Below, one piece after another: positions 1 through 64,000 of a stretch of DNA of 64,000 nucleotides; the stretch's first letter is position 1; every line of letters begins with the position of its first letter. Location of the stretch: positions 868,001 through 932,000 of the forward strand of contig NZ_CP018099.1 in assembly GCF_001886815.1 (NCBI RefSeq), read 5' to 3'. The translations under genes and the position numbers were made by a program. The notes beneath the pieces were generated by a model, which was not told the DNA's origin, searched no databases, and worked only from the letters and a program-made list of their open reading frames with translations. This DNA comes from Caldithrix abyssi DSM 13497. Lineage in GTDB: Bacteria; Calditrichota; Calditrichia; Calditrichales; Calditrichaceae.

Positions 1-2
1 CC

Positions 3-443
3 ATTCACGATTTTGAAGGCGACCAGACCTATACCGAAAAACCGGGGCACAATTTTATGCTCAATGCGGATTTTGATTCTGTCAATGAAGCGGATTATGA
101 CGCTCTGGTCATTCCGGGCGGAAGGGCTCCGGAATATTTACGCCTGACCGACCGCGTACTGGAGATCGTAAAGCACTTTGCGCAAAACAACAAGCCCATT
201 GCCGCCATTTGTCATGGACCGCAAATTTTAGCGGCCGCGGGCGTGTTAAAAGGAAAACAGTGCTCGTCGTATCCGGCGGTTAAAACAGAGGTGGAATTGG
301 CCGGCGGAACCTGGATCGCTAACAATGAAACTTTTTCTAACGCGCACACCGACGGCAATCTGGTTTCGGCGCCCGCCTGGCCAGCCCATCCGGAGTGGAT
401 GAAACAGTTTTTGCAGGTACTGGGCTCAAAAATCGAGGCCTGA
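3..443 (+). CDS. DJ-1/PfpI family protein (5' partial)
   Basis: This is the C-terminal part of a DJ-1/PfpI superfamily protein; the frame is open from base 3, so the true start lies upstream of the window. Visible features are the ALVIPGG strand-turn and the nucleophile elbow AICHGPQIL, whose Cys is the conserved reactive residue of this fold. Family members include glyoxalase/deglycase-like enzymes and stress chaperones, and the exact activity cannot be read from the motif. A strong intrinsic terminator follows 40 bases after the stop, so this gene ends its transcription unit. The family assignment is firm and the substrate is unknown. Confidence 0.9.
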
Positions 444-482
444 TTCAGGCTAAATTTTGCAGCCAAAACAGCAATGGTTAAT

Positions 483-525
483 GCGACCTCCCCAACACAC
501 TTGGCTTACCGGAGGTCGCTTTTTT
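483..525 (+). terminator. Rho-independent terminator after the DJ-1/PfpI gene
   Basis: A perfect 9-bp stem (GCGACCTCC at 483-491 pairs with GGAGGTCGC at 511-519) is followed at once by six T residues (520-525). It lies 40 bases downstream of the PfpI stop and reads on the plus strand. Confidence 0.92.
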
Positions 526-597
526 ACGGCGCCGGCCAAACAGGGTTAAAAAGCGGCCTTTTCGATTTTGAACCAGAATAAAACAGGATGCTTTGCC

Positions 598-1605
598 ATG
601 ACGATTTATCACTGGCTTTTAGGCCAACCTTACCAGGACAATGCGCTTTTTGTCAAAATTGACGAAGGCCAGAGCATCTATCGTTTACTTTTCGATTGCG
701 GAGAGAACACGATCTCTAATCTGCCGCAAACGGAGATAATGCGCATTGATCATTTGTTTTTTTCGCATTTTCATCTGGATCACGTGGCCGATTTAGACCG
801 CTTCATCCGTCTGAATTACAATCGTCCGGAAAAGCCGGTTCACATCTGGGGACCGCCGGGAACGCTGGAAAAAATCTTTAACCGCTTAAATAGTTTTACG
901 TGGAATTTACTTTCCGATGCCGGAGCCCGCTGGTTTATCCACGAAGCAGGGGAAGGTTCGCTGAAACATTTTTTACTGTTGGCGAGAGATCAATTCAAGA
1001 AAGCGTACTTACAAAAGAAAGAACCAGTTGCCGACGCCATTTTGAGCCTGCCGGCGTTTAAGGTATTTGCCGCCACGCTCGACCACAAAATACCTGTACT
1101 CGGCTTTAAAGTGACAGAAACGCCAAGAAAAAAAATCAATGTGGCCCAACTGGAACAACTACGTTTGCCTCCCGGCCCCTGGATTAAAACCTTAAAAGAT
1201 GATGCGGTTGCCGATGAAAAAGAGCTAAAAATCAACGGTAGGCGCTATAATGTCGGTTTTTTAAGAAAGGAATTGCTGACCATTTTACGCGGCAATTCCT
1301 TGTGCTATTTAACCGATTTCATCTTTCCGCAAAATGACGGTGGACGTTTGATTCAGTGGATAAAAAATTGCGATGTATTGTATTGCGAGTCGCAGTATCT
1401 GGCGGAAGATTTGCCTCTTGCCGAAAAAAATTTTCATTTAACGGTACAGCAGGCGGCCCGGTTGGCTAACCAGGCAAACGTCGGCAAACTTTTTATCTTT
1501 CATTTTTCTCAACGCTACAAAGATTTACCTCCTCTTACATTTTTAAAGCAGGCGCAAATGACGTTTCGCCGCAGCTTTCTGCCCGGCCCCTGGGAAAAGA
1601 TTTAA
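598..1605 (+). CDS. RNase Z-like metallo-beta-lactamase-fold hydrolase
   Basis: This is a 335-residue metallohydrolase. The Zn-binding signature HFHLDH occurs at residues 57-62 after a hydrophobic strand (LFFS), in the style of RNase Z/ElaC and related Lactamase_B_2 proteins; a later SLCYLTDF segment resembles the strand carrying the bridging Asp. I chose ATG 598 because AGGA sits about 9 bases upstream; an in-frame TTG at 568 would add ten residues with no ribosome-binding site. It stands between a terminator and a repeat-bearing gap, so it is probably monocistronic. It could be a tRNA 3' processing enzyme or another phosphodiesterase, but the typical long RNase Z exosite arm is not obvious. 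Confidence 0.8.
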   Translation: MTIYHWLLGQPYQDNALFVKIDEGQSIYRLLFDCGENTISNLPQTEIMRIDHLFFSHFHLDHVADLDRFIRLNYNRPEKPVHIWGPPGTLEKIFNRLNSFTWNLLSDAGARWFIHEAGEGSLKHFLLLARDQFKKAYLQKKEPVADAILSLPAFKVFAATLDHKIPVLGFKVTETPRKKINVAQLEQLRLPPGPWIKTLKDDAVADEKELKINGRRYNVGFLRKELLTILRGNSLCYLTDFIFPQNDGGRLIQWIKNCDVLYCESQYLAEDLPLAEKNFHLTVQQAARLANQANVGKLFIFHFSQRYKDLPPLTFLKQAQMTFRRSFLPGPWEKI

Positions 1606-1750
1606 CGTACAGACAAAATGTGGGCGCAATGAACCAGGGCAGCGCAGCCGCAAGCAAAATCAACCGCGACGCGCGCAAAGTAATTTTCTCGCAGATTACG
1701 ACAATAATCTTTTGTTACCCATAATTGCTCTCACCCCTCGATCCTCTTTG

Positions 1751-1769
1751 CCCAGAATAAAAGTCTGGG
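1751..1769. repeat. Dispersed hairpin CCCAGA-N7-TCTGGG
   Basis: This is a 6-bp perfect stem with loop ATAAAAG. Related copies lie at 16382-16400 (one base changed), and as CCGGAATAAAAGTCTGG in each unit of the 50.5-50.8 kb direct repeat; a decayed relative is at about 12621. The hairpin is followed by GAGAG rather than a T run, so it is not a typical terminator. Confidence 0.7.
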
Positions 1770-1830
1770 AGAGTGATCTTTGTTTTACATTGGAGGGCAA
1801 TCTCTTCGCTGCGTCATGACAGGCCGGCTC

Positions 1831-1868
1831 CCATTCAACCGATTAACCATTCAACCAATCAACCACTC
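1831..1868. repeat. Degenerate ATTCAACC tandem units
   Basis: Short direct repeats of the type CCATTCAACC/GATTAACC/CAATCAACC lie next to the hairpin repeat. Similar runs lie at 12831-12874, 15201-15226 and 16462-16503, always in non-coding DNA. No role can be read from the sequence. Confidence 0.65.
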
Positions 1869-1908
1869 CAGCGGCATATAAACTTTCAAATCCCGCCAGG
1901 GCAGGGCG

Positions 1909-3138
1909 CTAAGCGTTAATCATTTGAAGCATATACTCATTAAGATCGATTTTGTAAAGAGAAGGTTCGGCTATTCCCACAATGGTGTGCAATTCACCCA
2001 CGCCTTTAGAAAGATCAAGATTGCGGGGCGCAATCGGCAGGCCTTTGTTTAAATCGTAAATTAAACGCACTATAGGGCGCAGTAAATTATCGTGCGCCGT
2101 TTCGATAACGATTGCTAAAAATCCGCTGCTTAATTTAACCAGACTGCCCGGCGGATAGATGCCCATAAACAAGATGAACTGTTCGAGCAATTCTTCATCA
2201 AAATGCAGCGCCCGTTGAATGTACATATCCTTAATCGCCTCGGATGCATGCAGGGCATGATGATATACGCGATCGGTGGTTAATGCGTCGTACACATCGA
2301 CTATGGCGCCTATTTTCCCTGCTCTGGATATCTCATTACTCTTTAGCTTGCGCGGATAGCCTGTGCCATTTTCGCGTTCATGGTGTTCGGCAATGTAGGC
2401 CATAATATTATCTGTAATGCCGGAATGTCCTTTTACCAGCTCAATTCCAAAATCAACATGTTTTTTCATCAGCTCAAATTCTTTTGGCGATAACGGCATT
2501 TTTTTATTGAGAAGTTCCGATGGGATTTTACTCTTACCAATATCGTGCAACATGGAGCCCAGCGTAAACTCGATTACCTCTTCTTTGGACATCTTTAAGG
2601 CTTTGCACAGCCCCGCCGTTAAAACAGAGACATTCATGGAGTGTTCAAAGGTATATTCGTCTTTTTCCTTAAGACTTGAGAGCAGCAGCAAGGCGTCATG
2701 ATTACGAGTTATGGATTCAACGATTTCTTTGACCATTTCGTTGATTTCATCAAACTTGATGCCGCTTCCATAACGCGCATCCTGATAGGCGCTTTTAATG
2801 ACGCTGAAGGCTTTGCTCTGGATTTCGTGCGCGCGCTTCAATTCTTTTTTTAAAGGGACACGAACGTCTAAATTTAAATCATAGCCGGAAATATCGGGAA
2901 GGGCGGCGTCTTCAAAATAGCGTAAAAGTTCTTCTCTGGAAAAGGATTCGACAATATCGATTCCTTTGGTGGTGTCGATGTAAACTTCCGAAATGCCGCT
3001 GCGTTTTATCTTTTCGATGTCTTTGTAGGAGCGAATTCGTTTTTTGCCGACAAGGAAAGGGTGGGCGAGCCAGCTGCAATTAAAATCTGCAATAAATACG
3101 CCGGGTTTTAACTTATCAACCTTAATCTTTTTAATCAT
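1909..3138 (-). CDS. HD-GYP domain cyclic-di-GMP phosphodiesterase
   Basis: This 409-residue protein is predicted to hydrolyse cyclic di-GMP. Residues 1 to about 75 look like the DUF3391 region that often precedes HD-GYP domains (KLKPGVFIADF, then IRSYKDIEKIKRSGISEVYID). The HD-GYP core follows: H166, HD at 198-199, HHE at 252-254 and GYP at 260-262, so the metal ligands and the GYP signature are complete. The usual HHExxDGxGYP reads HHERENGTGYP here, with Asn for Asp. There is no membrane segment, so it should be cytosolic. C-terminal residues 310-409 form an extra domain without a recognised match. The gene stands alone on the minus strand with an insertion sequence behind its start. Confidence 0.92.
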   Translation of the reverse strand: MIKKIKVDKLKPGVFIADFNCSWLAHPFLVGKKRIRSYKDIEKIKRSGISEVYIDTTKGIDIVESFSREELLRYFEDAALPDISGYDLNLDVRVPLKKELKRAHEIQSKAFSVIKSAYQDARYGSGIKFDEINEMVKEIVESITRNHDALLLLSSLKEKDEYTFEHSMNVSVLTAGLCKALKMSKEEVIEFTLGSMLHDIGKSKIPSELLNKKMPLSPKEFELMKKHVDFGIELVKGHSGITDNIMAYIAEHHERENGTGYPRKLKSNEISRAGKIGAIVDVYDALTTDRVYHHALHASEAIKDMYIQRALHFDEELLEQFILFMGIYPPGSLVKLSSGFLAIVIETAHDNLLRPIVRLIYDLNKGLPIAPRNLDLSKGVGELHTIVGIAEPSLYKIDLNEYMLQMINA

Positions 3139-3249
3139 GTAGCGGATAAAGCTCCTGTCTTCTTGCTTCAGGTAATTTTCATTATCGGTTAAATCGTTTA
3201 AGAACTTAATCTTTATGGTTACAGGCTGCGCAAAACCCGTCGGCGCACC

Positions 3250-3263
3250 GCCCCTTTAAAAAG
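3250..3263. repeat. Left target-site duplication of the IS4-type element
   Basis: GCCCCTTTAAAAAG directly abuts the left end of the insertion sequence. Its partner GCTCCTTTAAAAAG at 5844-5857 matches at 13 of 14 bases, 11 of them uninterrupted. A direct repeat of this size in contact with the inverted ends is the mark of transposition, and IS4-family elements are known for duplications of about 9-13 bp. Confidence 0.8.
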
Positions 3264-3283
3264 CTGAATGGCCCCCAAATTTT
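3264..3283. repeat. Left terminal inverted repeat
   Basis: CTGAATGGCCCCCAAATTTT is the left end of the element. It pairs with the reverse complement of 5824-5843 at 18 of 20 positions, with differences at positions 8 and 17. Confidence 0.8.
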
Positions 3284-3418
3284 TTAAGATAACAATATTT
3301 TTTCTAAAATCATTTTTACAACTCACCCCCTAATTTCATACTTACTAACACGTTAGGTATGCTCTTATCCCCCTCTCTTTGCAAAAAGCTGACCTTTACC
3401 CACACATAGCACCGTGGG

Positions 3419-5677
3419 TTATGGGCCGTCTCGGCTTGAAGTAAAAATAATATACATCTCGGTTGCCGTATCCAATCGCTGTATTCCTCGCCAGAGCGTT
3501 ACTGTGCCAGGCTCGCCATCACTCTTTCTGCCTAAATGGCCTCCGATCTGACCTACCATACGGATGGCTTCTCGTAAACTCATCGGCTCCTCCGGCGCTA
3601 TGGGCGTCTTATGCACATAGCAATACAACGCTTTCCATTCCTCTTCTTTGAAAAATACGCTCGCCGGCGAATCCGGTATTTCACGACCTAACATGGTCAT
3701 ATGATAAATGCGCCAGGCTACAACCATATCCACGGCTAAGGCCGTCTCTAAACGATCCGCACTGCCTAATTGACGATCTTTTATGCGGCAGCCGCTCTTG
3801 AGCGTTCGATGATATATCTCGATACCCCAACGACGAGTGTACCACTGCACTCGTTGATAGGCATCAGTAAAATTCTCTACCGACACCGTGGTCAATAACA
3901 TCCACTCTATTGGACTCTTAATATCAGCTGGCGGATCGACCTCTCGGATATAAACAGCCCACACCTTAATGGGCTTAGAGGACGAAAATCGTTTCGGCGG
4001 TTCTAAGTCTATCGACGAATAACGCAAGGACATCTTGGCCTCACGAGCCCTGATATTGCCCCTACGAGGAACATGAATTTGAAATTGACCGCGCTCTTCT
4101 TGACTGGACATGTAATCCCACAGATCAATTCCGGCCACTTTGCGATTGCGGCGCTTGCCCACGCGTACCAAAAGTCCTGCCTTGCTATCTTTCCTTTGAG
4201 CCTCATGAAATAATTCGTAGATATCCGCCTCTCGATCGCCCACGCTTACGATAAGCGTCTCCGGACATAACTTAGCGATCTCGTTGACCCGGCGATAACT
4301 ACGTAACCATTTCATACTCTCTTTTTGCTCAATGGGTAATTCCTTACGACGACGCGTCTTGCCTCGATCCTTCGGATCACGAGCCCATACCTGGGCATCC
4401 AATACGCCTAACGGCGTGCCATCCTCACTAAAGGCCAATGTATCATGTAAAATCAAGCCAATGCTCTGGTGATCTAAATGGCTTGTCGGCCCCAAGTCTT
4501 TGGTCATGGGATGCGTGCTGTAGTCTAAAATGGTCGTGTCCTGAGGCGCTAAAACCACCTTGTGTTCTTTTATGCGATCTATCGTCGCCTCGGTATGTGC
4601 ATCTAAAATAATATCCATGGTTACCTTCTCGTTTTGAAAAAATCGATAGGCGCCCATCGTGCGCGCCTTACCACCACAGGCCTCCGGTATGTTGGCCTGC
4701 GGCTTGTTGTAAAAGTCATCCGCTATGGCGTACAAACGCTGTTTGAGACGATTGTCATATAAGCGAATGCTGCCAAATTCCCGCTCCGCCCAATTCGATG
4801 AGTCTTTGATTAATCGTCCTTGGCCTAAACCGTCCGCACTCTCCTGACACAAAATCTTTCGCCAGTTCCTTTGCAATGGATAAAGAAATACCTTTTTGGC
4901 GATACCGTCACGACGACCGCTGGTATTTCCTACATAAAGCCAGTTGGAAGCCAGGTAACCGATGCCTTTGAAAACACTAGAATCCACATAACTTTCCACC
5001 AAAACCGGGCGATAACCATAACGACTCTCCCAATCGGTTCCAATACGCTGCAAGGCTTTACTCAACAGAAATGAAGCCAGATTCTTGACCTTAACCGTAG
5101 GTACGATCAAAAAACGATCATTACTGATCACATACTGGATATTCTCCCTTCGCGCCTTTTCGCTCCAGCCAATATAGGCATCCCTGGCTCGTAATTTATA
5201 AGTCGCTGAACTAAAGCCTAAAGCGCCAATATAGCCATACTTCTCGCTTTTTACAATATAGCGAATCTGAGCGCCACAAAGTTTTGCGCTTTTAAGGTAA
5301 TGGAAATTCTCTATTAACTGAAACCATGCGCGCGAATCCTTGCTGTAGCGGCTTTTGATCGGCTCGATTACAATTTCGCCTAAAACCGATAAATGGCCTT
5401 CAATGGAGGCGATTGGAACATCAAGCTTACGCTTTTTCTTTTTTTCAAAAGCATAGCTTTTTTTTCGTTCTGGTAATTTGATTAAACCGCGCCGATCCAG
5501 CTCTAATAAGGCTTTACGGCAGCTCATCTCCTGGAATTTCCCATTGGGAGATTTCCAGTCCATCAGTTCGCATACCTCTCGTGATAATTTCCTACGAGAT
5601 ATCTGCGGCTGCCGGGCAATGATCGCATTAATACGTTTTAATATTGGTTCGCTAAAAATTTTCCCATATATTTGCAT
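3419..5677 (-). CDS. IS4-family transposase with N-terminal DruA-like domain
   Basis: This 752-residue protein is much longer than a typical IS4 transposase (about 400-480 residues). Residues 1 to about 285 resemble the DUF4338/DruA family, named from the Druantia anti-phage system: a winged-helix-like start, then the FHYLKSAKLCGAQIRYIV and LASNWLYVGNTSGR segments. From about residue 295 a Tn5-type N-terminal region (NWAEREFGSIRLYDNRL...KARTMGAYRFFQNEKV) leads into the DDE core with QDTTILDYS and VSVGDREADIYELF. The IS4 signature Y-(2)-R-(3)-E-(6)-K is exact in YTRRWGIEIYHRTLK. The frame is intact and fills the element. The DruA part may help bind or cut DNA, but that is inference. Confidence 0.88.
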   Translation of the reverse strand: MQIYGKIFSEPILKRINAIIARQPQISRRKLSREVCELMDWKSPNGKFQEMSCRKALLELDRRGLIKLPERKKSYAFEKKKKRKLDVPIASIEGHLSVLGEIVIEPIKSRYSKDSRAWFQLIENFHYLKSAKLCGAQIRYIVKSEKYGYIGALGFSSATYKLRARDAYIGWSEKARRENIQYVISNDRFLIVPTVKVKNLASFLLSKALQRIGTDWESRYGYRPVLVESYVDSSVFKGIGYLASNWLYVGNTSGRRDGIAKKVFLYPLQRNWRKILCQESADGLGQGRLIKDSSNWAEREFGSIRLYDNRLKQRLYAIADDFYNKPQANIPEACGGKARTMGAYRFFQNEKVTMDIILDAHTEATIDRIKEHKVVLAPQDTTILDYSTHPMTKDLGPTSHLDHQSIGLILHDTLAFSEDGTPLGVLDAQVWARDPKDRGKTRRRKELPIEQKESMKWLRSYRRVNEIAKLCPETLIVSVGDREADIYELFHEAQRKDSKAGLLVRVGKRRNRKVAGIDLWDYMSSQEERGQFQIHVPRRGNIRAREAKMSLRYSSIDLEPPKRFSSSKPIKVWAVYIREVDPPADIKSPIEWMLLTTVSVENFTDAYQRVQWYTRRWGIEIYHRTLKSGCRIKDRQLGSADRLETALAVDMVVAWRIYHMTMLGREIPDSPASVFFKEEEWKALYCYVHKTPIAPEEPMSLREAIRMVGQIGGHLGRKSDGEPGTVTLWRGIQRLDTATEMYIIFTSSRDGP

Positions 5678-5823
5678 GTAGAAAATTTAACAAATTATTC
5701 CCCCTGTGTCAAGTGTGTGCCAGGTCCAGTTGCAAAAAGAGAGGGGGATTAAGGGGGTGAGTTTTTCATACATTCAGCTAATGTATTCACTTAAATATCA
5801 ATAGATTATAAGGTCTATGTTTG

Positions 5824-5843
5824 AAATTTTGGGGGACATTCAG
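5824..5843. repeat. Right terminal inverted repeat
   Basis: Read on the minus strand this is CTGAATGTCCCCCAAAATTT, matching the left end at 18 of 20 bases. It ends exactly where the right target duplication begins. Confidence 0.8.
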
Positions 5844-5857
5844 GCTCCTTTAAAAAG
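5844..5857. repeat. Right target-site duplication of the IS4-type element
   Basis: GCTCCTTTAAAAAG matches the left flank 3250-3263 at 13 of 14 positions. The single mismatch implies either some age since insertion or a true duplication of 11 bp. Confidence 0.8.
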
Positions 5858-5971
5858 TTATGGATTTTGAAACTATATTTTCTTACTTTTCGTTTATAAT
5901 TTCTTTTGCTTTAAGTGACTAAATTTTAGTAGGTTCTATGAAAATTAGTGTTATCTAACGGGGAATGTAAC

Positions 5972-7837
5972 ATGCGACGAATCATTAATGTTTTTATTGT
6001 ACTTATTGCGCTTTCGGTTTCAGTTTTTGCACAACAAGCCAGCCAACAGGAATGGAAAATCTTTCAGCAGGGCATCCAGGACTATAAAACGGGCGAATAT
6101 GAAAAAGCTCGCAAAAACTTTGCTCTGGTGATTTCACGTCTGGGATATAAAAGCCGTCTTTTAACCGCCAATTATTTAATGCTTGCCAAAACGCTGTATA
6201 AATTAAAAGACTATGAAGGATCGATTGAAATTTGTAAAAAGTTTTTAAAGGAATTTCCACAAAGCCAATATGTGGATGACGTTCAATTTGTACTGGCCAA
6301 TAACTACTTTCGTCTGGGGCGCGTTCAGACGGCGGCGCAGCTCTGGCTTAAACTATCCGAAAAATCTGCGGATAAACGCCTGCGTAAAAAAGCCTTTGAG
6401 CTGGCCAAAAACGCCTTGCGCTATTTGCTGGACGCCCAGAGTTTGGCCTATCTGGAACAGCAGGCGAGCGGCAATTACCAGAAAAAATTCATTCAATATA
6501 TCAAGGCCGAACGTTTTTACGAAGAACGGAATCCGCAGGCTGCCATTCAGACGCTGGAAGTCTATCGTTCGTTGCCGGGTAGCTTTGCCGCCCTCGACGA
6601 GATGGCCAACAATCTCTACGATTTCTTAAAAAGTAAGCAAACCAATAAAATCAGAATTGCCGCCTTATTACCTTTAAGCGGGCTTAATCAGGACGTGGGA
6701 CGCGCCATCCTGGACGGCGCTCAACTGGCCATGGCTGAGTTCAACCATATTCACCAGGTAAATGTTCAGCTTATCCCTTTTGATTACCAGGGCAAACTGG
6801 AACTGGCCCTACAAAAGATGAAGGAGATCAGCAACGATCCCTCTATCGCAGCCGTTTTTGGTCCGCTGGAAAATGATGTTACGGCGGCCTGCGCCGTGGT
6901 GGCGGACTATGAAAATATTACGCTGATCTCGCCCACCGCATCCGGAAAATATTTACGGCGCATCTCTAATAACGTGGTGCAACTGGCCGTTCCGGTGGAT
7001 ATCATGGCCAGTAAACTGGCGCGTTTTGTGGTGGATTCTTTAAGAATGCGACGCATTGTGACCCTCTCGCCCATTGACGATTATTTTGTCGATTTTACCA
7101 ATACGTTTACGCAATATTTAAAAGACAACTTTATCGAAATTCCCATTCAACGCTGGTACTATCCCAATGAATCCGATTTGACCGATCATTTTAAGGCGAT
7201 CAAACGCGTGGGCCTAAAACTCGCCTTTCAAGACTCCATCATGCAGGCCGATTCCACCATTCAATTTTCGCAAATCGATTCGCTGTATCGAATCTATTCT
7301 AAAGAAAAAAGAGAAAAACTGTTACATTCGATGAACCGCGTTAAAATCGACTCGGCCGATATTCCGGTTCAAAGCATCGACGGCGTTCTTTTGCCCATTT
7401 ATCAGGAAGATATTTCTAAAATTGCCTCTCAATACGCCTACTGGAATATTCAGGCTCAAATCATTGGCAATGGCGCCTGGTACGATACCGAGGCGCTCAA
7501 CAAAAACAAGACTTACGTCAACGGCCTTTTATTTATCAGCGACCGCTTTTTAAATGACGAAAGCTGGGATTACCGCAACTTTATCAATAAGTTCCGCACC
7601 TCGTTTCACCGTACGCCGGAAGAGTTCGAGTTTTTAGGATACGACAATTTCAGTTTTGTGCTTAATGCCATTGCCGTTTCGGAAGATCGCCCGGCAAGAG
7701 ACAACTTTTTGAATATGCTGACAGGCGCTCCGGATTTTGAAGGCATTTTGCGACGCTTTCATGTCGGCGAAAAACGCTACAACAACGCGGTAAGAATTTT
7801 GAAGTACGTTTACGGCCAGCTGCTGCCTTTAAATTAA
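5972..7837 (+). CDS. TPR plus periplasmic-binding (PBP1/LivK-like) exported protein
   Basis: This protein of about 621 residues begins with a signal peptide (MRRIINVFIVLIALSVSVFA, then QQ). Residues about 25-200 are helical tetratricopeptide-type repeats (YKTGEYEKARKNF, LKDYEGSIEICKKFLKEFPQSQYVDDVQFVLANNYFRLGR pattern, as in YbgF/BamD-like proteins). From about residue 222 a type I periplasmic-binding fold starts (RIAALLPLSGLNQDVGRAILDGAQLAMAEFN). This layout recalls LpoA/YraM-type proteins, but no lipobox Cys is present. ATG 5972 is preferred over GTG 5948 because GGGG and the signal peptide fit it. It probably acts in the periplasm, with unknown ligand. It is followed after 20 bases by pgeF. 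Confidence 0.82.
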   Translation: MRRIINVFIVLIALSVSVFAQQASQQEWKIFQQGIQDYKTGEYEKARKNFALVISRLGYKSRLLTANYLMLAKTLYKLKDYEGSIEICKKFLKEFPQSQYVDDVQFVLANNYFRLGRVQTAAQLWLKLSEKSADKRLRKKAFELAKNALRYLLDAQSLAYLEQQASGNYQKKFIQYIKAERFYEERNPQAAIQTLEVYRSLPGSFAALDEMANNLYDFLKSKQTNKIRIAALLPLSGLNQDVGRAILDGAQLAMAEFNHIHQVNVQLIPFDYQGKLELALQKMKEISNDPSIAAVFGPLENDVTAACAVVADYENITLISPTASGKYLRRISNNVVQLAVPVDIMASKLARFVVDSLRMRRIVTLSPIDDYFVDFTNTFTQYLKDNFIEIPIQRWYYPNESDLTDHFKAIKRVGLKLAFQDSIMQADSTIQFSQIDSLYRIYSKEKREKLLHSMNRVKIDSADIPVQSIDGVLLPIYQEDISKIASQYAYWNIQAQIIGNGAWYDTEALNKNKTYVNGLLFISDRFLNDESWDYRNFINKFRTSFHRTPEEFEFLGYDNFSFVLNAIAVSEDRPARDNFLNMLTGAPDFEGILRRFHVGEKRYNNAVRILKYVYGQLLPLN

Positions 7838-7857
7838 TTACAGAGGAAGAGTGAAAC

Positions 7858-8610
7858 TTGCAGATTCAACCCGTGCTTAAAAAATTCGCTTTATTAAACC
7901 AGTATCCGTCGTTGATCCACGCTTTCTCCACGCGCAAAGGCGGCGTGAGCGATCCGCCTTTTCATTATCTGAACTTAGGGCTTTCCACAGCGGATGATCC
8001 CGAACGCGTAAAGGCGAACCGAAGGCTTTTTTTTGAAGCGCTAAACATCAAAGAAGATAGACTGGTTTTCCCTCAACAGGTGCATTCCGCCAATATTCAA
8101 ATTGTTAAAAAAGCCGGCGTGGTTGCGGAGTGCGACGCGTTAATTACCGACACGCCCAACCTGTTTCTTACCGTTCAAACGGCAGATTGTTTTCCTGTTT
8201 TTGTTTATGATCCTCAAAATAAAGTGACGGCGGTTATCCATTCGGGCTGGCGCGGCACGGCGCAAAACATTGTCGGTAAAACCATCCGCGCCATGCGCGA
8301 GACGTTTCGCTGCGCGCCGCAGAATATCCTGGTAGGAATCGGCCCCGGCGTGCAAAAATCTTGTTACCAGATCGACGAAAAAACCGCGCAATACTTTGAC
8401 AAACAGTTCCTGAGCCCCGACGGCCCGGGACATTTTAAGCTGGATTTACTTGAGGCGATTGTCCTTCAACTGACAGAGCAGGGCGTTCTTCTTGAACATA
8501 TTGAACGGGATGCAACCTGCACGCATTGCGCAACAGACGAATATTTTTCATACCGCAGAGATGGAAACTACAGCGGCAGAATGATGGGCGTGATCGGGAT
8601 GGTGAAATAA
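7858..8610 (+). CDS. pgeF: Polyphenol oxidase/YfiH-family purine nucleoside phosphorylase
   Basis: This 250-residue protein is the standard size for the YfiH/LACC1 family, whose bacterial members cleave nucleosides (inosine, adenosine) and in some cases show oxidase activity on peptidoglycan precursors. The Zn triad is visible: H76 in FPQQVHS, C111 in TADCFP and H128 in IHSGWRGTA. The start is TTG 7858, supported by AGAGGAAGAG just upstream. It follows the exported TPR/PBP gene by 20 bases and precedes the subtilase by 45, so it may be co-transcribed. The family call is firm. Confidence 0.93.
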   Translation: MQIQPVLKKFALLNQYPSLIHAFSTRKGGVSDPPFHYLNLGLSTADDPERVKANRRLFFEALNIKEDRLVFPQQVHSANIQIVKKAGVVAECDALITDTPNLFLTVQTADCFPVFVYDPQNKVTAVIHSGWRGTAQNIVGKTIRAMRETFRCAPQNILVGIGPGVQKSCYQIDEKTAQYFDKQFLSPDGPGHFKLDLLEAIVLQLTEQGVLLEHIERDATCTHCATDEYFSYRRDGNYSGRMMGVIGMVK

Positions 8611-8655
8611 AACAAACGATGCAAAAGACTTTTTGATTTTTGGGGAGTTGTTAAC

Positions 8656-10389
8656 ATGTTGCAAAGAATGATTCTATTTTTATTTCTGTTTTTATTTTGC
8701 CTTTCTGTACAGGCCGGCTTCCATGCCGCTCAATTTCCGCAAACCGCCGACGGCAATCTGTTGGCCTGGGTCGTTTTTAAAGATAAGGGCGGCCAAAATA
8801 CGGCGCTTTACAAACCCGGCGAACTGCTCCGTCAGCGGGCGATTGATCGGCGTCTGTTGCGGCGTCCCAACCGACCGCTGGTAGATTATAGCGACCTGCC
8901 TGTTTATCCCCCATATCTTGATGAAGTGCGCTCGCGCGTACAAAAGATACGCGTGGTTTCCAGATGGTTAAACGCCGTGAGCGTTGAGGCGACGGCCCAA
9001 AGTTTAGAAGATTTGCAGGCGCTGGATTTTGTGTTGAAAGTTGATCCTGTGCGGCAGGCAAAACCGATCGACAAAGAAAAAATCGAAGTGCGCCCTGAAA
9101 CGCTGGCCCCTAAAATTCAGGCAGAAATTGACACGCTATTTTACGGTTACTCCTTTAATCAATTAGATTTAATCGGCGTGCCTTTTTTGCATGAAAAAGG
9201 GCTGCATGGCGAGGGCGTGGTCATTGGCATGCTGGACGACGGGGTTAATCTTTTAAACTACCACGTGGCTTTTGACAGTTTAAATGTTCTGGCCACGCGC
9301 GATTTTATTCACGGCGACGACGATGTGACGGACAGCGAATTTAAAGCGTTTGAAGGCTGGCACGGCACGATGACGCTTTCTACCATTGCCGGTTATGTGC
9401 CAACCAGGTTGATCGGTCCGGCCTACCGCGCGCAGTTTTTGCTGGCCAAAACGGAAGTGGATCAAAGCGAAACGCCGGTGGAAGAGGATTACTGGGTGGC
9501 GGGCATCGAATGGCTGGAACAGAACGGGGCGGATATTGTCAGCAGCTCGCTGGGCTATATTGACTGGTACAGCCCTGCCGACATGGATGGCGAAACGGCT
9601 AAAACAACGATTGCCGCCGACCTGGCGGTAGAAAAAGGGGTGATCGTCTTCAATTCCGCCGGCAACGAAGGCGACAATCCGGACGTAAACACCTTAATTG
9701 CTCCGGCCGACGGCAAAAAGGTGCTGGCCATTGCAGCGGTTGACCGCTTTGGGCTGCGCGCCTCTTTTTCATCGGTGGGGCCCACGGCAGACGGCAGAAT
9801 AAAACCGGACCTGGCAGCCATGGGGCTTTATGTTTACGTGGCCTCTAAAAGCCATGCCGATCAGTTTGTGTACGCCAGCGGCACTTCGTTTTCCTGTCCG
9901 CTGGCTGCCGGGGGCGCGGCGTTGCTATTGCAGGCCTATCCGCAAACCACGCCGGAGTTAATGGCCAGAGCCTTAAAAGAAACCGCCTCGCAGGCCGCCT
10001 TTCCGGATAAGTTTTTGGGTTGGGGCGTTATCAATCTGGAAAAGGCTTATTATTTTCTGGACACGACCTCCGTGGTTTATCCGCCCATGCAGGGAGAACA
10101 CCTGGCCGTTTATCCGGCCAGGCCCAATCCGGCCAGTGAAATTGTAAAAATTCCGTTCCAGGTCACCTACCCCAGTTTTGTAGAGGTGCGTTTGTTTGAC
10201 ATAAGGGGCAGAAAGGTGCTGTCGTTTGGCACCAAATTCCGGGGAGCCAACCGCATCCACTATGAGACTTTGCAAGGCGATGATTTAAAAAACCTGGCTT
10301 CGGGCGTTTATGTGTATTTAGTGCTGTCCCGGGAGCTGGGCACGGGCGCCATTTTTCGCAAAAGCGGCAAGCTGGTAGTTTTGCATTAA
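8656..10389 (+). CDS. Secreted subtilisin-like (S8) peptidase with T9SS-style C-terminal tail
   Basis: This 577-residue exported serine protease starts with a signal peptide (hydrophobic to about residue 20) and a propeptide-like region to about 165. The catalytic triad is D194 (in GMLDDG), H236 (in WHGTM) and S411 (in GTSFSCP), with oxyanion Asn N337 (SAGNEGD). Residues about 485-577 form a beta-rich tail (YPARPNP..., VEVRLFDIRGRKV, GVYVYLVLS) that resembles type IX secretion sorting tails or the FlgD-type Ig fold used to anchor or export proteins in the FCB group. A PorQ-like gene in this window (55612) fits that route. Secretion by T9SS is inferred. Confidence 0.9.
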   Translation: MLQRMILFLFLFLFCLSVQAGFHAAQFPQTADGNLLAWVVFKDKGGQNTALYKPGELLRQRAIDRRLLRRPNRPLVDYSDLPVYPPYLDEVRSRVQKIRVVSRWLNAVSVEATAQSLEDLQALDFVLKVDPVRQAKPIDKEKIEVRPETLAPKIQAEIDTLFYGYSFNQLDLIGVPFLHEKGLHGEGVVIGMLDDGVNLLNYHVAFDSLNVLATRDFIHGDDDVTDSEFKAFEGWHGTMTLSTIAGYVPTRLIGPAYRAQFLLAKTEVDQSETPVEEDYWVAGIEWLEQNGADIVSSSLGYIDWYSPADMDGETAKTTIAADLAVEKGVIVFNSAGNEGDNPDVNTLIAPADGKKVLAIAAVDRFGLRASFSSVGPTADGRIKPDLAAMGLYVYVASKSHADQFVYASGTSFSCPLAAGGAALLLQAYPQTTPELMARALKETASQAAFPDKFLGWGVINLEKAYYFLDTTSVVYPPMQGEHLAVYPARPNPASEIVKIPFQVTYPSFVEVRLFDIRGRKVLSFGTKFRGANRIHYETLQGDDLKNLASGVYVYLVLSRELGTGAIFRKSGKLVVLH

Positions 10390-10536
10390 AGTTGCAGATA
10401 GGGTATGCGATCCAAACACATATTTAAAATATTTTTATGAAATATTTCTTGAACAGGCGGTGCAATAGCATTCCTTTTTTGTACAAGGAAATGCAGAAGT
10501 AATTTCCCGCCCCATCTCTTTACCTCATTTTTTCAT

Positions 10537-10582
10537 TTGACATTTTCAATATCCTTTCGTAAAATGGTGTACGATAGTGCAT
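10537..10582 (+). promoter_or_regulatory. lexA promoter with putative SOS operator
   Basis: The -35 TTGACA (10537-10542), a 17-base spacer and the -10 TAAAAT (10560-10565) form a near-consensus sigma-70 promoter. One base later comes GTGTAC-GATA-GTGCAT (10567-10582). The same GTGTAC half followed by N4 and an inverted half (GTACAC) occurs at the same place relative to the -10 of the dinB operon (61669-61684). This argues for autoregulation by LexA through an operator over the transcription start. Confidence 0.72.
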
Positions 10583-10599
10583 TTAAACGGGAGGGCGCC

Positions 10600-11214
10600 A
10601 TGAAATCCCTGACAGTCAGACAAAAACAACTTCTGGAACTCATCGCCAAACATATTGAAGAAAAGGGGTATCCGCCAAGTTATCAGGAGCTGGCGAAAAA
10701 GATGAATATTCGATCTAAGTATGCCGTCTTAAAACACATCGACGCCCTGGTGCAAAAAGGTTATCTGGAAAAAGATTCGCTGGCCAGAGGGTTGCGCATT
10801 ATTGCCCCGCACTATCAGGTTCAACCTTCTCCGAACGTTGAAATCCCCTTGATCGGACAGGTAGCGGCCGGTTTCCCCATTCTCTCCGAGCAAAATGTAG
10901 AACGTTACGTGCCGGTGCCGCGCGCGCTGATTAAAGAAGAAGGACGCTACTTTGCCGTTAAAGTACAGGGCGATAGCATGGTTGGCGCCGGCATTTACGA
11001 AAACGATTTGCTGGTGGTCAATTCCACCAATCGCGCCAAAAATCGCGATATTGTGGTGGCGCTGGTAGGCGATGAAGTGACGGTAAAACGACTGATTACG
11101 CGACGGGGACACCATTACCTGAAAGCAGAAAACCCAGACTATCCGGATATTCATCCCAAACAAGAGTGGTCCATCCAGGGCAAGGTGGTCGGATTAATCC
11201 GTGAAATTCATTGA
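10600..11214 (+). CDS. lexA: LexA repressor, SOS regulator and S24 autoprotease
   Basis: This 204-residue protein is normal LexA length. The N-terminal winged helix covers residues 1-68 (LTVRQKQLLELIAKHIEEKGYPPSYQELAKKM). The C-terminal S24 domain has the self-cleavage site A90-G91 (QVAAGFP), nucleophile S126 (GDSM) and general base K163 (VTVKRL), so autocleavage is predicted to be intact. ATG 10600 is placed by GGGAGGG seven bases upstream; a longer reading from TTG 10537 would start inside the -35 element. It overlaps a LexA-like second gene by 14 bases. Damage-induced cleavage should derepress itself and probably dinB. Confidence 0.95.
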   Translation: MKSLTVRQKQLLELIAKHIEEKGYPPSYQELAKKMNIRSKYAVLKHIDALVQKGYLEKDSLARGLRIIAPHYQVQPSPNVEIPLIGQVAAGFPILSEQNVERYVPVPRALIKEEGRYFAVKVQGDSMVGAGIYENDLLVVNSTNRAKNRDIVVALVGDEVTVKRLITRRGHHYLKAENPDYPDIHPKQEWSIQGKVVGLIREIH

Positions 11215-11671
11215 ATCCGTTGTTTTAATGAATAACCAGAATGCAACGTTTGTCATGAAACAGAGCAGCAGCAACGCACACCAGTTTTACGAAATTCCGG
11301 TGATCGGCGAGGTCCATCTGTCAGAAGAGGATCGCCGTCTGTTGAGTAAATTCACCCTGGGCGAACTGCTTCAGAATTTTCAACAGGAAAATCGCGATTC
11401 GGTGGTGGTGCGCGCGCTGGATAACGCGCTGGCCGGAGAGGGCATTTTTAAAGGCGATCTTTTAACCGTGGATTTGCAAAGCCGTCCGCGATCCGGCGAT
11501 ATTGCGGCGGTTCAATTCGGGAGCAAACTTTTTATTCGAAAAATCTTCTTTAACAAAAACTACATCCGGCTGGAAACCGCTGAAGAAACTCCTTCTCCCG
11601 TTATCATCGACGAAAATACCCCGGGCGTAAGCGTGCTGGGCAGGGTGACCATGGTCGTGCGCGAACTTTAA
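11201..11671 (+). CDS. LexA-like S24-domain protein lacking catalytic residues
   Basis: This 156-residue protein resembles only the C-terminal half of LexA: the IGEV strand aligns with LexA IGQV, and VVRALDNALAGEGIFKGDLLTVDLQ aligns with LexA VKVQGDSMVGAGIYENDLLVVN. The catalytic Ser of LexA is Asn (N75), the Lys is Arg (R113), and the Ala-Gly cleavage pair is absent, so it should not cleave itself. There is no DNA-binding domain. GTG 11201 lies inside the end of lexA and is chosen for coupling, with AAGGTGG upstream; ATG 11228 is an alternative. It could dimerise with LexA or modulate it (inference). It is not UmuD, which keeps Ser and Lys. Confidence 0.78.
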   Translation: MKFIESVVLMNNQNATFVMKQSSSNAHQFYEIPVIGEVHLSEEDRRLLSKFTLGELLQNFQQENRDSVVVRALDNALAGEGIFKGDLLTVDLQSRPRSGDIAAVQFGSKLFIRKIFFNKNYIRLETAEETPSPVIIDENTPGVSVLGRVTMVVREL

Positions 11672-11743
11672 GGGCTGTTTAGGATACTTCCCCTGAAAGA
11701 TTCGGCCCTCCCTGGCGGGATTAGATCTTCCAGAGGAAGTGTT

Positions 11744-12364
11744 CTAAGTGAGCCAATATTCGAAACGACCTTCCGCCGTCTGTTTAAAACCGATCTTTTT
11801 TAAATATTTGCGATGACTGGCCACGGTTGACTGAGCGACCATCTTTTTAACGCCTTCTTCTTTAAATTTGCGCGACAGGGCCTGAACCATAAATCGCCCG
11901 TTTTTGTAATCGCGATAATCCGGAATGGCGTAATCCAGTTTAATGAAAATGGTTTCCGCATCCTGCCGCTCCAGGACTACCAGCCCCACCGGCACCATAT
12001 TGCGCAAAATCAGGTAGCGTTCGGCGCCTTCAAAATCCTTTGGATTGCATTCCGGAAAAAACTTTTTGATCTCCGACCAGTGGAACTCAAGAAAACGATC
12101 AAAATAAATGGACAGTTGTTTGGACAGCGGCTGCAGGCGAAAGGAATCCTGTTCTCGATTCATTCTTATTAAGTAATAAAGGTCCACCAGGGCAATAAAG
12201 CCGTTCAGCAACACCACCGGGTAAGCTTTTACCAGAAATCCGTACAAAGCAAATGTGGTGGCTCCAATCAGATTTACGCGTCGCAAATGATAGATGTTTT
12301 TCATCATTAACGAAACGGCAATTAAAACAGAGCCCGCATATCCGATGTACTCGTAAACCACCAA
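11744..12364 (-). CDS. YgjV-like membrane region fused to a GNAT-like domain
   Basis: This 206-residue protein has about three hydrophobic segments in residues 1-67 (EYIGYAGSVLIAVSLMM, LIGATTFALYGFLV, VVLLNGFIALVDLYYL), in the manner of the bacterial inner-membrane YgjV family. A soluble part from about residue 80 resembles an acetyltransferase-like (GNAT) fold: GLVVLERQ strand, FMVQALSRKFKEEGVKKMVAQ helix-strand, and a terminal HRKYLKKIGFKQ motif. It is predicted to sit in the inner membrane with the GNAT part in the cytoplasm. Substrate is unknown. It is convergent with the lexA operon and has no partner genes. Confidence 0.68.
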   Translation of the reverse strand: MVVYEYIGYAGSVLIAVSLMMKNIYHLRRVNLIGATTFALYGFLVKAYPVVLLNGFIALVDLYYLIRMNREQDSFRLQPLSKQLSIYFDRFLEFHWSEIKKFFPECNPKDFEGAERYLILRNMVPVGLVVLERQDAETIFIKLDYAIPDYRDYKNGRFMVQALSRKFKEEGVKKMVAQSTVASHRKYLKKIGFKQTAEGRFEYWLT

Positions 12365-12530
12365 TGTTGATTCCTCTATTTTTAATTGAATATCAAATAC
12401 TGCTGTTTTTTGTTTAAAACATACTGAACAGCGATTTTCAGCCTATTGCTTTCCGGCTTAGATTTAAACCATTCTATTTTTAATGTTATTCCCAGTGTAG
12501 TAAAGCCACAACCCAGAATATTTTTGCAAA

Positions 12531-12640
12531 GATTTAAGCAACCACAGAGAAGTCACAAAGGGCGCAAAGAATATTTTCAATTAAAATAGCTTCAATTGCC
12601 CTCACTTCCTGTATCCTTATTCCCAGACAAAAGATTAGGA
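12531..12640. repeat. Dispersed intergenic repeat, copy 1
   Basis: It begins GATTTAAGCAACCACAGAG and continues through GTCACAAAGGGCGCAAAGAAT and an AATTAAAA tract into a C-rich segment and a decayed CCCAGA hairpin. The same order of blocks is found at 16266-16404, with an insertion of GC-rich dinucleotides in the second copy. It is non-coding in both places. Confidence 0.75.
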
Positions 12641-12652
12641 ATGACCGTACTT

Positions 12653-12761
12653 GTAAGGGCGAAGGATTTCCACCCCCCCTTTATCCAGAGCGCTTTTTTT
12701 ATATGACTAAGGATTAATGCTTACCAGCGCTGAATTTTTCTTGGAAATCCTTCGCCCCTAC
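12653..12761. repeat. MITE-like inverted-repeat element
   Basis: GTAAGGGCGAAGGATTTCCA (12653-12672) is an inverted copy of 12742-12761 with one mismatch, around a 69-base core with no gene. It looks like a miniature inverted-repeat element or a long hairpin; no convincing target duplication was seen beside it. Confidence 0.65.
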
Positions 12762-12830
12762 ATAAACGGTGGCAGGAATTCTCCACATTGCAGAAACAGG
12801 TTTGAAATGACAGGCTAACTATTCAACCAT

Positions 12831-12874
12831 TCAACTATTCAACCATTCAACCATTCATCCATTCATCCAATCAA
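12831..12874. repeat. ATTCAACC tandem units
   Basis: This is the clearest run of the heptamer-octamer repeat, with units ATTCAACC/ATTCAACT/ATTCATCC. It lies between the MITE-like element and the 3' end of the TPM gene at 12912. Confidence 0.7.
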
Positions 12875-12911
12875 CTCTTACCCTGTTACCGCCTCCGGCG
12901 TGGAGCCCCTA

Positions 12912-13349
12912 CTAATCGCCGAACGAAATATCATCAGAAAGTTCGTTCACATCGTCGCTCTGATAGGGGAAATACTCTTTCAGTTTATCGCCGATCATGG
13001 AGATGCCCTTTTCCAGCCCCTCGGCAAAGCGATTTTGTTTAAAGAGTTCCGCCATGGCTTCTTTAACGTCTTCCCAGAAATTTTCCGGCACCTTTTCGTT
13101 AATGCCCTTATCGCCCCAGATGGCAAATTTGCGATCGTCAGCGGCCAGATAAACAATAACCCCATTGCGCAGGGCTGTCTGGTGCATTTTTAATTTCTGG
13201 AAGATGGCTTTCGCTCTTTCCAGTGGATCGTCCTTGCATCTGGATTCGATGTGCAGGCGAATTTCGCCGCTGGTTTCTTTTTCCGCCTCCTGAATGGCTC
13301 GAATTATTTGCTGCTGTTCTTCTTTAGATAAAAATTTTGCTGGGTCCAT
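12912..13349 (-). CDS. TPM-domain protein, short cytosolic form
   Basis: This 145-residue protein carries a TPM (YgcG/Psb32-type) domain: FLSKEEQQQIIRAIQEAEKETSGEIRLHIE, then NGVIVYLAADDRKFAIWGDKGINEKVP and the GLEKGISMIGDKL helix. There is no signal peptide or membrane segment, unlike its neighbour at 13598. In other bacteria TPM proteins sit beside LemA, as here, and are thought to act in envelope assembly or stress, but no biochemical role is settled. It is third in a minus-strand set LemA, TPM, TPM; the 248-base gap before it may hold its own promoter. Confidence 0.85.
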   Translation of the reverse strand: MDPAKFLSKEEQQQIIRAIQEAEKETSGEIRLHIESRCKDDPLERAKAIFQKLKMHQTALRNGVIVYLAADDRKFAIWGDKGINEKVPENFWEDVKEAMAELFKQNRFAEGLEKGISMIGDKLKEYFPYQSDDVNELSDDISFGD

Positions 13350-13597
13350 ATTAACCTCGAAGTTTGTTCAATTGTAAATACCATAAGTAGCGGGAAATTG
13401 TACGTGAATCGTCCCGCCTGAACTGCCGGTCGTGCGCAAATCGTTACGTTTTATTTTCGCAGCAGAGCGATGAAACGGTGGGTCTCCACCTTAACGCTTT
13501 ACGCAATAGAACTCAAAATCAGTCATTCGAAAGGGATATTGGTTTACCCCGACAGTAATTAATTACCCGGCGTTTCAGGGGACGCTTTCTGCCGCCG

Positions 13598-14368
13598 TTA
13601 CCAGCTGCCGCTGGCGCCGCCTCCGCCGGAAAGGCCTCCAAATCCGCCACCAAATCCGCCTCCTCCGGAAAATCCGCCAAAGCCGCCACTGCTGCCGCCT
13701 CCGCCAAAACCGCCCCAGAAAATGGGGCCAAACCAGCTTCCGGAACGTCTTGAGCCAAGGGTCACGCCACGTCTGCGGAACAGCATGCGGCTGATAAAGG
13801 CAAACACAATAAAGGCAATAATCAGATCGCTAAAACTTCCGCCCTCTTTGTCTTTTTTAGAAGATTTGGCGGTAATGGGGATTTGATACTTGCCTTCAAC
13901 CGCGGGAATCAAGACATTTAAACCGGACGCCAGGCCGCTGAAATAATCGCCTTTTTTAAAATAAGGGATCATCATGTTGTCCAGAACCTGCCGCGCCTGG
14001 GCGTCGGTGACCACATCTTCCAGGCCGTAGCCCACTTCGATGCGCGCCTTGCGATCTTCGATGAAAATGGTGATTAACAGGCCGTTGTCCTTGTCCGGCA
14101 GGCCCGGCCGCCATTTTTCAAACAGACGATTGGTAAAATCTTCCAGATAGCTGTTTTCTGGTAGTTTTTTGAAGATGGCGATGAATATCTGGTTCGAGGT
14201 TCTCTTTTCCAGATCGCTCAGCGCCGCATTGAGCTGCGCTTTTTGCTGTTCGCTGAGAACGCCGGCGTAGTCGTTCACCCAGGAGGTCGGACGTTCCGGC
14301 AGTTGCTGCGCATTTAAAAACAGCGCAAATAAAAAACTGATTAGCCAAAATTTAATCGTTGTTTTCAT
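13598..14368 (-). CDS. TPM-domain membrane protein with Gly-rich tail (YgcG family)
   Basis: This 256-residue protein has a signal peptide (MKTTIKFWLISFLFALFLNA), a TPM domain (WVNDYAGVLSEQQKAQLNAALSDLEKRTSNQIFIAIF; GLLITIFIEDRKARIEVGYGLEDVVTD), one transmembrane helix at about 181-198 (SDLIIAFIVFAFISRMLF), and a C-terminal Gly/Ser-rich tail of about 45 residues ending GGASGSW. This is the common layout of the family, with the TPM domain in the periplasm. It starts 12 bases after the lemA-like gene, so the two are almost certainly co-translated. A different-frame reading over the Gly-rich tail is an artefact of GC-rich repeats. Confidence 0.9.
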   Translation of the reverse strand: MKTTIKFWLISFLFALFLNAQQLPERPTSWVNDYAGVLSEQQKAQLNAALSDLEKRTSNQIFIAIFKKLPENSYLEDFTNRLFEKWRPGLPDKDNGLLITIFIEDRKARIEVGYGLEDVVTDAQARQVLDNMMIPYFKKGDYFSGLASGLNVLIPAVEGKYQIPITAKSSKKDKEGGSFSDLIIAFIVFAFISRMLFRRRGVTLGSRRSGSWFGPIFWGGFGGGGSSGGFGGFSGGGGFGGGFGGLSGGGGASGSW

Positions 14369-14380
14369 GAAATCGATCCA

Positions 14381-14992
14381 TTAAAATTTAACTTCTGGAA
14401 CTTTATCGGCGCCGACCTGCGCTTTAAAGTAAACCTTGGGCTGAAAACCGAACATACTGGCAATGATGTTGGCCGGGAACTTGCGAATGGCCGTGTTGTA
14501 GGCCTGCACCGCTTCGTTAAAACGGCGGCGCTCCACGGCAATGCGGTTTTCAGTGCCTTCCAGCTGCGCCTGCAGGTCGGCAAAACGCTGGTCGGCTTTC
14601 AGGTTCGGGTAGCGTTCAACCACCACCATCAAACGTTGCAAAGCGGATGACAGGGCGTCCTGCGCCTGCTGGAAGCGCGCAAAGGCCTGCGGATTGTTCA
14701 GAACCTCCGGCCCGATATTGATTTGACCGCCCACTTTAGAGCGTGCTTCCACAACCGCTTGCAGAGTCTCGCGTTCGTGGCTGGCGTAGCCCTTAACCAC
14801 TTCCACCAGATTGGGGATTAAATCGGCTCGACGCTGGTAAACGTTTTCCACCTGCGCCCAGGCCTGATTGACATTTTCCTCAAGGGCGATAAAGCTATTG
14901 TAATAGTTTTTAACCGTAACAAACATGGAAAGCGCAAAGATGACCACCACCACCAGGGCCACGATCAACCCAATCAAGCATCCTCGTTTCAT
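14381..14992 (-). CDS. lemA: LemA family protein
   Basis: This 203-residue protein has one N-terminal transmembrane helix (CLIGLIVALVVVVIFALSMF) followed by a helical bundle with the LemA signature YNSFIALEENVNQAWAQVENVYQRRADLIPNLVEVVKGYA and a terminal FPANIIASMFGFQPKVYF. Function is unknown in general; LemA is often encoded with TPM-domain proteins, as here. GGAGGAACC precedes ATG at 14992. It is the first gene of the LemA-TPM transcription unit. Confidence 0.92.
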   Translation of the reverse strand: MKRGCLIGLIVALVVVVIFALSMFVTVKNYYNSFIALEENVNQAWAQVENVYQRRADLIPNLVEVVKGYASHERETLQAVVEARSKVGGQINIGPEVLNNPQAFARFQQAQDALSSALQRLMVVVERYPNLKADQRFADLQAQLEGTENRIAVERRRFNEAVQAYNTAIRKFPANIIASMFGFQPKVYFKAQVGADKVPEVKF

Positions 14993-15200
14993 GGTTCCTC
15001 CTGAAGATTTGATTTTTCAAAATTACACAACTTGTTGAATCGTTGAACGGATAGGTCAAAAACGCTACCCATCCGCCTGCCTAACATTTGCCGCTCATGA
15101 GGCCTGTTTGAAGCGAAACTTGTGATTACGGCGCACATAAGCCTTTAGCGTAAAACAATAACCCTTTTGCTTTTCAAAGGTTCCGGATAAAAGAAAAATT

Positions 15201-15226
15201 CCATTCAACCATTCAACTGACCAACC
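15201..15226. repeat. ATTCAACC-type units
   Basis: CCATTCAACCATTCAACTGACCAACC lies just beyond the 3' end of the Memo-family gene. It belongs to the same degenerate repeat family as the runs at 1831, 12831 and 16462. Confidence 0.6.
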
Positions 15227-15229
15227 TCG

Positions 15230-16063
15230 TTATTCATAAACAATCGCGGCCAGGTAGCCCACCACGGGCGCGCGCTCACCGGTAACATCGCCGGAATTTC
15301 GATAGAGCACCACTTTGGCTTTATCCGCGCCTGATTTTCTGCAGGCCTTCATCATGGCGATCACCGGGCCGCCGCCGCACATTTCGCACAGGCCGCTCTG
15401 TAAATCTTCGTACAAATTATCTTCTTTAAAATTATTAATGTGCGAAATAACCACCGAGTCGAGACGCACGGCTTCTTCATAGCTATGGTAATGGGAAAGA
15501 TCGGAGCTGGCTACAATCAGGGTTTTTTTGTTATCAAGAACCGCGGCCAGAGCGTTGGCCAGCGCCTGAATGTTTTTCATGCTCTGATCGCCCATCACGA
15601 TGGGTACCAGTTTGAATTCTTCAAAAATGTGTTGTAAAAACGGCAATTGAACCTCCAGCGCGTGCTCCTCGCCTTCGTGGCCGATGGACGATAGAGTCAG
15701 CCGTTGATCGAAATCAGCCAGCTGGCGGCAGAGGTTTTTATCGACAGGAATTAAGCCCATCGGCGTTTCGTAAAAGTCGCCGTCATAAATGGAAACCGTT
15801 TCAAAATACACATGGTGACTGGGAGCAATGACCACAACGACTTCATATTCAAAGTCCATTACCTGACGATAGGCGCGCGCAGCCACCCCGCCCGAGTACA
15901 TGTAACCTGCATGGGGAGCCACCACGCCGTAAATATGGCGCACATTTTTTTCCTGATTGGAGTTTTCAAGAAAAACAGCCACCTCGCGCTCCAGGGTGGA
16001 GCGGTTTCCTGAATAAAACATTCCAGCAACAGCTGGTTTGCGGATTATGGAATTTTGCATCAT
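15230..16063 (-). CDS. Memo-family protein (AmmeMemoRadiSam system protein B)
   Basis: This 277-residue protein is typical in length for the MEMO1 family. Signatures are RKPAVAGMFYSG near the start, GVVAPHAGYMYSGGVAARAY, IAPSHH, EHALEVQLPFLQ and ASSDLSHYHSYEEA; the conserved His residues lie where class III extradiol dioxygenases bind iron, though most Memo proteins have no proven enzyme activity. The family is often linked with an AMMECR1 domain and a radical SAM protein, but neither is beside it here. Two ATG codons in tandem (16063 and 16060) make the start ambiguous by one residue. Confidence 0.9.
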   Translation of the reverse strand: MMQNSIIRKPAVAGMFYSGNRSTLEREVAVFLENSNQEKNVRHIYGVVAPHAGYMYSGGVAARAYRQVMDFEYEVVVVIAPSHHVYFETVSIYDGDFYETPMGLIPVDKNLCRQLADFDQRLTLSSIGHEGEEHALEVQLPFLQHIFEEFKLVPIVMGDQSMKNIQALANALAAVLDNKKTLIVASSDLSHYHSYEEAVRLDSVVISHINNFKEDNLYEDLQSGLCEMCGGGPVIAMMKACRKSGADKAKVVLYRNSGDVTGERAPVVGYLAAIVYE

Positions 16064-16265
16064 ATCCTCACCTGCTTATTAAAAACGAAACGTCTTTTTC
16101 CCTGCACCGCGCAATTTAATTATAAATCATTTGATTAACAATAAAAATCGGGTTGAAGTTTCGGAGAAATCAACCAATTGACTAAAAAGTGTACCTTTTC
16201 CCGGGGCAGTGATACGCTAATTACATTTGACTCATTTTGAAGCCGGCAAAAAACATTTCCGCAGT

Positions 16266-16404
16266 GATTTAAGCAACCACAGAGCGCACAGCGCACAGCG
16301 CGCAGGGACGTCACAAAAGGGCGCAAAGAATGTTTTAAATTAAAAAAAGTTTCAGTTTCCCTCACCCCCTGCACCCCCTTTCCCAGAATAAAAGTCCGGG
16401 AGAG
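16266..16404. repeat. Dispersed intergenic repeat, copy 2
   Basis: It starts GATTTAAGCAACCACAGAG as at 12531, has an inserted run of GCGCACA units, then TCACAAAAGGGCGCAAAGAAT, an A-rich tract, CTCACCCCCTGCACCCCC and the hairpin CCCAGAATAAAAGTCCGGG at 16382-16400. Confidence 0.75.
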
Positions 16405-16461
16405 ACTTGCCAGGAAGAAATTTCTCCGACGGTGTACATGAATTCTGCACATGTCAATTTC

Positions 16462-16503
16462 TATTCAACCATTTAACCATTCAACCAATAAACCATTCTA
16501 CCA
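16462..16503. repeat. ATTCAACC tandem units
   Basis: TATTCAACC/ATTTAACC/ATTCAACC/AATAAACC/ATTCTACC units follow directly after the dispersed repeat copy 2, the same order seen at 1751-1868 and in the 50.5 kb repeat. Confidence 0.65.
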
Positions 16504-16616
16504 CCCCGCCTTGGTGCATAATCGGCTTGATTTTAAAAGGCCTATTTAGTATTTTCGAGCTGAAATTTAATTTGGATAAGATAATTGAAATCAAATCTTT
16601 CCTTAATAGGAACGTT

Positions 16617-17369
16617 ATGACGGTTTACCAGCACTTATTGGAAGTAAAAGAGCGAAAAGGCGGCGGCTATCTTGTTTTAATCGATCCCGATAAAACGCCC
16701 GCCCATTCACTCCCCGCAATTATGGAAAACGCCATTGCCTCGGGCGTGGACGCTTTTTTGGTGGGCGGCAGTTTGCTGCTCACGCCACAATTTGATCAAT
16801 ACGTAGAGCAGTTTAAAAAATACGCGCAGGAATTGCCGGTCATCATCTTTCCGGGCGGGGTGCATCAGGTTTCGCGCCACGCGGACGCCATTCTCTTTTT
16901 GTCACTGCTAAGCGGACGCAATCCAGACCATTTGATTGGCACCCAGGTGCTGGCGGCGCCCATCATTCACAGCCTGAAGCTGGAAGCCATTTCCACCGCC
17001 TACCTGTTGATTGAGTCGGGCGAAGTTACCTCGGCCGAGTTCATGAGCGGCACAAGGCCCCTGCCGCGTAAAAAGCCGGAGATCGCCGTTGCCCACGCCC
17101 TGGCTGCGGAGTATTTCGGTTTTAAATTCATCTATCTGGAAGGGGGAAGCGGGGCGCAGCAGGCCGTGCCGGCAGAGATCATCGCCGCCGTAGATGCCCA
17201 TGTGAACGTGCCGTTGATTGTTGGAGGGGGTATTCGTACGCCGGAAGACGCCGCTAAAAAAGTAGAAGCCGGCGCTTCTTTTATCGTTACCGGCAATGTT
17301 CTGGAAACACCCGATAATCGCTCGCTGGTGCAAGAGTTCTCGCAAGCCATCCACCAAAAAGGTTCGTAA
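16617..17369 (+). CDS. Geranylgeranylglyceryl-phosphate synthase (PcrB-like)
   Basis: This 250-residue TIM-barrel protein is predicted to join sn-glycerol-1-phosphate to geranylgeranyl (or a similar prenyl) diphosphate, the first committed step to ether lipids. Visible motifs are LVLIDPDK near the start, DAFLVGGS, PVIIFPGG, YLEGGSGA, PLIVGGGIRTPEDA and a final AGASFIVTGNV; the two phosphate-binding Gly-rich loops are complete. The length and the GGGSGA/GGGIR pattern fit the GGGPS family found in archaea and in Bacteroidetes-type bacteria. ATG 16617 has TAGGA six bases upstream; the open frame to 16407 runs through repeat DNA. The next gene begins at the base after its stop. Confidence 0.9.
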   Translation: MTVYQHLLEVKERKGGGYLVLIDPDKTPAHSLPAIMENAIASGVDAFLVGGSLLLTPQFDQYVEQFKKYAQELPVIIFPGGVHQVSRHADAILFLSLLSGRNPDHLIGTQVLAAPIIHSLKLEAISTAYLLIESGEVTSAEFMSGTRPLPRKKPEIAVAHALAAEYFGFKFIYLEGGSGAQQAVPAEIIAAVDAHVNVPLIVGGGIRTPEDAAKKVEAGASFIVTGNVLETPDNRSLVQEFSQAIHQKGS

Positions 17370-17957
17370 ATGAAATTTCTGGACAGTATTAAAAACCATT
17401 TCGAAGAAAGCATTCAGGTAAAACGCCTGACCTTCAATCATTGTGCGCCGACCATCGAACAGGCTGTTGACATCATGGTCAAAAGTTTTAAAGACGGCAA
17501 AAAATTGTTGCTGTGCGGCAACGGCGGTAGCGCGGCCGACGCACAGCACATCGCGGCGGAGTTCGTCATTCGTCTCAGCCATGAACTGGATCGCCCCGCT
17601 CTGCCGGCCATTGCGCTGACCACCGACACCTCCGTGTTGACAGCCGGCAGCAACGATCTGGGCTACGAGCTGGTTTTTGCCCGCCAGGTGGAGGCCCTGG
17701 GTCAAAGCGGCGATGTTTTTCTGGGAATTACCACCAGCGGCAATTCACCGAACATCCTCCGGGCGGCGGAGATGGCCCGCAAAAAAGGCATGGCCACCAT
17801 CGGTTTTTTGGGCAACGATGGCGGACGCGGAAAATCGTTGTTTGATGCGCCGATCGTCGTACCTTCCGTTAATGTGCAGCACATTCAGGAGGCCCACATC
17901 ACCATCGGACACATCATCGTGGAGCTGGTGGAAAAGACGCTTTTTGCAGCAAAATAA
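17370..17957 (+). CDS. gmhA: SIS-domain phosphoheptose isomerase
   Basis: This 195-residue protein matches the GmhA family, which converts sedoheptulose 7-phosphate to D-glycero-D-manno-heptose 7-phosphate for lipopolysaccharide or S-layer sugars. Features are CGNGGSAADAQHIAAEFV, LTTDTSVLTAGSNDLGYELVF, LGITTSGNSPNILRAAEMARKKG and the C-terminal QEAHITIGHIIVELVE carrying metal-binding His/Glu residues. Its ATG directly follows the GGGP synthase stop, so the two are translationally coupled; an envelope lipid-sugar theme fits. DiaA-type proteins are a related alternative, but the motif set favours GmhA. Confidence 0.9.
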   Translation: MKFLDSIKNHFEESIQVKRLTFNHCAPTIEQAVDIMVKSFKDGKKLLLCGNGGSAADAQHIAAEFVIRLSHELDRPALPAIALTTDTSVLTAGSNDLGYELVFARQVEALGQSGDVFLGITTSGNSPNILRAAEMARKKGMATIGFLGNDGGRGKSLFDAPIVVPSVNVQHIQEAHITIGHIIVELVEKTLFAAK

Positions 17958-18208
17958 AACGAGCGGCCGGGGATTCCGAAAAATCATCATACAATCAGAG
18001 GCAAATGGTAAGGCCGTTCAAAGCCTCTGCCTCAGGTGTTGAATTTTCAAAGGTTTTCTTTTGAGAAATTTCAGTTTCCTCAATTTTTTCCGATTACCAG
18101 TTAAAACGTACGCCGCGTTTTTCTTTAGAAATTAAGATTTGAAATATTGGCTGGCGAAGGCTTTCAATAAAACAGCACAGTACTTAAAAGCTAATGGAGG
18201 GAAGTTTA

Positions 18209-19159
18209 ATGAGCGAAGTTTATTTAATCACCGGTGGGGCGGGCTTTATTGGCTCCAACCTGGCGGAGGCGCTGGTGAATCAGGGCGCCACGGTCAAAAT
18301 ACTGGACAATTTTACCACTGGTCGAAAAGAGAATATTGCCCATCTGACGGATAAAGTGGAAGTCATTAACGGCGACGTTCGTTACCTGAACACATTGTTA
18401 GAGGTTACGAAGGGCGTTGATTACATTTTGCACCAGGCGGCGTTGCCTTCGGTGCCGCGTTCCATTCAAACGCCGCTGGAGAGCAACGACGTTAATCTGA
18501 ACGGCACGCTTAACGTGCTTTATGCGGCCAAAGAAAATGGCGTTAAACGCGTGGTGTACGCCGCCTCGTCTTCGGCTTACGGCGATACGCCCACCCTGCC
18601 CAAGGTGGAAACCATGAAGCCCAATCCGCTTTCGCCTTACGCCGTAAACAAGCTGGCCGCCGAACAATACTGCTCGGTATTTTACAAGGTGTACGGGCTG
18701 GAGACCGTGGCCCTGCGCTATTTCAATATTTTTGGTCCGCGGCAGGATCCAAACTCCTACTACTCGGCAGTCATCCCCAAATTCATCAAAGCCTTTTTTA
18801 AAGGAGAATCGCCGGTTATTTACGGGGACGGTTCCCAGAGCCGCGACTTTACCTACATTGAGAACGTGATCGACGCCAATCTCAAAGCCTGCAAAGCGCC
18901 GGATGCGCCGGGCCATGTGTTCAATATTGCCTGCGGCGAGCGCATTACGTTGAACGAACTGGCCGAGGAGTTACGGAAGATCATCGGCAGCGACGTTCAG
19001 CCCGTGCACGGCGATCCGCGCCCCGGCGACATTAAGCATTCGCTGGCCGATATTTCCGCCGCGCAAAAGCTGCTGGGATACCAGGTAAAGGTGCGCGTAC
19101 ACGAGGGGCTGAAGAGAACAGTGGAATGGTTTGACCGCCACCGGGACGCGCTGGAGTAA
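18209..19159 (+). CDS. NAD-dependent sugar-nucleotide epimerase (SDR family)
   Basis: This 316-residue extended short-chain dehydrogenase resembles UDP-hexose 4-epimerases. The NAD-binding GGAGFIGSNLAEAL is at the N-terminus, the catalytic pair is S in SSSAYGD and YxxxK in YAVNK, and RYFNIFGPRQDP with HVFNIACGERITLNEL is typical of WbpP/GalE-like enzymes that form surface polysaccharide precursors. ATG 18209 is used because GGAGGGAAG stands 7 bases upstream; the earlier ATG 18194 overlaps that site. The 250-base region before it shows only a weak inverted repeat. Substrate (UDP-Glc, UDP-GlcNAc or UDP-GlcA) cannot be fixed. Confidence 0.88.
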   Translation: MSEVYLITGGAGFIGSNLAEALVNQGATVKILDNFTTGRKENIAHLTDKVEVINGDVRYLNTLLEVTKGVDYILHQAALPSVPRSIQTPLESNDVNLNGTLNVLYAAKENGVKRVVYAASSSAYGDTPTLPKVETMKPNPLSPYAVNKLAAEQYCSVFYKVYGLETVALRYFNIFGPRQDPNSYYSAVIPKFIKAFFKGESPVIYGDGSQSRDFTYIENVIDANLKACKAPDAPGHVFNIACGERITLNELAEELRKIIGSDVQPVHGDPRPGDIKHSLADISAAQKLLGYQVKVRVHEGLKRTVEWFDRHRDALE

Positions 19160-19516
19160 GAGAAAAGGCGGTTTATTCCGTCGGGGCATTTCCATGGTTG
19201 CCACGCTGTTAACAGGTTAACGGCGTGCCCTGGCGGAAAATATTTCAATCCTTCTCTAACTTGCGGTGTAAAAGCAGCCAAAACGAGCATGCTGGGATGG
19301 TGTTGATTTAGAAGGGAGTAAATATTGTTTTGATGAATGATGGATTTTATTTGAAAGCATGTGAAGTTGGCAGGACGAAAGAATATTAACATGCAGGGTG
19401 TAGAAATAGAGCGCATAAATTGTTAACAAAAAATATTTCGCTATTTTTGATTTTGTTATATATTTTTTTTAGAATTAAACAAGGAAAAAATAAGACATTA
19501 AAAAAATTAATAATTA
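19160..19516. other. AT-rich gap at the left edge of the accessory island
   Basis: No gene is visible. The sequence grows sharply AT-rich toward 19516 (runs of T and A at about 19437-19515), which marks the boundary between the housekeeping block and the RadC/helicase region. No tRNA, direct repeat or integrase was seen here. Confidence 0.65.
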
Positions 19517-20200
19517 ATGGAAAAGTATAAACCACATTATCTTAATCATCGAACCAGGCTCCGTAAACGTTTTCTGGAAAACGGATTATCAGCCTTACAG
19601 GATTATGAAATCATCGAATTGTTTCTAACATTTGTCATCCCTCAAAAAGATGTAAAACCCCAGGCAAAGGAAATAATCGATAAATTTGGCTCCATAAAGG
19701 GATTCTTCGATGCAGATGAAGATCGGTTAAAAGAAGTCAAATTTTTTAAAGATAAAGCGATTGCTCTGAGAAGGTTCATCAAAGAAATATCATTATTGTA
19801 TCAAAAACAATTAGTAGAAGAAAAACCGCTCACTCAATCAAGAGAAGAATTGATCAAATTTTGCATAAATAAATTAGGCTTCAAAAAAGAAGAAGAATTC
19901 TGGATGATTTCTTTAGATAGTAAATATTCAATAATCGAGGAGAATCTCATTTCTAGAGGTTTGACGGACAAGGCGCCCGTTTATCCCAGAAAAATTATCG
20001 AGCAGGCATTACAACAAAAGGCTCATGCAGTTCTTTTGCTTCATAATCATCCAAATGGGAATCCCAGAGCATCAGAACATGATATTACGATTACCAGGGC
20101 CATTATCATTCCGGCGAAAGTATTGAATTTAAAAGTTTACGATCATATAATCGTTGCAGGGGACAACTATTTCAGTTTCAAGGAAGAAGGGCTGTTGTAA
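19517..20200 (+). CDS. RadC-like JAB-domain protein
   Basis: This 227-residue protein is RadC-like: an N-terminal UPF0758/HhH-like helical region (HRTRLRKRFLENGLSALQDYEIIELFLTF) and a C-terminal JAB/MPN domain whose metal site is H176-x-H178...S186-x2-D189 (HNHPNGNPRASEHD). RadC proteins are common in mobile and defence loci; no nuclease or DNA-repair role has been proven for the family. It stops 3 bases before the helicase-nuclease gene, so the two form one unit. AT-rich DNA precedes it, with a weak ribosome-binding site. Confidence 0.88.
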   Translation: MEKYKPHYLNHRTRLRKRFLENGLSALQDYEIIELFLTFVIPQKDVKPQAKEIIDKFGSIKGFFDADEDRLKEVKFFKDKAIALRRFIKEISLLYQKQLVEEKPLTQSREELIKFCINKLGFKKEEEFWMISLDSKYSIIEENLISRGLTDKAPVYPRKIIEQALQQKAHAVLLLHNHPNGNPRASEHDITITRAIIIPAKVLNLKVYDHIIVAGDNYFSFKEEGLL

Positions 20201-20203
20201 GCA

Positions 20204-23032
20204 ATGGAAAAACTTAAACAGCAGTTTATAGAAACTTTCGAATTACAGGATGATTTAGAGAAACAGAAAGCCATTTTTGAAACGGACGGTCCTACCCTGA
20301 TCATTGCCGGGCCGGGCACCGGTAAAACTTATACCTTAGTTTTGCGGACCCTCTTTATTCTTTTATCCAAAAGAGCGCGGCCTTCTGAAATCATTTTAAC
20401 TTCCTTTACTGAAAAATCAGCTTTAGAATTGCGCGACCGGTTAGGACTTTTTGCCCGCCGTTTAGGTGTGAAGTTGGATTTGCACGAGCTGGTCCTGGGC
20501 ACAATCCACAGCATCTGTGATCACTACATCAATCAATTCATCCGAAACACACCGCTATCCAGAAATTACACCGTGCTGGACGATCTGACCAATTCATTGT
20601 TTATTTACGAACACTGGGATGAAATTGGCGAACCGTTCCGGGTAGGCCGGCGATATTTCGGCCGCTGGATAAGTAAATGGGATAGTATCACCAGAATCAA
20701 AACGTATTTTGATAAGATTACCGAAGAAATGGTGGAGCCGGATGAACTTGTGCAAAGCAGCGATGATTTTTTGCAAATGCTGGGGGAATCCTACCAGAAA
20801 TACAGAGCGTTACTTTTCGAGAACAACAAAGTCGATTTTGCCTTCCAGCAGCGCATTTTTTATGATGTGTTAAAAAAACGAAAAATTGGTAAGCAAATAC
20901 GGGAATCGGTGAAATACCTTCTCATCGACGAATATCAGGATACCAATTACATTCAGGAGCAAATTGCGCTGACGCTGGTAAAGCCCCACCAGAATATCTG
21001 TGTTGTGGGAGATGAAGACCAGGCCCTGTATCGCTTCCGCGGTGCTACGGTGCGGAACATCCTGGAATTTCCCCACCATTTCAAAAATGTAAAGATAGTA
21101 AAATTGCTGGATAATTACCGTTCGCACCAAATGATTATTGATCGGTATAATGCCTTTATTGAATCTGTGGATTGGAGTAATCCCGATGGTGGGCCTGATT
21201 TTCGTTTTGATAAAAAAGTACGTCCGGCAAAATCGACGGCTTCACCGGATTATCCGGCGGTGTTTACCATCTGGGGAGAAAATACACGGGAAGAAGCCCG
21301 GCGTTTTGCCGACCTGGTGCAATTCTTGAAAAAACAGAAAATTATTCAAGATTATAGCGATGTGGCGCTCCTATTGCACAGCGTCAAACTGGATTATAGC
21401 GAGCCTTTCATCCAAGCTCTTCAGGAAAAGAACATTCCTGCCTTCTGCCCCCGGGCCCGGGCCTATTTTGAAAACGAAGAGGTGAAGATGGCGCTGGCCT
21501 GTTATCTGATCATTACTGGCTATTTAGAAGAGGATATTAAACAATCCCGGCATGCGGATTATTTTAACGAGGCATTAAAATTGTTGGGACCGTTTGTTGA
21601 TACTCCTTTAGCAGCCTATTTACAACGAATGGCTACCGAAATCCAGCAGCTTTCTGGCAATGAAACGATCGATGAAAATGTGATGGACTTTCTCTATCAA
21701 TTATTCGCCTATGAGCCATTTTATTCCTATCTCAAAGATGAAAATAAAGCCCGTAATCTATCTATATTTTCATCTCTGCTGAATGCTTTTCAAACCTATT
21801 ACCATTTGCCCATTATAACGGCTAAAAATAAACAGGCGTTAAAATACCGGCTTTTCAATAGTTTTTTTAATTTGTTGCTGGAAACGGGATTGAACGAATA
21901 TGAGGACCAGAATGATCCGATACCGAAAGGTTATGTGCAGATTATGACCATTCACCAGAGTAAGGGGCTTGAGTTTCCGGTGGTTGTGGTGAGTTCGCTG
22001 GATAAACGCTACTCGGTGCAGAAACAGGTGGATCGGTTGCTGCGACCGTTTTACAGACGTGAACCTTTTGAGCCAGAGGACAGGATTCACGATTTCGATT
22101 GGGCTCGACTCTTCTATGTGGCCTTTAGCCGTCCACAGAAGTTACTGGTATTGAGTACTGGAACAGAACCAAAAGATTTCTTCCGCTCCATCTGGGAGGG
22201 ACTGGAGCAATGGCCCTATGTACAGAAAGAAACCCTGAAAGCCCAGCAGTTTAAATCCCGTCAGCCCTTTGTCCCCAAAAAGACCTTTTCGCTAACTTCC
22301 CATATCAATGTATATGAAACCTGTCCGCGGCAGTATCAATTTTACAAAGACCTGGAATTTACCCCCAGCCGTACCGGTCAGTTGCTGTTCGGGACGCTGG
22401 TGCACCAGACCATTGAAGATATTCACCGGGCGGTGCTGGATGGGGAACAGGTTAACGAACCCCAAATTGCTGATGATTTCGAACGCAACTACCGGGGATT
22501 GATTGCCAGTGGCTATCGCCCCCTAGGCAAGACCCAGAAGGAACAGGCACTTAAACAGGTGGTGACCTATTTTCAGAACAACAAGGACCTGTTAGCACGC
22601 GTGGTGGAAACCGAAGTGGATGTGAGTTACGAAAAAGAAGATTATATCATCAGCGGAAAGGTGGATTTATTGCTGGGGAAAGATGATCGGCTGGAACTAC
22701 TGGATTTTAAATCGCAACAGAAACCGCAAAAGGATGATCCCATTATTGAGAAATATACTTATCAACTGCATGTGTATGCCCATATTTTAAAGGAGCGTTA
22801 CGGCAAAGAACCGGAACGCTTATATATTTACTGGACGGCGGAAGACCACCGCAAAGATGCGTTGCAGGAAATCCCCTACGATCCGCGTCTGGAAGAAGCC
22901 GCCGGACACCATTTTGACCATATCGCACACCGTATTATTCAGAAGGATTACACCTTGAAAAATCCACCGGATAAAACAAAGGTGTGCAAAGAATGTGATT
23001 TTCGGTATTATTGTAAAATAAGGGAAGTGTGA
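20204..23032 (+). CDS. UvrD-like helicase fused to a PD-(D/E)XK Fe-S nuclease
   Basis: This 942-residue protein has a superfamily 1A helicase with Walker A AGPGTGKT (K41), DEYQDTNY near residue 242, GDEDQALYRFRGA, YRSHQMI, TIHQSKGLEFPVVVV and YVAFSRPQ. From about residue 700 comes a RecB/AddB-type nuclease: TCPRQYQFY, LVHQTIEDIHR, GKVDLLL and LLDFKSQ. Cysteines C707, C928, C931 and C937 match the four-Cys iron-sulfur staple of AddB-like and Cas4-like nucleases. It thus joins 3'-5' helicase and DNA cleavage activities in one chain. With the RadC-like partner it may be a defence or recombination module; a plain repair role is possible. Confidence 0.9.
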   Translation: MEKLKQQFIETFELQDDLEKQKAIFETDGPTLIIAGPGTGKTYTLVLRTLFILLSKRARPSEIILTSFTEKSALELRDRLGLFARRLGVKLDLHELVLGTIHSICDHYINQFIRNTPLSRNYTVLDDLTNSLFIYEHWDEIGEPFRVGRRYFGRWISKWDSITRIKTYFDKITEEMVEPDELVQSSDDFLQMLGESYQKYRALLFENNKVDFAFQQRIFYDVLKKRKIGKQIRESVKYLLIDEYQDTNYIQEQIALTLVKPHQNICVVGDEDQALYRFRGATVRNILEFPHHFKNVKIVKLLDNYRSHQMIIDRYNAFIESVDWSNPDGGPDFRFDKKVRPAKSTASPDYPAVFTIWGENTREEARRFADLVQFLKKQKIIQDYSDVALLLHSVKLDYSEPFIQALQEKNIPAFCPRARAYFENEEVKMALACYLIITGYLEEDIKQSRHADYFNEALKLLGPFVDTPLAAYLQRMATEIQQLSGNETIDENVMDFLYQLFAYEPFYSYLKDENKARNLSIFSSLLNAFQTYYHLPIITAKNKQALKYRLFNSFFNLLLETGLNEYEDQNDPIPKGYVQIMTIHQSKGLEFPVVVVSSLDKRYSVQKQVDRLLRPFYRREPFEPEDRIHDFDWARLFYVAFSRPQKLLVLSTGTEPKDFFRSIWEGLEQWPYVQKETLKAQQFKSRQPFVPKKTFSLTSHINVYETCPRQYQFYKDLEFTPSRTGQLLFGTLVHQTIEDIHRAVLDGEQVNEPQIADDFERNYRGLIASGYRPLGKTQKEQALKQVVTYFQNNKDLLARVVETEVDVSYEKEDYIISGKVDLLLGKDDRLELLDFKSQQKPQKDDPIIEKYTYQLHVYAHILKERYGKEPERLYIYWTAEDHRKDALQEIPYDPRLEEAAGHHFDHIAHRIIQKDYTLKNPPDKTKVCKECDFRYYCKIREV

Positions 23033-23101
23033 AAAAACAATGGACTCGTTCGAATTTTCTGCATATATTCATAAGTGCAGAAAAATAGAACGGAGAAATA
23101 G

Positions 23102-23695
23102 ATGCAAAATGTAATCGATATTTTCAAACAGCATTACGGATATGCTTATTTAAAGGATCTGAAAGCACAGGGGATCCATACGGATACGATTCGAAAACTG
23201 TTAACCGGGGGGAAAATAGAAAAAATAAAACCGGGGTTGTACAGGTTGGCAGATTTCACCATGATGTCCCATCAGGGATTTGTGGACGCCTGCATGGCTA
23301 TTCCAAAGGCGGTGATCTGCCTTCATTCTGCACTCTCCTATTATGAATTAACCACCACGGTACCTGCGGTGGTCATGGTTGCTGTGCCCCGGGAAGCCAA
23401 AGCGCCCAGGCTCCAGTATCCGCCGGTGAAGGTGTTTTACTTCTCACATTCCAATTATGAAGAAGGGATTGAACGGGTTCATACGGAAACCGGAGATTTC
23501 AGGATTTATAATATAGAAAAAACGATTGTCGATTGTTTCCGCTATCGAAAACGGTTGGGAGAAGATGTGGCAGTGGAAGGGTTAAAAAATTATCTTCGCA
23601 GCAAAGATGCCAATATCAATAAACTATTTTCCTATGCCCGGAAAGGACGTATGCATGGAGTTATTAAGCCCTATGTGGAGGCGCTGATTATATGA
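23102..23695 (+). CDS. AbiEi-family antitoxin/transcriptional regulator (orphan)
   Basis: This 197-residue protein begins with a winged helix-turn-helix (GYAYLKDLKAQGIHTDTIRKLLTGGKIEKIKPGLYRLAD), followed by the AbiEi core (ICLHSALSYYELTTTVPAVVMVAVPR; YNIEKTIVDCFRYRKRLGEDVAVEGLKNYLR). In type IV toxin-antitoxin systems such proteins repress their promoter and neutralise an AbiEii nucleotidyltransferase encoded just downstream. Here the stop overlaps an ATG that opens a frame of only 11 sense codons, and no AbiEii is present. It may be a solitary regulator or the survivor of a decayed pair. Confidence 0.85.
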   Translation: MQNVIDIFKQHYGYAYLKDLKAQGIHTDTIRKLLTGGKIEKIKPGLYRLADFTMMSHQGFVDACMAIPKAVICLHSALSYYELTTTVPAVVMVAVPREAKAPRLQYPPVKVFYFSHSNYEEGIERVHTETGDFRIYNIEKTIVDCFRYRKRLGEDVAVEGLKNYLRSKDANINKLFSYARKGRMHGVIKPYVEALII

Positions 23696-23727
23696 AAAAT
23701 TCATTCAAAGAAAAGGACTTTGTATAA
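23692..23727 (+). pseudogene. Possible 5' stub of a lost AbiEii-type toxin gene
   Basis: ATGA overlap with the AbiEi stop (ATG at 23692) is the usual start geometry of the toxin gene in AbiE operons, but this frame reaches TAA after 11 codons. The next 75 bases contain no toxin-like reading frame. The peptide is too short to identify; the interpretation rests on position alone. Confidence 0.3.
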
Positions 23728-23802
23728 AGTATGAAAAAAAATAATCCGCCAGAAAATAAATACTGGTTTTTCAGGACAAATTAATTTTAGTCGCATGAAC
23801 AG

Positions 23803-25065
23803 GTGACAAAAAATATGGATCATAAATTTACATATATTGAATTATTTGCAGGTGCTGGGGGGCTTTCAGAAGGATTTATAAGAGCAGGATTCAGACCTGT
23901 TTTTCATATTGAAATGGACAGGTATGCTGCCTTAACATTAAAGACCAGGATTGCCTATCATTATTTGAAAGGCAAAGGAAAAATTGAAATATATAATAAA
24001 TACATAACCGGAAGAATTACAGGAGATGAACTCTACAAATATGTTCCTGATTATGAACTTGATTCCGTGGTCAATGAAGAAATCAGAGATGATAATGTCG
24101 AAAAGTTATTTCGTATTATAAAAAATCATATGCTAATTAATAACGTCAGCAAAATAAATGTCATTGCTGGTGGACCGCCCTGCCAGGCATATTCAATAAT
24201 CGGAAGAGCAAGGGACCCCTACAGAATGAAATATGATAAGAGAAACTATCTGTATAAATTGTATGTCAGATTTTTAAATGAATTCAGGCCAGATGTCTTT
24301 GTATTTGAAAATGTTCCAGGACTCATTTCAGCAGCAGATGGTAAACTCTGGGAAGATGTAAAAAAATATTTTATGGAATCCGGATACGAAATTGGTTTTA
24401 AACTGCTTAACGCCCACGATTTCGGTGTTCTCCAGAACAGAAAACGTGTGATAGTTATAGGCTGGCGAAAAGAACTGAATTTAAAATATCCTGAATTCTC
24501 TCCTGATAAGAATGTTGCAAAATTTAAAGTTCACGATATTCTGGATGACCTTCCGCCATTAGAACCGGGTGAAAGAATAACCGTGGGTAAATATATTAAA
24601 CCACCATCAAAATATCTTTTCGACTACGGAATCAGAAATGGATGGAATACTCTTATTCAACACATTGCACGTGGACATAATGAGAGAGATAGAAAGATTT
24701 ATAAGTTTTACATTGAAAACTGGAGAAAGGAAAAGAGAAGGCCGGACTATGATGAACTTCCTGAAGAATTAAAAACACATAAAAATAGAAAAGTTTTCCG
24801 GGATAGGTTTAAAGTCGTTGCTTCGGATCTCCCATACTCACAAACAATCGTTGCTCATCTGGCAAAAGATGGTCATTATTTTATTCATCCGGATATTAAT
24901 CAATTAAGATCGATTTCTGTAAGAGAAGCGGCCAGGATTCAATCATTCCCTGATAATTTTTATTTTGAAGGCCCGATGACGGAGATGTTCCGGCAGATCG
25001 GAAATGCCGTGCCACCATTAATGGCTGAAAAAATGGCTGAAAAGGTAAAGGAGATGTTGAAGTGA
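23803..25065 (+). CDS. C5-cytosine DNA methyltransferase
   Basis: This protein of about 420 residues methylates cytosine at C5 in DNA. The ordered motifs are complete: I (ELFAGAGGLSEGF), IV with catalytic Cys C127 (GGPPCQAYS), VI (FENVPG, E169), VIII (QNRKRVIVIGW) and X (RQIGNAVPP). An insert after motif I (about 35-110) lengthens the N-terminal half. GTG 23803 is used as start; ATG 23815 is an alternative with AGG 11 bases upstream. Its stop overlaps the start of the GHKL gene (GTGA), the first of three such overlaps in a four-gene AT-rich cassette. No partner restriction endonuclease is recognisable. Target sequence is unknown. Confidence 0.95.
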   Translation: MTKNMDHKFTYIELFAGAGGLSEGFIRAGFRPVFHIEMDRYAALTLKTRIAYHYLKGKGKIEIYNKYITGRITGDELYKYVPDYELDSVVNEEIRDDNVEKLFRIIKNHMLINNVSKINVIAGGPPCQAYSIIGRARDPYRMKYDKRNYLYKLYVRFLNEFRPDVFVFENVPGLISAADGKLWEDVKKYFMESGYEIGFKLLNAHDFGVLQNRKRVIVIGWRKELNLKYPEFSPDKNVAKFKVHDILDDLPPLEPGERITVGKYIKPPSKYLFDYGIRNGWNTLIQHIARGHNERDRKIYKFYIENWRKEKRRPDYDELPEELKTHKNRKVFRDRFKVVASDLPYSQTIVAHLAKDGHYFIHPDINQLRSISVREAARIQSFPDNFYFEGPMTEMFRQIGNAVPPLMAEKMAEKVKEMLK

Positions 25066-27170
25066 CTGAAAAACTGGTTTTCAAGCCACGGGCAAGATTG
25101 ATACTACAACTTGGAGAACAACTCATTAGAAATGAAAGCATCGCACTCCTTGAACTGGTGAAAAATGCTTATGATGCCGATGCTTCACAGGTTCGGGTTA
25201 TTATGAAAAACATAGATAAACCTGGAGATGGATTAATTATTGTTGAAGATGATGGATGCGGAATGACCATGGAGATCATAAAAAATGAATGGATGGAACC
25301 GGGAAGTGATTATAAGGAAAATTTATTTAAACAAAAGAAGAGAACCGCAAAATATGGTCGCCTTCCGCTTGGAGAAAAAGGTATTGGAAGATTTGCAGCA
25401 CATAAACTGGGGAGTTATATCACTCTTATTTCCAGAGCAGAAGATAATCCTGAAATTGTGGTAAATATAGACTGGACTGAATTCGAAAAGTCAAGATACC
25501 TTGAGGAAGTACCTATTAAAATAATTGATAGAAGTGCAGAATATTTTGCGATCAGGTCAGGAACCAGAATAGAAATTAGAAAACTAAGAACGCGATGGAC
25601 TCGAGGAATGATGAGAGAGGTATACAGGTCTCTTGTTTCTTTTACTTCTCCTTTTGATACACCTGAATCCTTCAAGGTGATTTTGAAAACGGATAAGGAA
25701 GAATGGGTGAAAGATTTACTTAAAATAGAAGATGTGAAAAACTATGCACTTTTCAGATTTAAATGTATTATGGAAGGCAATCATATAAAAGAGTTCCTTT
25801 ATAATTTCACCCCATGGAATTCAATGAAAAAAATAGATGGTAGAACAGTTGACGAAACAGATACATATATACAAAAAAGACTTTTGCTCGTCGACCGGGA
25901 AGGAGAAATAAATCTTAACAAATCTAAAGTAGGTATTGTAATCTTTGAAGGTTTTATTTTTGACCTTGATCCTAAAATACTGGGTCTTGGCGTACCTGAC
26001 AAAAAAACACTGAGAGAATATTTGAAAATCAATGGAGGTATCAGGATATACAGGGACGGAATAAGAATATATGATTATGGGGAACCCGGGAATGACTGGC
26101 TGGATCTTGGTATCCGAAGAGTAAATGAGCCAACAAAGCGAATAAGCAATAACATAATCGTTGCTGCTGTACATCTTGACAGAGAAAAAAGCACGGATCT
26201 TAGAGAAAAAACAAATAGAGAAGGTTTTATTGAAAATGAGGCTTTCAGTGAATTGAAAAGGGCGCTTCTTTATTGTATCGGACAGATTGAAGAACTCAGG
26301 TATGAGGATAAAGAGAAAATCAGAGTGGCCTATGGTTTGAAAAGCATGAAAGAGCCGGTTATTGCCGGAATAACTGAATTAAAAGAGGTTCTCAACAAAA
26401 AAATCAGGGAAGAGAAATTAAAAAAAGATATTTTCAGGTATCTGGATAGAATCGAAAATGAATACAAAAGTATGAGAGACATTCTACTGAGGGGAGCGGG
26501 AGCAGGCTTAACTCTAAGTGTGGTTATACATGAAATTGAAAAGATAATCAGTGAATTAAAGAAAGTTGTCAAAATAGAGGTCACCACTGAAAGAATTAAA
26601 AGTCTTGTGGAACATCTGGCAAAACTTATTGAAGGGTATACCCTGGTCATTAAAAAAAGTGAAGTGAAAAAATGGAATTTAAGAAAACTGATCGACCAAT
26701 CAATTTTTAATATGGAATACAGATTTAAGGTTCATGATATAGAAGTTATAAAAGCATATGAAAGTAAGGTGAATGATATATTTATTAAATGTTCCAGAAA
26801 TCTGTTTATTAACTCCCTTATCAACATAATGGATAATTCAATATGGTGGCTTGAATATAAATACAGGGGTAAAAAATTTAAAAAGGAAATATTTGTTGAT
26901 GTATCGGATTACCTGATTGACGGTTACCTATCAATAATTATAGCAGATAATGGCCCCGGATTGACTCTTTCGCCTGATGAAATTACCAGACCTTTTGTTT
27001 CCGCCAAACCTGACGGAATGGGACTCGGATTACATATCGTGGATGAAGTGATGAAGGCACATGGAGGATTCCTGAAATTTCCGGAATATGATGAGGTTAA
27101 TATTGGGGAAGATTTTAAAGACGGGGCAATTGTTCTACTCGCCTTCAAGAAAGAGGAGGAAAAATTATGA
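25062..27170 (+). CDS. Double-GHKL ATPase: Hsp90/MORC-like N-terminus and histidine-kinase-like C-terminus
   Basis: This 702-residue protein has two GHKL ATPase cores. The N-terminal one shows ELVKNAYDADAS (31-42), EDDGCGM (62-68) and GEKGIGRFA (104-112), as in the MutL/Hsp90/MORC group. After a coiled region comes a possible phosphoacceptor helix around H490 (VVIHEIEK), then a histidine-kinase-type core: N box NSLINIMDNS near 581-592, G1 ADNGPG near 628-633 and GMGLGL near 652-657. There is no membrane segment, so it is cytosolic. It overlaps the methyltransferase gene by 4 bases and the receiver-like gene by 4. I infer that it senses something in the cell and passes phosphate to the next gene product. 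Confidence 0.85.
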   Translation: MTEKLVFKPRARLILQLGEQLIRNESIALLELVKNAYDADASQVRVIMKNIDKPGDGLIIVEDDGCGMTMEIIKNEWMEPGSDYKENLFKQKKRTAKYGRLPLGEKGIGRFAAHKLGSYITLISRAEDNPEIVVNIDWTEFEKSRYLEEVPIKIIDRSAEYFAIRSGTRIEIRKLRTRWTRGMMREVYRSLVSFTSPFDTPESFKVILKTDKEEWVKDLLKIEDVKNYALFRFKCIMEGNHIKEFLYNFTPWNSMKKIDGRTVDETDTYIQKRLLLVDREGEINLNKSKVGIVIFEGFIFDLDPKILGLGVPDKKTLREYLKINGGIRIYRDGIRIYDYGEPGNDWLDLGIRRVNEPTKRISNNIIVAAVHLDREKSTDLREKTNREGFIENEAFSELKRALLYCIGQIEELRYEDKEKIRVAYGLKSMKEPVIAGITELKEVLNKKIREEKLKKDIFRYLDRIENEYKSMRDILLRGAGAGLTLSVVIHEIEKIISELKKVVKIEVTTERIKSLVEHLAKLIEGYTLVIKKSEVKKWNLRKLIDQSIFNMEYRFKVHDIEVIKAYESKVNDIFIKCSRNLFINSLINIMDNSIWWLEYKYRGKKFKKEIFVDVSDYLIDGYLSIIIADNGPGLTLSPDEITRPFVSAKPDGMGLGLHIVDEVMKAHGGFLKFPEYDEVNIGEDFKDGAIVLLAFKKEEEKL

Positions 27171-28429
27171 ACCTGCCTGTAAGTGGAAGAGTGGTGCTGA
27201 TAGACGATAAATTTAAAGAGGCACTTCCGCTTATACGGGTGCTTTCCCAGGAAAGGATTGCTGTCACTTTTTTTAGCGGAAGAATAGAAGAACTTCCCTC
27301 AGAACCCTTTCAGGATGTAAGAATAATATTCATGGACATGGTTCTTGATGGCCTGGATGGAGCAGATGACAAAACAATAATATCTACTCTAATGGGAGTA
27401 GTTAAAAAGATCGTATCACCGGAAAGTGGCCCTTTTATTCTCGCTGTTTGGACAAAACATCCGGAGAAAGTTGAAAAAGTTCAGAATGCATTGCGAGAAG
27501 AAGGTTTTTATTTGATACAGATCAATCTCGAAAAGGAATATTTTTTCAAAATGTCAGAAGATGGCAAAGAATGGTTATTTGATGAAAACAAATTCGATGA
27601 CCTTAAAAAAAAGTTAAAAGAAAAAACACAGGAAATAGAGATATTTGAAACTTTTATTATCTGGGAAAATCTGATTCACGACTCTGCATCCGAAACTGTT
27701 AATGAAGTTTCCAGATTTTCTGAATATAATGATGCATGGAATGATGAAATAAAAAAAATTTTTTATAATCTTTCAAAGGCATGGGCTGGCAGAAGAGAAG
27801 ATGATGTCGCAGTTAAAGATTCTTTTTATTCTTTTCACCAGATATTCAACGACATTCTTGAAAGAAAAACTCAGAGCATTGAGACTGCTGACGTTGTGTT
27901 TGAAGAAGGTGAACTCAGTAATGAGGTTAAAGGGAAAATTAATTTTAGAATCCTGGCAGACACTTCTACTTATGAGAAGGTTTATCCAGGAATTGTATAT
28001 AAAGTGCATTCTCTTGAATCGTCTTTTATGAGTGATATTTTGAATGAAAATGATGATAAACGTTTGAATCTTATAATCAGAGGTTCTATTCCTGTTTTGA
28101 TTGAAGTCTCTCCAGTTTGTGACTTTGTACAAAACAAGATGAGAATGAGCCGTATGATTAAGGGGGTCCTACTTCCAGATTCTGTTGAAAATTATAATTC
28201 AGTATGGAGAAAAATTAAAAAATCAGCATCTTTTCTTTATGTTTCACCTGTAATTTATTATGGTAACTCAGTATTCCGGATGGTTCTGGATTTTAGATAT
28301 TTTACTTCAGAACCACTCAGTAACCAGGAAAGAGAAACTATTTTCCGGATTCGAAAAGATATTCTCAATGATATACAGACCAGGCTTGCTTTTCATGTAA
28401 ACAGAACGGGAGTGCTTTTTCTTGAATAG
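27167..28429 (+). CDS. Receiver-like protein with unknown C-terminal effector region
   Basis: This is a 420-residue protein. Residues 8 to about 125 look like a divergent response-regulator receiver: acidic pair D13-D14 (VVLIDDKF), phosphoacceptor-like D57 in IIFMDMVLDG, and an FILAVWTKHP strand carrying the expected Lys. Residues about 130-240 are helical. The rest is a domain I do not recognise; its most striking motif is PVLIEVSPVCDFVQNK with C318-D319. The ATGA overlap with the GHKL gene supports a kinase-receiver pair. There is no helix-turn-helix, GGDEF or HD motif, so the output is not a standard one and could be an effector enzyme or a docking domain. Confidence 0.72.
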   Translation: MNLPVSGRVVLIDDKFKEALPLIRVLSQERIAVTFFSGRIEELPSEPFQDVRIIFMDMVLDGLDGADDKTIISTLMGVVKKIVSPESGPFILAVWTKHPEKVEKVQNALREEGFYLIQINLEKEYFFKMSEDGKEWLFDENKFDDLKKKLKEKTQEIEIFETFIIWENLIHDSASETVNEVSRFSEYNDAWNDEIKKIFYNLSKAWAGRREDDVAVKDSFYSFHQIFNDILERKTQSIETADVVFEEGELSNEVKGKINFRILADTSTYEKVYPGIVYKVHSLESSFMSDILNENDDKRLNLIIRGSIPVLIEVSPVCDFVQNKMRMSRMIKGVLLPDSVENYNSVWRKIKKSASFLYVSPVIYYGNSVFRMVLDFRYFTSEPLSNQERETIFRIRKDILNDIQTRLAFHVNRTGVLFLE

Positions 28430-29078
28430 GAGCATATCAATAATTATTAAAAATATTCTAAAATGGTATACGCATAACAGTCGTAATTTCCCCTGGCGGG
28501 ATACAAAAGATCCCTACAAAATAATGATTGCTGAATTTATGCTGCATAGAACCAGAGCCGAACAGGTGGTTCCGGTATATCTTGATTTTATAAAAAAATA
28601 TCCTGATATATATTCGCTTGCTGATGCAAAACCGGAGGAAGTAAAAACAGTTACGAATCACCTTGGACTACACTGGAGAAGCAAGCATTTTATTGAAGCA
28701 GCAAAATATTTAATTAACAATTCAGGTGGAAAGTTTCCGGAAGAATACAATGCATTACGTCAAATTCCCGGTGTTGGAGAGTATATCGCCGGGGCAATAT
28801 TAACGGTATCCTTCAATAAGCCCGCTGCTGTTGTGGATAGCAATATTGCTCGTTTTATCAACAGATTCTGGAACTTAAACCTTAACGGGGAAATTCGGAG
28901 AAAAAGAAAGATTAAAGAGATTGCGGATGATTTGTTTCATAATCCAGAACCCGGTAAATTACTTTTTGCTCTTGTTGATTTCACCACTGCTATTTGTAAA
29001 CCGGGACAACCATTGTGTAATGAGTGCCCTTTAAAAGTGAAATGCCTGTATTATCTGGAAAAAACAAATGAGAAATAG
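28422..29078 (+). CDS. HhH-GPD DNA glycosylase, Mig/MutY type (likely G/T mismatch repair)
   Basis: This 218-residue protein is an HhH-GPD glycosylase with FPWRDTKDPY, AEFMLHRTRAEQV, hairpin IPGVGEYIAGAI (Y121), catalytic Asp D139 (VVDSNIAR) and a [4Fe-4S] set C192-x6-C199-x2-C202-x5-C208. It lacks the C-terminal NUDIX-like domain of MutY (usually about 350 residues) and has HRT where MutY has QQT. These traits recall Mig of methanogens, a thymine glycosylase encoded beside a C5 methyltransferase that repairs T:G pairs from m5C deamination. TTG 28422 has GGGAG nine bases upstream and overlaps the previous gene. An adenine glycosylase role is the alternative. Confidence 0.83.
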   Translation: MNRSISIIIKNILKWYTHNSRNFPWRDTKDPYKIMIAEFMLHRTRAEQVVPVYLDFIKKYPDIYSLADAKPEEVKTVTNHLGLHWRSKHFIEAAKYLINNSGGKFPEEYNALRQIPGVGEYIAGAILTVSFNKPAAVVDSNIARFINRFWNLNLNGEIRRKRKIKEIADDLFHNPEPGKLLFALVDFTTAICKPGQPLCNECPLKVKCLYYLEKTNEK

Positions 29079-29137
29079 ATGAAAAAAGTGAACGGAAATT
29101 TTTAGAAAGTCTTAAGAAAACGGAGTGAGAAAATTCT

Positions 29138-31168
29138 ATGGCAAAAATCGAAATCAAAAAAACCGAACTGGTGTGGAAAGGCAAATACGATGAAGCCGGC
29201 CGGTTGAAACCGGTGGAGAAACCGGGCCCCTACCCGTTTCAGATTGTGGAGGTGGTGAACCAGCCGCGCGTGGAAAAGGGAGCCGGCCATACACAGTTAA
29301 GCATTTTTGATTACTACAAAGGCGACGAAGGCGAGTCTTTTGAAGAAGGCTGGCGCAACAAATTGATCTGGGGCGACAACAAGATGGTGATGAGCAGCCT
29401 GTTAGAGAACTTTGCTGGTAAGATTGACCTGATTTACATTGACCCGCCCTTTGCCACCGGCGCCGATTTTACCGTGGACATTCCCGTGGGCGAAAGCGGC
29501 GAAACCCTGCACAAAGAACACTCCATTATCGAAGAAAAAGCCTACCGCGATACCTGGGGCCGGGGGCTGGATAGTTTTCTGCAGATGATGTATGAGAGAT
29601 TGGTTTTGATGAAAGAATTATTATCCGAAGATGGTTCAATATATGTTCATTTAGATTGGAGAGTAAATAGTTACATTAGAATTATGTTAGATGAAATTCT
29701 TGGCGTAGATAATTTTAAAAATGAGATAATATGGCAAAAAATAAAGGCAGTAAAAGCACAATCAAGCAGTTATGGCAATGTAATTGATTCAATATTGTTC
29801 TATTCCAAAAGTGAAAAAACTATTTTTAATCAAATTAGAAAAGAACATAAAGAAGAATATTTAAAACAAATGTATAGATATGTAGACGAAAATGGAAGAA
29901 GATATCGATTGCATGATTTTACTCAAAAAGGATCAGGTCCTCCTAGATATTTTGGAAATAAAGGTTTGATAGCTCCCCCTGAAGGAAAACATTGGATATG
30001 GTCTCAAGAAAAAATTGATGAAGGTTTAAAGAAGAACTTAATAGTTTTTTCCAAAACCGGGATGCCACAGGTAAAAAGATTTTTAGACGAAGTTGAAGGA
30101 GAGGCATTAAGCAATTTATGGAATGATATAAACCCAATAGGTTCTGTTTCACATGAAAGGATTGATTATCCCACCCAAAAACCAGAAGCCCTGCTGGAAC
30201 GAATCATCCGTGCCAGCAGCAATGAAGGCGATTTAGTCGCCGACTTTTTCTGCGGCAGCGGTACCACCTGTGCGGTGGCGGAAAAGTTGGGCCGCCGCTG
30301 GATCGGCGTGGATTTAAGCCGCTACGCCATTCACACCACCCGCAAACGGCTGCTGGAAATCGAGCACAGCAAAAGCCTGGAAGATCCCAAAAAGAAATAC
30401 GGCAAAAAGGCCCGCCCCTTTGAAATCCTGAACCTGGGCAAATACGAGCGCCAGTTCTGGCAGGTAAAAGCCTTCGGCAAGAAGGACGAAAAGGAAGCCC
30501 TGTATGAATACCTGGCCTTCATCCTGAAACTCTACGAGGCAGAGCCCATCAGCGGTTCCAGTCACATCCACGGCAAAAAAGGCAACGCCCTGGTGTACAT
30601 CGGCGCGGTGGATGCCCCCGTCACCATTCAGGAGGTGATCGATGCCCTGAAGGACACCAGAGAACTGGGCATGAAGGAACTGCACGTGCTGGGCTGGGAA
30701 TGGGAAATGGGCCTGAATGACGCCATTCAGGAAGTGGCAAAGGACATGGGCATCCGGCTCAAACTGCGCATCATCCCCATGGATGTTACCGATCCCCGGG
30801 CGGTGCAGAAGGGCGATATTCGCTTCTTTGAACTGGCCTATTTCAAAGCCGATATTCAAACCAGCAGTAGAACCATTAAGGTGAAACTGCAGGATTTTGT
30901 CATTCCCCATACGGATCTCATTCCCCGCGAGGTGCAGGATTCCATACGGAAATGGAGCGACTGGATCGACTACTGGGCCATCGACTTTGACTTCCGCAAC
31001 GACACCTTCAACAATGGCTGGACCTCCTACCGCACCAAAAAGAACCGGCAACTGGTGCTTCAGGCGGAGCACAAATATGAAAAGCCGGGCAAATATAAAA
31101 TCTTCATCAAGATCATCGATATTTTCGGTATCGATACATCGCAAATTTACGAAATTGAGGTGAAGTAG
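29138..31168 (+). CDS. Type III-like adenine-specific DNA methyltransferase (Mod)
   Basis: This 676-residue beta-class amino-methyltransferase has the catalytic motif DPPF (D102) before the AdoMet motif DFFCGSGTT (369-377), the order of Type III Mod proteins. The target recognition region falls between them, in residues about 150-345, where the DNA changes from GC-rich to strikingly AT-rich (about 29590-30170) and back. Residues beyond 400 form a long C-terminal region ending in a PKD-like motif (WTSYRTKKNRQLVLQAEHKYEKPGKYKIFIKIIDIFG). It ends 2 bases before the Res-like gene. N6-adenine is most likely; N4-cytosine is possible. Confidence 0.9.
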   Translation: MAKIEIKKTELVWKGKYDEAGRLKPVEKPGPYPFQIVEVVNQPRVEKGAGHTQLSIFDYYKGDEGESFEEGWRNKLIWGDNKMVMSSLLENFAGKIDLIYIDPPFATGADFTVDIPVGESGETLHKEHSIIEEKAYRDTWGRGLDSFLQMMYERLVLMKELLSEDGSIYVHLDWRVNSYIRIMLDEILGVDNFKNEIIWQKIKAVKAQSSSYGNVIDSILFYSKSEKTIFNQIRKEHKEEYLKQMYRYVDENGRRYRLHDFTQKGSGPPRYFGNKGLIAPPEGKHWIWSQEKIDEGLKKNLIVFSKTGMPQVKRFLDEVEGEALSNLWNDINPIGSVSHERIDYPTQKPEALLERIIRASSNEGDLVADFFCGSGTTCAVAEKLGRRWIGVDLSRYAIHTTRKRLLEIEHSKSLEDPKKKYGKKARPFEILNLGKYERQFWQVKAFGKKDEKEALYEYLAFILKLYEAEPISGSSHIHGKKGNALVYIGAVDAPVTIQEVIDALKDTRELGMKELHVLGWEWEMGLNDAIQEVAKDMGIRLKLRIIPMDVTDPRAVQKGDIRFFELAYFKADIQTSSRTIKVKLQDFVIPHTDLIPREVQDSIRKWSDWIDYWAIDFDFRNDTFNNGWTSYRTKKNRQLVLQAEHKYEKPGKYKIFIKIIDIFGIDTSQIYEIEVK

Positions 31169-31170
31169 CC

Positions 31171-33912
31171 ATGCCGAAAACCTGGGTGCAATACAATAAA
31201 GAACTGCCTTATTTAGAGGATCGCCAGCCCTGGGAGATTCCCACCTGTTACATGCGCAAAAGCGGGCCCAATGCATACGAGGTGGTGGAAGGACGCCGCC
31301 CCAGCCGCATGTTTCTGGTCAACAAACTGCGCAAAGCAGTGGACCAGTGGCGGGCAGAGGGCTATCCGGGCGCCACGCCCACCAGCCGGGAACTGCTGAC
31401 CTACTGGTTTGAGCAGAGCCACCCGCCGGTATTCGGCAACGAGCCCTTTCACTTCTACTTCTGCCAGCGGGAAGCCATCGAGACCCTGATCTACCTGTAT
31501 GAAGTCCGGCAGTTTACCGATCTGGCGGAGGTGATCGATAAATTCCACGAGGAATATCGGGGCACGCTGTTTTCCGGTGAATACGAAATTTCCGAAGCGA
31601 TGGACGGCAAGCGCACCCTGAAGCGCTACTTTCCGGAACTGCAGCAGGAGGGCGAGCAGGAACTACCGGAGAAGGATTTGTTGCGCTATGCCATCAAAAT
31701 AGCCACGGGATCGGGCAAGACCATGGTGATGGCGCTGGTGGTGGTGTGGAGTTACTTCAACCGCCTGAGAGAGGGCAGCCGCCGCCATGCGGATAACTTC
31801 CTGATCGTGGCACCCAACGTGATCGTCTATGAACGGCTGGCCAAGGATTTTGCCGATGGAAAGATCTTCCACGAGTTTCCCTTCATTCCCCCGGCCTGGA
31901 AATCCCGCTGGAAATTGAACATCAAACTGCGGGGGGATGAATCACCGCTGGCGCCCGGAGGAAATCTGGTAGTCAACAACATCCATCAATTGTATGAATC
32001 CCGCCAGAAAACCTGGGAACCTAAGAACATCATCCAGGCCATTCTGGGGCAGGATGTGCCGAAAGATCCGGCCAGACCACCGCAGACGTTGCTGGAAAGA
32101 CTGAAGGAACTGGATAACCTGCTGGTGATGAACGACGAAGCTCACCACGTGCACGATGACGAGCTAAAATGGAACGAGTCGCTGCTGTCGTTGCATAACA
32201 GCATTCCCGGCGGCTTAAAGATGTGGCTGGATTTTTCCGCCACGCCCAAAACGCCCAACAACACCTACTATCCCTGGATCATTGTGGATTATCCGCTGGC
32301 GCAGGCTGTGGAAGACCGGATCGTCAAGGTGCCGCTCATTGTTCACACGGTAAATAAGAGCGACCCGGAGAAGATCACCGGTGACAATGTGGTGCAGAAA
32401 TACGGTGCCTGGATTACCGCAGCGCTCAAGCGCTGGAAAGAACATTTTGACGCCTATCAGGGAATCGGCAAGAAACCGATTCTGTTTCTCATGGCAGAAA
32501 AGAACGCCTATGCCGATCGCATTGCGGAAGCGATTGCCAGGCGGGGTAAAAAATATGGCATCGAGAAAGATGAAATCCTGGTGATTCATACTGATTCGAC
32601 CGGCGAAATCCGCAAGAGCGATCTGAAGAAATTAAGAGATACGGCACGCGATGTGGACAGCCCGGATAACAAAATAAAGGTGATAGTCAGCGTGCTGATG
32701 TTGCGGGAGGGCTGGGATGTGCAGAACGTGACCATCGTTCTGGGACTGCGCGCCTTTGATTCACCAATTCTGCCGGAACAGGCCATCGGGCGCGGTCTCC
32801 GTCTGATGCGGGATGTGAGTCCGGATCGGACACAAACGCTGGAGGTGATCGGGAATAACCGCTTTGAGAAGATCGTGAAGGAACTGGAAACAGAAGGTGT
32901 GGGCGTCAATACCACAAAGACGCCGCCGCCCCTGCCGGTAACCATCGCGCCGGAAAAGAAACGCCTGCAATATGACATTTCCATTCCGCAGACGGATTTC
33001 TCTTATGTTCGCGTGTATCGGGATATTGAGGCGGTGGATGTTTCCGGGCTGCCATCCATTTTTACATCGGATAAATTAAGTGAAGATCAAATAACGCTGT
33101 TAAAGATGGAAGTGATGAATCTGGGCGTGGAGGTTCATCAGGTAGAAATTGAATCTGAGTATATAGAACTGGGCCGGGAACTGGTTTCTTATATTACCAA
33201 TCAAATTATGAAACGGGCTGGATTAACCGATTGTTTTCATGTGCTGTATCCTAAGGTTACCGAATACATTTTAACGCGCTGCTTTGAAGCCACGCTTACG
33301 GACATTGAAAATGAAGAGTTGCGAAGGAAATTAAAAGAATTAAGCATTCAGGAGGCAATCATCGATCTGCTGGCGCGTGAAATCGGCAAAGCCACTGTGC
33401 ACCAGAAACCCATTACCATTAAAGGTAAGCCGATAAAATTATCCGAAACGCCCAGATTCCTGTGGCGGCGGAAACATATTCGTTGTAAAAAAACAGTATT
33501 CAATTTCGTTGCCTGTTACAATGATTTTGAGGCAGAGTTTGCCGAATTCCTGGACCGTGCCGATGATGTGGAAGCCTTTGCTGCTCTGACTAACATTTTA
33601 CGGATCGATTATCTTTCCGTTTCGGGAGCTATCCGGCACTATTTGCCTGATTTTGTCGCAGTGCAGAATGTGGATGGGAAAAAAACCTTCTGGATAATTG
33701 AGACTAAGGGGCGGGAATATCCGGATCTGGAGAATAAGAATAGAACTATAAAACGCTGGTGTGAGGCAGTAAGTAAGCAGACAGTGGGTGAGTGGAAGTA
33801 TTTGCTTGTTAGACAAACTCACTTTAATGAAATAAAGGGTAAATTGCAATCAATTTATCAATTGATTGCATATATTTCAGATAATCGCTCTGCTCAGTTA
33901 AAAATAATATAA
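31171..33912 (+). CDS. Type III-like restriction endonuclease/helicase (Res, BPTD_3080 type)
   Basis: This 913-residue protein has a superfamily 2 helicase: Walker A ATGSGKT (K183), a DEAH box (D322, MNDEAHHVH), FSATPKT, and the C-terminal helicase motifs MLREGWDVQNV and EQAIGRGLRLM. A PD-(D/E)XK nuclease closes the protein, LPDFVAV (about 824) and IIETKGRE (about 844). It forms a complete restriction-modification pair with the Mod gene 2 bases upstream and should cut unmodified DNA after ATP-driven movement. The frame is intact. DNA composition becomes more AT-rich in the last 850 bases. Confidence 0.92.
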   Translation: MPKTWVQYNKELPYLEDRQPWEIPTCYMRKSGPNAYEVVEGRRPSRMFLVNKLRKAVDQWRAEGYPGATPTSRELLTYWFEQSHPPVFGNEPFHFYFCQREAIETLIYLYEVRQFTDLAEVIDKFHEEYRGTLFSGEYEISEAMDGKRTLKRYFPELQQEGEQELPEKDLLRYAIKIATGSGKTMVMALVVVWSYFNRLREGSRRHADNFLIVAPNVIVYERLAKDFADGKIFHEFPFIPPAWKSRWKLNIKLRGDESPLAPGGNLVVNNIHQLYESRQKTWEPKNIIQAILGQDVPKDPARPPQTLLERLKELDNLLVMNDEAHHVHDDELKWNESLLSLHNSIPGGLKMWLDFSATPKTPNNTYYPWIIVDYPLAQAVEDRIVKVPLIVHTVNKSDPEKITGDNVVQKYGAWITAALKRWKEHFDAYQGIGKKPILFLMAEKNAYADRIAEAIARRGKKYGIEKDEILVIHTDSTGEIRKSDLKKLRDTARDVDSPDNKIKVIVSVLMLREGWDVQNVTIVLGLRAFDSPILPEQAIGRGLRLMRDVSPDRTQTLEVIGNNRFEKIVKELETEGVGVNTTKTPPPLPVTIAPEKKRLQYDISIPQTDFSYVRVYRDIEAVDVSGLPSIFTSDKLSEDQITLLKMEVMNLGVEVHQVEIESEYIELGRELVSYITNQIMKRAGLTDCFHVLYPKVTEYILTRCFEATLTDIENEELRRKLKELSIQEAIIDLLAREIGKATVHQKPITIKGKPIKLSETPRFLWRRKHIRCKKTVFNFVACYNDFEAEFAEFLDRADDVEAFAALTNILRIDYLSVSGAIRHYLPDFVAVQNVDGKKTFWIIETKGREYPDLENKNRTIKRWCEAVSKQTVGEWKYLLVRQTHFNEIKGKLQSIYQLIAYISDNRSAQLKII

Positions 33913-33939
33913 ACCTGATTTTTATTTAAGTGAGGTGTT

Positions 33940-34023
33940 ATGCAAATTAATAAATTTGTCCACAGTTACTACAATTCTAAAAAAAAATCAATAACAAAAT
34001 CAGGATTAAGCATGGATAAGTGA
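33940..34023 (+). CDS. Small hypothetical ORF (27 aa) after the Res gene
   Basis: ATG 33940 has GTGAGGTG just upstream and runs to TGA at 34023. The product is basic (KKKS, TKSGLSMDK) with no recognised family. It lies between the restriction gene and the transposase remnant and could be a fragment of the decayed insertion sequence or a chance frame. Confidence 0.25.
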   Translation: MQINKFVHSYYNSKKKSITKSGLSMDK

Positions 34024-34050
34024 AGGAAAAAATTGATATGATCTTATCTA

Positions 34051-34428
34051 TTGTCAAAAAACTTATCAAATATATTAAATGATAATAGAAATGTTAAACG
34101 TCCCTGGCAAAAACCTAAGTTTTCGGATACTGAGGTGATTGCTTTGAGTTTATTATCTGAAACTCTCATGCTCGATAGTGAAAATTATTTGCTCAAAAAA
34201 GTACATTTAAATTATGGAGTTGTTTTTCTGAATCTTATCCACAAAAGTGTTTACAGCAGGCGGAGTAAGCCCTTATTCAATTATACTGCAAAATTAAACA
34301 AGCCGGTCTGTGGCCAGGATATTTTTATCATTGATTCCATGTCATTGGCCTCATTTAAGTTTATTCTTGCAAATCGTTTAAAAATCTTCAAAGGGAATTA
34401 TGATATAGCGTTTTTTTTGGGGGGGTAG
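34051..34428 (+). pseudogene. IS982-family transposase, truncated remnant
   Basis: This 125-residue reading matches the first part of an IS982-type transposase: KPKFSDTEVIALSLLSETLMLDSENYLLKKV, then VYSRRSKPLF and the first catalytic Asp in FIIDSMSL. Intact members run to about 280-300 residues. The frame ends just after a T8-G7 homopolymer (34411-34425), and no continuation of the DDE domain can be recovered downstream, where stops occur in every frame. I see no terminal inverted repeats. The frameshift tract could also be a sequencing error, but the missing 3' half argues for real decay. Confidence 0.75.
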
Positions 34429-34655
34429 ACCAAAATACCACTTATTCTGGCAATAAACTCCCTGCGATTGTCATTGTTAAAAGGATAATCATAAATGAGT
34501 TCAGTGTAAAAACCACAAATTTCAAGAATGGACACGAATATATTTTAAATAACTTAAATAAAAACAATAGTCCCATTTAAATGAAATTCGATACTAATAC
34601 CTTTTTAAAGTGGACTGATTAATAATTTTACGCTTTGGCTAATAAAAAATTTTAT

Positions 34656-34688
34656 TTGACAATAATCATAATTGTAAATAATTTACAA
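34656..34688 (+). promoter_or_regulatory. Promoter and palindromic operator of the marR-Mbx operon
   Basis: The -35 TTGACA (34656-34661) and, 17 bases later, a -10-like TAATTT (34679-34684) precede the marR gene. The perfect palindrome TTGTAAATAATTTACAA (34672-34688, centre A at 34680) covers the -10. A palindrome of this kind over the promoter of a MarR gene is the usual autoregulatory operator. Since no other promoter was seen before the 11-kb respiratory operon, it probably governs the whole set. Confidence 0.72.
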
Positions 34689-34712
34689 AGTAAAATATTA
34701 TGGAGGTGAAAT

Positions 34713-35174
34713 TTGAGCAAAGCAAAAGATTTTGACAGCATTGCCCGATTAATCTTTACGCTCCGCCAGAAGTGCGCTTTAAAAGACGTGTACTTCGTGA
34801 AAAAAATGGGCATCTCGCAGGCCGAATTTAATTGCCTGGCCCAGTTTTATGATACCGACAGCCTGAGCGTAAAAGAATTGAATGAACGGTTAGACCTTAC
34901 GCCCGGCGGCGTTACGCGCGTGATTACTCTGCTGGAAAAAAAAGGTTTGATCAAACGACGCATTTCTTTGGACGATCGGCGCAGCATTAATGTCTATTTG
35001 ACCAAAAAAGGGCGCGAAATGGTGCAAAAATTGCAAAAGGGCGCCAGCGATCTACACGCCGAAATCTTTGCGCAGCTGGATGACGCCTCTCGCGAAAAGC
35101 TGGTGTGGTCCATCGAAAAATTGATGAATATTATTGATGATTGGTTGGAGAAAAACAAAGAAGCGGAACAATAA
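34713..35174 (+). CDS. MarR-family transcriptional regulator
   Basis: This 153-residue winged-helix protein has the MarR core: FNCLAQFYDTDSLSVKELNERLDLTPGGVTRVITLLEKKGLIKRRISLDDRRSINVYLTKKGREM, including the D-x-R-R wing signature. It starts with TTG at 34713, fixed by GGAGG six bases upstream. It probably binds the palindrome in its own promoter and so controls the Mrp/Mbx genes that follow after 50 bases. Two cysteines (in RQKCALKD and FNCLAQ) could make it thiol- or sulfur-responsive, which would suit a sulfur-reducing complex; that is inference. Confidence 0.9.
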   Translation: MSKAKDFDSIARLIFTLRQKCALKDVYFVKKMGISQAEFNCLAQFYDTDSLSVKELNERLDLTPGGVTRVITLLEKKGLIKRRISLDDRRSINVYLTKKGREMVQKLQKGASDLHAEIFAQLDDASREKLVWSIEKLMNIIDDWLEKNKEAEQ

Positions 35175-35224
35175 TTTTTTACCCGTTTCTGTGAAAATCA
35201 GAACAAACCCGGAAAGTTACTGTC

Positions 35225-35737
35225 ATGAATGAAGTCAAAACAAATCCCGCGGTCAAATTGGTTTCCGCCGTTTTATTGGCGGCGGTGTTGCTGCTGTTTT
35301 ATATTCTGTGGAGCCATTCTCGCAACATGAGCGACTGGGCGATCATCTTTATCTTTGCTTTTCTGGTATCGCTCGTTTTTACAAAGCCTAACAAGTTTCC
35401 CGCGCTGACGCTCAAAAAAATCGTTTACTCTGTTGCTTACATCTTTTACCTGTTTATTTCCATTGTAAAATCCAATTTTGATGTAGCGCGTCGTGTGGTT
35501 AAGCCGCAAATCCCGATTAATCCGGGAATCGTGCGCGTTAAAACCAGATTAAAATCGCCCATCGGACGGATGATTCTGGCCAATTCCATTACCTTGACGC
35601 CCGGCACTCTGACCGTGGATGTGAAAGACGATTACTATTACATCCACTGGATCGATGTGACCGACGTTGACGAGACGGCCGCCACGGAAAAAATCGTTTC
35701 GGGATTTGAAAAATATCTGGAGGTGATCTTTGGCTGA
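35225..35737 (+). CDS. Mrp-type Na+/H+ antiporter subunit E (MbxA-like)
   Basis: This 170-residue membrane protein has two or three N-terminal helices (LVSAVLLAAVLLLFYILWS, WAIIFIFAFLVSLVF, IVYSVAYIFYLFISIV) and the MnhE/MrpE cytoplasmic signature SPIGRMILANSITLTPGTLTVDV. It is the first structural gene of the respiratory operon and corresponds to MbxA/MbhA. It overlaps the mrpF-like gene by 8 bases, and a GGAGGTGA near its own 3' end serves as ribosome-binding site for that gene. Confidence 0.92.
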   Translation: MNEVKTNPAVKLVSAVLLAAVLLLFYILWSHSRNMSDWAIIFIFAFLVSLVFTKPNKFPALTLKKIVYSVAYIFYLFISIVKSNFDVARRVVKPQIPINPGIVRVKTRLKSPIGRMILANSITLTPGTLTVDVKDDYYYIHWIDVTDVDETAATEKIVSGFEKYLEVIFG

Positions 35738-35990
35738 AACAATCATGCATATTGCAACGGTAATCGCCATGCTTGCCGTGCTGGTGGCAGGCGCCCGTTT
35801 TGTGCTGGGGCCTTCGGCAGCGGACAGGACGGTGGCGCTGGACACGCTGACCATTATTTCAACGTCGCTGATCGTTTTTATCGCGCTTTACAGCGGGCGA
35901 ACGATCTACCTGGATGTGGCGCTGGTTTACGGCATTCTCAGTTTTATCGGCGTTATTGCCGTGGCCCGCTATCTGGAAGGAGGGCTGTAA
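35730..35990 (+). CDS. Mrp-type antiporter subunit F (MbxB-like)
   Basis: This 86-residue protein has three transmembrane helices with the MrpF motif GPSAADRTVALDTLTIISTSLIVFIALYSGR and YLDVALVYGILSFIGVIAVARYLEGG. TTG 35730 is chosen because a full Shine-Dalgarno GGAGGTGA (35719-35726) stands at ideal distance; ATG 35745 is the alternative. It is part of the ion-translocating small-subunit set; its stop overlaps the start of the G subunit. Confidence 0.92.
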   Translation: MAETIMHIATVIAMLAVLVAGARFVLGPSAADRTVALDTLTIISTSLIVFIALYSGRTIYLDVALVYGILSFIGVIAVARYLEGGL

Positions 35991-36355
35991 TGGAAGCGAT
36001 TCGTTTAATCGGAGCTCTCATTGCTCTGGTGGGCTCGCTGTTTTTGTTCCTGGGCGCTCTGGGCATATTAAGGATGCCCGACCTGTACAACCGGATGCAG
36101 GCCGGCACCAAATCGACCACCCTGGGCAGCATTTTAACCCTGCTGGGCATCGGGATTTATCACCTGCCCTGGTTCTGGCAAACCTTTATTCTGGTCGCCT
36201 TTCTGGTTACCACCAATCCGCTCTCTTCCCATGCGCTGGCGCGGGCAGCTCATTTTAGAGGCATTCCCTTAACCAGAAAGACCGTTGAAGACAGGCTTTC
36301 GAAAGATGAAAAGAAAGAAAAACATTCCACAACTCCGGAGGCGGAATTACTATGA
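35990..36355 (+). CDS. Mrp-type antiporter subunit G (MbxC-like)
   Basis: This 121-residue protein has three helices with the MrpG/MnhG signature LGALGILRMPDLYNRMQAGTKSTTLGSILTLLG and a hydrophilic C-terminus (TRKTVEDRLSKDEKKEKHS). It overlaps the F and D-like genes at its two ends, showing tight coupling. Role: structural part of the Mrp membrane arm. Confidence 0.93.
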   Translation: MEAIRLIGALIALVGSLFLFLGALGILRMPDLYNRMQAGTKSTTLGSILTLLGIGIYHLPWFWQTFILVAFLVTTNPLSSHALARAAHFRGIPLTRKTVEDRLSKDEKKEKHSTTPEAELL

Positions 36356-36600
36356 CATTGATCGTTATTTTGCTTGGCATCGGGATGGTGGTCGCCGCTC
36401 TGGCCGCCGTCTATTTTAATAACCTGATTGCGGCTGTGGTTGCCGGCGGGATTGTTAGTTTGTTCGCCAGCGTGCTGTATTTGATTTTAGCCGCTCCGGA
36501 CGTGGCCATGACCGAAGCTGCCATCGGCGCCGGATTGTCCACCGCTATCTTCATTTATGCCGTCAAAAAAACGCGCGAACAGGAGGTAGAGCATGATTAA
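36352..36600 (+). CDS. MbhD/MbxD-like membrane subunit (DUF4040)
   Basis: This 82-residue protein has two to three helices with the DUF4040/MbhD signature GGIVSLFASVLYLILAAPDVAMTEAAIGAGLSTAIFIYAV. In Mrp antiporters this segment is part of the long MrpA chain; in Mbh and Mbx complexes it is a separate gene, as here. The Glu in MTEAAIG is the conserved charged residue of the ion path. It overlaps the next gene by 8 bases. Confidence 0.9.
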   Translation: MTLIVILLGIGMVVAALAAVYFNNLIAAVVAGGIVSLFASVLYLILAAPDVAMTEAAIGAGLSTAIFIYAVKKTREQEVEHD

Positions 36601-37285
36601 ACGCGTCATCTCTTTTATGGTGCTGTTAGGCTTCGCTTTTATTTTCGGAAAGATGTTAATTAACTGGCTGCCGATGAGCGAGTTGAACGGCGTGGCCAGG
36701 GCTTATGTGGAACGCGAACCGCAGGAACTGGGAGCGGTTAATGTGGTCACGGCCATTGTGGTTACCTATCGTGGATTGGATACCCTGGGCGAGGTGAGCG
36801 TGTTGTTTTTGGCGGCAACGGGCGTGGCCCTTTTACTGCGCCGCCGAAAAAATTCGACACAAAACAAAGAAAACAAACGGCCGGCCAGCGAATTTCTGAA
36901 AACCGGCTCTTCTTTGCTCATGCCCTTTATTGTAATGTTTGGCGTTTACATCTTTATCAATGGCCATCTTTCGCCGGGAGGCGGATTCCAGGGCGGGGCC
37001 GTGATCGCCTCGGCCATGCTGCTAATGCTTTTAACCTTTCCCGACTACCGCCTCAACCACACGGTGCTGGGCTGGGTGGAATCGGCTTCCGGCGTGAGCT
37101 ATGTGCTGGTGGGCGTATTGGGGTTGCTGTTGGCCGGCGGTTTTCTGGATAACCGTATCCTGCCATTGGGAACCTACGGCGCCATTTTGAGCGCCGGCGC
37201 CATCCCATTGATTTATGTCTTTATCGGTTTAAAAGTCGGCGCTGAACTGGCGGGCGTGCTGGAAAATTTAAAACAAGAACAATAA
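36593..37285 (+). CDS. Fused MbhE-like and MrpB-like membrane subunit
   Basis: This 230-residue protein joins two parts usually encoded apart in Mbh operons: residues 1 to about 90 look like MbhE (GAVNVVTAIVVTYRGLDTLGEVSVLFLAATGVALLL) and residues about 105-230 are MrpB/MnhB (MPFIVMFGVYIFINGHLSPGGGFQGGAVIASAMLLMLL; PLIYVFIGLKVGAELAGVL). About six transmembrane helices are expected. The linker (RRRKNSTQNKENKRPAS) is short and charged. It fits the MbxF position in the operon order. Confidence 0.88.
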   Translation: MIKRVISFMVLLGFAFIFGKMLINWLPMSELNGVARAYVEREPQELGAVNVVTAIVVTYRGLDTLGEVSVLFLAATGVALLLRRRKNSTQNKENKRPASEFLKTGSSLLMPFIVMFGVYIFINGHLSPGGGFQGGAVIASAMLLMLLTFPDYRLNHTVLGWVESASGVSYVLVGVLGLLLAGGFLDNRILPLGTYGAILSAGAIPLIYVFIGLKVGAELAGVLENLKQEQ

Positions 37286-37300
37286 AAACTGGGTATTAAG

Positions 37301-37654
37301 ATGACAATTGTACTGGGAATTGGATTTTTATTGATGTTGATCGGCTTCTGGGGCCTGTTAACGCGCCGGAACATGATCAAAATGGTATTAAGCATTGCCA
37401 TTGCCGAAAGCGGTTTGCAACTGGCGATGATTGCCATCGGCTACATTAATGGTCGTACCGCGCCCATCTTAAATTCCGAAACGCTTAAATTACATGGCGC
37501 GCTAAAAGTGGTTGATCCGGTTCCGCAGGCGCTGGTTCTAACGGCCATTGTGATCGGCGTGGCGGTGAATGCTTTGATGCTTACTTTTGTGATTCGTCTT
37601 TATCAACAGAAAAAATCATTGGACATTAGCGACTACAGGGATATGAAATGGTAG
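37301..37654 (+). CDS. Mrp-type antiporter subunit C, NuoK-like (MbxG-like)
   Basis: This 117-residue three-helix protein has the MrpC/NuoK pattern IGFLLMLIGFWGLLTRRNMIKMVLSIAIAESGLQLAMIAIGY, with a conserved Glu in helix 2 (AESG) and PQALVLTAIVIGVAVNALMLTFVIRL in helix 3. It forms the connecting piece between the small subunits and the large antiporter. It overlaps the fused antiporter gene by 7 bases. Confidence 0.93.
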   Translation: MTIVLGIGFLLMLIGFWGLLTRRNMIKMVLSIAIAESGLQLAMIAIGYINGRTAPILNSETLKLHGALKVVDPVPQALVLTAIVIGVAVNALMLTFVIRLYQQKKSLDISDYRDMKW

Positions 37655-40600
37655 CACCTATTTATATGATTGCGATTGCTCTGGGCGTGGCGTTTTTACT
37701 GCCTGTTCTGGAACGAGCAGGAAAAGCTTTTATAAATTTCATCTTTCTTGCGGCTCTGGCCAGCCTGGTGTTTATCTCCGGGCAGTGGTTGTGGGGCCTG
37801 GGCTGGCAGGGCATGGAAGGCGTGCAGATTTTTACGGCCGGGGTTAAGCCGCCGCTTTCCATTAATCTGCAAATGGGCTTAAAAGAAGCCGTCTTTTTGA
37901 GCGGCATAAATTTTCTGGCGCTTATCGGCGGCATCTATCTGCTGCGCCATTTGAATCAGATTGGCATCCGCGCCCTGGCGCTGTTTTTACTGGTTGTCCT
38001 GGGCATGAATGGTCTGGTTATGACGCGCGATATCTTTAACCTGTTTGTCTTTATCGAAATCACCTCCATTGCCAGCTACGCTTTGATTGGTATGGACTTA
38101 AATCTGAAGGCCCTGATCGCCGGGTTTAAGTACATGGTGGCCGGCAGCATTGCTTCTATCTTTTTGCTGTTAGGCATCATTCTTTTGTACCGCTTTACGG
38201 GCACGTTAAATATTGATGATCTGGCGAGCATGTCGCTGGCCGCCTCGCCGGTCTATTTGATCATGGGCGGGCTTTTTGTGCTGCTTTTATCGTTTATTAT
38301 TGAAATGAAGCAATTCCCGGCCAACGGCTGGGCGTTAGATGTGTACCAGGCCGCCCATCCCGGTATTGCGGCCATCATTTCTGCCGGAACATCGGGCGCC
38401 GTGTTCTTCGCCTTCTACAAAATTATGCCCCTGCTGCCCGTGGGCTGGATTAAGGTGACCGCCGGCCTGGGGCTGGCAACCTTTTTCTTTTCCAACTGGA
38501 TGGGCTTAAAGCAAACTGTCACCACGCGCATGTTAGGCTACTCATCGGTCGGGCAAATGGGCCTGCTGCTGATGGTTTTGAGTTTAAGTCAGGTATTTGA
38601 CCCTGCTTTACATGTTTTTGGAGTGATCATCGTCGCCCTCTTTTTCAACCACTTTCTGGCCAAGGCCGGTTTGTACTGGCTTGCGGGTCTGGTTAACAGA
38701 GATTCTATTGAAGACTGGCGCGTGTTAAGCGGTCGGCCGGCCCTGCAGTTTTTATTTGGATTTTTTGTGCTGGCCCTGCTGAGCTTCCCGCCGTTTGCCG
38801 GATTCTGGGGCAAATGGTCGTTGATTATGGCCATGGCCGAACACAAAATGTTCTGGTGGATTGCTATTTTGCTGATCGGCTCTATGTTCGAAGCGGTTTA
38901 TCTGCTGCGCTGGTTCGGCAAAGCTTTTGCGCCAAACGATCTTGCAGTGGAGTGGAAGGCAGGCCGGCTCGAACAACATGCGGCTTTATGGACGTTTGTC
39001 GTCGCCTCACTGGTTTTTAGCTACGGCGTTGCCAGCCATTATCTGCCGCACAACGCCATACTGTTTCTGCCGTTATCAGGCGCTATGGCGTTCCTTTTAC
39101 TGGAATGGCTTCCGGCTCGCGTTAAGGGGACGTTAGCCATCTTAGCCGTCCTTTTTTACGCCTACCGCATTTTGCCTATGTTAAACGGTTTGGGCCTGTA
39201 TTTCAACATCATCTTTTTAATCGGCGGCGCTGTCCTGCTAATTGCCGCCCTGAATCGCCAGGAAAAATCGTACGGTTTTTTTCCGCTGGTGCTGTTAATG
39301 CTGGGTTCGCTTTCCAACCTGATTTTGGCCGATACGCGCTTGCAGTTCTTTTTTGCCTGGGAGTTGATGACCGCTGCCTCTTACCTGCTCATTCTACGCG
39401 GACGCAAAGCGCAAGGCCCGGCGCTAGCTTATGTGCTATTCAGCCTGGGCGGCGCGTACGTCATGTTAGGCGCTTTTGCCCTGGCCCACTTTGTGTTTCC
39501 GTTAAATCCCGCACTCAAAGCGCTTGGCGCAGTCAATCCCTATTCAGCCGCCATTTACCTGTTAATGAGCGTCGGCTTTTTGATCAAAATTGCGGCCGTT
39601 GGTCTGCACATCTGGGCGCCCGGCGTGTACGCTGAAGCGGAAGACGATGTAACGCCGCTCATTTCCGGCATACTTTCCAAAGCGGGCATCTTTGGTTTTG
39701 CGGCGCTTTTTGCCACCATGGGCGCGCCGCACATTGCGTCCGTTGGATTAAACGTCATCTTGGGCTGGATCGGCGTGTTAACCGCCTTTTTTGCCACGCT
39801 GTTTGCCGTGTTTCAGGAAGACGCTAAAAAGCTGCTGGCTTACTCCAGCGTGGGGCAGGTGGGCTACATTCTGCTCGCCCTGGCCGCTATGAGTCATTTA
39901 GGCTGGGCGGCCGCTTTGTGGCACACTTTAAACCACCTGCTGTTTAAGGGGCTGCTCTTTTTGGCCATCGCCGGCGTTATTTACCGCACCGGCACGCGCG
40001 ACATGTACAAAATGGGCGGATTGATTAAACAAATGCCGTTGTCGTTCGTCTCTGTTTTGATCGGCATTATTGCTCTGAGCGGCGTGCCGCCTTTAACCGG
40101 CTTTGGGGGCAAATGGCTGCTTTACGAGGCCCTAATTGAAAAGGGCTGGTACCTGCAAACCGGCCTGGCCTTTTTTGCCAGCACCATCGCCTTTTTGTAC
40201 TGCTATCGATTAATCCATTCCATCTTTTTAGGCATGCCCAAGCCCGATCAATTAAAAGTCAAAGAAGCCCCCGTCTGGTTTTTGATTCCGCAGTTCATCT
40301 TAATCATGGTCATTATGATCTTTTCAGCCCATCCGGCATTGTTGTTAAAGCCGATCTCAACCATGATCGATCCGCTGTTCGCCACAACTTTGCAGTGGAG
40401 CAACCTGACGGTGTACAGTTCGCTGGGCTACTGGAATGGAACCATTACCATGATTATGGTGGGCGTGATTTTTGTTCTGCTTTTAGTGTATCTGTTCATA
40501 ATCAACCCACGTCCGCAAAAGGTAAAGCCTTTTAACATTGTGTTTGCCGCGGAAAAACCGGAAATGCCGGAAACCACGCACTACGCGTATCAATTTTTTA

Positions 40601-40788
40601 CGCCCTATCAAAGAGCCATGGCGCCCATTTTAAAGCCGCTGGTCAGGCGTTTTTGGGCGGCGGTTGGCGAATGGAGTCATAGCCTGGCCGCGGGCTTGCG
40701 TTTAATGTACACCGGCAACGCGCAAACATACGCCCTGTTTATTTTTGTTCTTGGTTTGGCGCTTTATTTGATGATGGGAGTTAAATGA
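37648..40788 (+). CDS. Tandem fusion of two MrpD/NuoL-M-N-type antiporters (MbxH-H'-like)
   Basis: This 1,046-residue protein holds two complete proton-antiporter domains in one chain. The first has E137 in VFIEITSIASYALIG and K221 in EMKQFPANGWALD; the second has E572 in FFAWELMTAASYLLI, then LHIWAPGVYAEAEDDVTPLISG and the matching YSSVGQVGY element (first copy YSSVGQMGL). These Glu/Lys residues are the proton-path residues of the family. About 28-30 membrane helices are expected. In archaeal Mbx operons the two pumps are separate adjacent genes, H and H'. Its final 120 residues add a hydrophilic loop and an extra helix. Confidence 0.92.
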   Translation: MVAPIYMIAIALGVAFLLPVLERAGKAFINFIFLAALASLVFISGQWLWGLGWQGMEGVQIFTAGVKPPLSINLQMGLKEAVFLSGINFLALIGGIYLLRHLNQIGIRALALFLLVVLGMNGLVMTRDIFNLFVFIEITSIASYALIGMDLNLKALIAGFKYMVAGSIASIFLLLGIILLYRFTGTLNIDDLASMSLAASPVYLIMGGLFVLLLSFIIEMKQFPANGWALDVYQAAHPGIAAIISAGTSGAVFFAFYKIMPLLPVGWIKVTAGLGLATFFFSNWMGLKQTVTTRMLGYSSVGQMGLLLMVLSLSQVFDPALHVFGVIIVALFFNHFLAKAGLYWLAGLVNRDSIEDWRVLSGRPALQFLFGFFVLALLSFPPFAGFWGKWSLIMAMAEHKMFWWIAILLIGSMFEAVYLLRWFGKAFAPNDLAVEWKAGRLEQHAALWTFVVASLVFSYGVASHYLPHNAILFLPLSGAMAFLLLEWLPARVKGTLAILAVLFYAYRILPMLNGLGLYFNIIFLIGGAVLLIAALNRQEKSYGFFPLVLLMLGSLSNLILADTRLQFFFAWELMTAASYLLILRGRKAQGPALAYVLFSLGGAYVMLGAFALAHFVFPLNPALKALGAVNPYSAAIYLLMSVGFLIKIAAVGLHIWAPGVYAEAEDDVTPLISGILSKAGIFGFAALFATMGAPHIASVGLNVILGWIGVLTAFFATLFAVFQEDAKKLLAYSSVGQVGYILLALAAMSHLGWAAALWHTLNHLLFKGLLFLAIAGVIYRTGTRDMYKMGGLIKQMPLSFVSVLIGIIALSGVPPLTGFGGKWLLYEALIEKGWYLQTGLAFFASTIAFLYCYRLIHSIFLGMPKPDQLKVKEAPVWFLIPQFILIMVIMIFSAHPALLLKPISTMIDPLFATTLQWSNLTVYSSLGYWNGTITMIMVGVIFVLLLVYLFIINPRPQKVKPFNIVFAAEKPEMPETTHYAYQFFTPYQRAMAPILKPLVRRFWAAVGEWSHSLAAGLRLMYTGNAQTYALFIFVLGLALYLMMGVK

Positions 40789-41699
40789 TGGAAGCGATTT
40801 GGACGAAGATCGGCTACGCACTGGCATCGCTCTTTTTGATTTTTAATTACGGTTTGCTGTTGATCGGCGTTACGATGAAGATCATTGCCCGCGTTCACGG
40901 GCGCATCGGCCCGCCCATCTGGCAGCCTTATGTGGATATTTTAAAAAGTTTTTCCATGCGCACGGCCGTTTCGCACGGCATCATGTTCTATTTAGGGCCC
41001 GTCTTTCGCCTGGCGGGCGGCATCGGATTGTATTTGCTGATTCCGGCGGTTTACGGATCAACCTGGCTGCAAAATTTCAGTTTTAGCGGCGATCTGCTGC
41101 TGGTCATGTACTTCATCTTCTTTGGCATGCTGGGCATGGCTCTGGGCGCGGGAGAGGGCGGCCATCCCTTTTCGGCCATGGGCATCATGCGCGGCCTTTC
41201 GCAGGTGACGGCCTCTGAGGTGCCGTTTGCCCTGGCGGTGATTGCTCTTGCCGCTCAGCATCAAACCCTTTCCATTACGGAAATCGTTGCCGCCCAGCAG
41301 GGAGGCATCGCCCACTGGAACATGGTCACCAATCCCATTGCCACCGCGGCCGGCATGCTGGCCTATCTGGGAATGATGATGCACGCTCCGTTTAACGTGC
41401 ACATGGCTCCGCAGGAAATCCCCGTTGGTCCGCCTACCGAATACAACAGCAGCTTTCTGGTGTTGCTGCAATCCAACCGCTCTGTTTTTGCCGCGGCCAA
41501 ATTGATCTTATTTATGAATTTGTTCTTTGGCGGTGCGACATCCATTGTGGAAATGGTGATCAAAACCTTTTTGATCTTCCAGTTTTGCGTGGTGGTGGGC
41601 GTGGTGTTCCCGCGTTTTAAGGTGGAGCAGTCGGTACGCTGGCTGCTTAAGGCGCCAACCTTAATCGGTGTGCTGGCTGTTTTAATTTACAGTTTTTAG
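40785..41699 (+). CDS. NuoH/MbhM-like membrane subunit (MbxM-like)
   Basis: This 304-residue protein with about eight helices is of the NuoH family of complex I and group 4 hydrogenases, which links the peripheral and membrane arms. Motifs are RVHGRIGPPIWQPYVDILKSF, GAGEGGHPFSAMGIMRGLSQVTASEVPFALAVIAL and MHAPFNVHMAPQEIPVGPPTEYNS, carrying the Glu/Arg residues of the quinone-like cavity loop region. It overlaps the fused antiporter gene by 4 bases. It precedes the J, K, L subunits, as in Mbx operons, whereas Mbh operons place it after L. Confidence 0.92.
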   Translation: MMEAIWTKIGYALASLFLIFNYGLLLIGVTMKIIARVHGRIGPPIWQPYVDILKSFSMRTAVSHGIMFYLGPVFRLAGGIGLYLLIPAVYGSTWLQNFSFSGDLLLVMYFIFFGMLGMALGAGEGGHPFSAMGIMRGLSQVTASEVPFALAVIALAAQHQTLSITEIVAAQQGGIAHWNMVTNPIATAAGMLAYLGMMMHAPFNVHMAPQEIPVGPPTEYNSSFLVLLQSNRSVFAAAKLILFMNLFFGGATSIVEMVIKTFLIFQFCVVVGVVFPRFKVEQSVRWLLKAPTLIGVLAVLIYSF

Positions 41700-41721
41700 C
41701 TAACAAAATCAGGATAGAACC

Positions 41722-42342
41722 ATGGACGATAAAGAACTTAAGCAGATAATGGAAGAGGGCTTTAACGCGCAGGACTATTTTTGCGACGCGCGGCCCAGAG
41801 TGGTGACGCCGGTGGCCAACAAAATAGTGCGCAAATTTTACAACTGGGCGCAGGCCAATTCATTGTGGATTTTAGCCTTTGGGACGGGCTGCGGTTCCAT
41901 CGAGCTGCCGCCTTTGTACACGGCGCGCTACGACGTTTCGCGCTACGGCATTTTCCCTCGCCCCACGCCGCGGCAGGCCGGCGTATTCATCATTAGCGGC
42001 TACCTTTCGGTAAAAACGCTCAAACGCGTCATCCGCAGTTACGAACAGATGCAAAACCCCAAATTTGTACTGGGCCTGGGAAGCTGCACGGTAAACGGCG
42101 GCATGTATTTTGACAGTTACAACACCATCAATCGTCTGGATTATTATCTGCCGGTCGATGTTTACATCGCTGGCTGCATGCCCCGGCCAGAAGCGCTGAT
42201 CGCCGGTTTTAATGAACTAAAAAAGATGATTAAACAAGGAAAGGCCGAAGGGGCCAATCAATACGCGGAAAATTTCGACTGGTATAAAGCCAATCAGAAA
42301 AAAATAATTAAGGACTGGGATTTACCGGAATACAATTGGTAG
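41722..42342 (+). CDS. NuoB/MbhJ-like Fe-S subunit with three-Cys cluster site (MbxJ-like)
   Basis: This 206-residue subunit would carry the proximal [4Fe-4S] cluster. It has Cys C57 (FGTGCGSIE), C122 (GLGSCTVNGG) and C152 (IAGCMPRPEA), but the fourth ligand of NuoB (CCxxE) or MbhJ (CxGCDIE) is replaced by Gly 58. A three-Cys, open-coordinated cluster is the hallmark described for membrane-bound sulfane reductase (MBS), where it is the proposed site of sulfur reduction. The rest, including DVYIAGCMPRPEALI, is standard. It follows the NuoH-like gene and precedes the NuoC-like gene. Confidence 0.9.
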   Translation: MDDKELKQIMEEGFNAQDYFCDARPRVVTPVANKIVRKFYNWAQANSLWILAFGTGCGSIELPPLYTARYDVSRYGIFPRPTPRQAGVFIISGYLSVKTLKRVIRSYEQMQNPKFVLGLGSCTVNGGMYFDSYNTINRLDYYLPVDVYIAGCMPRPEALIAGFNELKKMIKQGKAEGANQYAENFDWYKANQKKIIKDWDLPEYNW

Positions 42343-42348
42343 GTGGCT

Positions 42349-42942
42349 ATGGAAGAAATTCTTAATCGATTGGATCAAAAATTTTATGTGCAGGCGCGCG
42401 ATGTGCAGCGCCGCAATCTGGCTTTTATTACGCTCAACAAAAATGTGGCGGTGCAGGCCATTACGTACCTGAGGGATGTGGAAGGCTTTCGCCATCTGGT
42501 GCTCATTTCGGCCGTGGACTACATCGAACGCAACCTGTTTCAGTTAACGTACATTTTACACAACTACCGTTTGCACAGCGACATTGCCGTTCGCGTAGAG
42601 ATTGATCGTCAAAATCCGCAAATGGAGAGCATCCATCATCTGTGGGCGGCGGCTCAGGTTTACCAGCGGGAGTTGAAAGAGATGTTTGGCATCGACTTTC
42701 CCGGCAGCCCACGTGTGGATGAGTCGATGATTCTGGAAGGCTGGGACAACATCCCGCCCATGCGCAAGGAATTTGACACCAAAAAATATTCGGAAGAGAC
42801 CTATTTTCCTCGCGAAGGAAGGGCGTCCTGCGATCCTGTAAAAATTATGGAAAAGAAACTTTACCGTGTAGAGGCTGAGGTTAAATATGAAATCAAAAGA
42901 ATTGTCCGCGACAATCGAGATAAACAAGCAAGCGGCGAATAA
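42349..42942 (+). CDS. NuoC/MbhK-like subunit (MbxK-like)
   Basis: This protein of about 197 residues is of the NADH dehydrogenase 30-kDa family: LVLISAVDYIERNLFQLTYILHNY, IAVRVEIDRQNPQMESIHHLWAAAQVYQRELKEMFGIDFPG. The last motif is the family signature. ATG 42349 has TAGGTGG upstream; GTG 42343 right after the previous stop is also possible. The last 56 bases overlap the start of the large-subunit gene, a long overlap that may mean the large subunit starts later. Confidence 0.92.
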   Translation: MEEILNRLDQKFYVQARDVQRRNLAFITLNKNVAVQAITYLRDVEGFRHLVLISAVDYIERNLFQLTYILHNYRLHSDIAVRVEIDRQNPQMESIHHLWAAAQVYQRELKEMFGIDFPGSPRVDESMILEGWDNIPPMRKEFDTKKYSEETYFPREGRASCDPVKIMEKKLYRVEAEVKYEIKRIVRDNRDKQASGE

Positions 42943-44107
42943 AACGCCGATCAGTCCATGGGAACCATTCTGGGCTGAGCAAAAACAATTCGATTTAAAG
43001 TCCGGCAAATATTTAAAGATATGGCATGGGCCGCAGCATCCTGGTGTAACGGGCAACATGGCCCTGGAACTGACGCTGCAGGGCGACGTGGTGGTGGAGT
43101 GTAAAACGCATGTTGGCTATTTGCACCGCGGCTTCGAAAAGCTGATGGAACGCCGCAAATTCATACAGTGTTTTCCCATCGTTTGCCGCATTTGTGTGCC
43201 CGAACCGGATTACAACGAATACCTGTTCGCCGCTGCCGTGGAAGAGCTGGCCGGCATTCAGGTGCCGGAGCGCGGGCAGTGGATTCGCGCCCTGGTGCTG
43301 GAGATGATCCGTCTGGCTTCGTTAACCATGGGTCTGGGCGGTCAGGCTGGCGCCTTTGGATTGAGTCCCATCGGACAATGGGGCGTGGCCCATCGCGACT
43401 TTATTCTCGATCTGTTCGAAGAACTGACCGGCGGCCGCATTTACCACATGTACATTGTGCCGGGCGGCGTGCGTCAGGATTTTCCGGACGACGGATTTCC
43501 CGGCCGCGTTGAAGAGGTGCTGCAAAAACTGGAAAAGTTGATACTGGACATCGAAAGGGTGATGTTTAACAACGCAGTTTTTAAATCCCGCGCCCGCGGC
43601 CTGGGTAAAATTCCTGCCGATTGGATCGAACCTTTTGGCATCACGGGCACCACGGCGCGCGCCGCCGGCGTTGCCATCGACGTGCGTAAAGACAACCCTT
43701 ATCTGATTTACGATCAACTGGACTTCGAAATCATTCTGGGAACGGAATCGGATGTTTACGAACGCACCCTGTTGCGTAAAGAGGAAATTTTGAATTCCAT
43801 CAACTTAATCCGCCAGATTTTGAAAAAAATGCCCCGAACAGGCCCGGTGCGCGTCAAGCTGCCCAATGTGCTGCACTGGAAGGTTCCGGCCGGCGAGACT
43901 TACGTGCGCGCCGAAACGGGGCGCGGCGAGATGGGTTATTATCTGGTCAGCGACGGCAGCGAGTATCCCCGGCGCGTTCATGTGCGCGGCGCCAGTTACA
44001 CACACGCCATGGCCCTGTTAGAACAGCTGGCCGTGGGGCTTAGCATCGCCGATGTGGCCGGATTGATGGTTTCGCTGCAAACCTGTCCTCCGGAAATCGA
44101 ACGTTAA
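42887..44107 (+). CDS. NuoD/hydrogenase-large-subunit-like protein (MbxL-like)
   Basis: This 406-residue protein has the family core: YLKIWHGPQHPGVTGNMALEL, HVGYLHRGFEKLME, C100-R-I-C103 in place of the first [NiFe] motif, GGQAGAFGLSPIGQWG and a C-terminal CPPEIER. Hydrogenases end in DPCxxC; here only C400 remains and the second Cys position is Glu (E403). Three of the four nickel ligands is not enough for a normal [NiFe] site, which favours an MBS/complex I-type subunit. Start ATG 42887 lies inside the NuoC-like gene; the first 40 residues are less conserved. Confidence 0.92.
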   Translation: MKSKELSATIEINKQAANKTPISPWEPFWAEQKQFDLKSGKYLKIWHGPQHPGVTGNMALELTLQGDVVVECKTHVGYLHRGFEKLMERRKFIQCFPIVCRICVPEPDYNEYLFAAAVEELAGIQVPERGQWIRALVLEMIRLASLTMGLGGQAGAFGLSPIGQWGVAHRDFILDLFEELTGGRIYHMYIVPGGVRQDFPDDGFPGRVEEVLQKLEKLILDIERVMFNNAVFKSRARGLGKIPADWIEPFGITGTTARAAGVAIDVRKDNPYLIYDQLDFEIILGTESDVYERTLLRKEEILNSINLIRQILKKMPRTGPVRVKLPNVLHWKVPAGETYVRAETGRGEMGYYLVSDGSEYPRRVHVRGASYTHAMALLEQLAVGLSIADVAGLMVSLQTCPPEIER

Positions 44108-44139
44108 ACGCAGAATTCGAAGTAAATGAGGAATAAAAA

Positions 44140-45930
44140 ATGAGTCTTAAAGATGTACTTTCGCCATTTTCGGCCTGGAAGCGCACGTTAGAAAAACCAT
44201 TTACCATAAAAAAACCGATCACCGAACGAGAAGGCGCGGAGCGCTACCGCGGCTTTCATGTCAACGATATAGAAAAGTGCATCGGCTGCGGCACCTGCGA
44301 AGAGATTTGCCAGAACGAAGCTATTGACATGGTGGAAGCCACGCCTATTACGGCCAAAAAAGGCGACAGCGGATTGCGTCCGCAAATCGACTACGGCCGC
44401 TGCTGCTGGTGCGCGCTTTGCGTGGATGTGTGTCCAACCGGGTCGCTGGGCATGTCCAATGACTACATCTGGGTTACGCCCAATGCGGACGAATGGGTCT
44501 TTAAGCCGGGCATTGATGAAAAAAAATGGAATGACGATCAGAAAGGCTATCGACGAACCGAGGAAGCCTGGCTGCTGGACCCCGAGCAGGAGCCCATGCC
44601 CGTGTTGGAACCGGAAATCCGCAAAGATACCTTTGAAGAAATGGCCAAAGGCTACCCGGTGACCATGGCTCTGGAAGAGGCCAGCCGCTGTCTGGAATGC
44701 GGCATTTGCATCGAAGCCTGTCCCACGCACATGGACATTCCGGAGTACATCCGCGCCATTCGCGAAAACCGTCTGGAAGATGGATTGAAGATTTTGTACG
44801 ATACCAATCCCTTTTCCGAATCGTGCGGCCGCGTTTGTACGGCGCGCTGCCAGGATGTGTGCGCCCTGGGGCACAACGGCAAGCCCATCGCCATTCGCTG
44901 GTTAAAACGCTACATAACCGATAATACCCACGAAAAGCGAAATGAGATTTTAGGCATCGGTCAAAATTTACCGCAAAATGAGCAAAAAATTGCCATCATC
45001 GGCGGCGGCCCTTCCGGACTGACGGCCGCTTTTTACCTGCGCAATTACGGCTATCAGGTAACGGTTTATGAAAAACACGATCAATTAGGCGGCATGCTGC
45101 GTTACGGCATCCCTGAATATCGTCTGCCCAAAGCGGTGCTGGATCGCGAAATCAAGACCATTCTGGACACCGGCGTTACAGTAATCTACAATACGGAAAT
45201 CGGTAAAGATGTTAGCCTGAAGGACATTCAGGAAACGTTTGACGCCGTGTTCATCTCCGTTGGCGCGCAAAAGGGCACGGAAATGCCCATCGAGGGGATG
45301 GACACGCCGGGCGTGTTGATTGGCGTCGATTTTCTGGACCGTATTGCCGAAGGCGAACGACCGGACCTGGGCCAAAAAGTGGTGGTGGTGGGCGGCGGCA
45401 ACACGGCCATGGATGTGTGCCGTTCTGCGGTGCGCCTGGGCGCCAAAGAGGTGCAGGTGATCTACCGCCGTACAGAGCAGGAGATGCCCGCTAACGACGA
45501 GGAGATCGAAGAGGCCAAAGAAGAAGGCGTGCGGTTCGAATTTTTAACTACGCCGGTTAAAATTAGTAAAAAAGGCGATAAGCTGGAGATCGAATGTCTG
45601 CGCATGAAATTGGGCGAGCCGGATGCCTCTGGCAGGCGTCGGCCGGTTCCCATTGAGGGCTCGAACTTTACCATTCTGACCGATACCTGTGTGATGGCCA
45701 TCGGGCAAAAGGTGGACAGCGAAATGGCCGCACAGGCGGACGTTAAGACCACGCGCTGGGGAACGTTCGACATCGATCCCACCACCTTACAAACCAACGT
45801 GAAAAATGTCTTTGCCGGAGGCGACTGCGGTTTTGGGCCGGATGATGCCATCAGAGCCATCGCCGACGGGAAAAAAGCCGCCTACTTCATTAACAAATAT
45901 CTGACCAAAAAAGGGCCGCTGGTGGAATAA
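44140..45930 (+). CDS. NuoI-like ferredoxin fused to GltD/NfnB-type NAD(P)H oxidoreductase
   Basis: This is a 596-residue fusion. Residues 35-105 hold two [4Fe-4S] motifs as in NuoI/MbxN: C47-x2-C50-x2-C53-x3-C57 and C88-x2-C91-x2-C94-x3-C98. Residues about 165-596 are a GltD/NfnB-type flavoprotein: its own Fe-S region (CLECGICIEACPTHMD, CGRVCTARCQDVC), FAD-binding AIIGGGPSGLTAAFYL, NAD(P)-binding [16 protein letters not shown], and IYRRTEQEMPA. The last gene of the Mbx-like operon, it would let electrons pass between NAD(P)H and the membrane complex through its clusters. The direction of flow is not known. Confidence 0.9.
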   Translation: MSLKDVLSPFSAWKRTLEKPFTIKKPITEREGAERYRGFHVNDIEKCIGCGTCEEICQNEAIDMVEATPITAKKGDSGLRPQIDYGRCCWCALCVDVCPTGSLGMSNDYIWVTPNADEWVFKPGIDEKKWNDDQKGYRRTEEAWLLDPEQEPMPVLEPEIRKDTFEEMAKGYPVTMALEEASRCLECGICIEACPTHMDIPEYIRAIRENRLEDGLKILYDTNPFSESCGRVCTARCQDVCALGHNGKPIAIRWLKRYITDNTHEKRNEILGIGQNLPQNEQKIAIIGGGPSGLTAAFYLRNYGYQVTVYEKHDQLGGMLRYGIPEYRLPKAVLDREIKTILDTGVTVIYNTEIGKDVSLKDIQETFDAVFISVGAQKGTEMPIEGMDTPGVLIGVDFLDRIAEGERPDLGQKVVVVGGGNTAMDVCRSAVRLGAKEVQVIYRRTEQEMPANDEEIEEAKEEGVRFEFLTTPVKISKKGDKLEIECLRMKLGEPDASGRRRPVPIEGSNFTILTDTCVMAIGQKVDSEMAAQADVKTTRWGTFDIDPTTLQTNVKNVFAGGDCGFGPDDAIRAIADGKKAAYFINKYLTKKGPLVE

Positions 45931-45947
45931 AAAGTAAGGGAATGCAG

Positions 45948-46421
45948 ATGTCTGTTCAAGAGAAAAATTTAAGCTTTAACAATATCGACGAAATTTTACA
46001 ATTTGCCATCGAAAAGGAAGAAGAAGCCAGAACATTCTATGAACTCTGGTCTCAAAAGGTTAAAAAGCAGTCCATTAAAGAGGTGCTGCTGGAATTTGCC
46101 GTGGAAGAGCAAAAACACAAAGAGCTGCTTTTAAACGTTAAGGCGGGGCGCGACTTTAACCAGCCGAAAAACCAAATCATCGATCTTAAATTGGGCGATT
46201 ATTTTACGGAAGTGAAAGCGCACGAAAACATGACTTACGAAGCGGCGTTGCGTATCGCCATTCAAAGAGAAATTGGCGCTCATCAATTGTACCAGTACCT
46301 GGCGTCCATCGCCGAAAATCAGCAGATCAAGGAATTGTTCGACAGGCTGGCCCTGGAAGAATTAAAGCATAAGATGCGCCTGGAAAACATGTACGACGAA
46401 AACTTTTTGAGCGAGAACTAA
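45948..46421 (+). CDS. Ferritin-like/rubrerythrin-type diiron protein
   Basis: This protein of about 157 residues forms a four-helix bundle with repeated ExxH pairs: [54 protein letters not shown]. These match the diiron ligands of the rubrerythrin-like superfamily; there is no C-terminal rubredoxin domain. ATG 45948 is preferred since AAGGG lies 7 bases before it; ATG 45942 is too close. It may protect the redox complex or handle peroxide. Its end overlaps the convergent kinase gene by 4 bases. Confidence 0.82.
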
Positions 46422-48664
46422 TGCTCGATGGCGCCGGCCACGCGTTCGATTTCTTTAAACAGCTCTTCTTTGCGGATGGGCTTGGAAACGTAGCCGTCCA
46501 TGGCGGCGTTCAAACACATATCGATGTCTTTTTTCATGGCGTGCGCAGTCAGGGCAATAATGGGAATGTGACTTTTGCCGTTTTCCAGCTCTCTGATTTT
46601 TTGCGTGGCCTGTAAGCCGTCCATCTCTGGCATCTGAACATCCATTAAGATCAGGTCGTAATGATTTTTCTTGAGTTTTTCCAGCACTTCCAGTCCGTTT
46701 TTGGCAATATCGGCGTAGTAGCCGTTTTTTTCTAACAGACGGATGGCTAACTTCTGGTTTACCGGATTATCTTCAGCCACCAGGATGTGTAATCTGGGCA
46801 GCACTTCGCGCACTGTATATTGGGTAACCAGCGAAGGCTGCACCTCTTCTTCCTGCGGCAGCCCCAGGGTAACCTGTAGCGCCTTCAAAAAGTCGGTTAA
46901 TTTTACGGGTTTGGGCAGGTAGGCGTTAATGCCGATTTGCTTGCACCGCTCGCTGTCGCCGCGCATGCCGGAAGAGGTAAGCAGAATAATGGGCACCTTT
47001 TTGTAGTTTTTTAACGCTCTGATTTGAGTGGAGAGTTCAAAGCCGTCCATCTCGGGCATCTGAGCGTCGGTGATAATGAGATCGAAGCGCTGATTGGTTT
47101 TTAAGATTTCCAGCGCCTTAAAAGCGCTTTCGGCTGTGGTAACCTGCAATTTATTTTTTTCTAAAATCTTCTGAAAATAACTGCGGTTGATCGGATTGTC
47201 GTCAATCAATAAAACATTTAATCCTTTTAGATTTTTCTGCAAAATGCGATAGGGCGTTGTTTCCCGGTGTTCGGCCTCGTGGAGTTGTGCCGTAAAGAAG
47301 AACGAGGTGCCGGGGCCGCCTTTTTTGCGGCTGGGATAGGTGGAAGGACTCTCCAGCCAGATCTTACCGTTCATCATTCTGACCAGGCGCATGCAAATGG
47401 CCAGTCCCAGACCGGTTCCGCCAAATTTGCGCGTAATGGAAGTATCGGCCTGCACAAACGACTCGAAGATTTTGTCCTGCACCTCTCTGGGAATGCCAAT
47501 GCCCGTATCGTGAACGCCAAATTTAAGAATGATTTTATCATCTAAACGCTCTGCTTTCAATACTTCCAGAACCACCTGACCTTTTTCGGTGAACTTAATG
47601 GCATTGCCGAGCAAGTTGATCAAAATTTGTCGCAAGCGAATGGGATCGCCTTTAATGAAGATGGGTACGTCCGGATCGATAAAGTAGGCCAGTTCAATCT
47701 TTTTTTCGTTGCTTTTAATGGCCAGCGGTTTAATCATGTCGCCGATCATATCGTACAGGTTAAAGTCGATTTCTTCCAGATCCAGTTTGCCCGCTTCAAT
47801 TTTTGAGAAATCGAGAATGTCGTTAATGATGGCCAGCAGGGCTTCGGCGGATGATTTGACGACATTCAGATAGTCTCTTTGCTCGGCCGTGAGTCGCGTT
47901 TCCAGGGCTAATTCAGTCATGCCCAGAATGCCGTTCATGGGCGTGCGAATCTCGTGGCTCATGTTGGCCAGGAATTCATCTTTAGCTTTGTTGGCCCGTT
48001 CGGTCTCTTCTTTTGCTTTTTTCAGTTCGATGTTTTTAAGGCTTAAAATGTAGTTTTGGTAAAGCCTGTTCCAGTATTCCTCATAAAACCGTCTGGCAAA
48101 TAGATAGAGATAAAAGAAGAAGAACAGAATGAGCACGCCCCAGACGAAAATTTTAGCGTCGCCAAGCAATAAGCCGGTTAAAACCGAAGGCATGAGCAAC
48201 AAAACAAGATAGGCGCGAGTCAGTTTAAAATTTGGGGATAAGGCAGAAATGCCGCCGGCGCCCAGACCGCTGATCGTTACCAATATGGTTAACGAAGTGG
48301 GATCAATTCCGTAATATGAAAGCGTGAAAGCGCCAAGCCATCCCCACATACTCACAATAATTAATGTTAACGCAGAGAAGACCAATCGGCAGCGATCAGG
48401 ATTTAGATTGATGTTTTTTTGATAATAGAAGCCAAAAATGGTGCGGACGATGCTTAACAAAATAAGGCCAGAAATTAACGAGTAAAATAAGACTGGAAAA
48501 TCTTCTGCCAAATTGGTTGTGAAATAAATTAATAAGATCAGGGCAACATACATTACCGGGCCCAACTGCGCTCGTTTGATGATTTCTAAGTCGGCTTCCT
48601 TTTGTAATTCAGGAATGTGTGAAAAAATTCGAGTTTTCAGCGAAAATGGATTAAACTTGGACAT
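46418..48664 (-). CDS. Membrane hybrid histidine kinase with two receivers
   Basis: This 748-residue protein has about six N-terminal membrane helices (residues 36-190) with no clear extracytoplasmic sensor domain, a coiled linker, and then HisKA with H237 ([13 protein letters not shown]). The HATPase core shows [20 protein letters not shown] and GTGLGLAI. Two receivers follow: [14 protein letters not shown]...[11 protein letters not shown] and [14 protein letters not shown]...[11 protein letters not shown]. It resembles BarA/LuxQ-type hybrid kinases. No response regulator gene is next to it. The input signal is unknown, perhaps sensed within the membrane. Confidence 0.94.
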
Positions 48665-48763
48665 TTCAGATTCTTTCTATTCATACGTTTTTACGGCCAT
48701 TTATTCATGATTATCGGAGTTTTTGAGGCGAACAATAGAAAAAAAATCGATAATTGGTGTGCA

Positions 48764-48792
48764 CAAAAAAAAGGCCGATTTTTTAATCGGCC
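48764..48792 (-). terminator. Terminator of gpmI
   Basis: On the minus strand the 8-bp stem GGCCGATT/AATCGGCC (48773-48792) is followed by a run of T residues (plus-strand A run 48764-48772). It lies about 50 bases beyond the gpmI stop. Confidence 0.88.
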
Positions 48793-48843
48793 AGTGTATT
48801 TTTTGCTTAAAAAAGAGAAGAATTTAAACGCCAATCAAAGAGA

Positions 48844-50394
48844 TTACTTAATCAGCACATCGGCCGTCATTTCATCGGGAATGGGAAGTCCGAGTAATTT
48901 TAAAACCGTGGGCGCGATGTCGGCCAGTTTTCCGGTCTCTTTAAGTTGTACGCCGGGAGCGTCTTTGGCCACGTAAATGAATTCAACCGGAAAGGTGGTG
49001 TGGCTGGTTTTAACCATGCCCGTTTCGTAATCGATCATCTGTTCGCTGTTGCCATGGTCGGCAGTGATTAAAATGCGGCCGTCCAGTTCGAGCATGCGTT
49101 TGACAATGCGCCCCACGCATTCGTCCACCACTTCGATGGCTCTTTTAGCGGCTTCGAAATCGCCGGTGTGACCCACCATGTCGCCGTTGGCGTAATTGAC
49201 CAGAATAAAAGCATAGGGATTGTTTTCCAGCCGCTTTAACAGCTCTTCGGTCACGCGGTAGGCTTCCATTTCCGGGTGACTGGCGTAGGCGGCGGGATCG
49301 ATTGTACTTTTGATTTCAACCTGATCTTCTCCCGGAAAAGGCGTGGTTAATTTACCGTTAAAAAAGCTGGTTACGTGTCTGAACTTTTGCGTTTCCGCAA
49401 TGCGCAGTTGCTTTAAGCCGGCCTTAGAAAGTACTTCTCCTAAAATATTTTCCATATTGCCGGAAGAGGTCATGGACGCCATCAAATAGTTTTCAAATTC
49501 GTCGTAATACTGGGTAAATCCCAGATAAATTACTTTTGGCCGTTTGCTGCGCTGGCCAGGATAGGTGTCTTCAACAAAAGCCATGCTCAATTGAATGGCT
49601 CGGTCCTGCCGGTAGTTGGTGTGAAAAACGCTGTCGCCGTCGTGCACGCCATCGTAGTCGCCGATGACATAAGGCGGAATGTATTCGTCGAACATCTCCA
49701 CATCATCGGGCGTTCTGTCTTTTTCGTAGGATTCTTTAACGGCTTGTTCGGCGGAGCTGGCGCGGCGTCCTTGGGCGCTAACAATGCAGTTGTAAGCCTG
49801 GTCGGTCAGCGTCCAATCGCGTGAACGATCCATTGCATAGTAGCGTCCCATCACCGTACCGATGCGGCAGCTTCCTACTTCTTGCATTACTTTGTTTAAT
49901 TTGGCCAGATACTCCATGCAGCTTCGCGGGGGAGTGTCGCGTCCGTCCAGAAAAGGATGAATGACGATTTCGCCTTGCGGATATTCTTTGCGCGCCTGCC
50001 GCATGATTTTGAACAGGTGATCCATGTGGGCGTGCACGCCTTCATCCTGCAGCAAGCCAAAGAGATGCAGGCGCGACTGATTCGATTTCCAGTTGTCAAT
50101 TAACGCGCGCCACTTTTCATTTTTAAAGATTGAACCGTCTTTGAAGCCGTCGTCAATCCTTTTTAACTCCTGGATTACCACGCGTCCGGCGCCCATGTTT
50201 AAGTGCCCAACCTCACTGGAGCCCTGAAAGCCAGGGGGCAAGCCGACCGCTTCGCCGGAGGTTTCGATTAAAATCCAGGGATATTTGTTTTTGTAAGCAT
50301 CTATGTTTACGGTTTTTGCTGCCATCACGGCGTTTCCTTTGGGGTTTTCGTTGTAACCCCAACCATCGCGGACAATAACCATTACAGGTCTCAT
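48844..50394 (-). CDS. gpmI: 2,3-bisphosphoglycerate-independent phosphoglycerate mutase
   Basis: This 516-residue protein is the usual size for GpmI, which interconverts 3- and 2-phosphoglycerate with two Mn ions. N-terminal VIVRDGWGYNENPKGNAV carries a metal Asp; the catalytic Ser lies in FQGSSEVGHLNMGAGR; HPFLDGRDTPPRS, MGRYYAMDRSRDW, NYANGDMVGHTGDFEAAKRAI and ITADHGNSEQM are all present. It is a single-gene unit ended by a terminator. No frameshift or missing residue was seen. Confidence 0.97.
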   Translation of the reverse strand: MRPVMVIVRDGWGYNENPKGNAVMAAKTVNIDAYKNKYPWILIETSGEAVGLPPGFQGSSEVGHLNMGAGRVVIQELKRIDDGFKDGSIFKNEKWRALIDNWKSNQSRLHLFGLLQDEGVHAHMDHLFKIMRQARKEYPQGEIVIHPFLDGRDTPPRSCMEYLAKLNKVMQEVGSCRIGTVMGRYYAMDRSRDWTLTDQAYNCIVSAQGRRASSAEQAVKESYEKDRTPDDVEMFDEYIPPYVIGDYDGVHDGDSVFHTNYRQDRAIQLSMAFVEDTYPGQRSKRPKVIYLGFTQYYDEFENYLMASMTSSGNMENILGEVLSKAGLKQLRIAETQKFRHVTSFFNGKLTTPFPGEDQVEIKSTIDPAAYASHPEMEAYRVTEELLKRLENNPYAFILVNYANGDMVGHTGDFEAAKRAIEVVDECVGRIVKRMLELDGRILITADHGNSEQMIDYETGMVKTSHTTFPVEFIYVAKDAPGVQLKETGKLADIAPTVLKLLGLPIPDEMTADVLIK

Positions 50395-50454
50395 TGTACA
50401 TTTCCTTTCAACTTTTTCACTCTTACGCTCTTAATCTTTTACACTCTTTTCCAA

Positions 50455-50606
50455 TCTGAAGGTGGCAGTCCTTCGCCGAAGTAGCCCTCACCCCCTCGCT
50501 CCCCCGGAATAAAAGTCTGGAATAGGGGGGAGACTGGCCAGAGGGAAATCTTCCCCGAAGGATTAAAGTATTCTTACATTGACCAATTTCTATTCAACCG
50601 CTAAAC
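50455..50606. repeat. Direct repeat, unit 1 (about 152 bp)
   Basis: It runs from CTGAAGGTGGCAGTCCTTCGCC through CCCTCACCCCCTCGCT, the hairpin-like CCGGAATAAAAGTCTGG, and GACTGGCCAGAGGGAA to TATTCAACCGCTAAAC. Unit 2 at 50641-50792 follows the same path with scattered substitutions. The unit combines the hairpin and ATTCAACC motifs of the dispersed repeats. Confidence 0.8.
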
Positions 50607-50640
50607 ACCTAAACCTCTAACCCCTTACGCTCTTTCTCCG

Positions 50641-50792
50641 TCCGAAGGTGGCAGGCCTTCGCCGGAGTAGCCCTCACCCCCTCGCTCTCCCGGAATAAAA
50701 GTCTGGAAGAGAGGGAAGACTGGCCAGAGGGAAGCTCTCCCCGAAGGAGTAAAGTATTTTTACATTGGCCAATTTCTATTCAACCGCTAAAC
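50641..50792. repeat. Direct repeat, unit 2 (about 152 bp)
   Basis: It starts CCGAAGGTGGCAGGCCTTCGCC and ends TATTCAACCGCTAAAC, 186 bases after unit 1. By eye roughly nine in ten bases agree. It does not encode a protein on either strand. Confidence 0.8.
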
Positions 50793-50826
50793 TCCTACAC
50801 TCCTAAACCCCTAAACAATTACCCTC

Positions 50827-51372
50827 TTAACCTTTTCTCTCGAATATTTTTAGAACTTGCTGAATAATCGTCTCGTCTTCGGCCAGGCCGCCGATGCCTT
50901 CGTCGCCGTCTGCCAGACGTTTGGGCACTGGTGGAATAACGGTAACATTGTAAAATTGTTTCATATTGTTAAGCTGATGGGCGGTAATCGGATTTTCCCA
51001 CATGCGCGTATTCATGGCAGGAGCAAGAATAAGCGGTTTATTGCCCAGAGCGCGCACGGTAGAGGTTAACAAATTGTCGCACAATCCGTTGTAAATTTTG
51101 GCCAGGGTATTGGCGGAAAGGGGAGCGATTAAAAAAGCGTCGCACCATTTGGCCAATTCGATGTGCAGCACATGTTCTGTATTGCCCCATTCCGCCTGAT
51201 CGTCGTAACATGGGTATTGGCTCATAACAGCCAGGGCCTGGGGGGCAACAAAGGCTTTTGCTTTTTCAGTAACGATGGTTTTAACATCAATGTCCTTTTT
51301 CCTCAGGGCAGAAACGAGGTTAGGGATGCGGTAAGCCGCAATAGACGAAGTAATGCCGATTAATAATTTCAT
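50827..51372 (-). CDS. Stand-alone phosphopantothenoylcysteine decarboxylase-type flavoprotein (CoaC)
   Basis: This 181-residue HFCD-family flavoprotein matches only the CoaC half of the usual bifunctional CoaBC. The active His is H70 in HIELAKWCDAFLIAPLSANTLAKIYNGLCDNLLTS, and the PAMNTRMW substrate loop is at 118-125, both as in pantothenoylcysteine decarboxylases; UbiX-type enzymes lack this PxMNxxMW pattern. The start at 51372 has GGAG six bases upstream; the in-frame codon at 51390 lacks one. CoaB would have to be encoded elsewhere, so the role in coenzyme A synthesis is probable but not certain. Confidence 0.85.
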   Translation of the reverse strand: MKLLIGITSSIAAYRIPNLVSALRKKDIDVKTIVTEKAKAFVAPQALAVMSQYPCYDDQAEWGNTEHVLHIELAKWCDAFLIAPLSANTLAKIYNGLCDNLLTSTVRALGNKPLILAPAMNTRMWENPITAHQLNNMKQFYNVTVIPPVPKRLADGDEGIGGLAEDETIIQQVLKIFERKG

Positions 51373-51622
51373 AAATACTCCAGATTTCAATGTACATTGA
51401 ATTGCCCCAAAGATAGAGATTTTTGTCTGTTAACGCAATAGCGGAACAGGACAATTAAATTTTATTTTGAGCTAAATATAAAGGCGTTAATGGTTGGTTA
51501 AAATATTATGAAACGCAATACAACAAGGCAGGCGACAGAGCGCCACGAATCGTTGAAATCTGATTTTGTTCAAGTCGCCAAATATTGTAAATTAGCGGTA
51601 GTTTTTTAAAGAGAGGAATGCA

Positions 51623-52483
51623 ATGAAGATCGGTTTTATCGGCCTTGGCATTATGGGCAGCAGGATGGCTATTAATCTTATAAAAAACGGATTTTCGTTA
51701 ATCGTTTTCAATCGCACGCGGGAAAAAGCGCAACCGCTGCTGGAAGCGGGCGCGGAATGGGCGGAATCGCCGGCCGAACTGGCCAAAAAGGTTGACTTAT
51801 TAATCACCATGCTTTCCACGCCCGAAGCGGTAGAACAGCTGGCGCTGGGCGAAAACGGTTTTTTGAATCATCTGCCGCATGGCGGTACGTGGATGGACTG
51901 CACCACTGTCAATCCATCCTTTTCCAGAAAGATGGCCGCTCTGGCTGAGGAGCACCACATTCGTTTTGTTGACGCGCCGGTTGCCGGTTCGAAAAAACCG
52001 GCCGAAGAAGGCCAGTTGCTCTTTTTGGTCGGCGGAAAGCGGGAAGACGTTGTTTTTTGCGAGCCGCTCTTTAAAGCGATGGGGAAAAAACATCTTCACG
52101 TGGGGCCAAGCGGTCAGGGCGCCGCTTTGAAAATGTTATTCAACCTGCTATTGGGCGAGGCCATGCTGGCCTTTGCCGAGGCGCTGGCCCTGGGGGAAAA
52201 AATGGGCTTTGAACGGACGCAATTGTTGGACATTTTGCTGGATGCGCCGGTTACCGCGCCATTTGTTGCCGGCAAACGGCAAAAGATCGAATCCGGGGTG
52301 TATGACGCCGAGTTTCCCTTGCAGTGGATGCAAAAGGATTTACAATTGGCCAGTCTTACCGCTTATGAACAATCGCTGGCGTTGCCCGCTTTGAACGTGA
52401 TTAAAGAGGTGTTTGCCCTGGCCAAACAACAGGGCCTGGCCGAAAAAGATTTTTCAGCAATCTTTGCTTATTTGAACAAGTAA
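51623..52483 (+). CDS. NAD(P)-dependent beta-hydroxyacid dehydrogenase (GHB/GLYR type)
   Basis: This 286-residue member of the 3-hydroxyisobutyrate dehydrogenase family has the nucleotide-binding GFIGLGIMGSRMAINL, FNRTREKA (an Asn-Arg-Thr stretch typical of NADP preference), MDCTTVNPSFSRKMA, FVDAPVAGSKKPAEEGQL and the catalytic-Lys helix GAALKMLFNLLLG. The sequence style fits succinic semialdehyde/glyoxylate reductases. GAGAGGAATG precedes ATG 51623. A ferritin-like gene follows 24 bases later. Confidence 0.9.
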   Translation: MKIGFIGLGIMGSRMAINLIKNGFSLIVFNRTREKAQPLLEAGAEWAESPAELAKKVDLLITMLSTPEAVEQLALGENGFLNHLPHGGTWMDCTTVNPSFSRKMAALAEEHHIRFVDAPVAGSKKPAEEGQLLFLVGGKREDVVFCEPLFKAMGKKHLHVGPSGQGAALKMLFNLLLGEAMLAFAEALALGEKMGFERTQLLDILLDAPVTAPFVAGKRQKIESGVYDAEFPLQWMQKDLQLASLTAYEQSLALPALNVIKEVFALAKQQGLAEKDFSAIFAYLNK

Positions 52484-52507
52484 GGCATAAATACCAGGAG
52501 ACTTTTT

Positions 52508-52978
52508 ATGAGCACTTTAAAAGATTTATTGAACGTGGCTATTAAGCAGGAACAAAACTCTCAGAAGCTGTACCGTAAAGGCATGGACATTGCCCAGGAC
52601 GAAGACAGCAAGAAATTCTTCAAACGCCTTCATGATGAAGAAGTAGAACATGAAAAGATGCTGTACAATATCCGTGAAACAGAGCTTTACGATCTGGATG
52701 TGGAGATAAAAGATCCTGAGCTGCTGGAGATGGCCCGTTCATCTCATGGAAGCGATGATCTGTACCTGCCGGAAGATTTGAGTCTTCAGGATGTGCTGGA
52801 AATGGCCATGAAGCGCGAGAACACAGCGCGCCTGCGTTATGAAAAAGCCGCGGCGCTGGCCAAAGAAGACGAGGTTAAAGAATTGTTGAGCAATCTGGCC
52901 AGAGAAGAAGAGAACCACAGGCTGCATGTGGAAAAATACTACAAGATGCACAAAGGCCTTTTTGGCGAAGAAATTTAG
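52508..52978 (+). CDS. Ferritin-like/rubrerythrin-type diiron protein (second)
   Basis: This 156-residue four-helix-bundle protein has iron-ligand pairs: AIKQEQNSQKLYRKGM, RLHDEEVEHEKMLYN, AMKRENTARLRYEKA and LAREEENHRLHVEKYY. It is similar in layout to the protein at 45948 but not a close copy. There is no rubredoxin domain. An AGGAG site lies upstream of ATG 52508, and a strong terminator follows the gene. Confidence 0.83.
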   Translation: MSTLKDLLNVAIKQEQNSQKLYRKGMDIAQDEDSKKFFKRLHDEEVEHEKMLYNIRETELYDLDVEIKDPELLEMARSSHGSDDLYLPEDLSLQDVLEMAMKRENTARLRYEKAAALAKEDEVKELLSNLAREEENHRLHVEKYYKMHKGLFGEEI

Positions 52979-53042
52979 AAAGCGCCGTTTTTTATGCTGC
53001 GGATCCGCTGCGGGGCCACGAAAAAACAGCAGAGTTTTTGAA

Positions 53043-53082
53043 AGCCGCTCACCTGAGTAATGCTCGGTGAGCGGCTGTTTTT
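53043..53082 (+). terminator. Rho-independent terminator after the ferritin-like gene
   Basis: An 11-bp perfect stem (AGCCGCTCACC 53043-53053 with GGTGAGCGGCT 53066-53076) is followed by G and five T residues. It closes the dehydrogenase/ferritin unit. Confidence 0.9.
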
Positions 53083-53147
53083 AAAAGAGCCTACCAGGGA
53101 AAATAGGGGGGCATTCCGGGATTCGGAAAAATTTAAGCTTGAATTGC

Positions 53148-53177
53148 TTGACATCTTTCAATAATTTCAGGTAATTC
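53148..53177 (+). promoter_or_regulatory. Candidate promoter of the amidase-murI-porQ-obg-dprA unit
   Basis: TTGACA (53148-53153) and TAATTC (53172-53177) are 18 bases apart, 26 bases before the amidase start. The position after a terminator and ahead of five closely spaced genes supports it; the -10 is imperfect. Confidence 0.5.
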
Positions 53178-53202
53178 AAAAAGTTAGAATTTATAGGGAA
53201 TT

Positions 53203-54753
53203 ATGTTTCGCAGAAAATTTTTAAAAAAGATCTCTTACGGCATTGGCCTTGCGCTGTTTAACCCGCTGCACTGGTTGCGTGCGCAGGAACGATCGCTATT
53301 GAAAATAGAAAAAGACGGCAGAATCATCGGGCAAATTCCCTTCCTTTTAAAACAGAGTCAATGTTACATCAAATTAACAGACTTTGCCGATCTGAACCAT
53401 CTCGGTCAATTTACTAACACCAGCCGCCGAAAAACGCTTTTAATCATGGATCAGGCAAAGTTTAAATTTACGCATGATAATTCGTTTGTGGTGGTCAACG
53501 ATCGTGCTTTGCAAATTTTGTACGCTCCTTTCTGGAAAGAGGGCGCCCTGTGGGTGGCAGTTGCCGAATTGGTGGAACTAATCAACGAATTTACGCAGTA
53601 CCATCTGCAATTTGACGATGTTCACAAATTACTGCGTTTTACGGTGCGAAACATCAACATCACCAGCATTCAAATCGAGCACAAGTCCAACGGCACGTTA
53701 ATCGCATTAAATGCCACACGTTCGTTTGCTGCGGACGACTTAAAAACCAAAATGGTGAACGGCTGGTTGTACCTGGAAATTGTCGGCGGCCGGGGAGAAG
53801 AAAAAGCCCTGTCGCGCAAGATCAACGATTCTACTGTTCGGGAAATTCGGGCGGCGCAACTGGATCAGCTTTTATCTATTGGCTTTCATCTTAAAAAGGA
53901 GCCGCAGGCTTACGAAGCGCTTTACGACGATGTGAATGGTCAGATTTTGCTGACCGTTCATGAAAAAACAATTCAGAAAGATAATCCCGAAAAGACGGAT
54001 GATGCGCAAACCCAAAGTATTGATGAAGAGCTCGAGCGGCAAAAATCGGAATGGATGATTCATACCATTGTCATTGATCCCGGGCACGGCGGAAAGGATC
54101 CGGGGGCGGTTGGTTATTACAAACTCAAGGAAAAAGATATTGTGCTTTCGGTGGGCCTGTTGTTGGGCGATTACCTCAAAAAGCGTCTACCGGGAGTGAA
54201 AATACTTTACACGCGCGATAGAGATGTGTTTATCCCGCTGTGGAAACGAACCAAGTTTGCCAATGAGAATCAAGGACGATTATTCATCAGCCTGCACTGT
54301 AATTCTAGCAAAAGCAGAAGGGCCAGAGGATTTGAAACCTACTTTTTAAGCGCGGAAAAAGACGAAAAAGCGCGCGAGGTGGTGTTAACGGAAAACGAAT
54401 CGATCAAATTTGAAACGGCGCACGACCAGAAGAGATACGAAGGGATAAATTTCGTCCTTGCAACATTGGCGCAAAACGCCTTTATTAAATACAGTCAGTA
54501 CCTGGCTTCGGTGGTGCAGAAAATGCTGCGAAAATTTTTGCGCCCACTGGGCATGAAAGATCGCGGCGTAAAGCAGGGCCCGTTCTGGGTGATGGTTGGC
54601 GCCACCATGCCCAATATTCTGGTGGAAATGGGCTATATCTCCAATAAAAACGAAGCCAAACTTTTACGTAGAAAATCGACGCAATCGAAAATTGCGCTGG
54701 CTCTGGCCGAAGGAATAGTTAAGTTTAAAAATGATTTTGAAAGTGCATTGTGA
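53203..54753 (+). CDS. N-acetylmuramoyl-L-alanine amidase (AmiC-type) with Tat-like leader
   Basis: This 516-residue protein has a catalytic Amidase_3 domain at about 285-510: VIDPGHGGKDPGAVG (Zn ligand H293), a second ligand Glu in KEKDIVLSV, SLHCNSS and the catalytic Glu in ILVEMGYISN. It cleaves the amide between muramic acid and L-Ala during cell division. The N-terminus MFRRKFLKKISYGIGLALF has an RRKFLK twin-arginine motif, as in E. coli AmiA/AmiC, so Tat export is likely. Residues 35-240 form beta-rich segments resembling the AMIN/copper-amine-oxidase N-terminal type. An insertion of about 50 residues lies within the catalytic domain. Confidence 0.9.
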   Translation: MFRRKFLKKISYGIGLALFNPLHWLRAQERSLLKIEKDGRIIGQIPFLLKQSQCYIKLTDFADLNHLGQFTNTSRRKTLLIMDQAKFKFTHDNSFVVVNDRALQILYAPFWKEGALWVAVAELVELINEFTQYHLQFDDVHKLLRFTVRNINITSIQIEHKSNGTLIALNATRSFAADDLKTKMVNGWLYLEIVGGRGEEKALSRKINDSTVREIRAAQLDQLLSIGFHLKKEPQAYEALYDDVNGQILLTVHEKTIQKDNPEKTDDAQTQSIDEELERQKSEWMIHTIVIDPGHGGKDPGAVGYYKLKEKDIVLSVGLLLGDYLKKRLPGVKILYTRDRDVFIPLWKRTKFANENQGRLFISLHCNSSKSRRARGFETYFLSAEKDEKAREVVLTENESIKFETAHDQKRYEGINFVLATLAQNAFIKYSQYLASVVQKMLRKFLRPLGMKDRGVKQGPFWVMVGATMPNILVEMGYISNKNEAKLLRRKSTQSKIALALAEGIVKFKNDFESAL

Positions 54754-54761
54754 GGAAATAG

Positions 54762-55622
54762 ATGGAACGACCGATTGGCGTATTTGACTCCGGCGTAGGC
54801 GGATTGACGGTGGTCAAGCAGTTAAATAAAATTTTGCCTGACGAACAGTTAATTTATTTTGGCGACACGGCGCGCATCCCTTACGGAACTAAATCAAAAC
54901 GTTTAATACAGCAGTTTGCCCTGGAAGACGCGCTTTTTTTGCTGCAGTTTAATATCAAGTTTTTAGTCGTGGCCTGCAACACGGCCTCTTCCAGCGCGCT
55001 TGAAATTTTGAAAGAACGATTACATATTCCGGTTGTGGGCGTTGTAGAGCCGGGCGCGCAGGCGGCGGTTGAGCGCACCAGAAATAAAAAGATCGGCGTA
55101 ATCGGAACCAGCGCCACCATTGGCAGCAGTTCTTACACTAAATCCATTTTAAAACTGATGCCCGATGCACAGGTTTTGGGGCGGCCCTGCCCGCTGCTGG
55201 TGCCGCTTGTGGAAGAGGGTTGGCTGGATGGCGAGGTAACGCGCCTGACTCTGAAAAAGTATCTGGCGCCTTTGATGGAACAAAAGGTAGATACCATCAT
55301 TTTAGGATGTACGCACTATCCGCTGCTGGAGCCAACCATTCAGGATATCCTGGGGCCGGATGTAAGCTTAATTGATTCCGGGAAGGAAACGGCGCGCGTG
55401 GTCAAAGAAACATTGATGTCCTTAAAGCTGGTAAACAGTGGAGGTAAGCCGGGCGCCGACCTGTACTTTGTCAGCGACAGCGCCAGGCAGTTTGCCGAAG
55501 TGGGGTCGCGCTTTTTGGGGCGGCCGCTGGAAAATGTTCAACGCATCGATTTCGACGAATTTTTGATTAAAAATTCCGATGCGCCTCTGTTAAAAAATTT
55601 TGAGGTTTTATATGATGAATAA
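54762..55622 (+). CDS. murI: Glutamate racemase
   Basis: This 286-residue protein supplies D-glutamate for peptidoglycan. It has the racemase signature GVFDSGVGGLTVVKQ, catalytic Cys C72 (VVACNTASSS) and C183 (ILGCTHYPLL), and FGDTARIPYG. It follows the amidase gene by 8 bases, matching the shared cell-wall role. Its last 11 bases overlap the start of the PorQ-like gene. Confidence 0.96.
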   Translation: MERPIGVFDSGVGGLTVVKQLNKILPDEQLIYFGDTARIPYGTKSKRLIQQFALEDALFLLQFNIKFLVVACNTASSSALEILKERLHIPVVGVVEPGAQAAVERTRNKKIGVIGTSATIGSSSYTKSILKLMPDAQVLGRPCPLLVPLVEEGWLDGEVTRLTLKKYLAPLMEQKVDTIILGCTHYPLLEPTIQDILGPDVSLIDSGKETARVVKETLMSLKLVNSGGKPGADLYFVSDSARQFAEVGSRFLGRPLENVQRIDFDEFLIKNSDAPLLKNFEVLYDE

Positions 55623-56577
55623 ATGGATCCGTACACTGGTTGTGGTAATGGGTTTTAGCTGGGCTTTGCAGGCCGGAAACACCGCAGGCTTCGAGTTTTT
55701 GCGCACCGATTTTTCAGCACGCAGTTCAGGCCTGGCCAGCGCCTATTTAACGATGCGGGCCGACCTGGAAGGGCTGGCTCTTAATCCTGCGGGGCTGGCC
55801 TATTTGGGCGAGCGCAAGTTTGCCTTTAATTACACCAACTATTTACTTGATATTAACGGCGGCACGGTTGCCTATTCGCAGCAGGTGCCCTATTTAAAAC
55901 GCGTGGCGTTTTCCATTACCTATCTGGATTATGGACAGTTCGACGAAACCGATCGGTTTGCGGTAAGCACGGGCAACACCTTTTCGGCTAACGATATTGC
56001 TCTGGCCGTGACCCAGGCCGATCACCTGGATCAGAACTTTAGTTACGGTATTACGACCAAGTTCGCCTATTCGCGAATTGCGGATTATACCGCCTCGGCC
56101 TGGCTGTTTGACTTCGGATTGCTGTATCGGGCCACCTTTGAATCGGAGCTTTATTTTGCCGTGACTTTGCAAAATTTAGGCTGGCAGCTTAGCAGTTATT
56201 CTGCGGCGACCAATATTAAAGAGCCCATGCCCACGTCGTTAAATGTTGGCGTGAGCAAAAAACTGGCCCATCTGCCGCTCGAGGTGAGCTTTCGCTTGCA
56301 AAAGCTGAACGAATATTCCGAAAAATGGTATGACCGTTTTAAAAGATTTTCGGTTGGCGGTGAATTCCGTTTAAGCGATCACTTTCATTTTCGTCTGGGC
56401 TACAACCATGAACAGCACGAAAGTCTGCAATCCGATGTGACCACCCAGGGTAAGTTTGCCGGTCTTTCGCTGGGCGTTGGCATTTTTGTTAAAAAATTTC
56501 GGATCGATTACGCCTTTTCCAATTTTGAATTTTTGGGAACGGTGCATCGCTTCGGTATTTCTGGTAGTTTAAATTAA
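55612..56577 (+). CDS. PorQ-like outer-membrane beta-barrel protein
   Basis: This protein of about 321 residues has a signal peptide (WIRTLVVVMGFSWALQAG), then the PorQ/UPF0164-type opening FEFLRTDFSARSSGLASAYLTMRADLEGLALNPAGLAYL and a long series of amphipathic beta strands ending in RFGISGSLN, as in FadL-fold outer-membrane proteins. PorQ belongs to type IX secretion machinery or its surface-attachment step; the subtilase tail at 8656-10389 would be a possible client. ATG 55612 or 55615 starts it, overlapping murI. Related PorV-like proteins are an alternative. Confidence 0.8.
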   Translation: MMNKWIRTLVVVMGFSWALQAGNTAGFEFLRTDFSARSSGLASAYLTMRADLEGLALNPAGLAYLGERKFAFNYTNYLLDINGGTVAYSQQVPYLKRVAFSITYLDYGQFDETDRFAVSTGNTFSANDIALAVTQADHLDQNFSYGITTKFAYSRIADYTASAWLFDFGLLYRATFESELYFAVTLQNLGWQLSSYSAATNIKEPMPTSLNVGVSKKLAHLPLEVSFRLQKLNEYSEKWYDRFKRFSVGGEFRLSDHFHFRLGYNHEQHESLQSDVTTQGKFAGLSLGVGIFVKKFRIDYAFSNFEFLGTVHRFGISGSLN

Positions 56578-56596
56578 AGCGGATTAAAAGATTACG

Positions 56597-57592
56597 ATGT
56601 TCATAGATTATGTAAAAATTCATGTGATTGGCGGTTATGGCGGTAGCGGCGCAACGAGCTTTCGGCGCGAAAAATTTGTGCCCAAAGGCGGGCCGGACGG
56701 CGGCGACGGCGGTCGTGGCGGAAGCGTCATTTTGCGGGGGAATAAACATTTGCGCACCTTGCAAGATTACAGCTACCACAAATTGTACAAAGCCGGCCGT
56801 GGTCAACATGGAATGGGCAGCAATAAACACGGTAGAAAAGGAAAGGACATCGTCCTGGAGGTTCCGCTGGGGACCATTGTAAAGGATGCGGAAAGCGGAC
56901 AGGTGTTGGGCGATATTGTGGAAGATGGCCAGGAAATTGTTGTGGCGCGCGGCGGGCGCGGCGGCCGCGGCAATGCCCGTTTTGCCACGCCAACGCATCG
57001 CAGCCCGCGCGAGTGGGAACCCGGCGAACCGGGCGAAGACCGCTGGATCGAGCTGGAACTTAAATTAATTGCCGACATCGGACTGGTCGGTTTGCCCAAT
57101 GCCGGAAAATCGACCCTGCTTTCGCGCATTTCACAGGCTCGACCCAAAATTGCCGATTATCCTTTTACAACGCTCGAGCCCAATTTGGGCATTGTGGCCT
57201 ACCGCGATTACATCCATTTTGTGGTGGCCGACATTCCGGGCTTAATCGAAGGCGCGCACCAGGGAAAGGGGCTGGGTATTCAGTTTTTAAAACACATCGA
57301 ACGCACTCGCGCCATCGCTTATCTGATCGACAGCGCCGATCCGGAGCCGGTTAAAACCTTTGAAACGCTTTACAATGAGCTGCAGGCCTATAGCGCATCA
57401 TTAATTAAAAAACCGGCGTTAATTGTTCTGACTAAAAAGGATTTGCAAACAGACGACTTTAGTCCGCCGGATTTTGGCAATGGATTACCCGTTCTTTTTA
57501 TCTCTGCCGTGCGCGGCGACCACCTCGAAGAACTAAAAGACCAGTTTTACAATCTCATTCAACAGGCCGATAAAATAGATAACATGGGATGA
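56597..57592 (+). CDS. obgE: Obg/CgtA GTPase
   Basis: This 331-residue protein has a Gly-rich Obg fold (MFIDYVKIHVIGGYGGSGATSFRREKFVPKGGPDGGDGG) followed by a GTPase with G1 GLPNAGKST, DYPFTTLEPNLG, G3 ADIPGLIEGAHQGKGLG, G4 TKKDL and G5 ISAVRG. It takes part in late 50S ribosome assembly and stress control. It lies 19 bases after the PorQ-like gene and overlaps dprA (ATGA). The C-terminal OCT domain of longer Obg proteins is absent. Confidence 0.97.
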   Translation: MFIDYVKIHVIGGYGGSGATSFRREKFVPKGGPDGGDGGRGGSVILRGNKHLRTLQDYSYHKLYKAGRGQHGMGSNKHGRKGKDIVLEVPLGTIVKDAESGQVLGDIVEDGQEIVVARGGRGGRGNARFATPTHRSPREWEPGEPGEDRWIELELKLIADIGLVGLPNAGKSTLLSRISQARPKIADYPFTTLEPNLGIVAYRDYIHFVVADIPGLIEGAHQGKGLGIQFLKHIERTRAIAYLIDSADPEPVKTFETLYNELQAYSASLIKKPALIVLTKKDLQTDDFSPPDFGNGLPVLFISAVRGDHLEELKDQFYNLIQQADKIDNMG

Positions 57593-58680
57593 ACGATTTT
57601 TCCTTAGAGGCTTTGTTGGGGCTTTTTTCCATCCCCACCATCGGGCCGACCAGATTGCGAAAACTTATTTCGGTGTTTGGCTCGCCGGAAGAGGTGTTAA
57701 AGGCCAGTTACCGCAGCCTGACGGGTGTGGAAGGCGTTGACCAGAAAACGGCAGAACGCATCAAACAGGGCCCCGATCATGAATTTGTGCGCACTCAGCT
57801 CAGACGAATTGAGCAATTGCAGGTGCAAATTTTAACCTATTGGGACAAAACCTATCCCGAACGCCTGAAAAAGATTTACGATCCGCCGGCCTTCCTTTTT
57901 TACAAGGGCAACGTGCAATTATTGGAGCAGGTCTCTATTGCCATTGTGGGCACGCGTACGCCAACCAGTTACGGGCGGCTGGCAACCGAACAGTTTGCCA
58001 GAGCTTTTGCCGAAAACAATTTTTGTATTATTAGCGGATTTGCCCGCGGGGTGGATAGTATCGGCCATGAAATTGCGCTTCAGTATCCGGGCTCGACCAT
58101 TGCCGTGCTGGGCAACGGCATTGATGTGATTTATCCGCCGGAGAATTCGAAGCTGTTCCATGAAATGACGCAAAAGGGTTTGATTTTAACCGAATATCCC
58201 ATGGGCGTTAAGCCTGAAGCCGGCAATTTTCCCAAACGCAACCGCATTATCAGCGGCCTGGCTGCTGCGGTTTTAATTACCGAGGCGGGAGAAAAAAGCG
58301 GCGCGCTGCTAACCGCCATGTACGCCAACGACCAGAATCGCGAGGTATTTGCCGTGCCTGGTTCCATATTCTCGCCTAAAAGCGCGGGATGCAACCGCCT
58401 TATTAAGCAGGGGGCAATTCCTGCCCTTTCTGCCGAAGACGTGCTGGAAGAACTGGCGCCGCAATTGCAATGGGCTTTAAAGAAATCGAAGCCGCCGGAT
58501 TTTAAATTAGACGGCAATTTAAAGAAAATTTATGATCTCCTCTCTGACGAGCCGCTGCATGTCGATCAAATCGCCTTTGAAACACAACTATCTCCGGCCG
58601 AGACCCTCAGCGCGTTATTGACCCTTGAATTGATGGGCGCCATCCGCCAGATGGCCGGTAAAATGTTCATCAGACTGTAA
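57589..58680 (+). CDS. dprA: DNA-processing protein DprA
   Basis: This 363-residue protein protects incoming single-stranded DNA and loads RecA in transformation. It has an N-terminal HhH/SAM-like region (LLGLFSIPTIGPTRLRKLI), a Rossmann core with VGTRTPTSYG, SGFARGVDSIGHEIAL, GNGIDVIYPPEN and FPKRNRIISGLAAAVLITEA, and a C-terminal winged helix (about 300-363). The start overlaps the obgE stop by 4 bases. It is the last gene of this unit, and no clear terminator follows. Confidence 0.96.
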   Translation: MNDFSLEALLGLFSIPTIGPTRLRKLISVFGSPEEVLKASYRSLTGVEGVDQKTAERIKQGPDHEFVRTQLRRIEQLQVQILTYWDKTYPERLKKIYDPPAFLFYKGNVQLLEQVSIAIVGTRTPTSYGRLATEQFARAFAENNFCIISGFARGVDSIGHEIALQYPGSTIAVLGNGIDVIYPPENSKLFHEMTQKGLILTEYPMGVKPEAGNFPKRNRIISGLAAAVLITEAGEKSGALLTAMYANDQNREVFAVPGSIFSPKSAGCNRLIKQGAIPALSAEDVLEELAPQLQWALKKSKPPDFKLDGNLKKIYDLLSDEPLHVDQIAFETQLSPAETLSALLTLELMGAIRQMAGKMFIRL

Positions 58681-58912
58681 AAACGGATTGCCTTTCGCCT
58701 TTTTGGGCAAGCAGAGGTTGTTAAGAATGAAAACAAGGCTGTGCTGTGTTGCCAGCTTAAATAAAGCTGTTTAAAATGAATGCGCAAAATAATTTTGGCG
58801 CAACACGCGTAAGCACAAAATTAAAACATTTTGCCCGCGCAGCGCCAGGAATGCCGTTTTAAGATTATTTTCAAATTATTGTTTTTCTCTCTGAAAAATA
58901 AAAAAAAATCAG

Positions 58913-58941
58913 TTGTTTTCAAGCGTTTTAATCGCTAAATT
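58913..58941 (+). promoter_or_regulatory. Candidate promoter of nfnAB
   Basis: TTGTTT (58913-58918) and TAAATT (58936-58941) are separated by 17 bases, about 50 bases ahead of the NfnA start, in an AT-rich non-coding stretch after dprA. Confidence 0.45.
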
Positions 58942-58992
58942 TGTCACTAAAAAATTTTTTTGGATTGTTTCAACAAAACAGGAATGGTGCCT

Positions 58993-61306
<2,314 letters not shown>

Positions 61307-61333
61307 TTTTTATTTTAGAAGCGTTTGTATTTA

Positions 61334-61362
61334 AAGGACAGGGCTTTTGCTCTGTCCTTTTT
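61334..61362 (+). terminator. Rho-independent terminator after nfnAB
   Basis: AAGGACAGGGC (61334-61344) pairs with GCTCTGTCCTT (61349-61359) except for one position, around a TTTT loop, and is followed by T residues. It begins about 28 bases after the nfnB stop. Confidence 0.9.
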
Positions 61363-61636
61363 GGTTTTAAGGGGATTGGAATGAGGGGCCGCTGACCATT
61401 CGGCTCTTGCACTTATTTTTTCACCAACGATGTTGGGCATTTCCCGGAGTAGCCCTTTAATGAAGGATTTTTTCTGTTGTTCATTCGCGTAAACCGTTGA
61501 AACGGTTTCGTTTTCGTCCCTTTGGTAAGAATATTGTTTTTCCTGTTTCGCTATAATCATTTCGTCCCTTCGGGACTTTAAAATTGCCATTTCGGTCAAA
61601 TGACGTGAGAGTTTCCTCCGCCTCCTCAAATTTCGC
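61363..61636. other. Non-coding gap before the dinB operon
   Basis: No gene with a ribosome-binding site or family feature is seen. Short open frames on the minus strand run across it but have repetitive, low-information sequence. The dinB promoter begins at its right end. Confidence 0.6.
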
Positions 61637-61684
61637 TTGCCTTTGGAGTGCGGTGATATTATATTTAGGTGTACGCAAGTACAC
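61637..61684 (+). promoter_or_regulatory. dinB operon promoter with putative SOS operator
   Basis: TTGCCT (61637-61642) and TATATT (61660-61665) are 17 bases apart. Three bases later is the perfect palindrome GTGTACGCAAGTACAC (61669-61684). The lexA promoter has GTGTAC-N4-GTGCAT in the same position after its -10. DinB is a classic LexA target, so this is likely the LexA box of this organism. Confidence 0.75.
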
Positions 61685-61705
61685 TTTATAAAAAGCAGGT
61701 GCATC

Positions 61706-61960
61706 ATGATTTTCGAAGATATTTTTGAACCCATTGAAGTGATCAGCCACTTTAAAGACGGGCAAATACGCCCCCTGCGCTTTAAATGGAACGGCCGGGT
61801 GTACAAGGTGCACCAGTTGAACGGCCACTGGGTGAGCAACCAGGGCTACAGCAAGCAGTACCATTTTTCGGTGATGGCCGACACCTCGGATTACTTTGAG
61901 CTGTTGTTCGACAGCGGCAATTTTGACTGGCAAATCGCGCGGGTGTGTCTGGATGGCTGA
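61706..61960 (+). CDS. Small DUF6504-like protein, first gene of the dinB operon
   Basis: This 84-residue protein has a compact beta-rich core: PLRFKWNGRVYKVHQLNGHW, then YFELLFDSGNFDWQIARVCLDG. The pattern F-x-W-x-G-R-x-Y-x-V and a terminal ARV strand resembles DUF6504, small proteins often encoded next to Y-family polymerases. ATG 61706 lies 21 bases after the putative LexA box, with AGCAGGTG upstream. Its last 8 bases overlap dinB, so the two are co-translated. A role as a polymerase accessory factor is inference from context. Confidence 0.72.
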   Translation: MIFEDIFEPIEVISHFKDGQIRPLRFKWNGRVYKVHQLNGHWVSNQGYSKQYHFSVMADTSDYFELLFDSGNFDWQIARVCLDG

Positions 61961-63173
61961 GCAAACCGTTATCATGCACATTGACGCGGACGCCTTTTTC
62001 GCCTCGGTGGAGCAGGGCTTTAATCCCCGGCTGCGTGGCAAACCGGTGATTGTGGGCGGCCTGGAAAATCAGCGCGGCGTGGTGCATACGGCCAGTTACG
62101 AAGCGCGGGCCTGCGGAGTGCGCACGGGTATGCCGCTATTCAGGGCCAGGGCGTTGTGTCCGCAGGCGGTCTTTCTCAAAGGCAACTACGAACACTACCG
62201 CGCGGTGTCCGAAGTTTTCCGGGAAGTCTATTTGAAATACACGCCTGAGGTAGAGTTTACGTCGTTAGACGACGCCTATCTAAATTTAACCGGCGCCATG
62301 CATCTCTATCCTTCGGCGCGCCGGGTTGCCGAAGAGATTAAAGCGGAAGTCTGGCGGCGGGTGGGCGTCAGTCTTTCGGTGGGCATTGGCAGCAACAAGG
62401 TAATTGCGCGCATTGCTTCCGGGCTTAAAAAACCGGGCGGCGTAGTGGAAGTGCCGGCGGGCAAAGAACGCGAGTTTTTAGCCGGACTGCCGGTCGATGC
62501 GTTGCCCGGCATTGGCCCCATGGCGCGCGAAAAATTGTTCGATCTGGGAATTTTCAAGGTCGGTCAACTGGCCCGTCTGCCCAAAGGCATCATGGAACAG
62601 TTATTTGGCAAAAACGGGATTAAAATCTGGCATTTTGCCCGCGGCGAAGACGATCGGCCGGTGGCGGCAAAAATCTTTCCTAAACAGATCAGTCGTGAAA
62701 CCAGCTTTGAAGAAGACACCGCCGACCTGGAACTGGTGCGAGGCACGTTGCAATATTTGTGCGAGCGCATTGGCAAAAAATTACGCAGCGAGGAGCTGAC
62801 CTGCCGAGCCCTGGCCATCAAAATCAAGTACTCTGATTTTAAATTTCACACGGCCAGCGCGCGTCTGCCCTTTGCCACGAACAACGGCAACGAGCTGGAC
62901 AAAATAGCCCGGCAACTATTTGAACAAATTCGTCTGCGCCGCACGCGCATCCGTCATGTGGGCGTTTCCGTAAGCCACATCGAAGCGCTGAATTACCAGC
63001 TAACGTTGTTCAACGACAAAACGCGCCGCGAAGTACTGGATGCGGCCATCGACGAAATCCGCGAGCGTTTTGGTTTTATGGCCATTTTACCCGCCGACAC
63101 CCTGCAGCTACGCCGCAAATACCGCATGGAGCCCAACGGCTACATCCTGCACAATCCGGCCTTAACACGGTAG
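61953..63173 (+). CDS. dinB: DNA polymerase IV, Y-family
   Basis: This 406-residue translesion polymerase has HIDADAFFASVEQ (first metal Asp), the second catalytic motif SLDDAYLNLTG, SVGIGSNKVIARIASGLKKPGG, the HhH thumb LPGIGPMAREKLFDLGI and a little-finger domain with FKFHTASARL. In the second motif the usual Asp-Glu pair (SxDEA) reads Asp-Asp, a conservative change of the second acidic residue. There is no obvious C-terminal clamp-binding motif. ATG 61953 overlaps the small upstream gene; an earlier in-frame codon at 61896 lies deep inside it. Confidence 0.95.
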   Translation: MAEQTVIMHIDADAFFASVEQGFNPRLRGKPVIVGGLENQRGVVHTASYEARACGVRTGMPLFRARALCPQAVFLKGNYEHYRAVSEVFREVYLKYTPEVEFTSLDDAYLNLTGAMHLYPSARRVAEEIKAEVWRRVGVSLSVGIGSNKVIARIASGLKKPGGVVEVPAGKEREFLAGLPVDALPGIGPMAREKLFDLGIFKVGQLARLPKGIMEQLFGKNGIKIWHFARGEDDRPVAAKIFPKQISRETSFEEDTADLELVRGTLQYLCERIGKKLRSEELTCRALAIKIKYSDFKFHTASARLPFATNNGNELDKIARQLFEQIRLRRTRIRHVGVSVSHIEALNYQLTLFNDKTRREVLDAAIDEIRERFGFMAILPADTLQLRRKYRMEPNGYILHNPALTR

Positions 63174-63326
63174 TCCTTTTGCAAAAAATAATTCTTTGAA
63201 AATAAGCGTTTTTCTTTTAAAATAGTTTTAGCGGCGCGCATGGCCGGGTGGACGCCCTTTTCGGATGAATCTATTTGCAGTTAATTTCGTACAGTTTTTA
63301 AAGCGCCTTAATACAGGAAAATTCAG

Positions 63327-64000
63327 ATGATGAAAATCCGTTTAAAAACCATAAGCATGGGAATTTTAATGATGGTGACCGCCGCAAATTTTTCTTTTTC
63401 ACAAACGCATTACGACGGCCAGAAGTATTTTAATCCTTTTCCCGGATTCAAAAAACGTACTTTTGGAGATTTATTGAAGTGGATGGTGTGGGATCGCCTG
63501 ACCGGCAAAAGGGCGATCGTTCGTTCGCAAAACCATAATTTCGAAGTGGTAAAAGACCACCGTCTGCTCAAACAAAATGCGAATGAGCCGCTGGTGGCCT
63601 GGATTGGCCACTCCACTTTGTTCCTTCGACTGGACGGTGTAAACATTTTAACCGATCCCATTTTCAGCGAACGTTGTTCGCCGTTTCAGGCGGTTGGGCC
63701 CAAACGCATCGTCCCGCCGGGCATCGCCCTGGACAGCCTGCCGGAGATCGACCTGGTTTTGATTTCGCACGATCATTATGATCATCTGGACAAAAATACC
63801 ATTCTGCGTCTTGGCAACAAACCCTTTTACCTGGCGCCGGCCGGTGTGGGAGAAATCCTTAGATCATGGGGGATTACAAACTTTGTCGAACTGGATTGGT
63901 GGGAAGAAATCGGTTTTAATCAATTAAAGATTGTTTGTACGCCGGCTCAGCATTTTTCGGGCAGAAATCCGTTTCAGCAAAACAAAACACTGTGGGCCGG
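63327..64000 (+). CDS. Exported metallo-beta-lactamase-fold hydrolase, NAPE-PLD/UlaG type (3' partial)
   Basis: The frame from ATG 63327 (AGGA about 9 bases upstream) is still open at the window end after 224 codons. It has a hydrophobic leader (MGILMMVTAANFSFS, then QTHYDG), WIGHSTLFLRLDGVNILTDPIFSERCSPF, RIVPPGIALDSLPEIDLVLISHDHYDHLD with the Zn motif HDHYDH, and a further His in TPAQHFSGR. This is the layout of N-acylphosphatidylethanolamine phospholipase D-like and related L-ascorbate-lactonase-like proteins, here apparently exported. Substrate is unknown, and the C-terminus lies outside the window. Confidence 0.88.
   Translation, partial: MMKIRLKTISMGILMMVTAANFSFSQTHYDGQKYFNPFPGFKKRTFGDLLKWMVWDRLTGKRAIVRSQNHNFEVVKDHRLLKQNANEPLVAWIGHSTLFLRLDGVNILTDPIFSERCSPFQAVGPKRIVPPGIALDSLPEIDLVLISHDHYDHLDKNTILRLGNKPFYLAPAGVGEILRSWGITNFVELDWWEEIGFNQLKIVCTPAQHFSGRNPFQQNKTLWA

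What the first reader, a model, noticed from the sequence alone, without database searches (positions are those of the whole stretch)
10567..10582. Shared putative SOS box at lexA and dinB
GTGTAC-GATA-GTGCAT at lexA and GTGTAC-GCAA-GTACAC at 61669-61684 sit 1 and 3 bases after the -10 of the two genes most expected to be LexA targets. The motif differs from the E. coli (CTGT-N8-ACAG) and Bacillus (GAAC-N4-GTTC) boxes, so it may define a lineage-specific operator.
Basis: partly seen in the sequence, partly recalled or inferred. Interest (0 to 1): 0.62.

Follow-up and report, generated by a model that had tools for sequence, protein, structure and literature searches.

The report
LexA (SOS) operator of Calditrichota bacteria
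The 16-base palindrome GTGTAC-N4-GTRCAY at lexA and at the dinB operon is almost certainly the DNA site that the DNA-damage repressor LexA binds in this bacterium and its relatives, a locally rewritten version of the familiar Bacillus/cyanobacterial site.

Summary
Confirmed and extended. GTGTAC-GATA-GTGCAT (10567-10582) and GTGTAC-GCAA-GTACAC (61669-61684) lie 1 and 3 bases after sigma-70-type -10 hexamers and are the only exact matches in this 4.98-Mb genome. Phylogenetic footprinting in Calditrichota makes the box a near-certain LexA operator: it sits at the same place before lexA in 17/18 genomes of three families (the 18th has a symmetrical variant) and before the dinB operon in 9/18 loci. 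It also precedes an addB-like nuclease gene (own genus) and a parE-like topoisomerase gene (own family and order). recA and uvrA of the own genus lack it, although recA in a sister family and recA/uvrA in a more distant one carry a box. Outside this clade the lexA box is GTGAAC-N4-GTATAC/GTTCAC, the Bacillus-like architecture. So the box is lineage-specific but not unrelated to the Bacillus box, and its GTAC-N4-GTAC core equals the cyanobacterial one. The operator change falls on one tree branch together with changes at LexA DNA-contact positions 41, 42, 44 and 45. New variant of a known kind; binding and induction untested. In passing: a protease-dead S24 protein is encoded directly after lexA across the phylum.

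The parts
10537..10565 (+). lexA promoter: -35 TTGACA (10537-10542), 17-bp spacer, -10 TAAAAT (10560-10565)
   Evidence: 11 of 12 consensus matches
10567..10582 (+). LexA operator GTGTAC-GATA-GTGCAT at lexA
   Evidence: conserved at the same place in relatives
10600..11214 (+). lexA (P0001): winged-helix LexA DNA-binding domain, Ala90-Gly91 cleavage bond, catalytic Ser126 and Lys163
11255..11671 (+). S24': second S24-domain protein (P0002) without catalytic Ser or Lys and without DNA-binding domain; directly downstream of lexA
61637..61665 (+). dinB-operon promoter: -35 TTGCCT, 17-bp spacer, -10 TATATT
   Evidence: 9 of 12 consensus matches
61669..61684 (+). LexA operator GTGTAC-GCAA-GTACAC (perfectly symmetrical half-sites) at the dinB operon
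   Evidence: conserved in relatives
61706..61960 (+). DUF6504 protein gene (P0003), first gene of the dinB operon
   Evidence: follows lexA in many relatives
61953..63173 (+). dinB (P0004), Y-family DNA polymerase IV

Best explanation
The 16-bp inverted repeat GTGTAC-N4-GTRCAY is the operator of this bacterium's LexA. A LexA dimer most likely places one recognition helix in each GTGTAC half-site. Because the box starts 1-3 bp after the -10 hexamer, it covers the start-of-transcription region and would block RNA polymerase at lexA(-S24') and DUF6504-dinB. After DNA damage, RecA-stimulated self-cleavage of LexA at Ala90-Gly91 (Ser126/Lys163) would release the promoters. The same box probably also controls an addB-like nuclease gene and a parE-like topoisomerase gene. 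Shown by sequence: site positions, promoter context, conservation across genera, intact LexA domains and catalytic residues. Inferred: binding, repression, induction.
For: (1) Only two exact genome matches, at lexA and dinB. (2) Before lexA, boxes scoring at least 11/12 occur in 17/18 genomes of families f1-f3 against 0.2 expected from Markov-resampled upstreams, and in 12/12 of f4-f6 for the broader GTGWAC form. Box positions carry 1.72 bits on average against 0.48 in the distal flank (the rows were anchored on the box, which inflates the first number). (3) DUF6504-dinB: 10/18 upstreams at least 11/12 (9 of them GTGTAC) against 0.07 expected. (4) addB-like: same box at nearly the same distance in G000, G001 and G002 although the proteins are only 67% and 51% identical to the own one. 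(5) parE-like: GTAC-N4-GTAC or GTAC-N4-GTGC boxes in 11 of 16 scannable f1/f2 upstreams, clearest at L191, L192, L196, L197, L199-L202 and L205. (6) recA boxes in 5/5 f2 and 4/5 f5 loci; uvrA boxes in f5. (7) Across 12 family genomes TGTAC-N4-GTACA occurs 32 times against 8 for the reversed control, about half of them before lexA, dinB, addB or the parE region. (8) Proteobacterial lexA upstreams fetched by another search: 0/50 carry this box, 15/50 carry strict CTGT-N8-ACAG. (9) LexA contact residues change where the operator changes.
Against: No binding or induction data. In the own genome the strict core TGTAC-N4-GTACA is not in excess over its reversed control (3 against 3) and the looser TRTAC-N4-GTDYA is below it (26 against 42); the case rests on position and conservation. 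recA and uvrA of the own genus have no box, so the induction loop would lack LexA-controlled recA. The histidine-kinase site (L014) is not conserved even in G001 and the oriC-side site (L017) is unexplained, so some near-matches are probably chance.
Confidence: 0.93

Rival explanations
1. The box is the operator of a different regulator that controls lexA and dinB (another winged-helix or S24-type repressor), while LexA binds elsewhere.
For: Binding was not tested; other S24 repressors have taken over SOS control in Bacteroidetes (PMC8565304).
Against: Canonical LexA is present with intact catalytic and DNA-binding domains. The box is in LexA's own promoter region in all 30 genomes. It keeps the GAAC-N4-GTTC / GTAC-N4-GTAC architecture known for LexA (PMC3091678), and it changes on the same branch as LexA contact residues.
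Confidence: 0.04
2. The two boxes are chance matches next to promoters.
For: Loose versions of the pattern are not in excess in the window or the genome.
Against: No exact match in 200 simulated windows; conserved at fixed promoter positions in many genera.
Confidence: 0.01
3. The box is a LexA operator, but LexA acts here as a constitutive or non-SOS regulator, as proposed for some cyanobacteria, rather than as a damage-inducible repressor.
For: recA and uvrA of the own genus lack a box; cyanobacterial LexA with the same core motif has been linked to non-SOS genes such as hox (PMC3091678).
Against: Cleavage bond and Ser/Lys dyad intact; the targets with conserved boxes are dinB, addB-like and parE-like, and recA/uvrA are targets in sister families.
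Confidence: 0.08

Closest known systems
Cyanobacterial LexA box RGTACNNNDGTWCB / AGTACWNWTGTACT (Nostoc and others; PMC3091678)
   Same: Same core GTAC-N4-GTAC and same half-site spacing; found by the same footprinting logic at DNA-repair genes.
   Different: Flank is TGTAC...GTRCA here, AGTAC...GTACT there; different phylum. The LexA recognition helices were not compared with tools.
Bacillus/Gram-positive LexA box CGAAC-N4-GTTCG (PMC3091678)
   Same: Same palindrome architecture and spacing; Calditrichota families f4-f6 carry GTGAAC-N4-GTATAC/GTTCAC at lexA.
   Different: One symmetrical change (A to T) in each half-site in the window's clade; LexA positions 41, 42, 44, 45 differ from those of the GAAC-type relatives.
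Fibrobacter succinogenes LexA box (TGCNC-N4-GTGCA, from memory, not checked here)
   Same: Same spacing; the G005 lexA box GTGCAC-N4-GTGCAA (L028) and the right half of the window's lexA box (GTGCAT) resemble it.
   Different: The dominant half-site here is GTGTAC; the Fibrobacter box could not be verified in the held literature.
E. coli LexA box CTGT-N8-ACAG
   Same: Same 16-bp length and promoter-proximal position; P0001 aligns with E. coli LexA without gaps through the recognition helix.
   Different: Half-site differs; 0 of 30 Calditrichota lexA upstreams contain it, 15/50 proteobacterial controls do.

Membership tests
LexA-type SOS operator | Palindrome in the promoter of lexA itself (autoregulation) | tested here: met
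   Box in 30/30 lexA upstreams, next to a -10 hexamer in the own genome
LexA-type SOS operator | Shared with other core SOS genes (dinB; recA, uvrA in some lineages) | tested here: met
   dinB operon, addB-like and parE-like in the own lineage; recA in f2, recA and uvrA in f5; not at recA/uvrA of the own genus
LexA-type SOS operator | A canonical, self-cleavable LexA is encoded | tested here: met
   TIGR00498 and Pfam hits; Ala90-Gly91, Ser126, Lys163 present and invariant in relatives
LexA-type SOS operator | Direct LexA binding and damage-induced derepression | not testable with these tools
   Needs gel shift / ChIP and mitomycin or UV induction
Bacillus-type box GAAC-N4-GTTC | GAAC-N4-GTTC half-sites | tested here: not met
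   GTAC-N4-GTGC/GTAC in the window; GAAC form only in families f4-f6
E. coli-type box CTGT-N8-ACAG | CTGT-N8-ACAG in the lexA promoter | tested here: not met
   0/30 Calditrichota lexA upstreams
Cyanobacterial-type box RGTACNNNDGTWCB | Purine before GTAC and GTWC right half | tested here: not met
   The base before GTAC is T at lexA, dinB, addB and parE; the core GTAC-N4-GTAC is met at dinB, addB and parE

The most novel reading that the evidence does not exclude
Calditrichota show a LexA operator being rewritten in place, without a retained second full-length lexA: from GTGAAC-N4-GTTCAC through mixed boxes (GTGAAC-N4-GTATAC) to GTGTAC-N4-GTACAY, in step with LexA residues 41/42/44/45 (H/Q-G-V-R to Y/F/N-A-L-K) on one branch, while recA and uvrA leave the regulon and addB joins it in the own genus. 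A protease-dead S24 protein co-encoded with lexA across the phylum modulates LexA or partners with DinB.
Probability: 0.35. Interest if true: 0.6.

Novelty: new variant of a known kind. Interest (0 to 1): 0.42.

Why it matters
It defines the SOS operator and a minimal regulon for a phylum for which I found no LexA or SOS literature in the held library. It also gives a single-branch example of LexA operator change with matching recognition-helix residues, testable directly by swapping four residues. Seventeen LexA motifs had been reported by 2021, and motif change is thought to follow lexA duplication (PMC8565304); here no second full-length lexA is seen.

Tried and rejected
Histidine kinase L014 as a target: its box is not found in G001 or any other family genome searched. 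Chromosome-end site L017 as a dnaA promoter box: the next gene is a dipeptidase-like ORF (my reading) and the site sits by DnaA-box-like sequence at the putative origin, so unexplained. Broad pattern GTRWAC-N4-GTWYAC with 1 mismatch in the own genome: 55 places against 40 in the control, mostly noise. A recA or uvrA box in the own genus: none. The Verrucomicrobia LexA paper (PMC4951493) is not held. The own second dinB-like gene (G000:C1:2043097) was not scanned; the loci of relatives' copies (L072-L077) show no box.

Full report
The observation. The lexA box starts one base after a TAAAAT that is 17 bp from a TTGACA; the dinB box starts three bases after a TATATT that is 17 bp from a TTGCCT. 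The exact pattern GTGTAC-N4-GTRCAY occurs at these two places only, both in the window and in the whole 4.98-Mb chromosome, and never in 200 simulated windows. With two mismatches allowed it is not clearly more frequent than expected, so the strict motif carries the signal. The second box belongs to a DUF6504-dinB operon. The relatives are named Calditrichota/Caldithrix records; the size and single contig suggest Caldithrix abyssi itself, which is my inference.

Footprints. LexA loci were found in 30 of 36 genomes of the phylum. In the families f1 (own), f2 and f3 a GTGTAC-type box starts 29-48 bp before the lexA start, typically just after a -10-like sequence. Of these 18 upstreams, 17 score at least 11 of 12 consensus positions against 0.2 expected, and the exception (G005, GTGCAC-AAAT-GTGCAA) is a symmetrical variant. 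Box columns carry 1.72 bits on average against 0.48 in the distal flank (the rows were anchored on the box, which inflates the first number). The DUF6504-dinB upstream has a box of at least 11/12 in 10 of 18 loci, nine of them GTGTAC-type. In many relatives lexA, S24', DUF6504 and dinB lie in one cluster, and in some of these DUF6504-dinB has its own box as well (L053, L070). The window's lexA and dinB, 50 kb apart, therefore look like a split cluster.

Other targets. An addB-like gene (ADDB_N and UvrD_C domains) has GTGTACTTGAGTACAA 32 bp before its start in G000 and G001 and GTGTACTTAAGTACAA at 34 bp in G002, although protein identity falls to 51%; other relatives lack it. A parE-like gene (DNA_gyraseB domain) has TTGTACATTCGTACAT in the own genome, and related boxes in most f1 and f2 upstreams. 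Topoisomerase control by the SOS response is known from Vibrionaceae and Bacteroidetes (PMC8565304). recA has boxes in f2 (GTATAC-N4-GTACAC/A, 5/5) and f5 (GTGTATTTTCGTTCAC type, 4/5) but none in f1; uvrA has boxes only in f5 among the families tested statistically. Across 12 family genomes the core TGTAC-N4-GTACA occurs 32 times against 8 for the reversed control. By my count 16 stand before lexA, dinB, addB or the parE region; many of the rest are inside genes.

Operator change. In families f4-f6 the lexA box is GTGAAC-N4-GTATAC, GTGAAC-N4-GTTCAC or similar, two of them containing an exact GAAC-N4-GTTC. The GTGTAC genomes form one clade of the LexA tree (95/99 support) on a long branch, with a single change needed (outgroup branches are long and the root is uncertain). 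P0001 aligns with E. coli LexA without gaps through helix III, whose DNA contacts are Ser39, Asn41, Ala42, Glu44 and Glu45 (PMC3091678). At these positions the GTGTAC clade has Y/F/N41, A42 (17/18), L/M/K44 and K45 (18/18); the GAAC group has H/Q41, G42, V44 and R45 (12/12 for the last three). Because this is one branch it is one event, so it fits co-evolution but does not prove it. Proteobacterial controls fetched have no such box (0/50).

Mechanism. The LexA is complete: winged helix, Ala90-Gly91, Ser126, Lys163. The box overlaps the expected start of transcription, so occlusion of RNA polymerase by a LexA dimer and release by RecA-stimulated cleavage is the natural reading. Binding, repression and induction are inferred. 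The absence of a box at recA in the own family suggests a RecA supply that is constitutive or otherwise controlled.

Known or new. Same half-site spacing as the Gram-positive box and same core as the cyanobacterial box (PMC3091678), different flanks; different from the E. coli box. Seventeen LexA motifs had been reported by 2021 (PMC8565304). No held paper links Caldithrix with LexA, or Calditrichaeota with the SOS response. I therefore call it a new variant of a known kind.

In passing. Downstream of lexA, all 28 lexA loci that extend far enough encode a second S24-domain protein, directly adjacent in most and about 1.6 kb away in two. Its catalytic Lys is Arg in 29/29 sequences, its Ser is lost in 27/29 and the Ala-Gly bond is absent. 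AlphaFold gives a confident core (block pLDDT 90 or more from residue 51) that matches LexA C-domains and UmuD'. A protease-dead partner of LexA or a UmuD'-like partner of DinB are the two readings I would test.

Noticed in passing
window 11255-11671 (+): S24': a LexA/UmuD'-fold protein without catalytic Ser/Lys, cleavage bond or DNA-binding domain, encoded downstream of lexA in 28/28 Calditrichota lexA loci that extend far enough. Possible LexA modulator or DinB partner.
   Followed up: partly
L303 about 1233-1248 (G000:C1:2830732-2830747): GTGTACGTTTGTTTAC, an exact match to the broad box, about 160 bp before an IS1182-like transposase gene; in G010 the core box also precedes a transposase-like ORF (L332, and the same sequence at a contig end in L325). 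Possibly LexA-repressed transposition.
   Followed up: partly
L302 1376-1391 (G000:C1:4978375-4978390): TAAAATG-GTGTACATTTTTGCAC beside DnaA-box-like TGTGGGTAA at the putative origin; same -10/box layout as lexA, no obvious target gene.
   Followed up: partly
L330 1501-1514 (G010:C308): TGTACTTTCGTACA about 200 bp before an mraZ-like gene (head of a cell-division cluster) in one family member.
   Followed up: no
window 61706-61960 (+): DUF6504 gene overlaps dinB and accompanies dinB or lexA in most Calditrichota examined; an accessory of Pol IV is likely but untested.
   Followed up: partly
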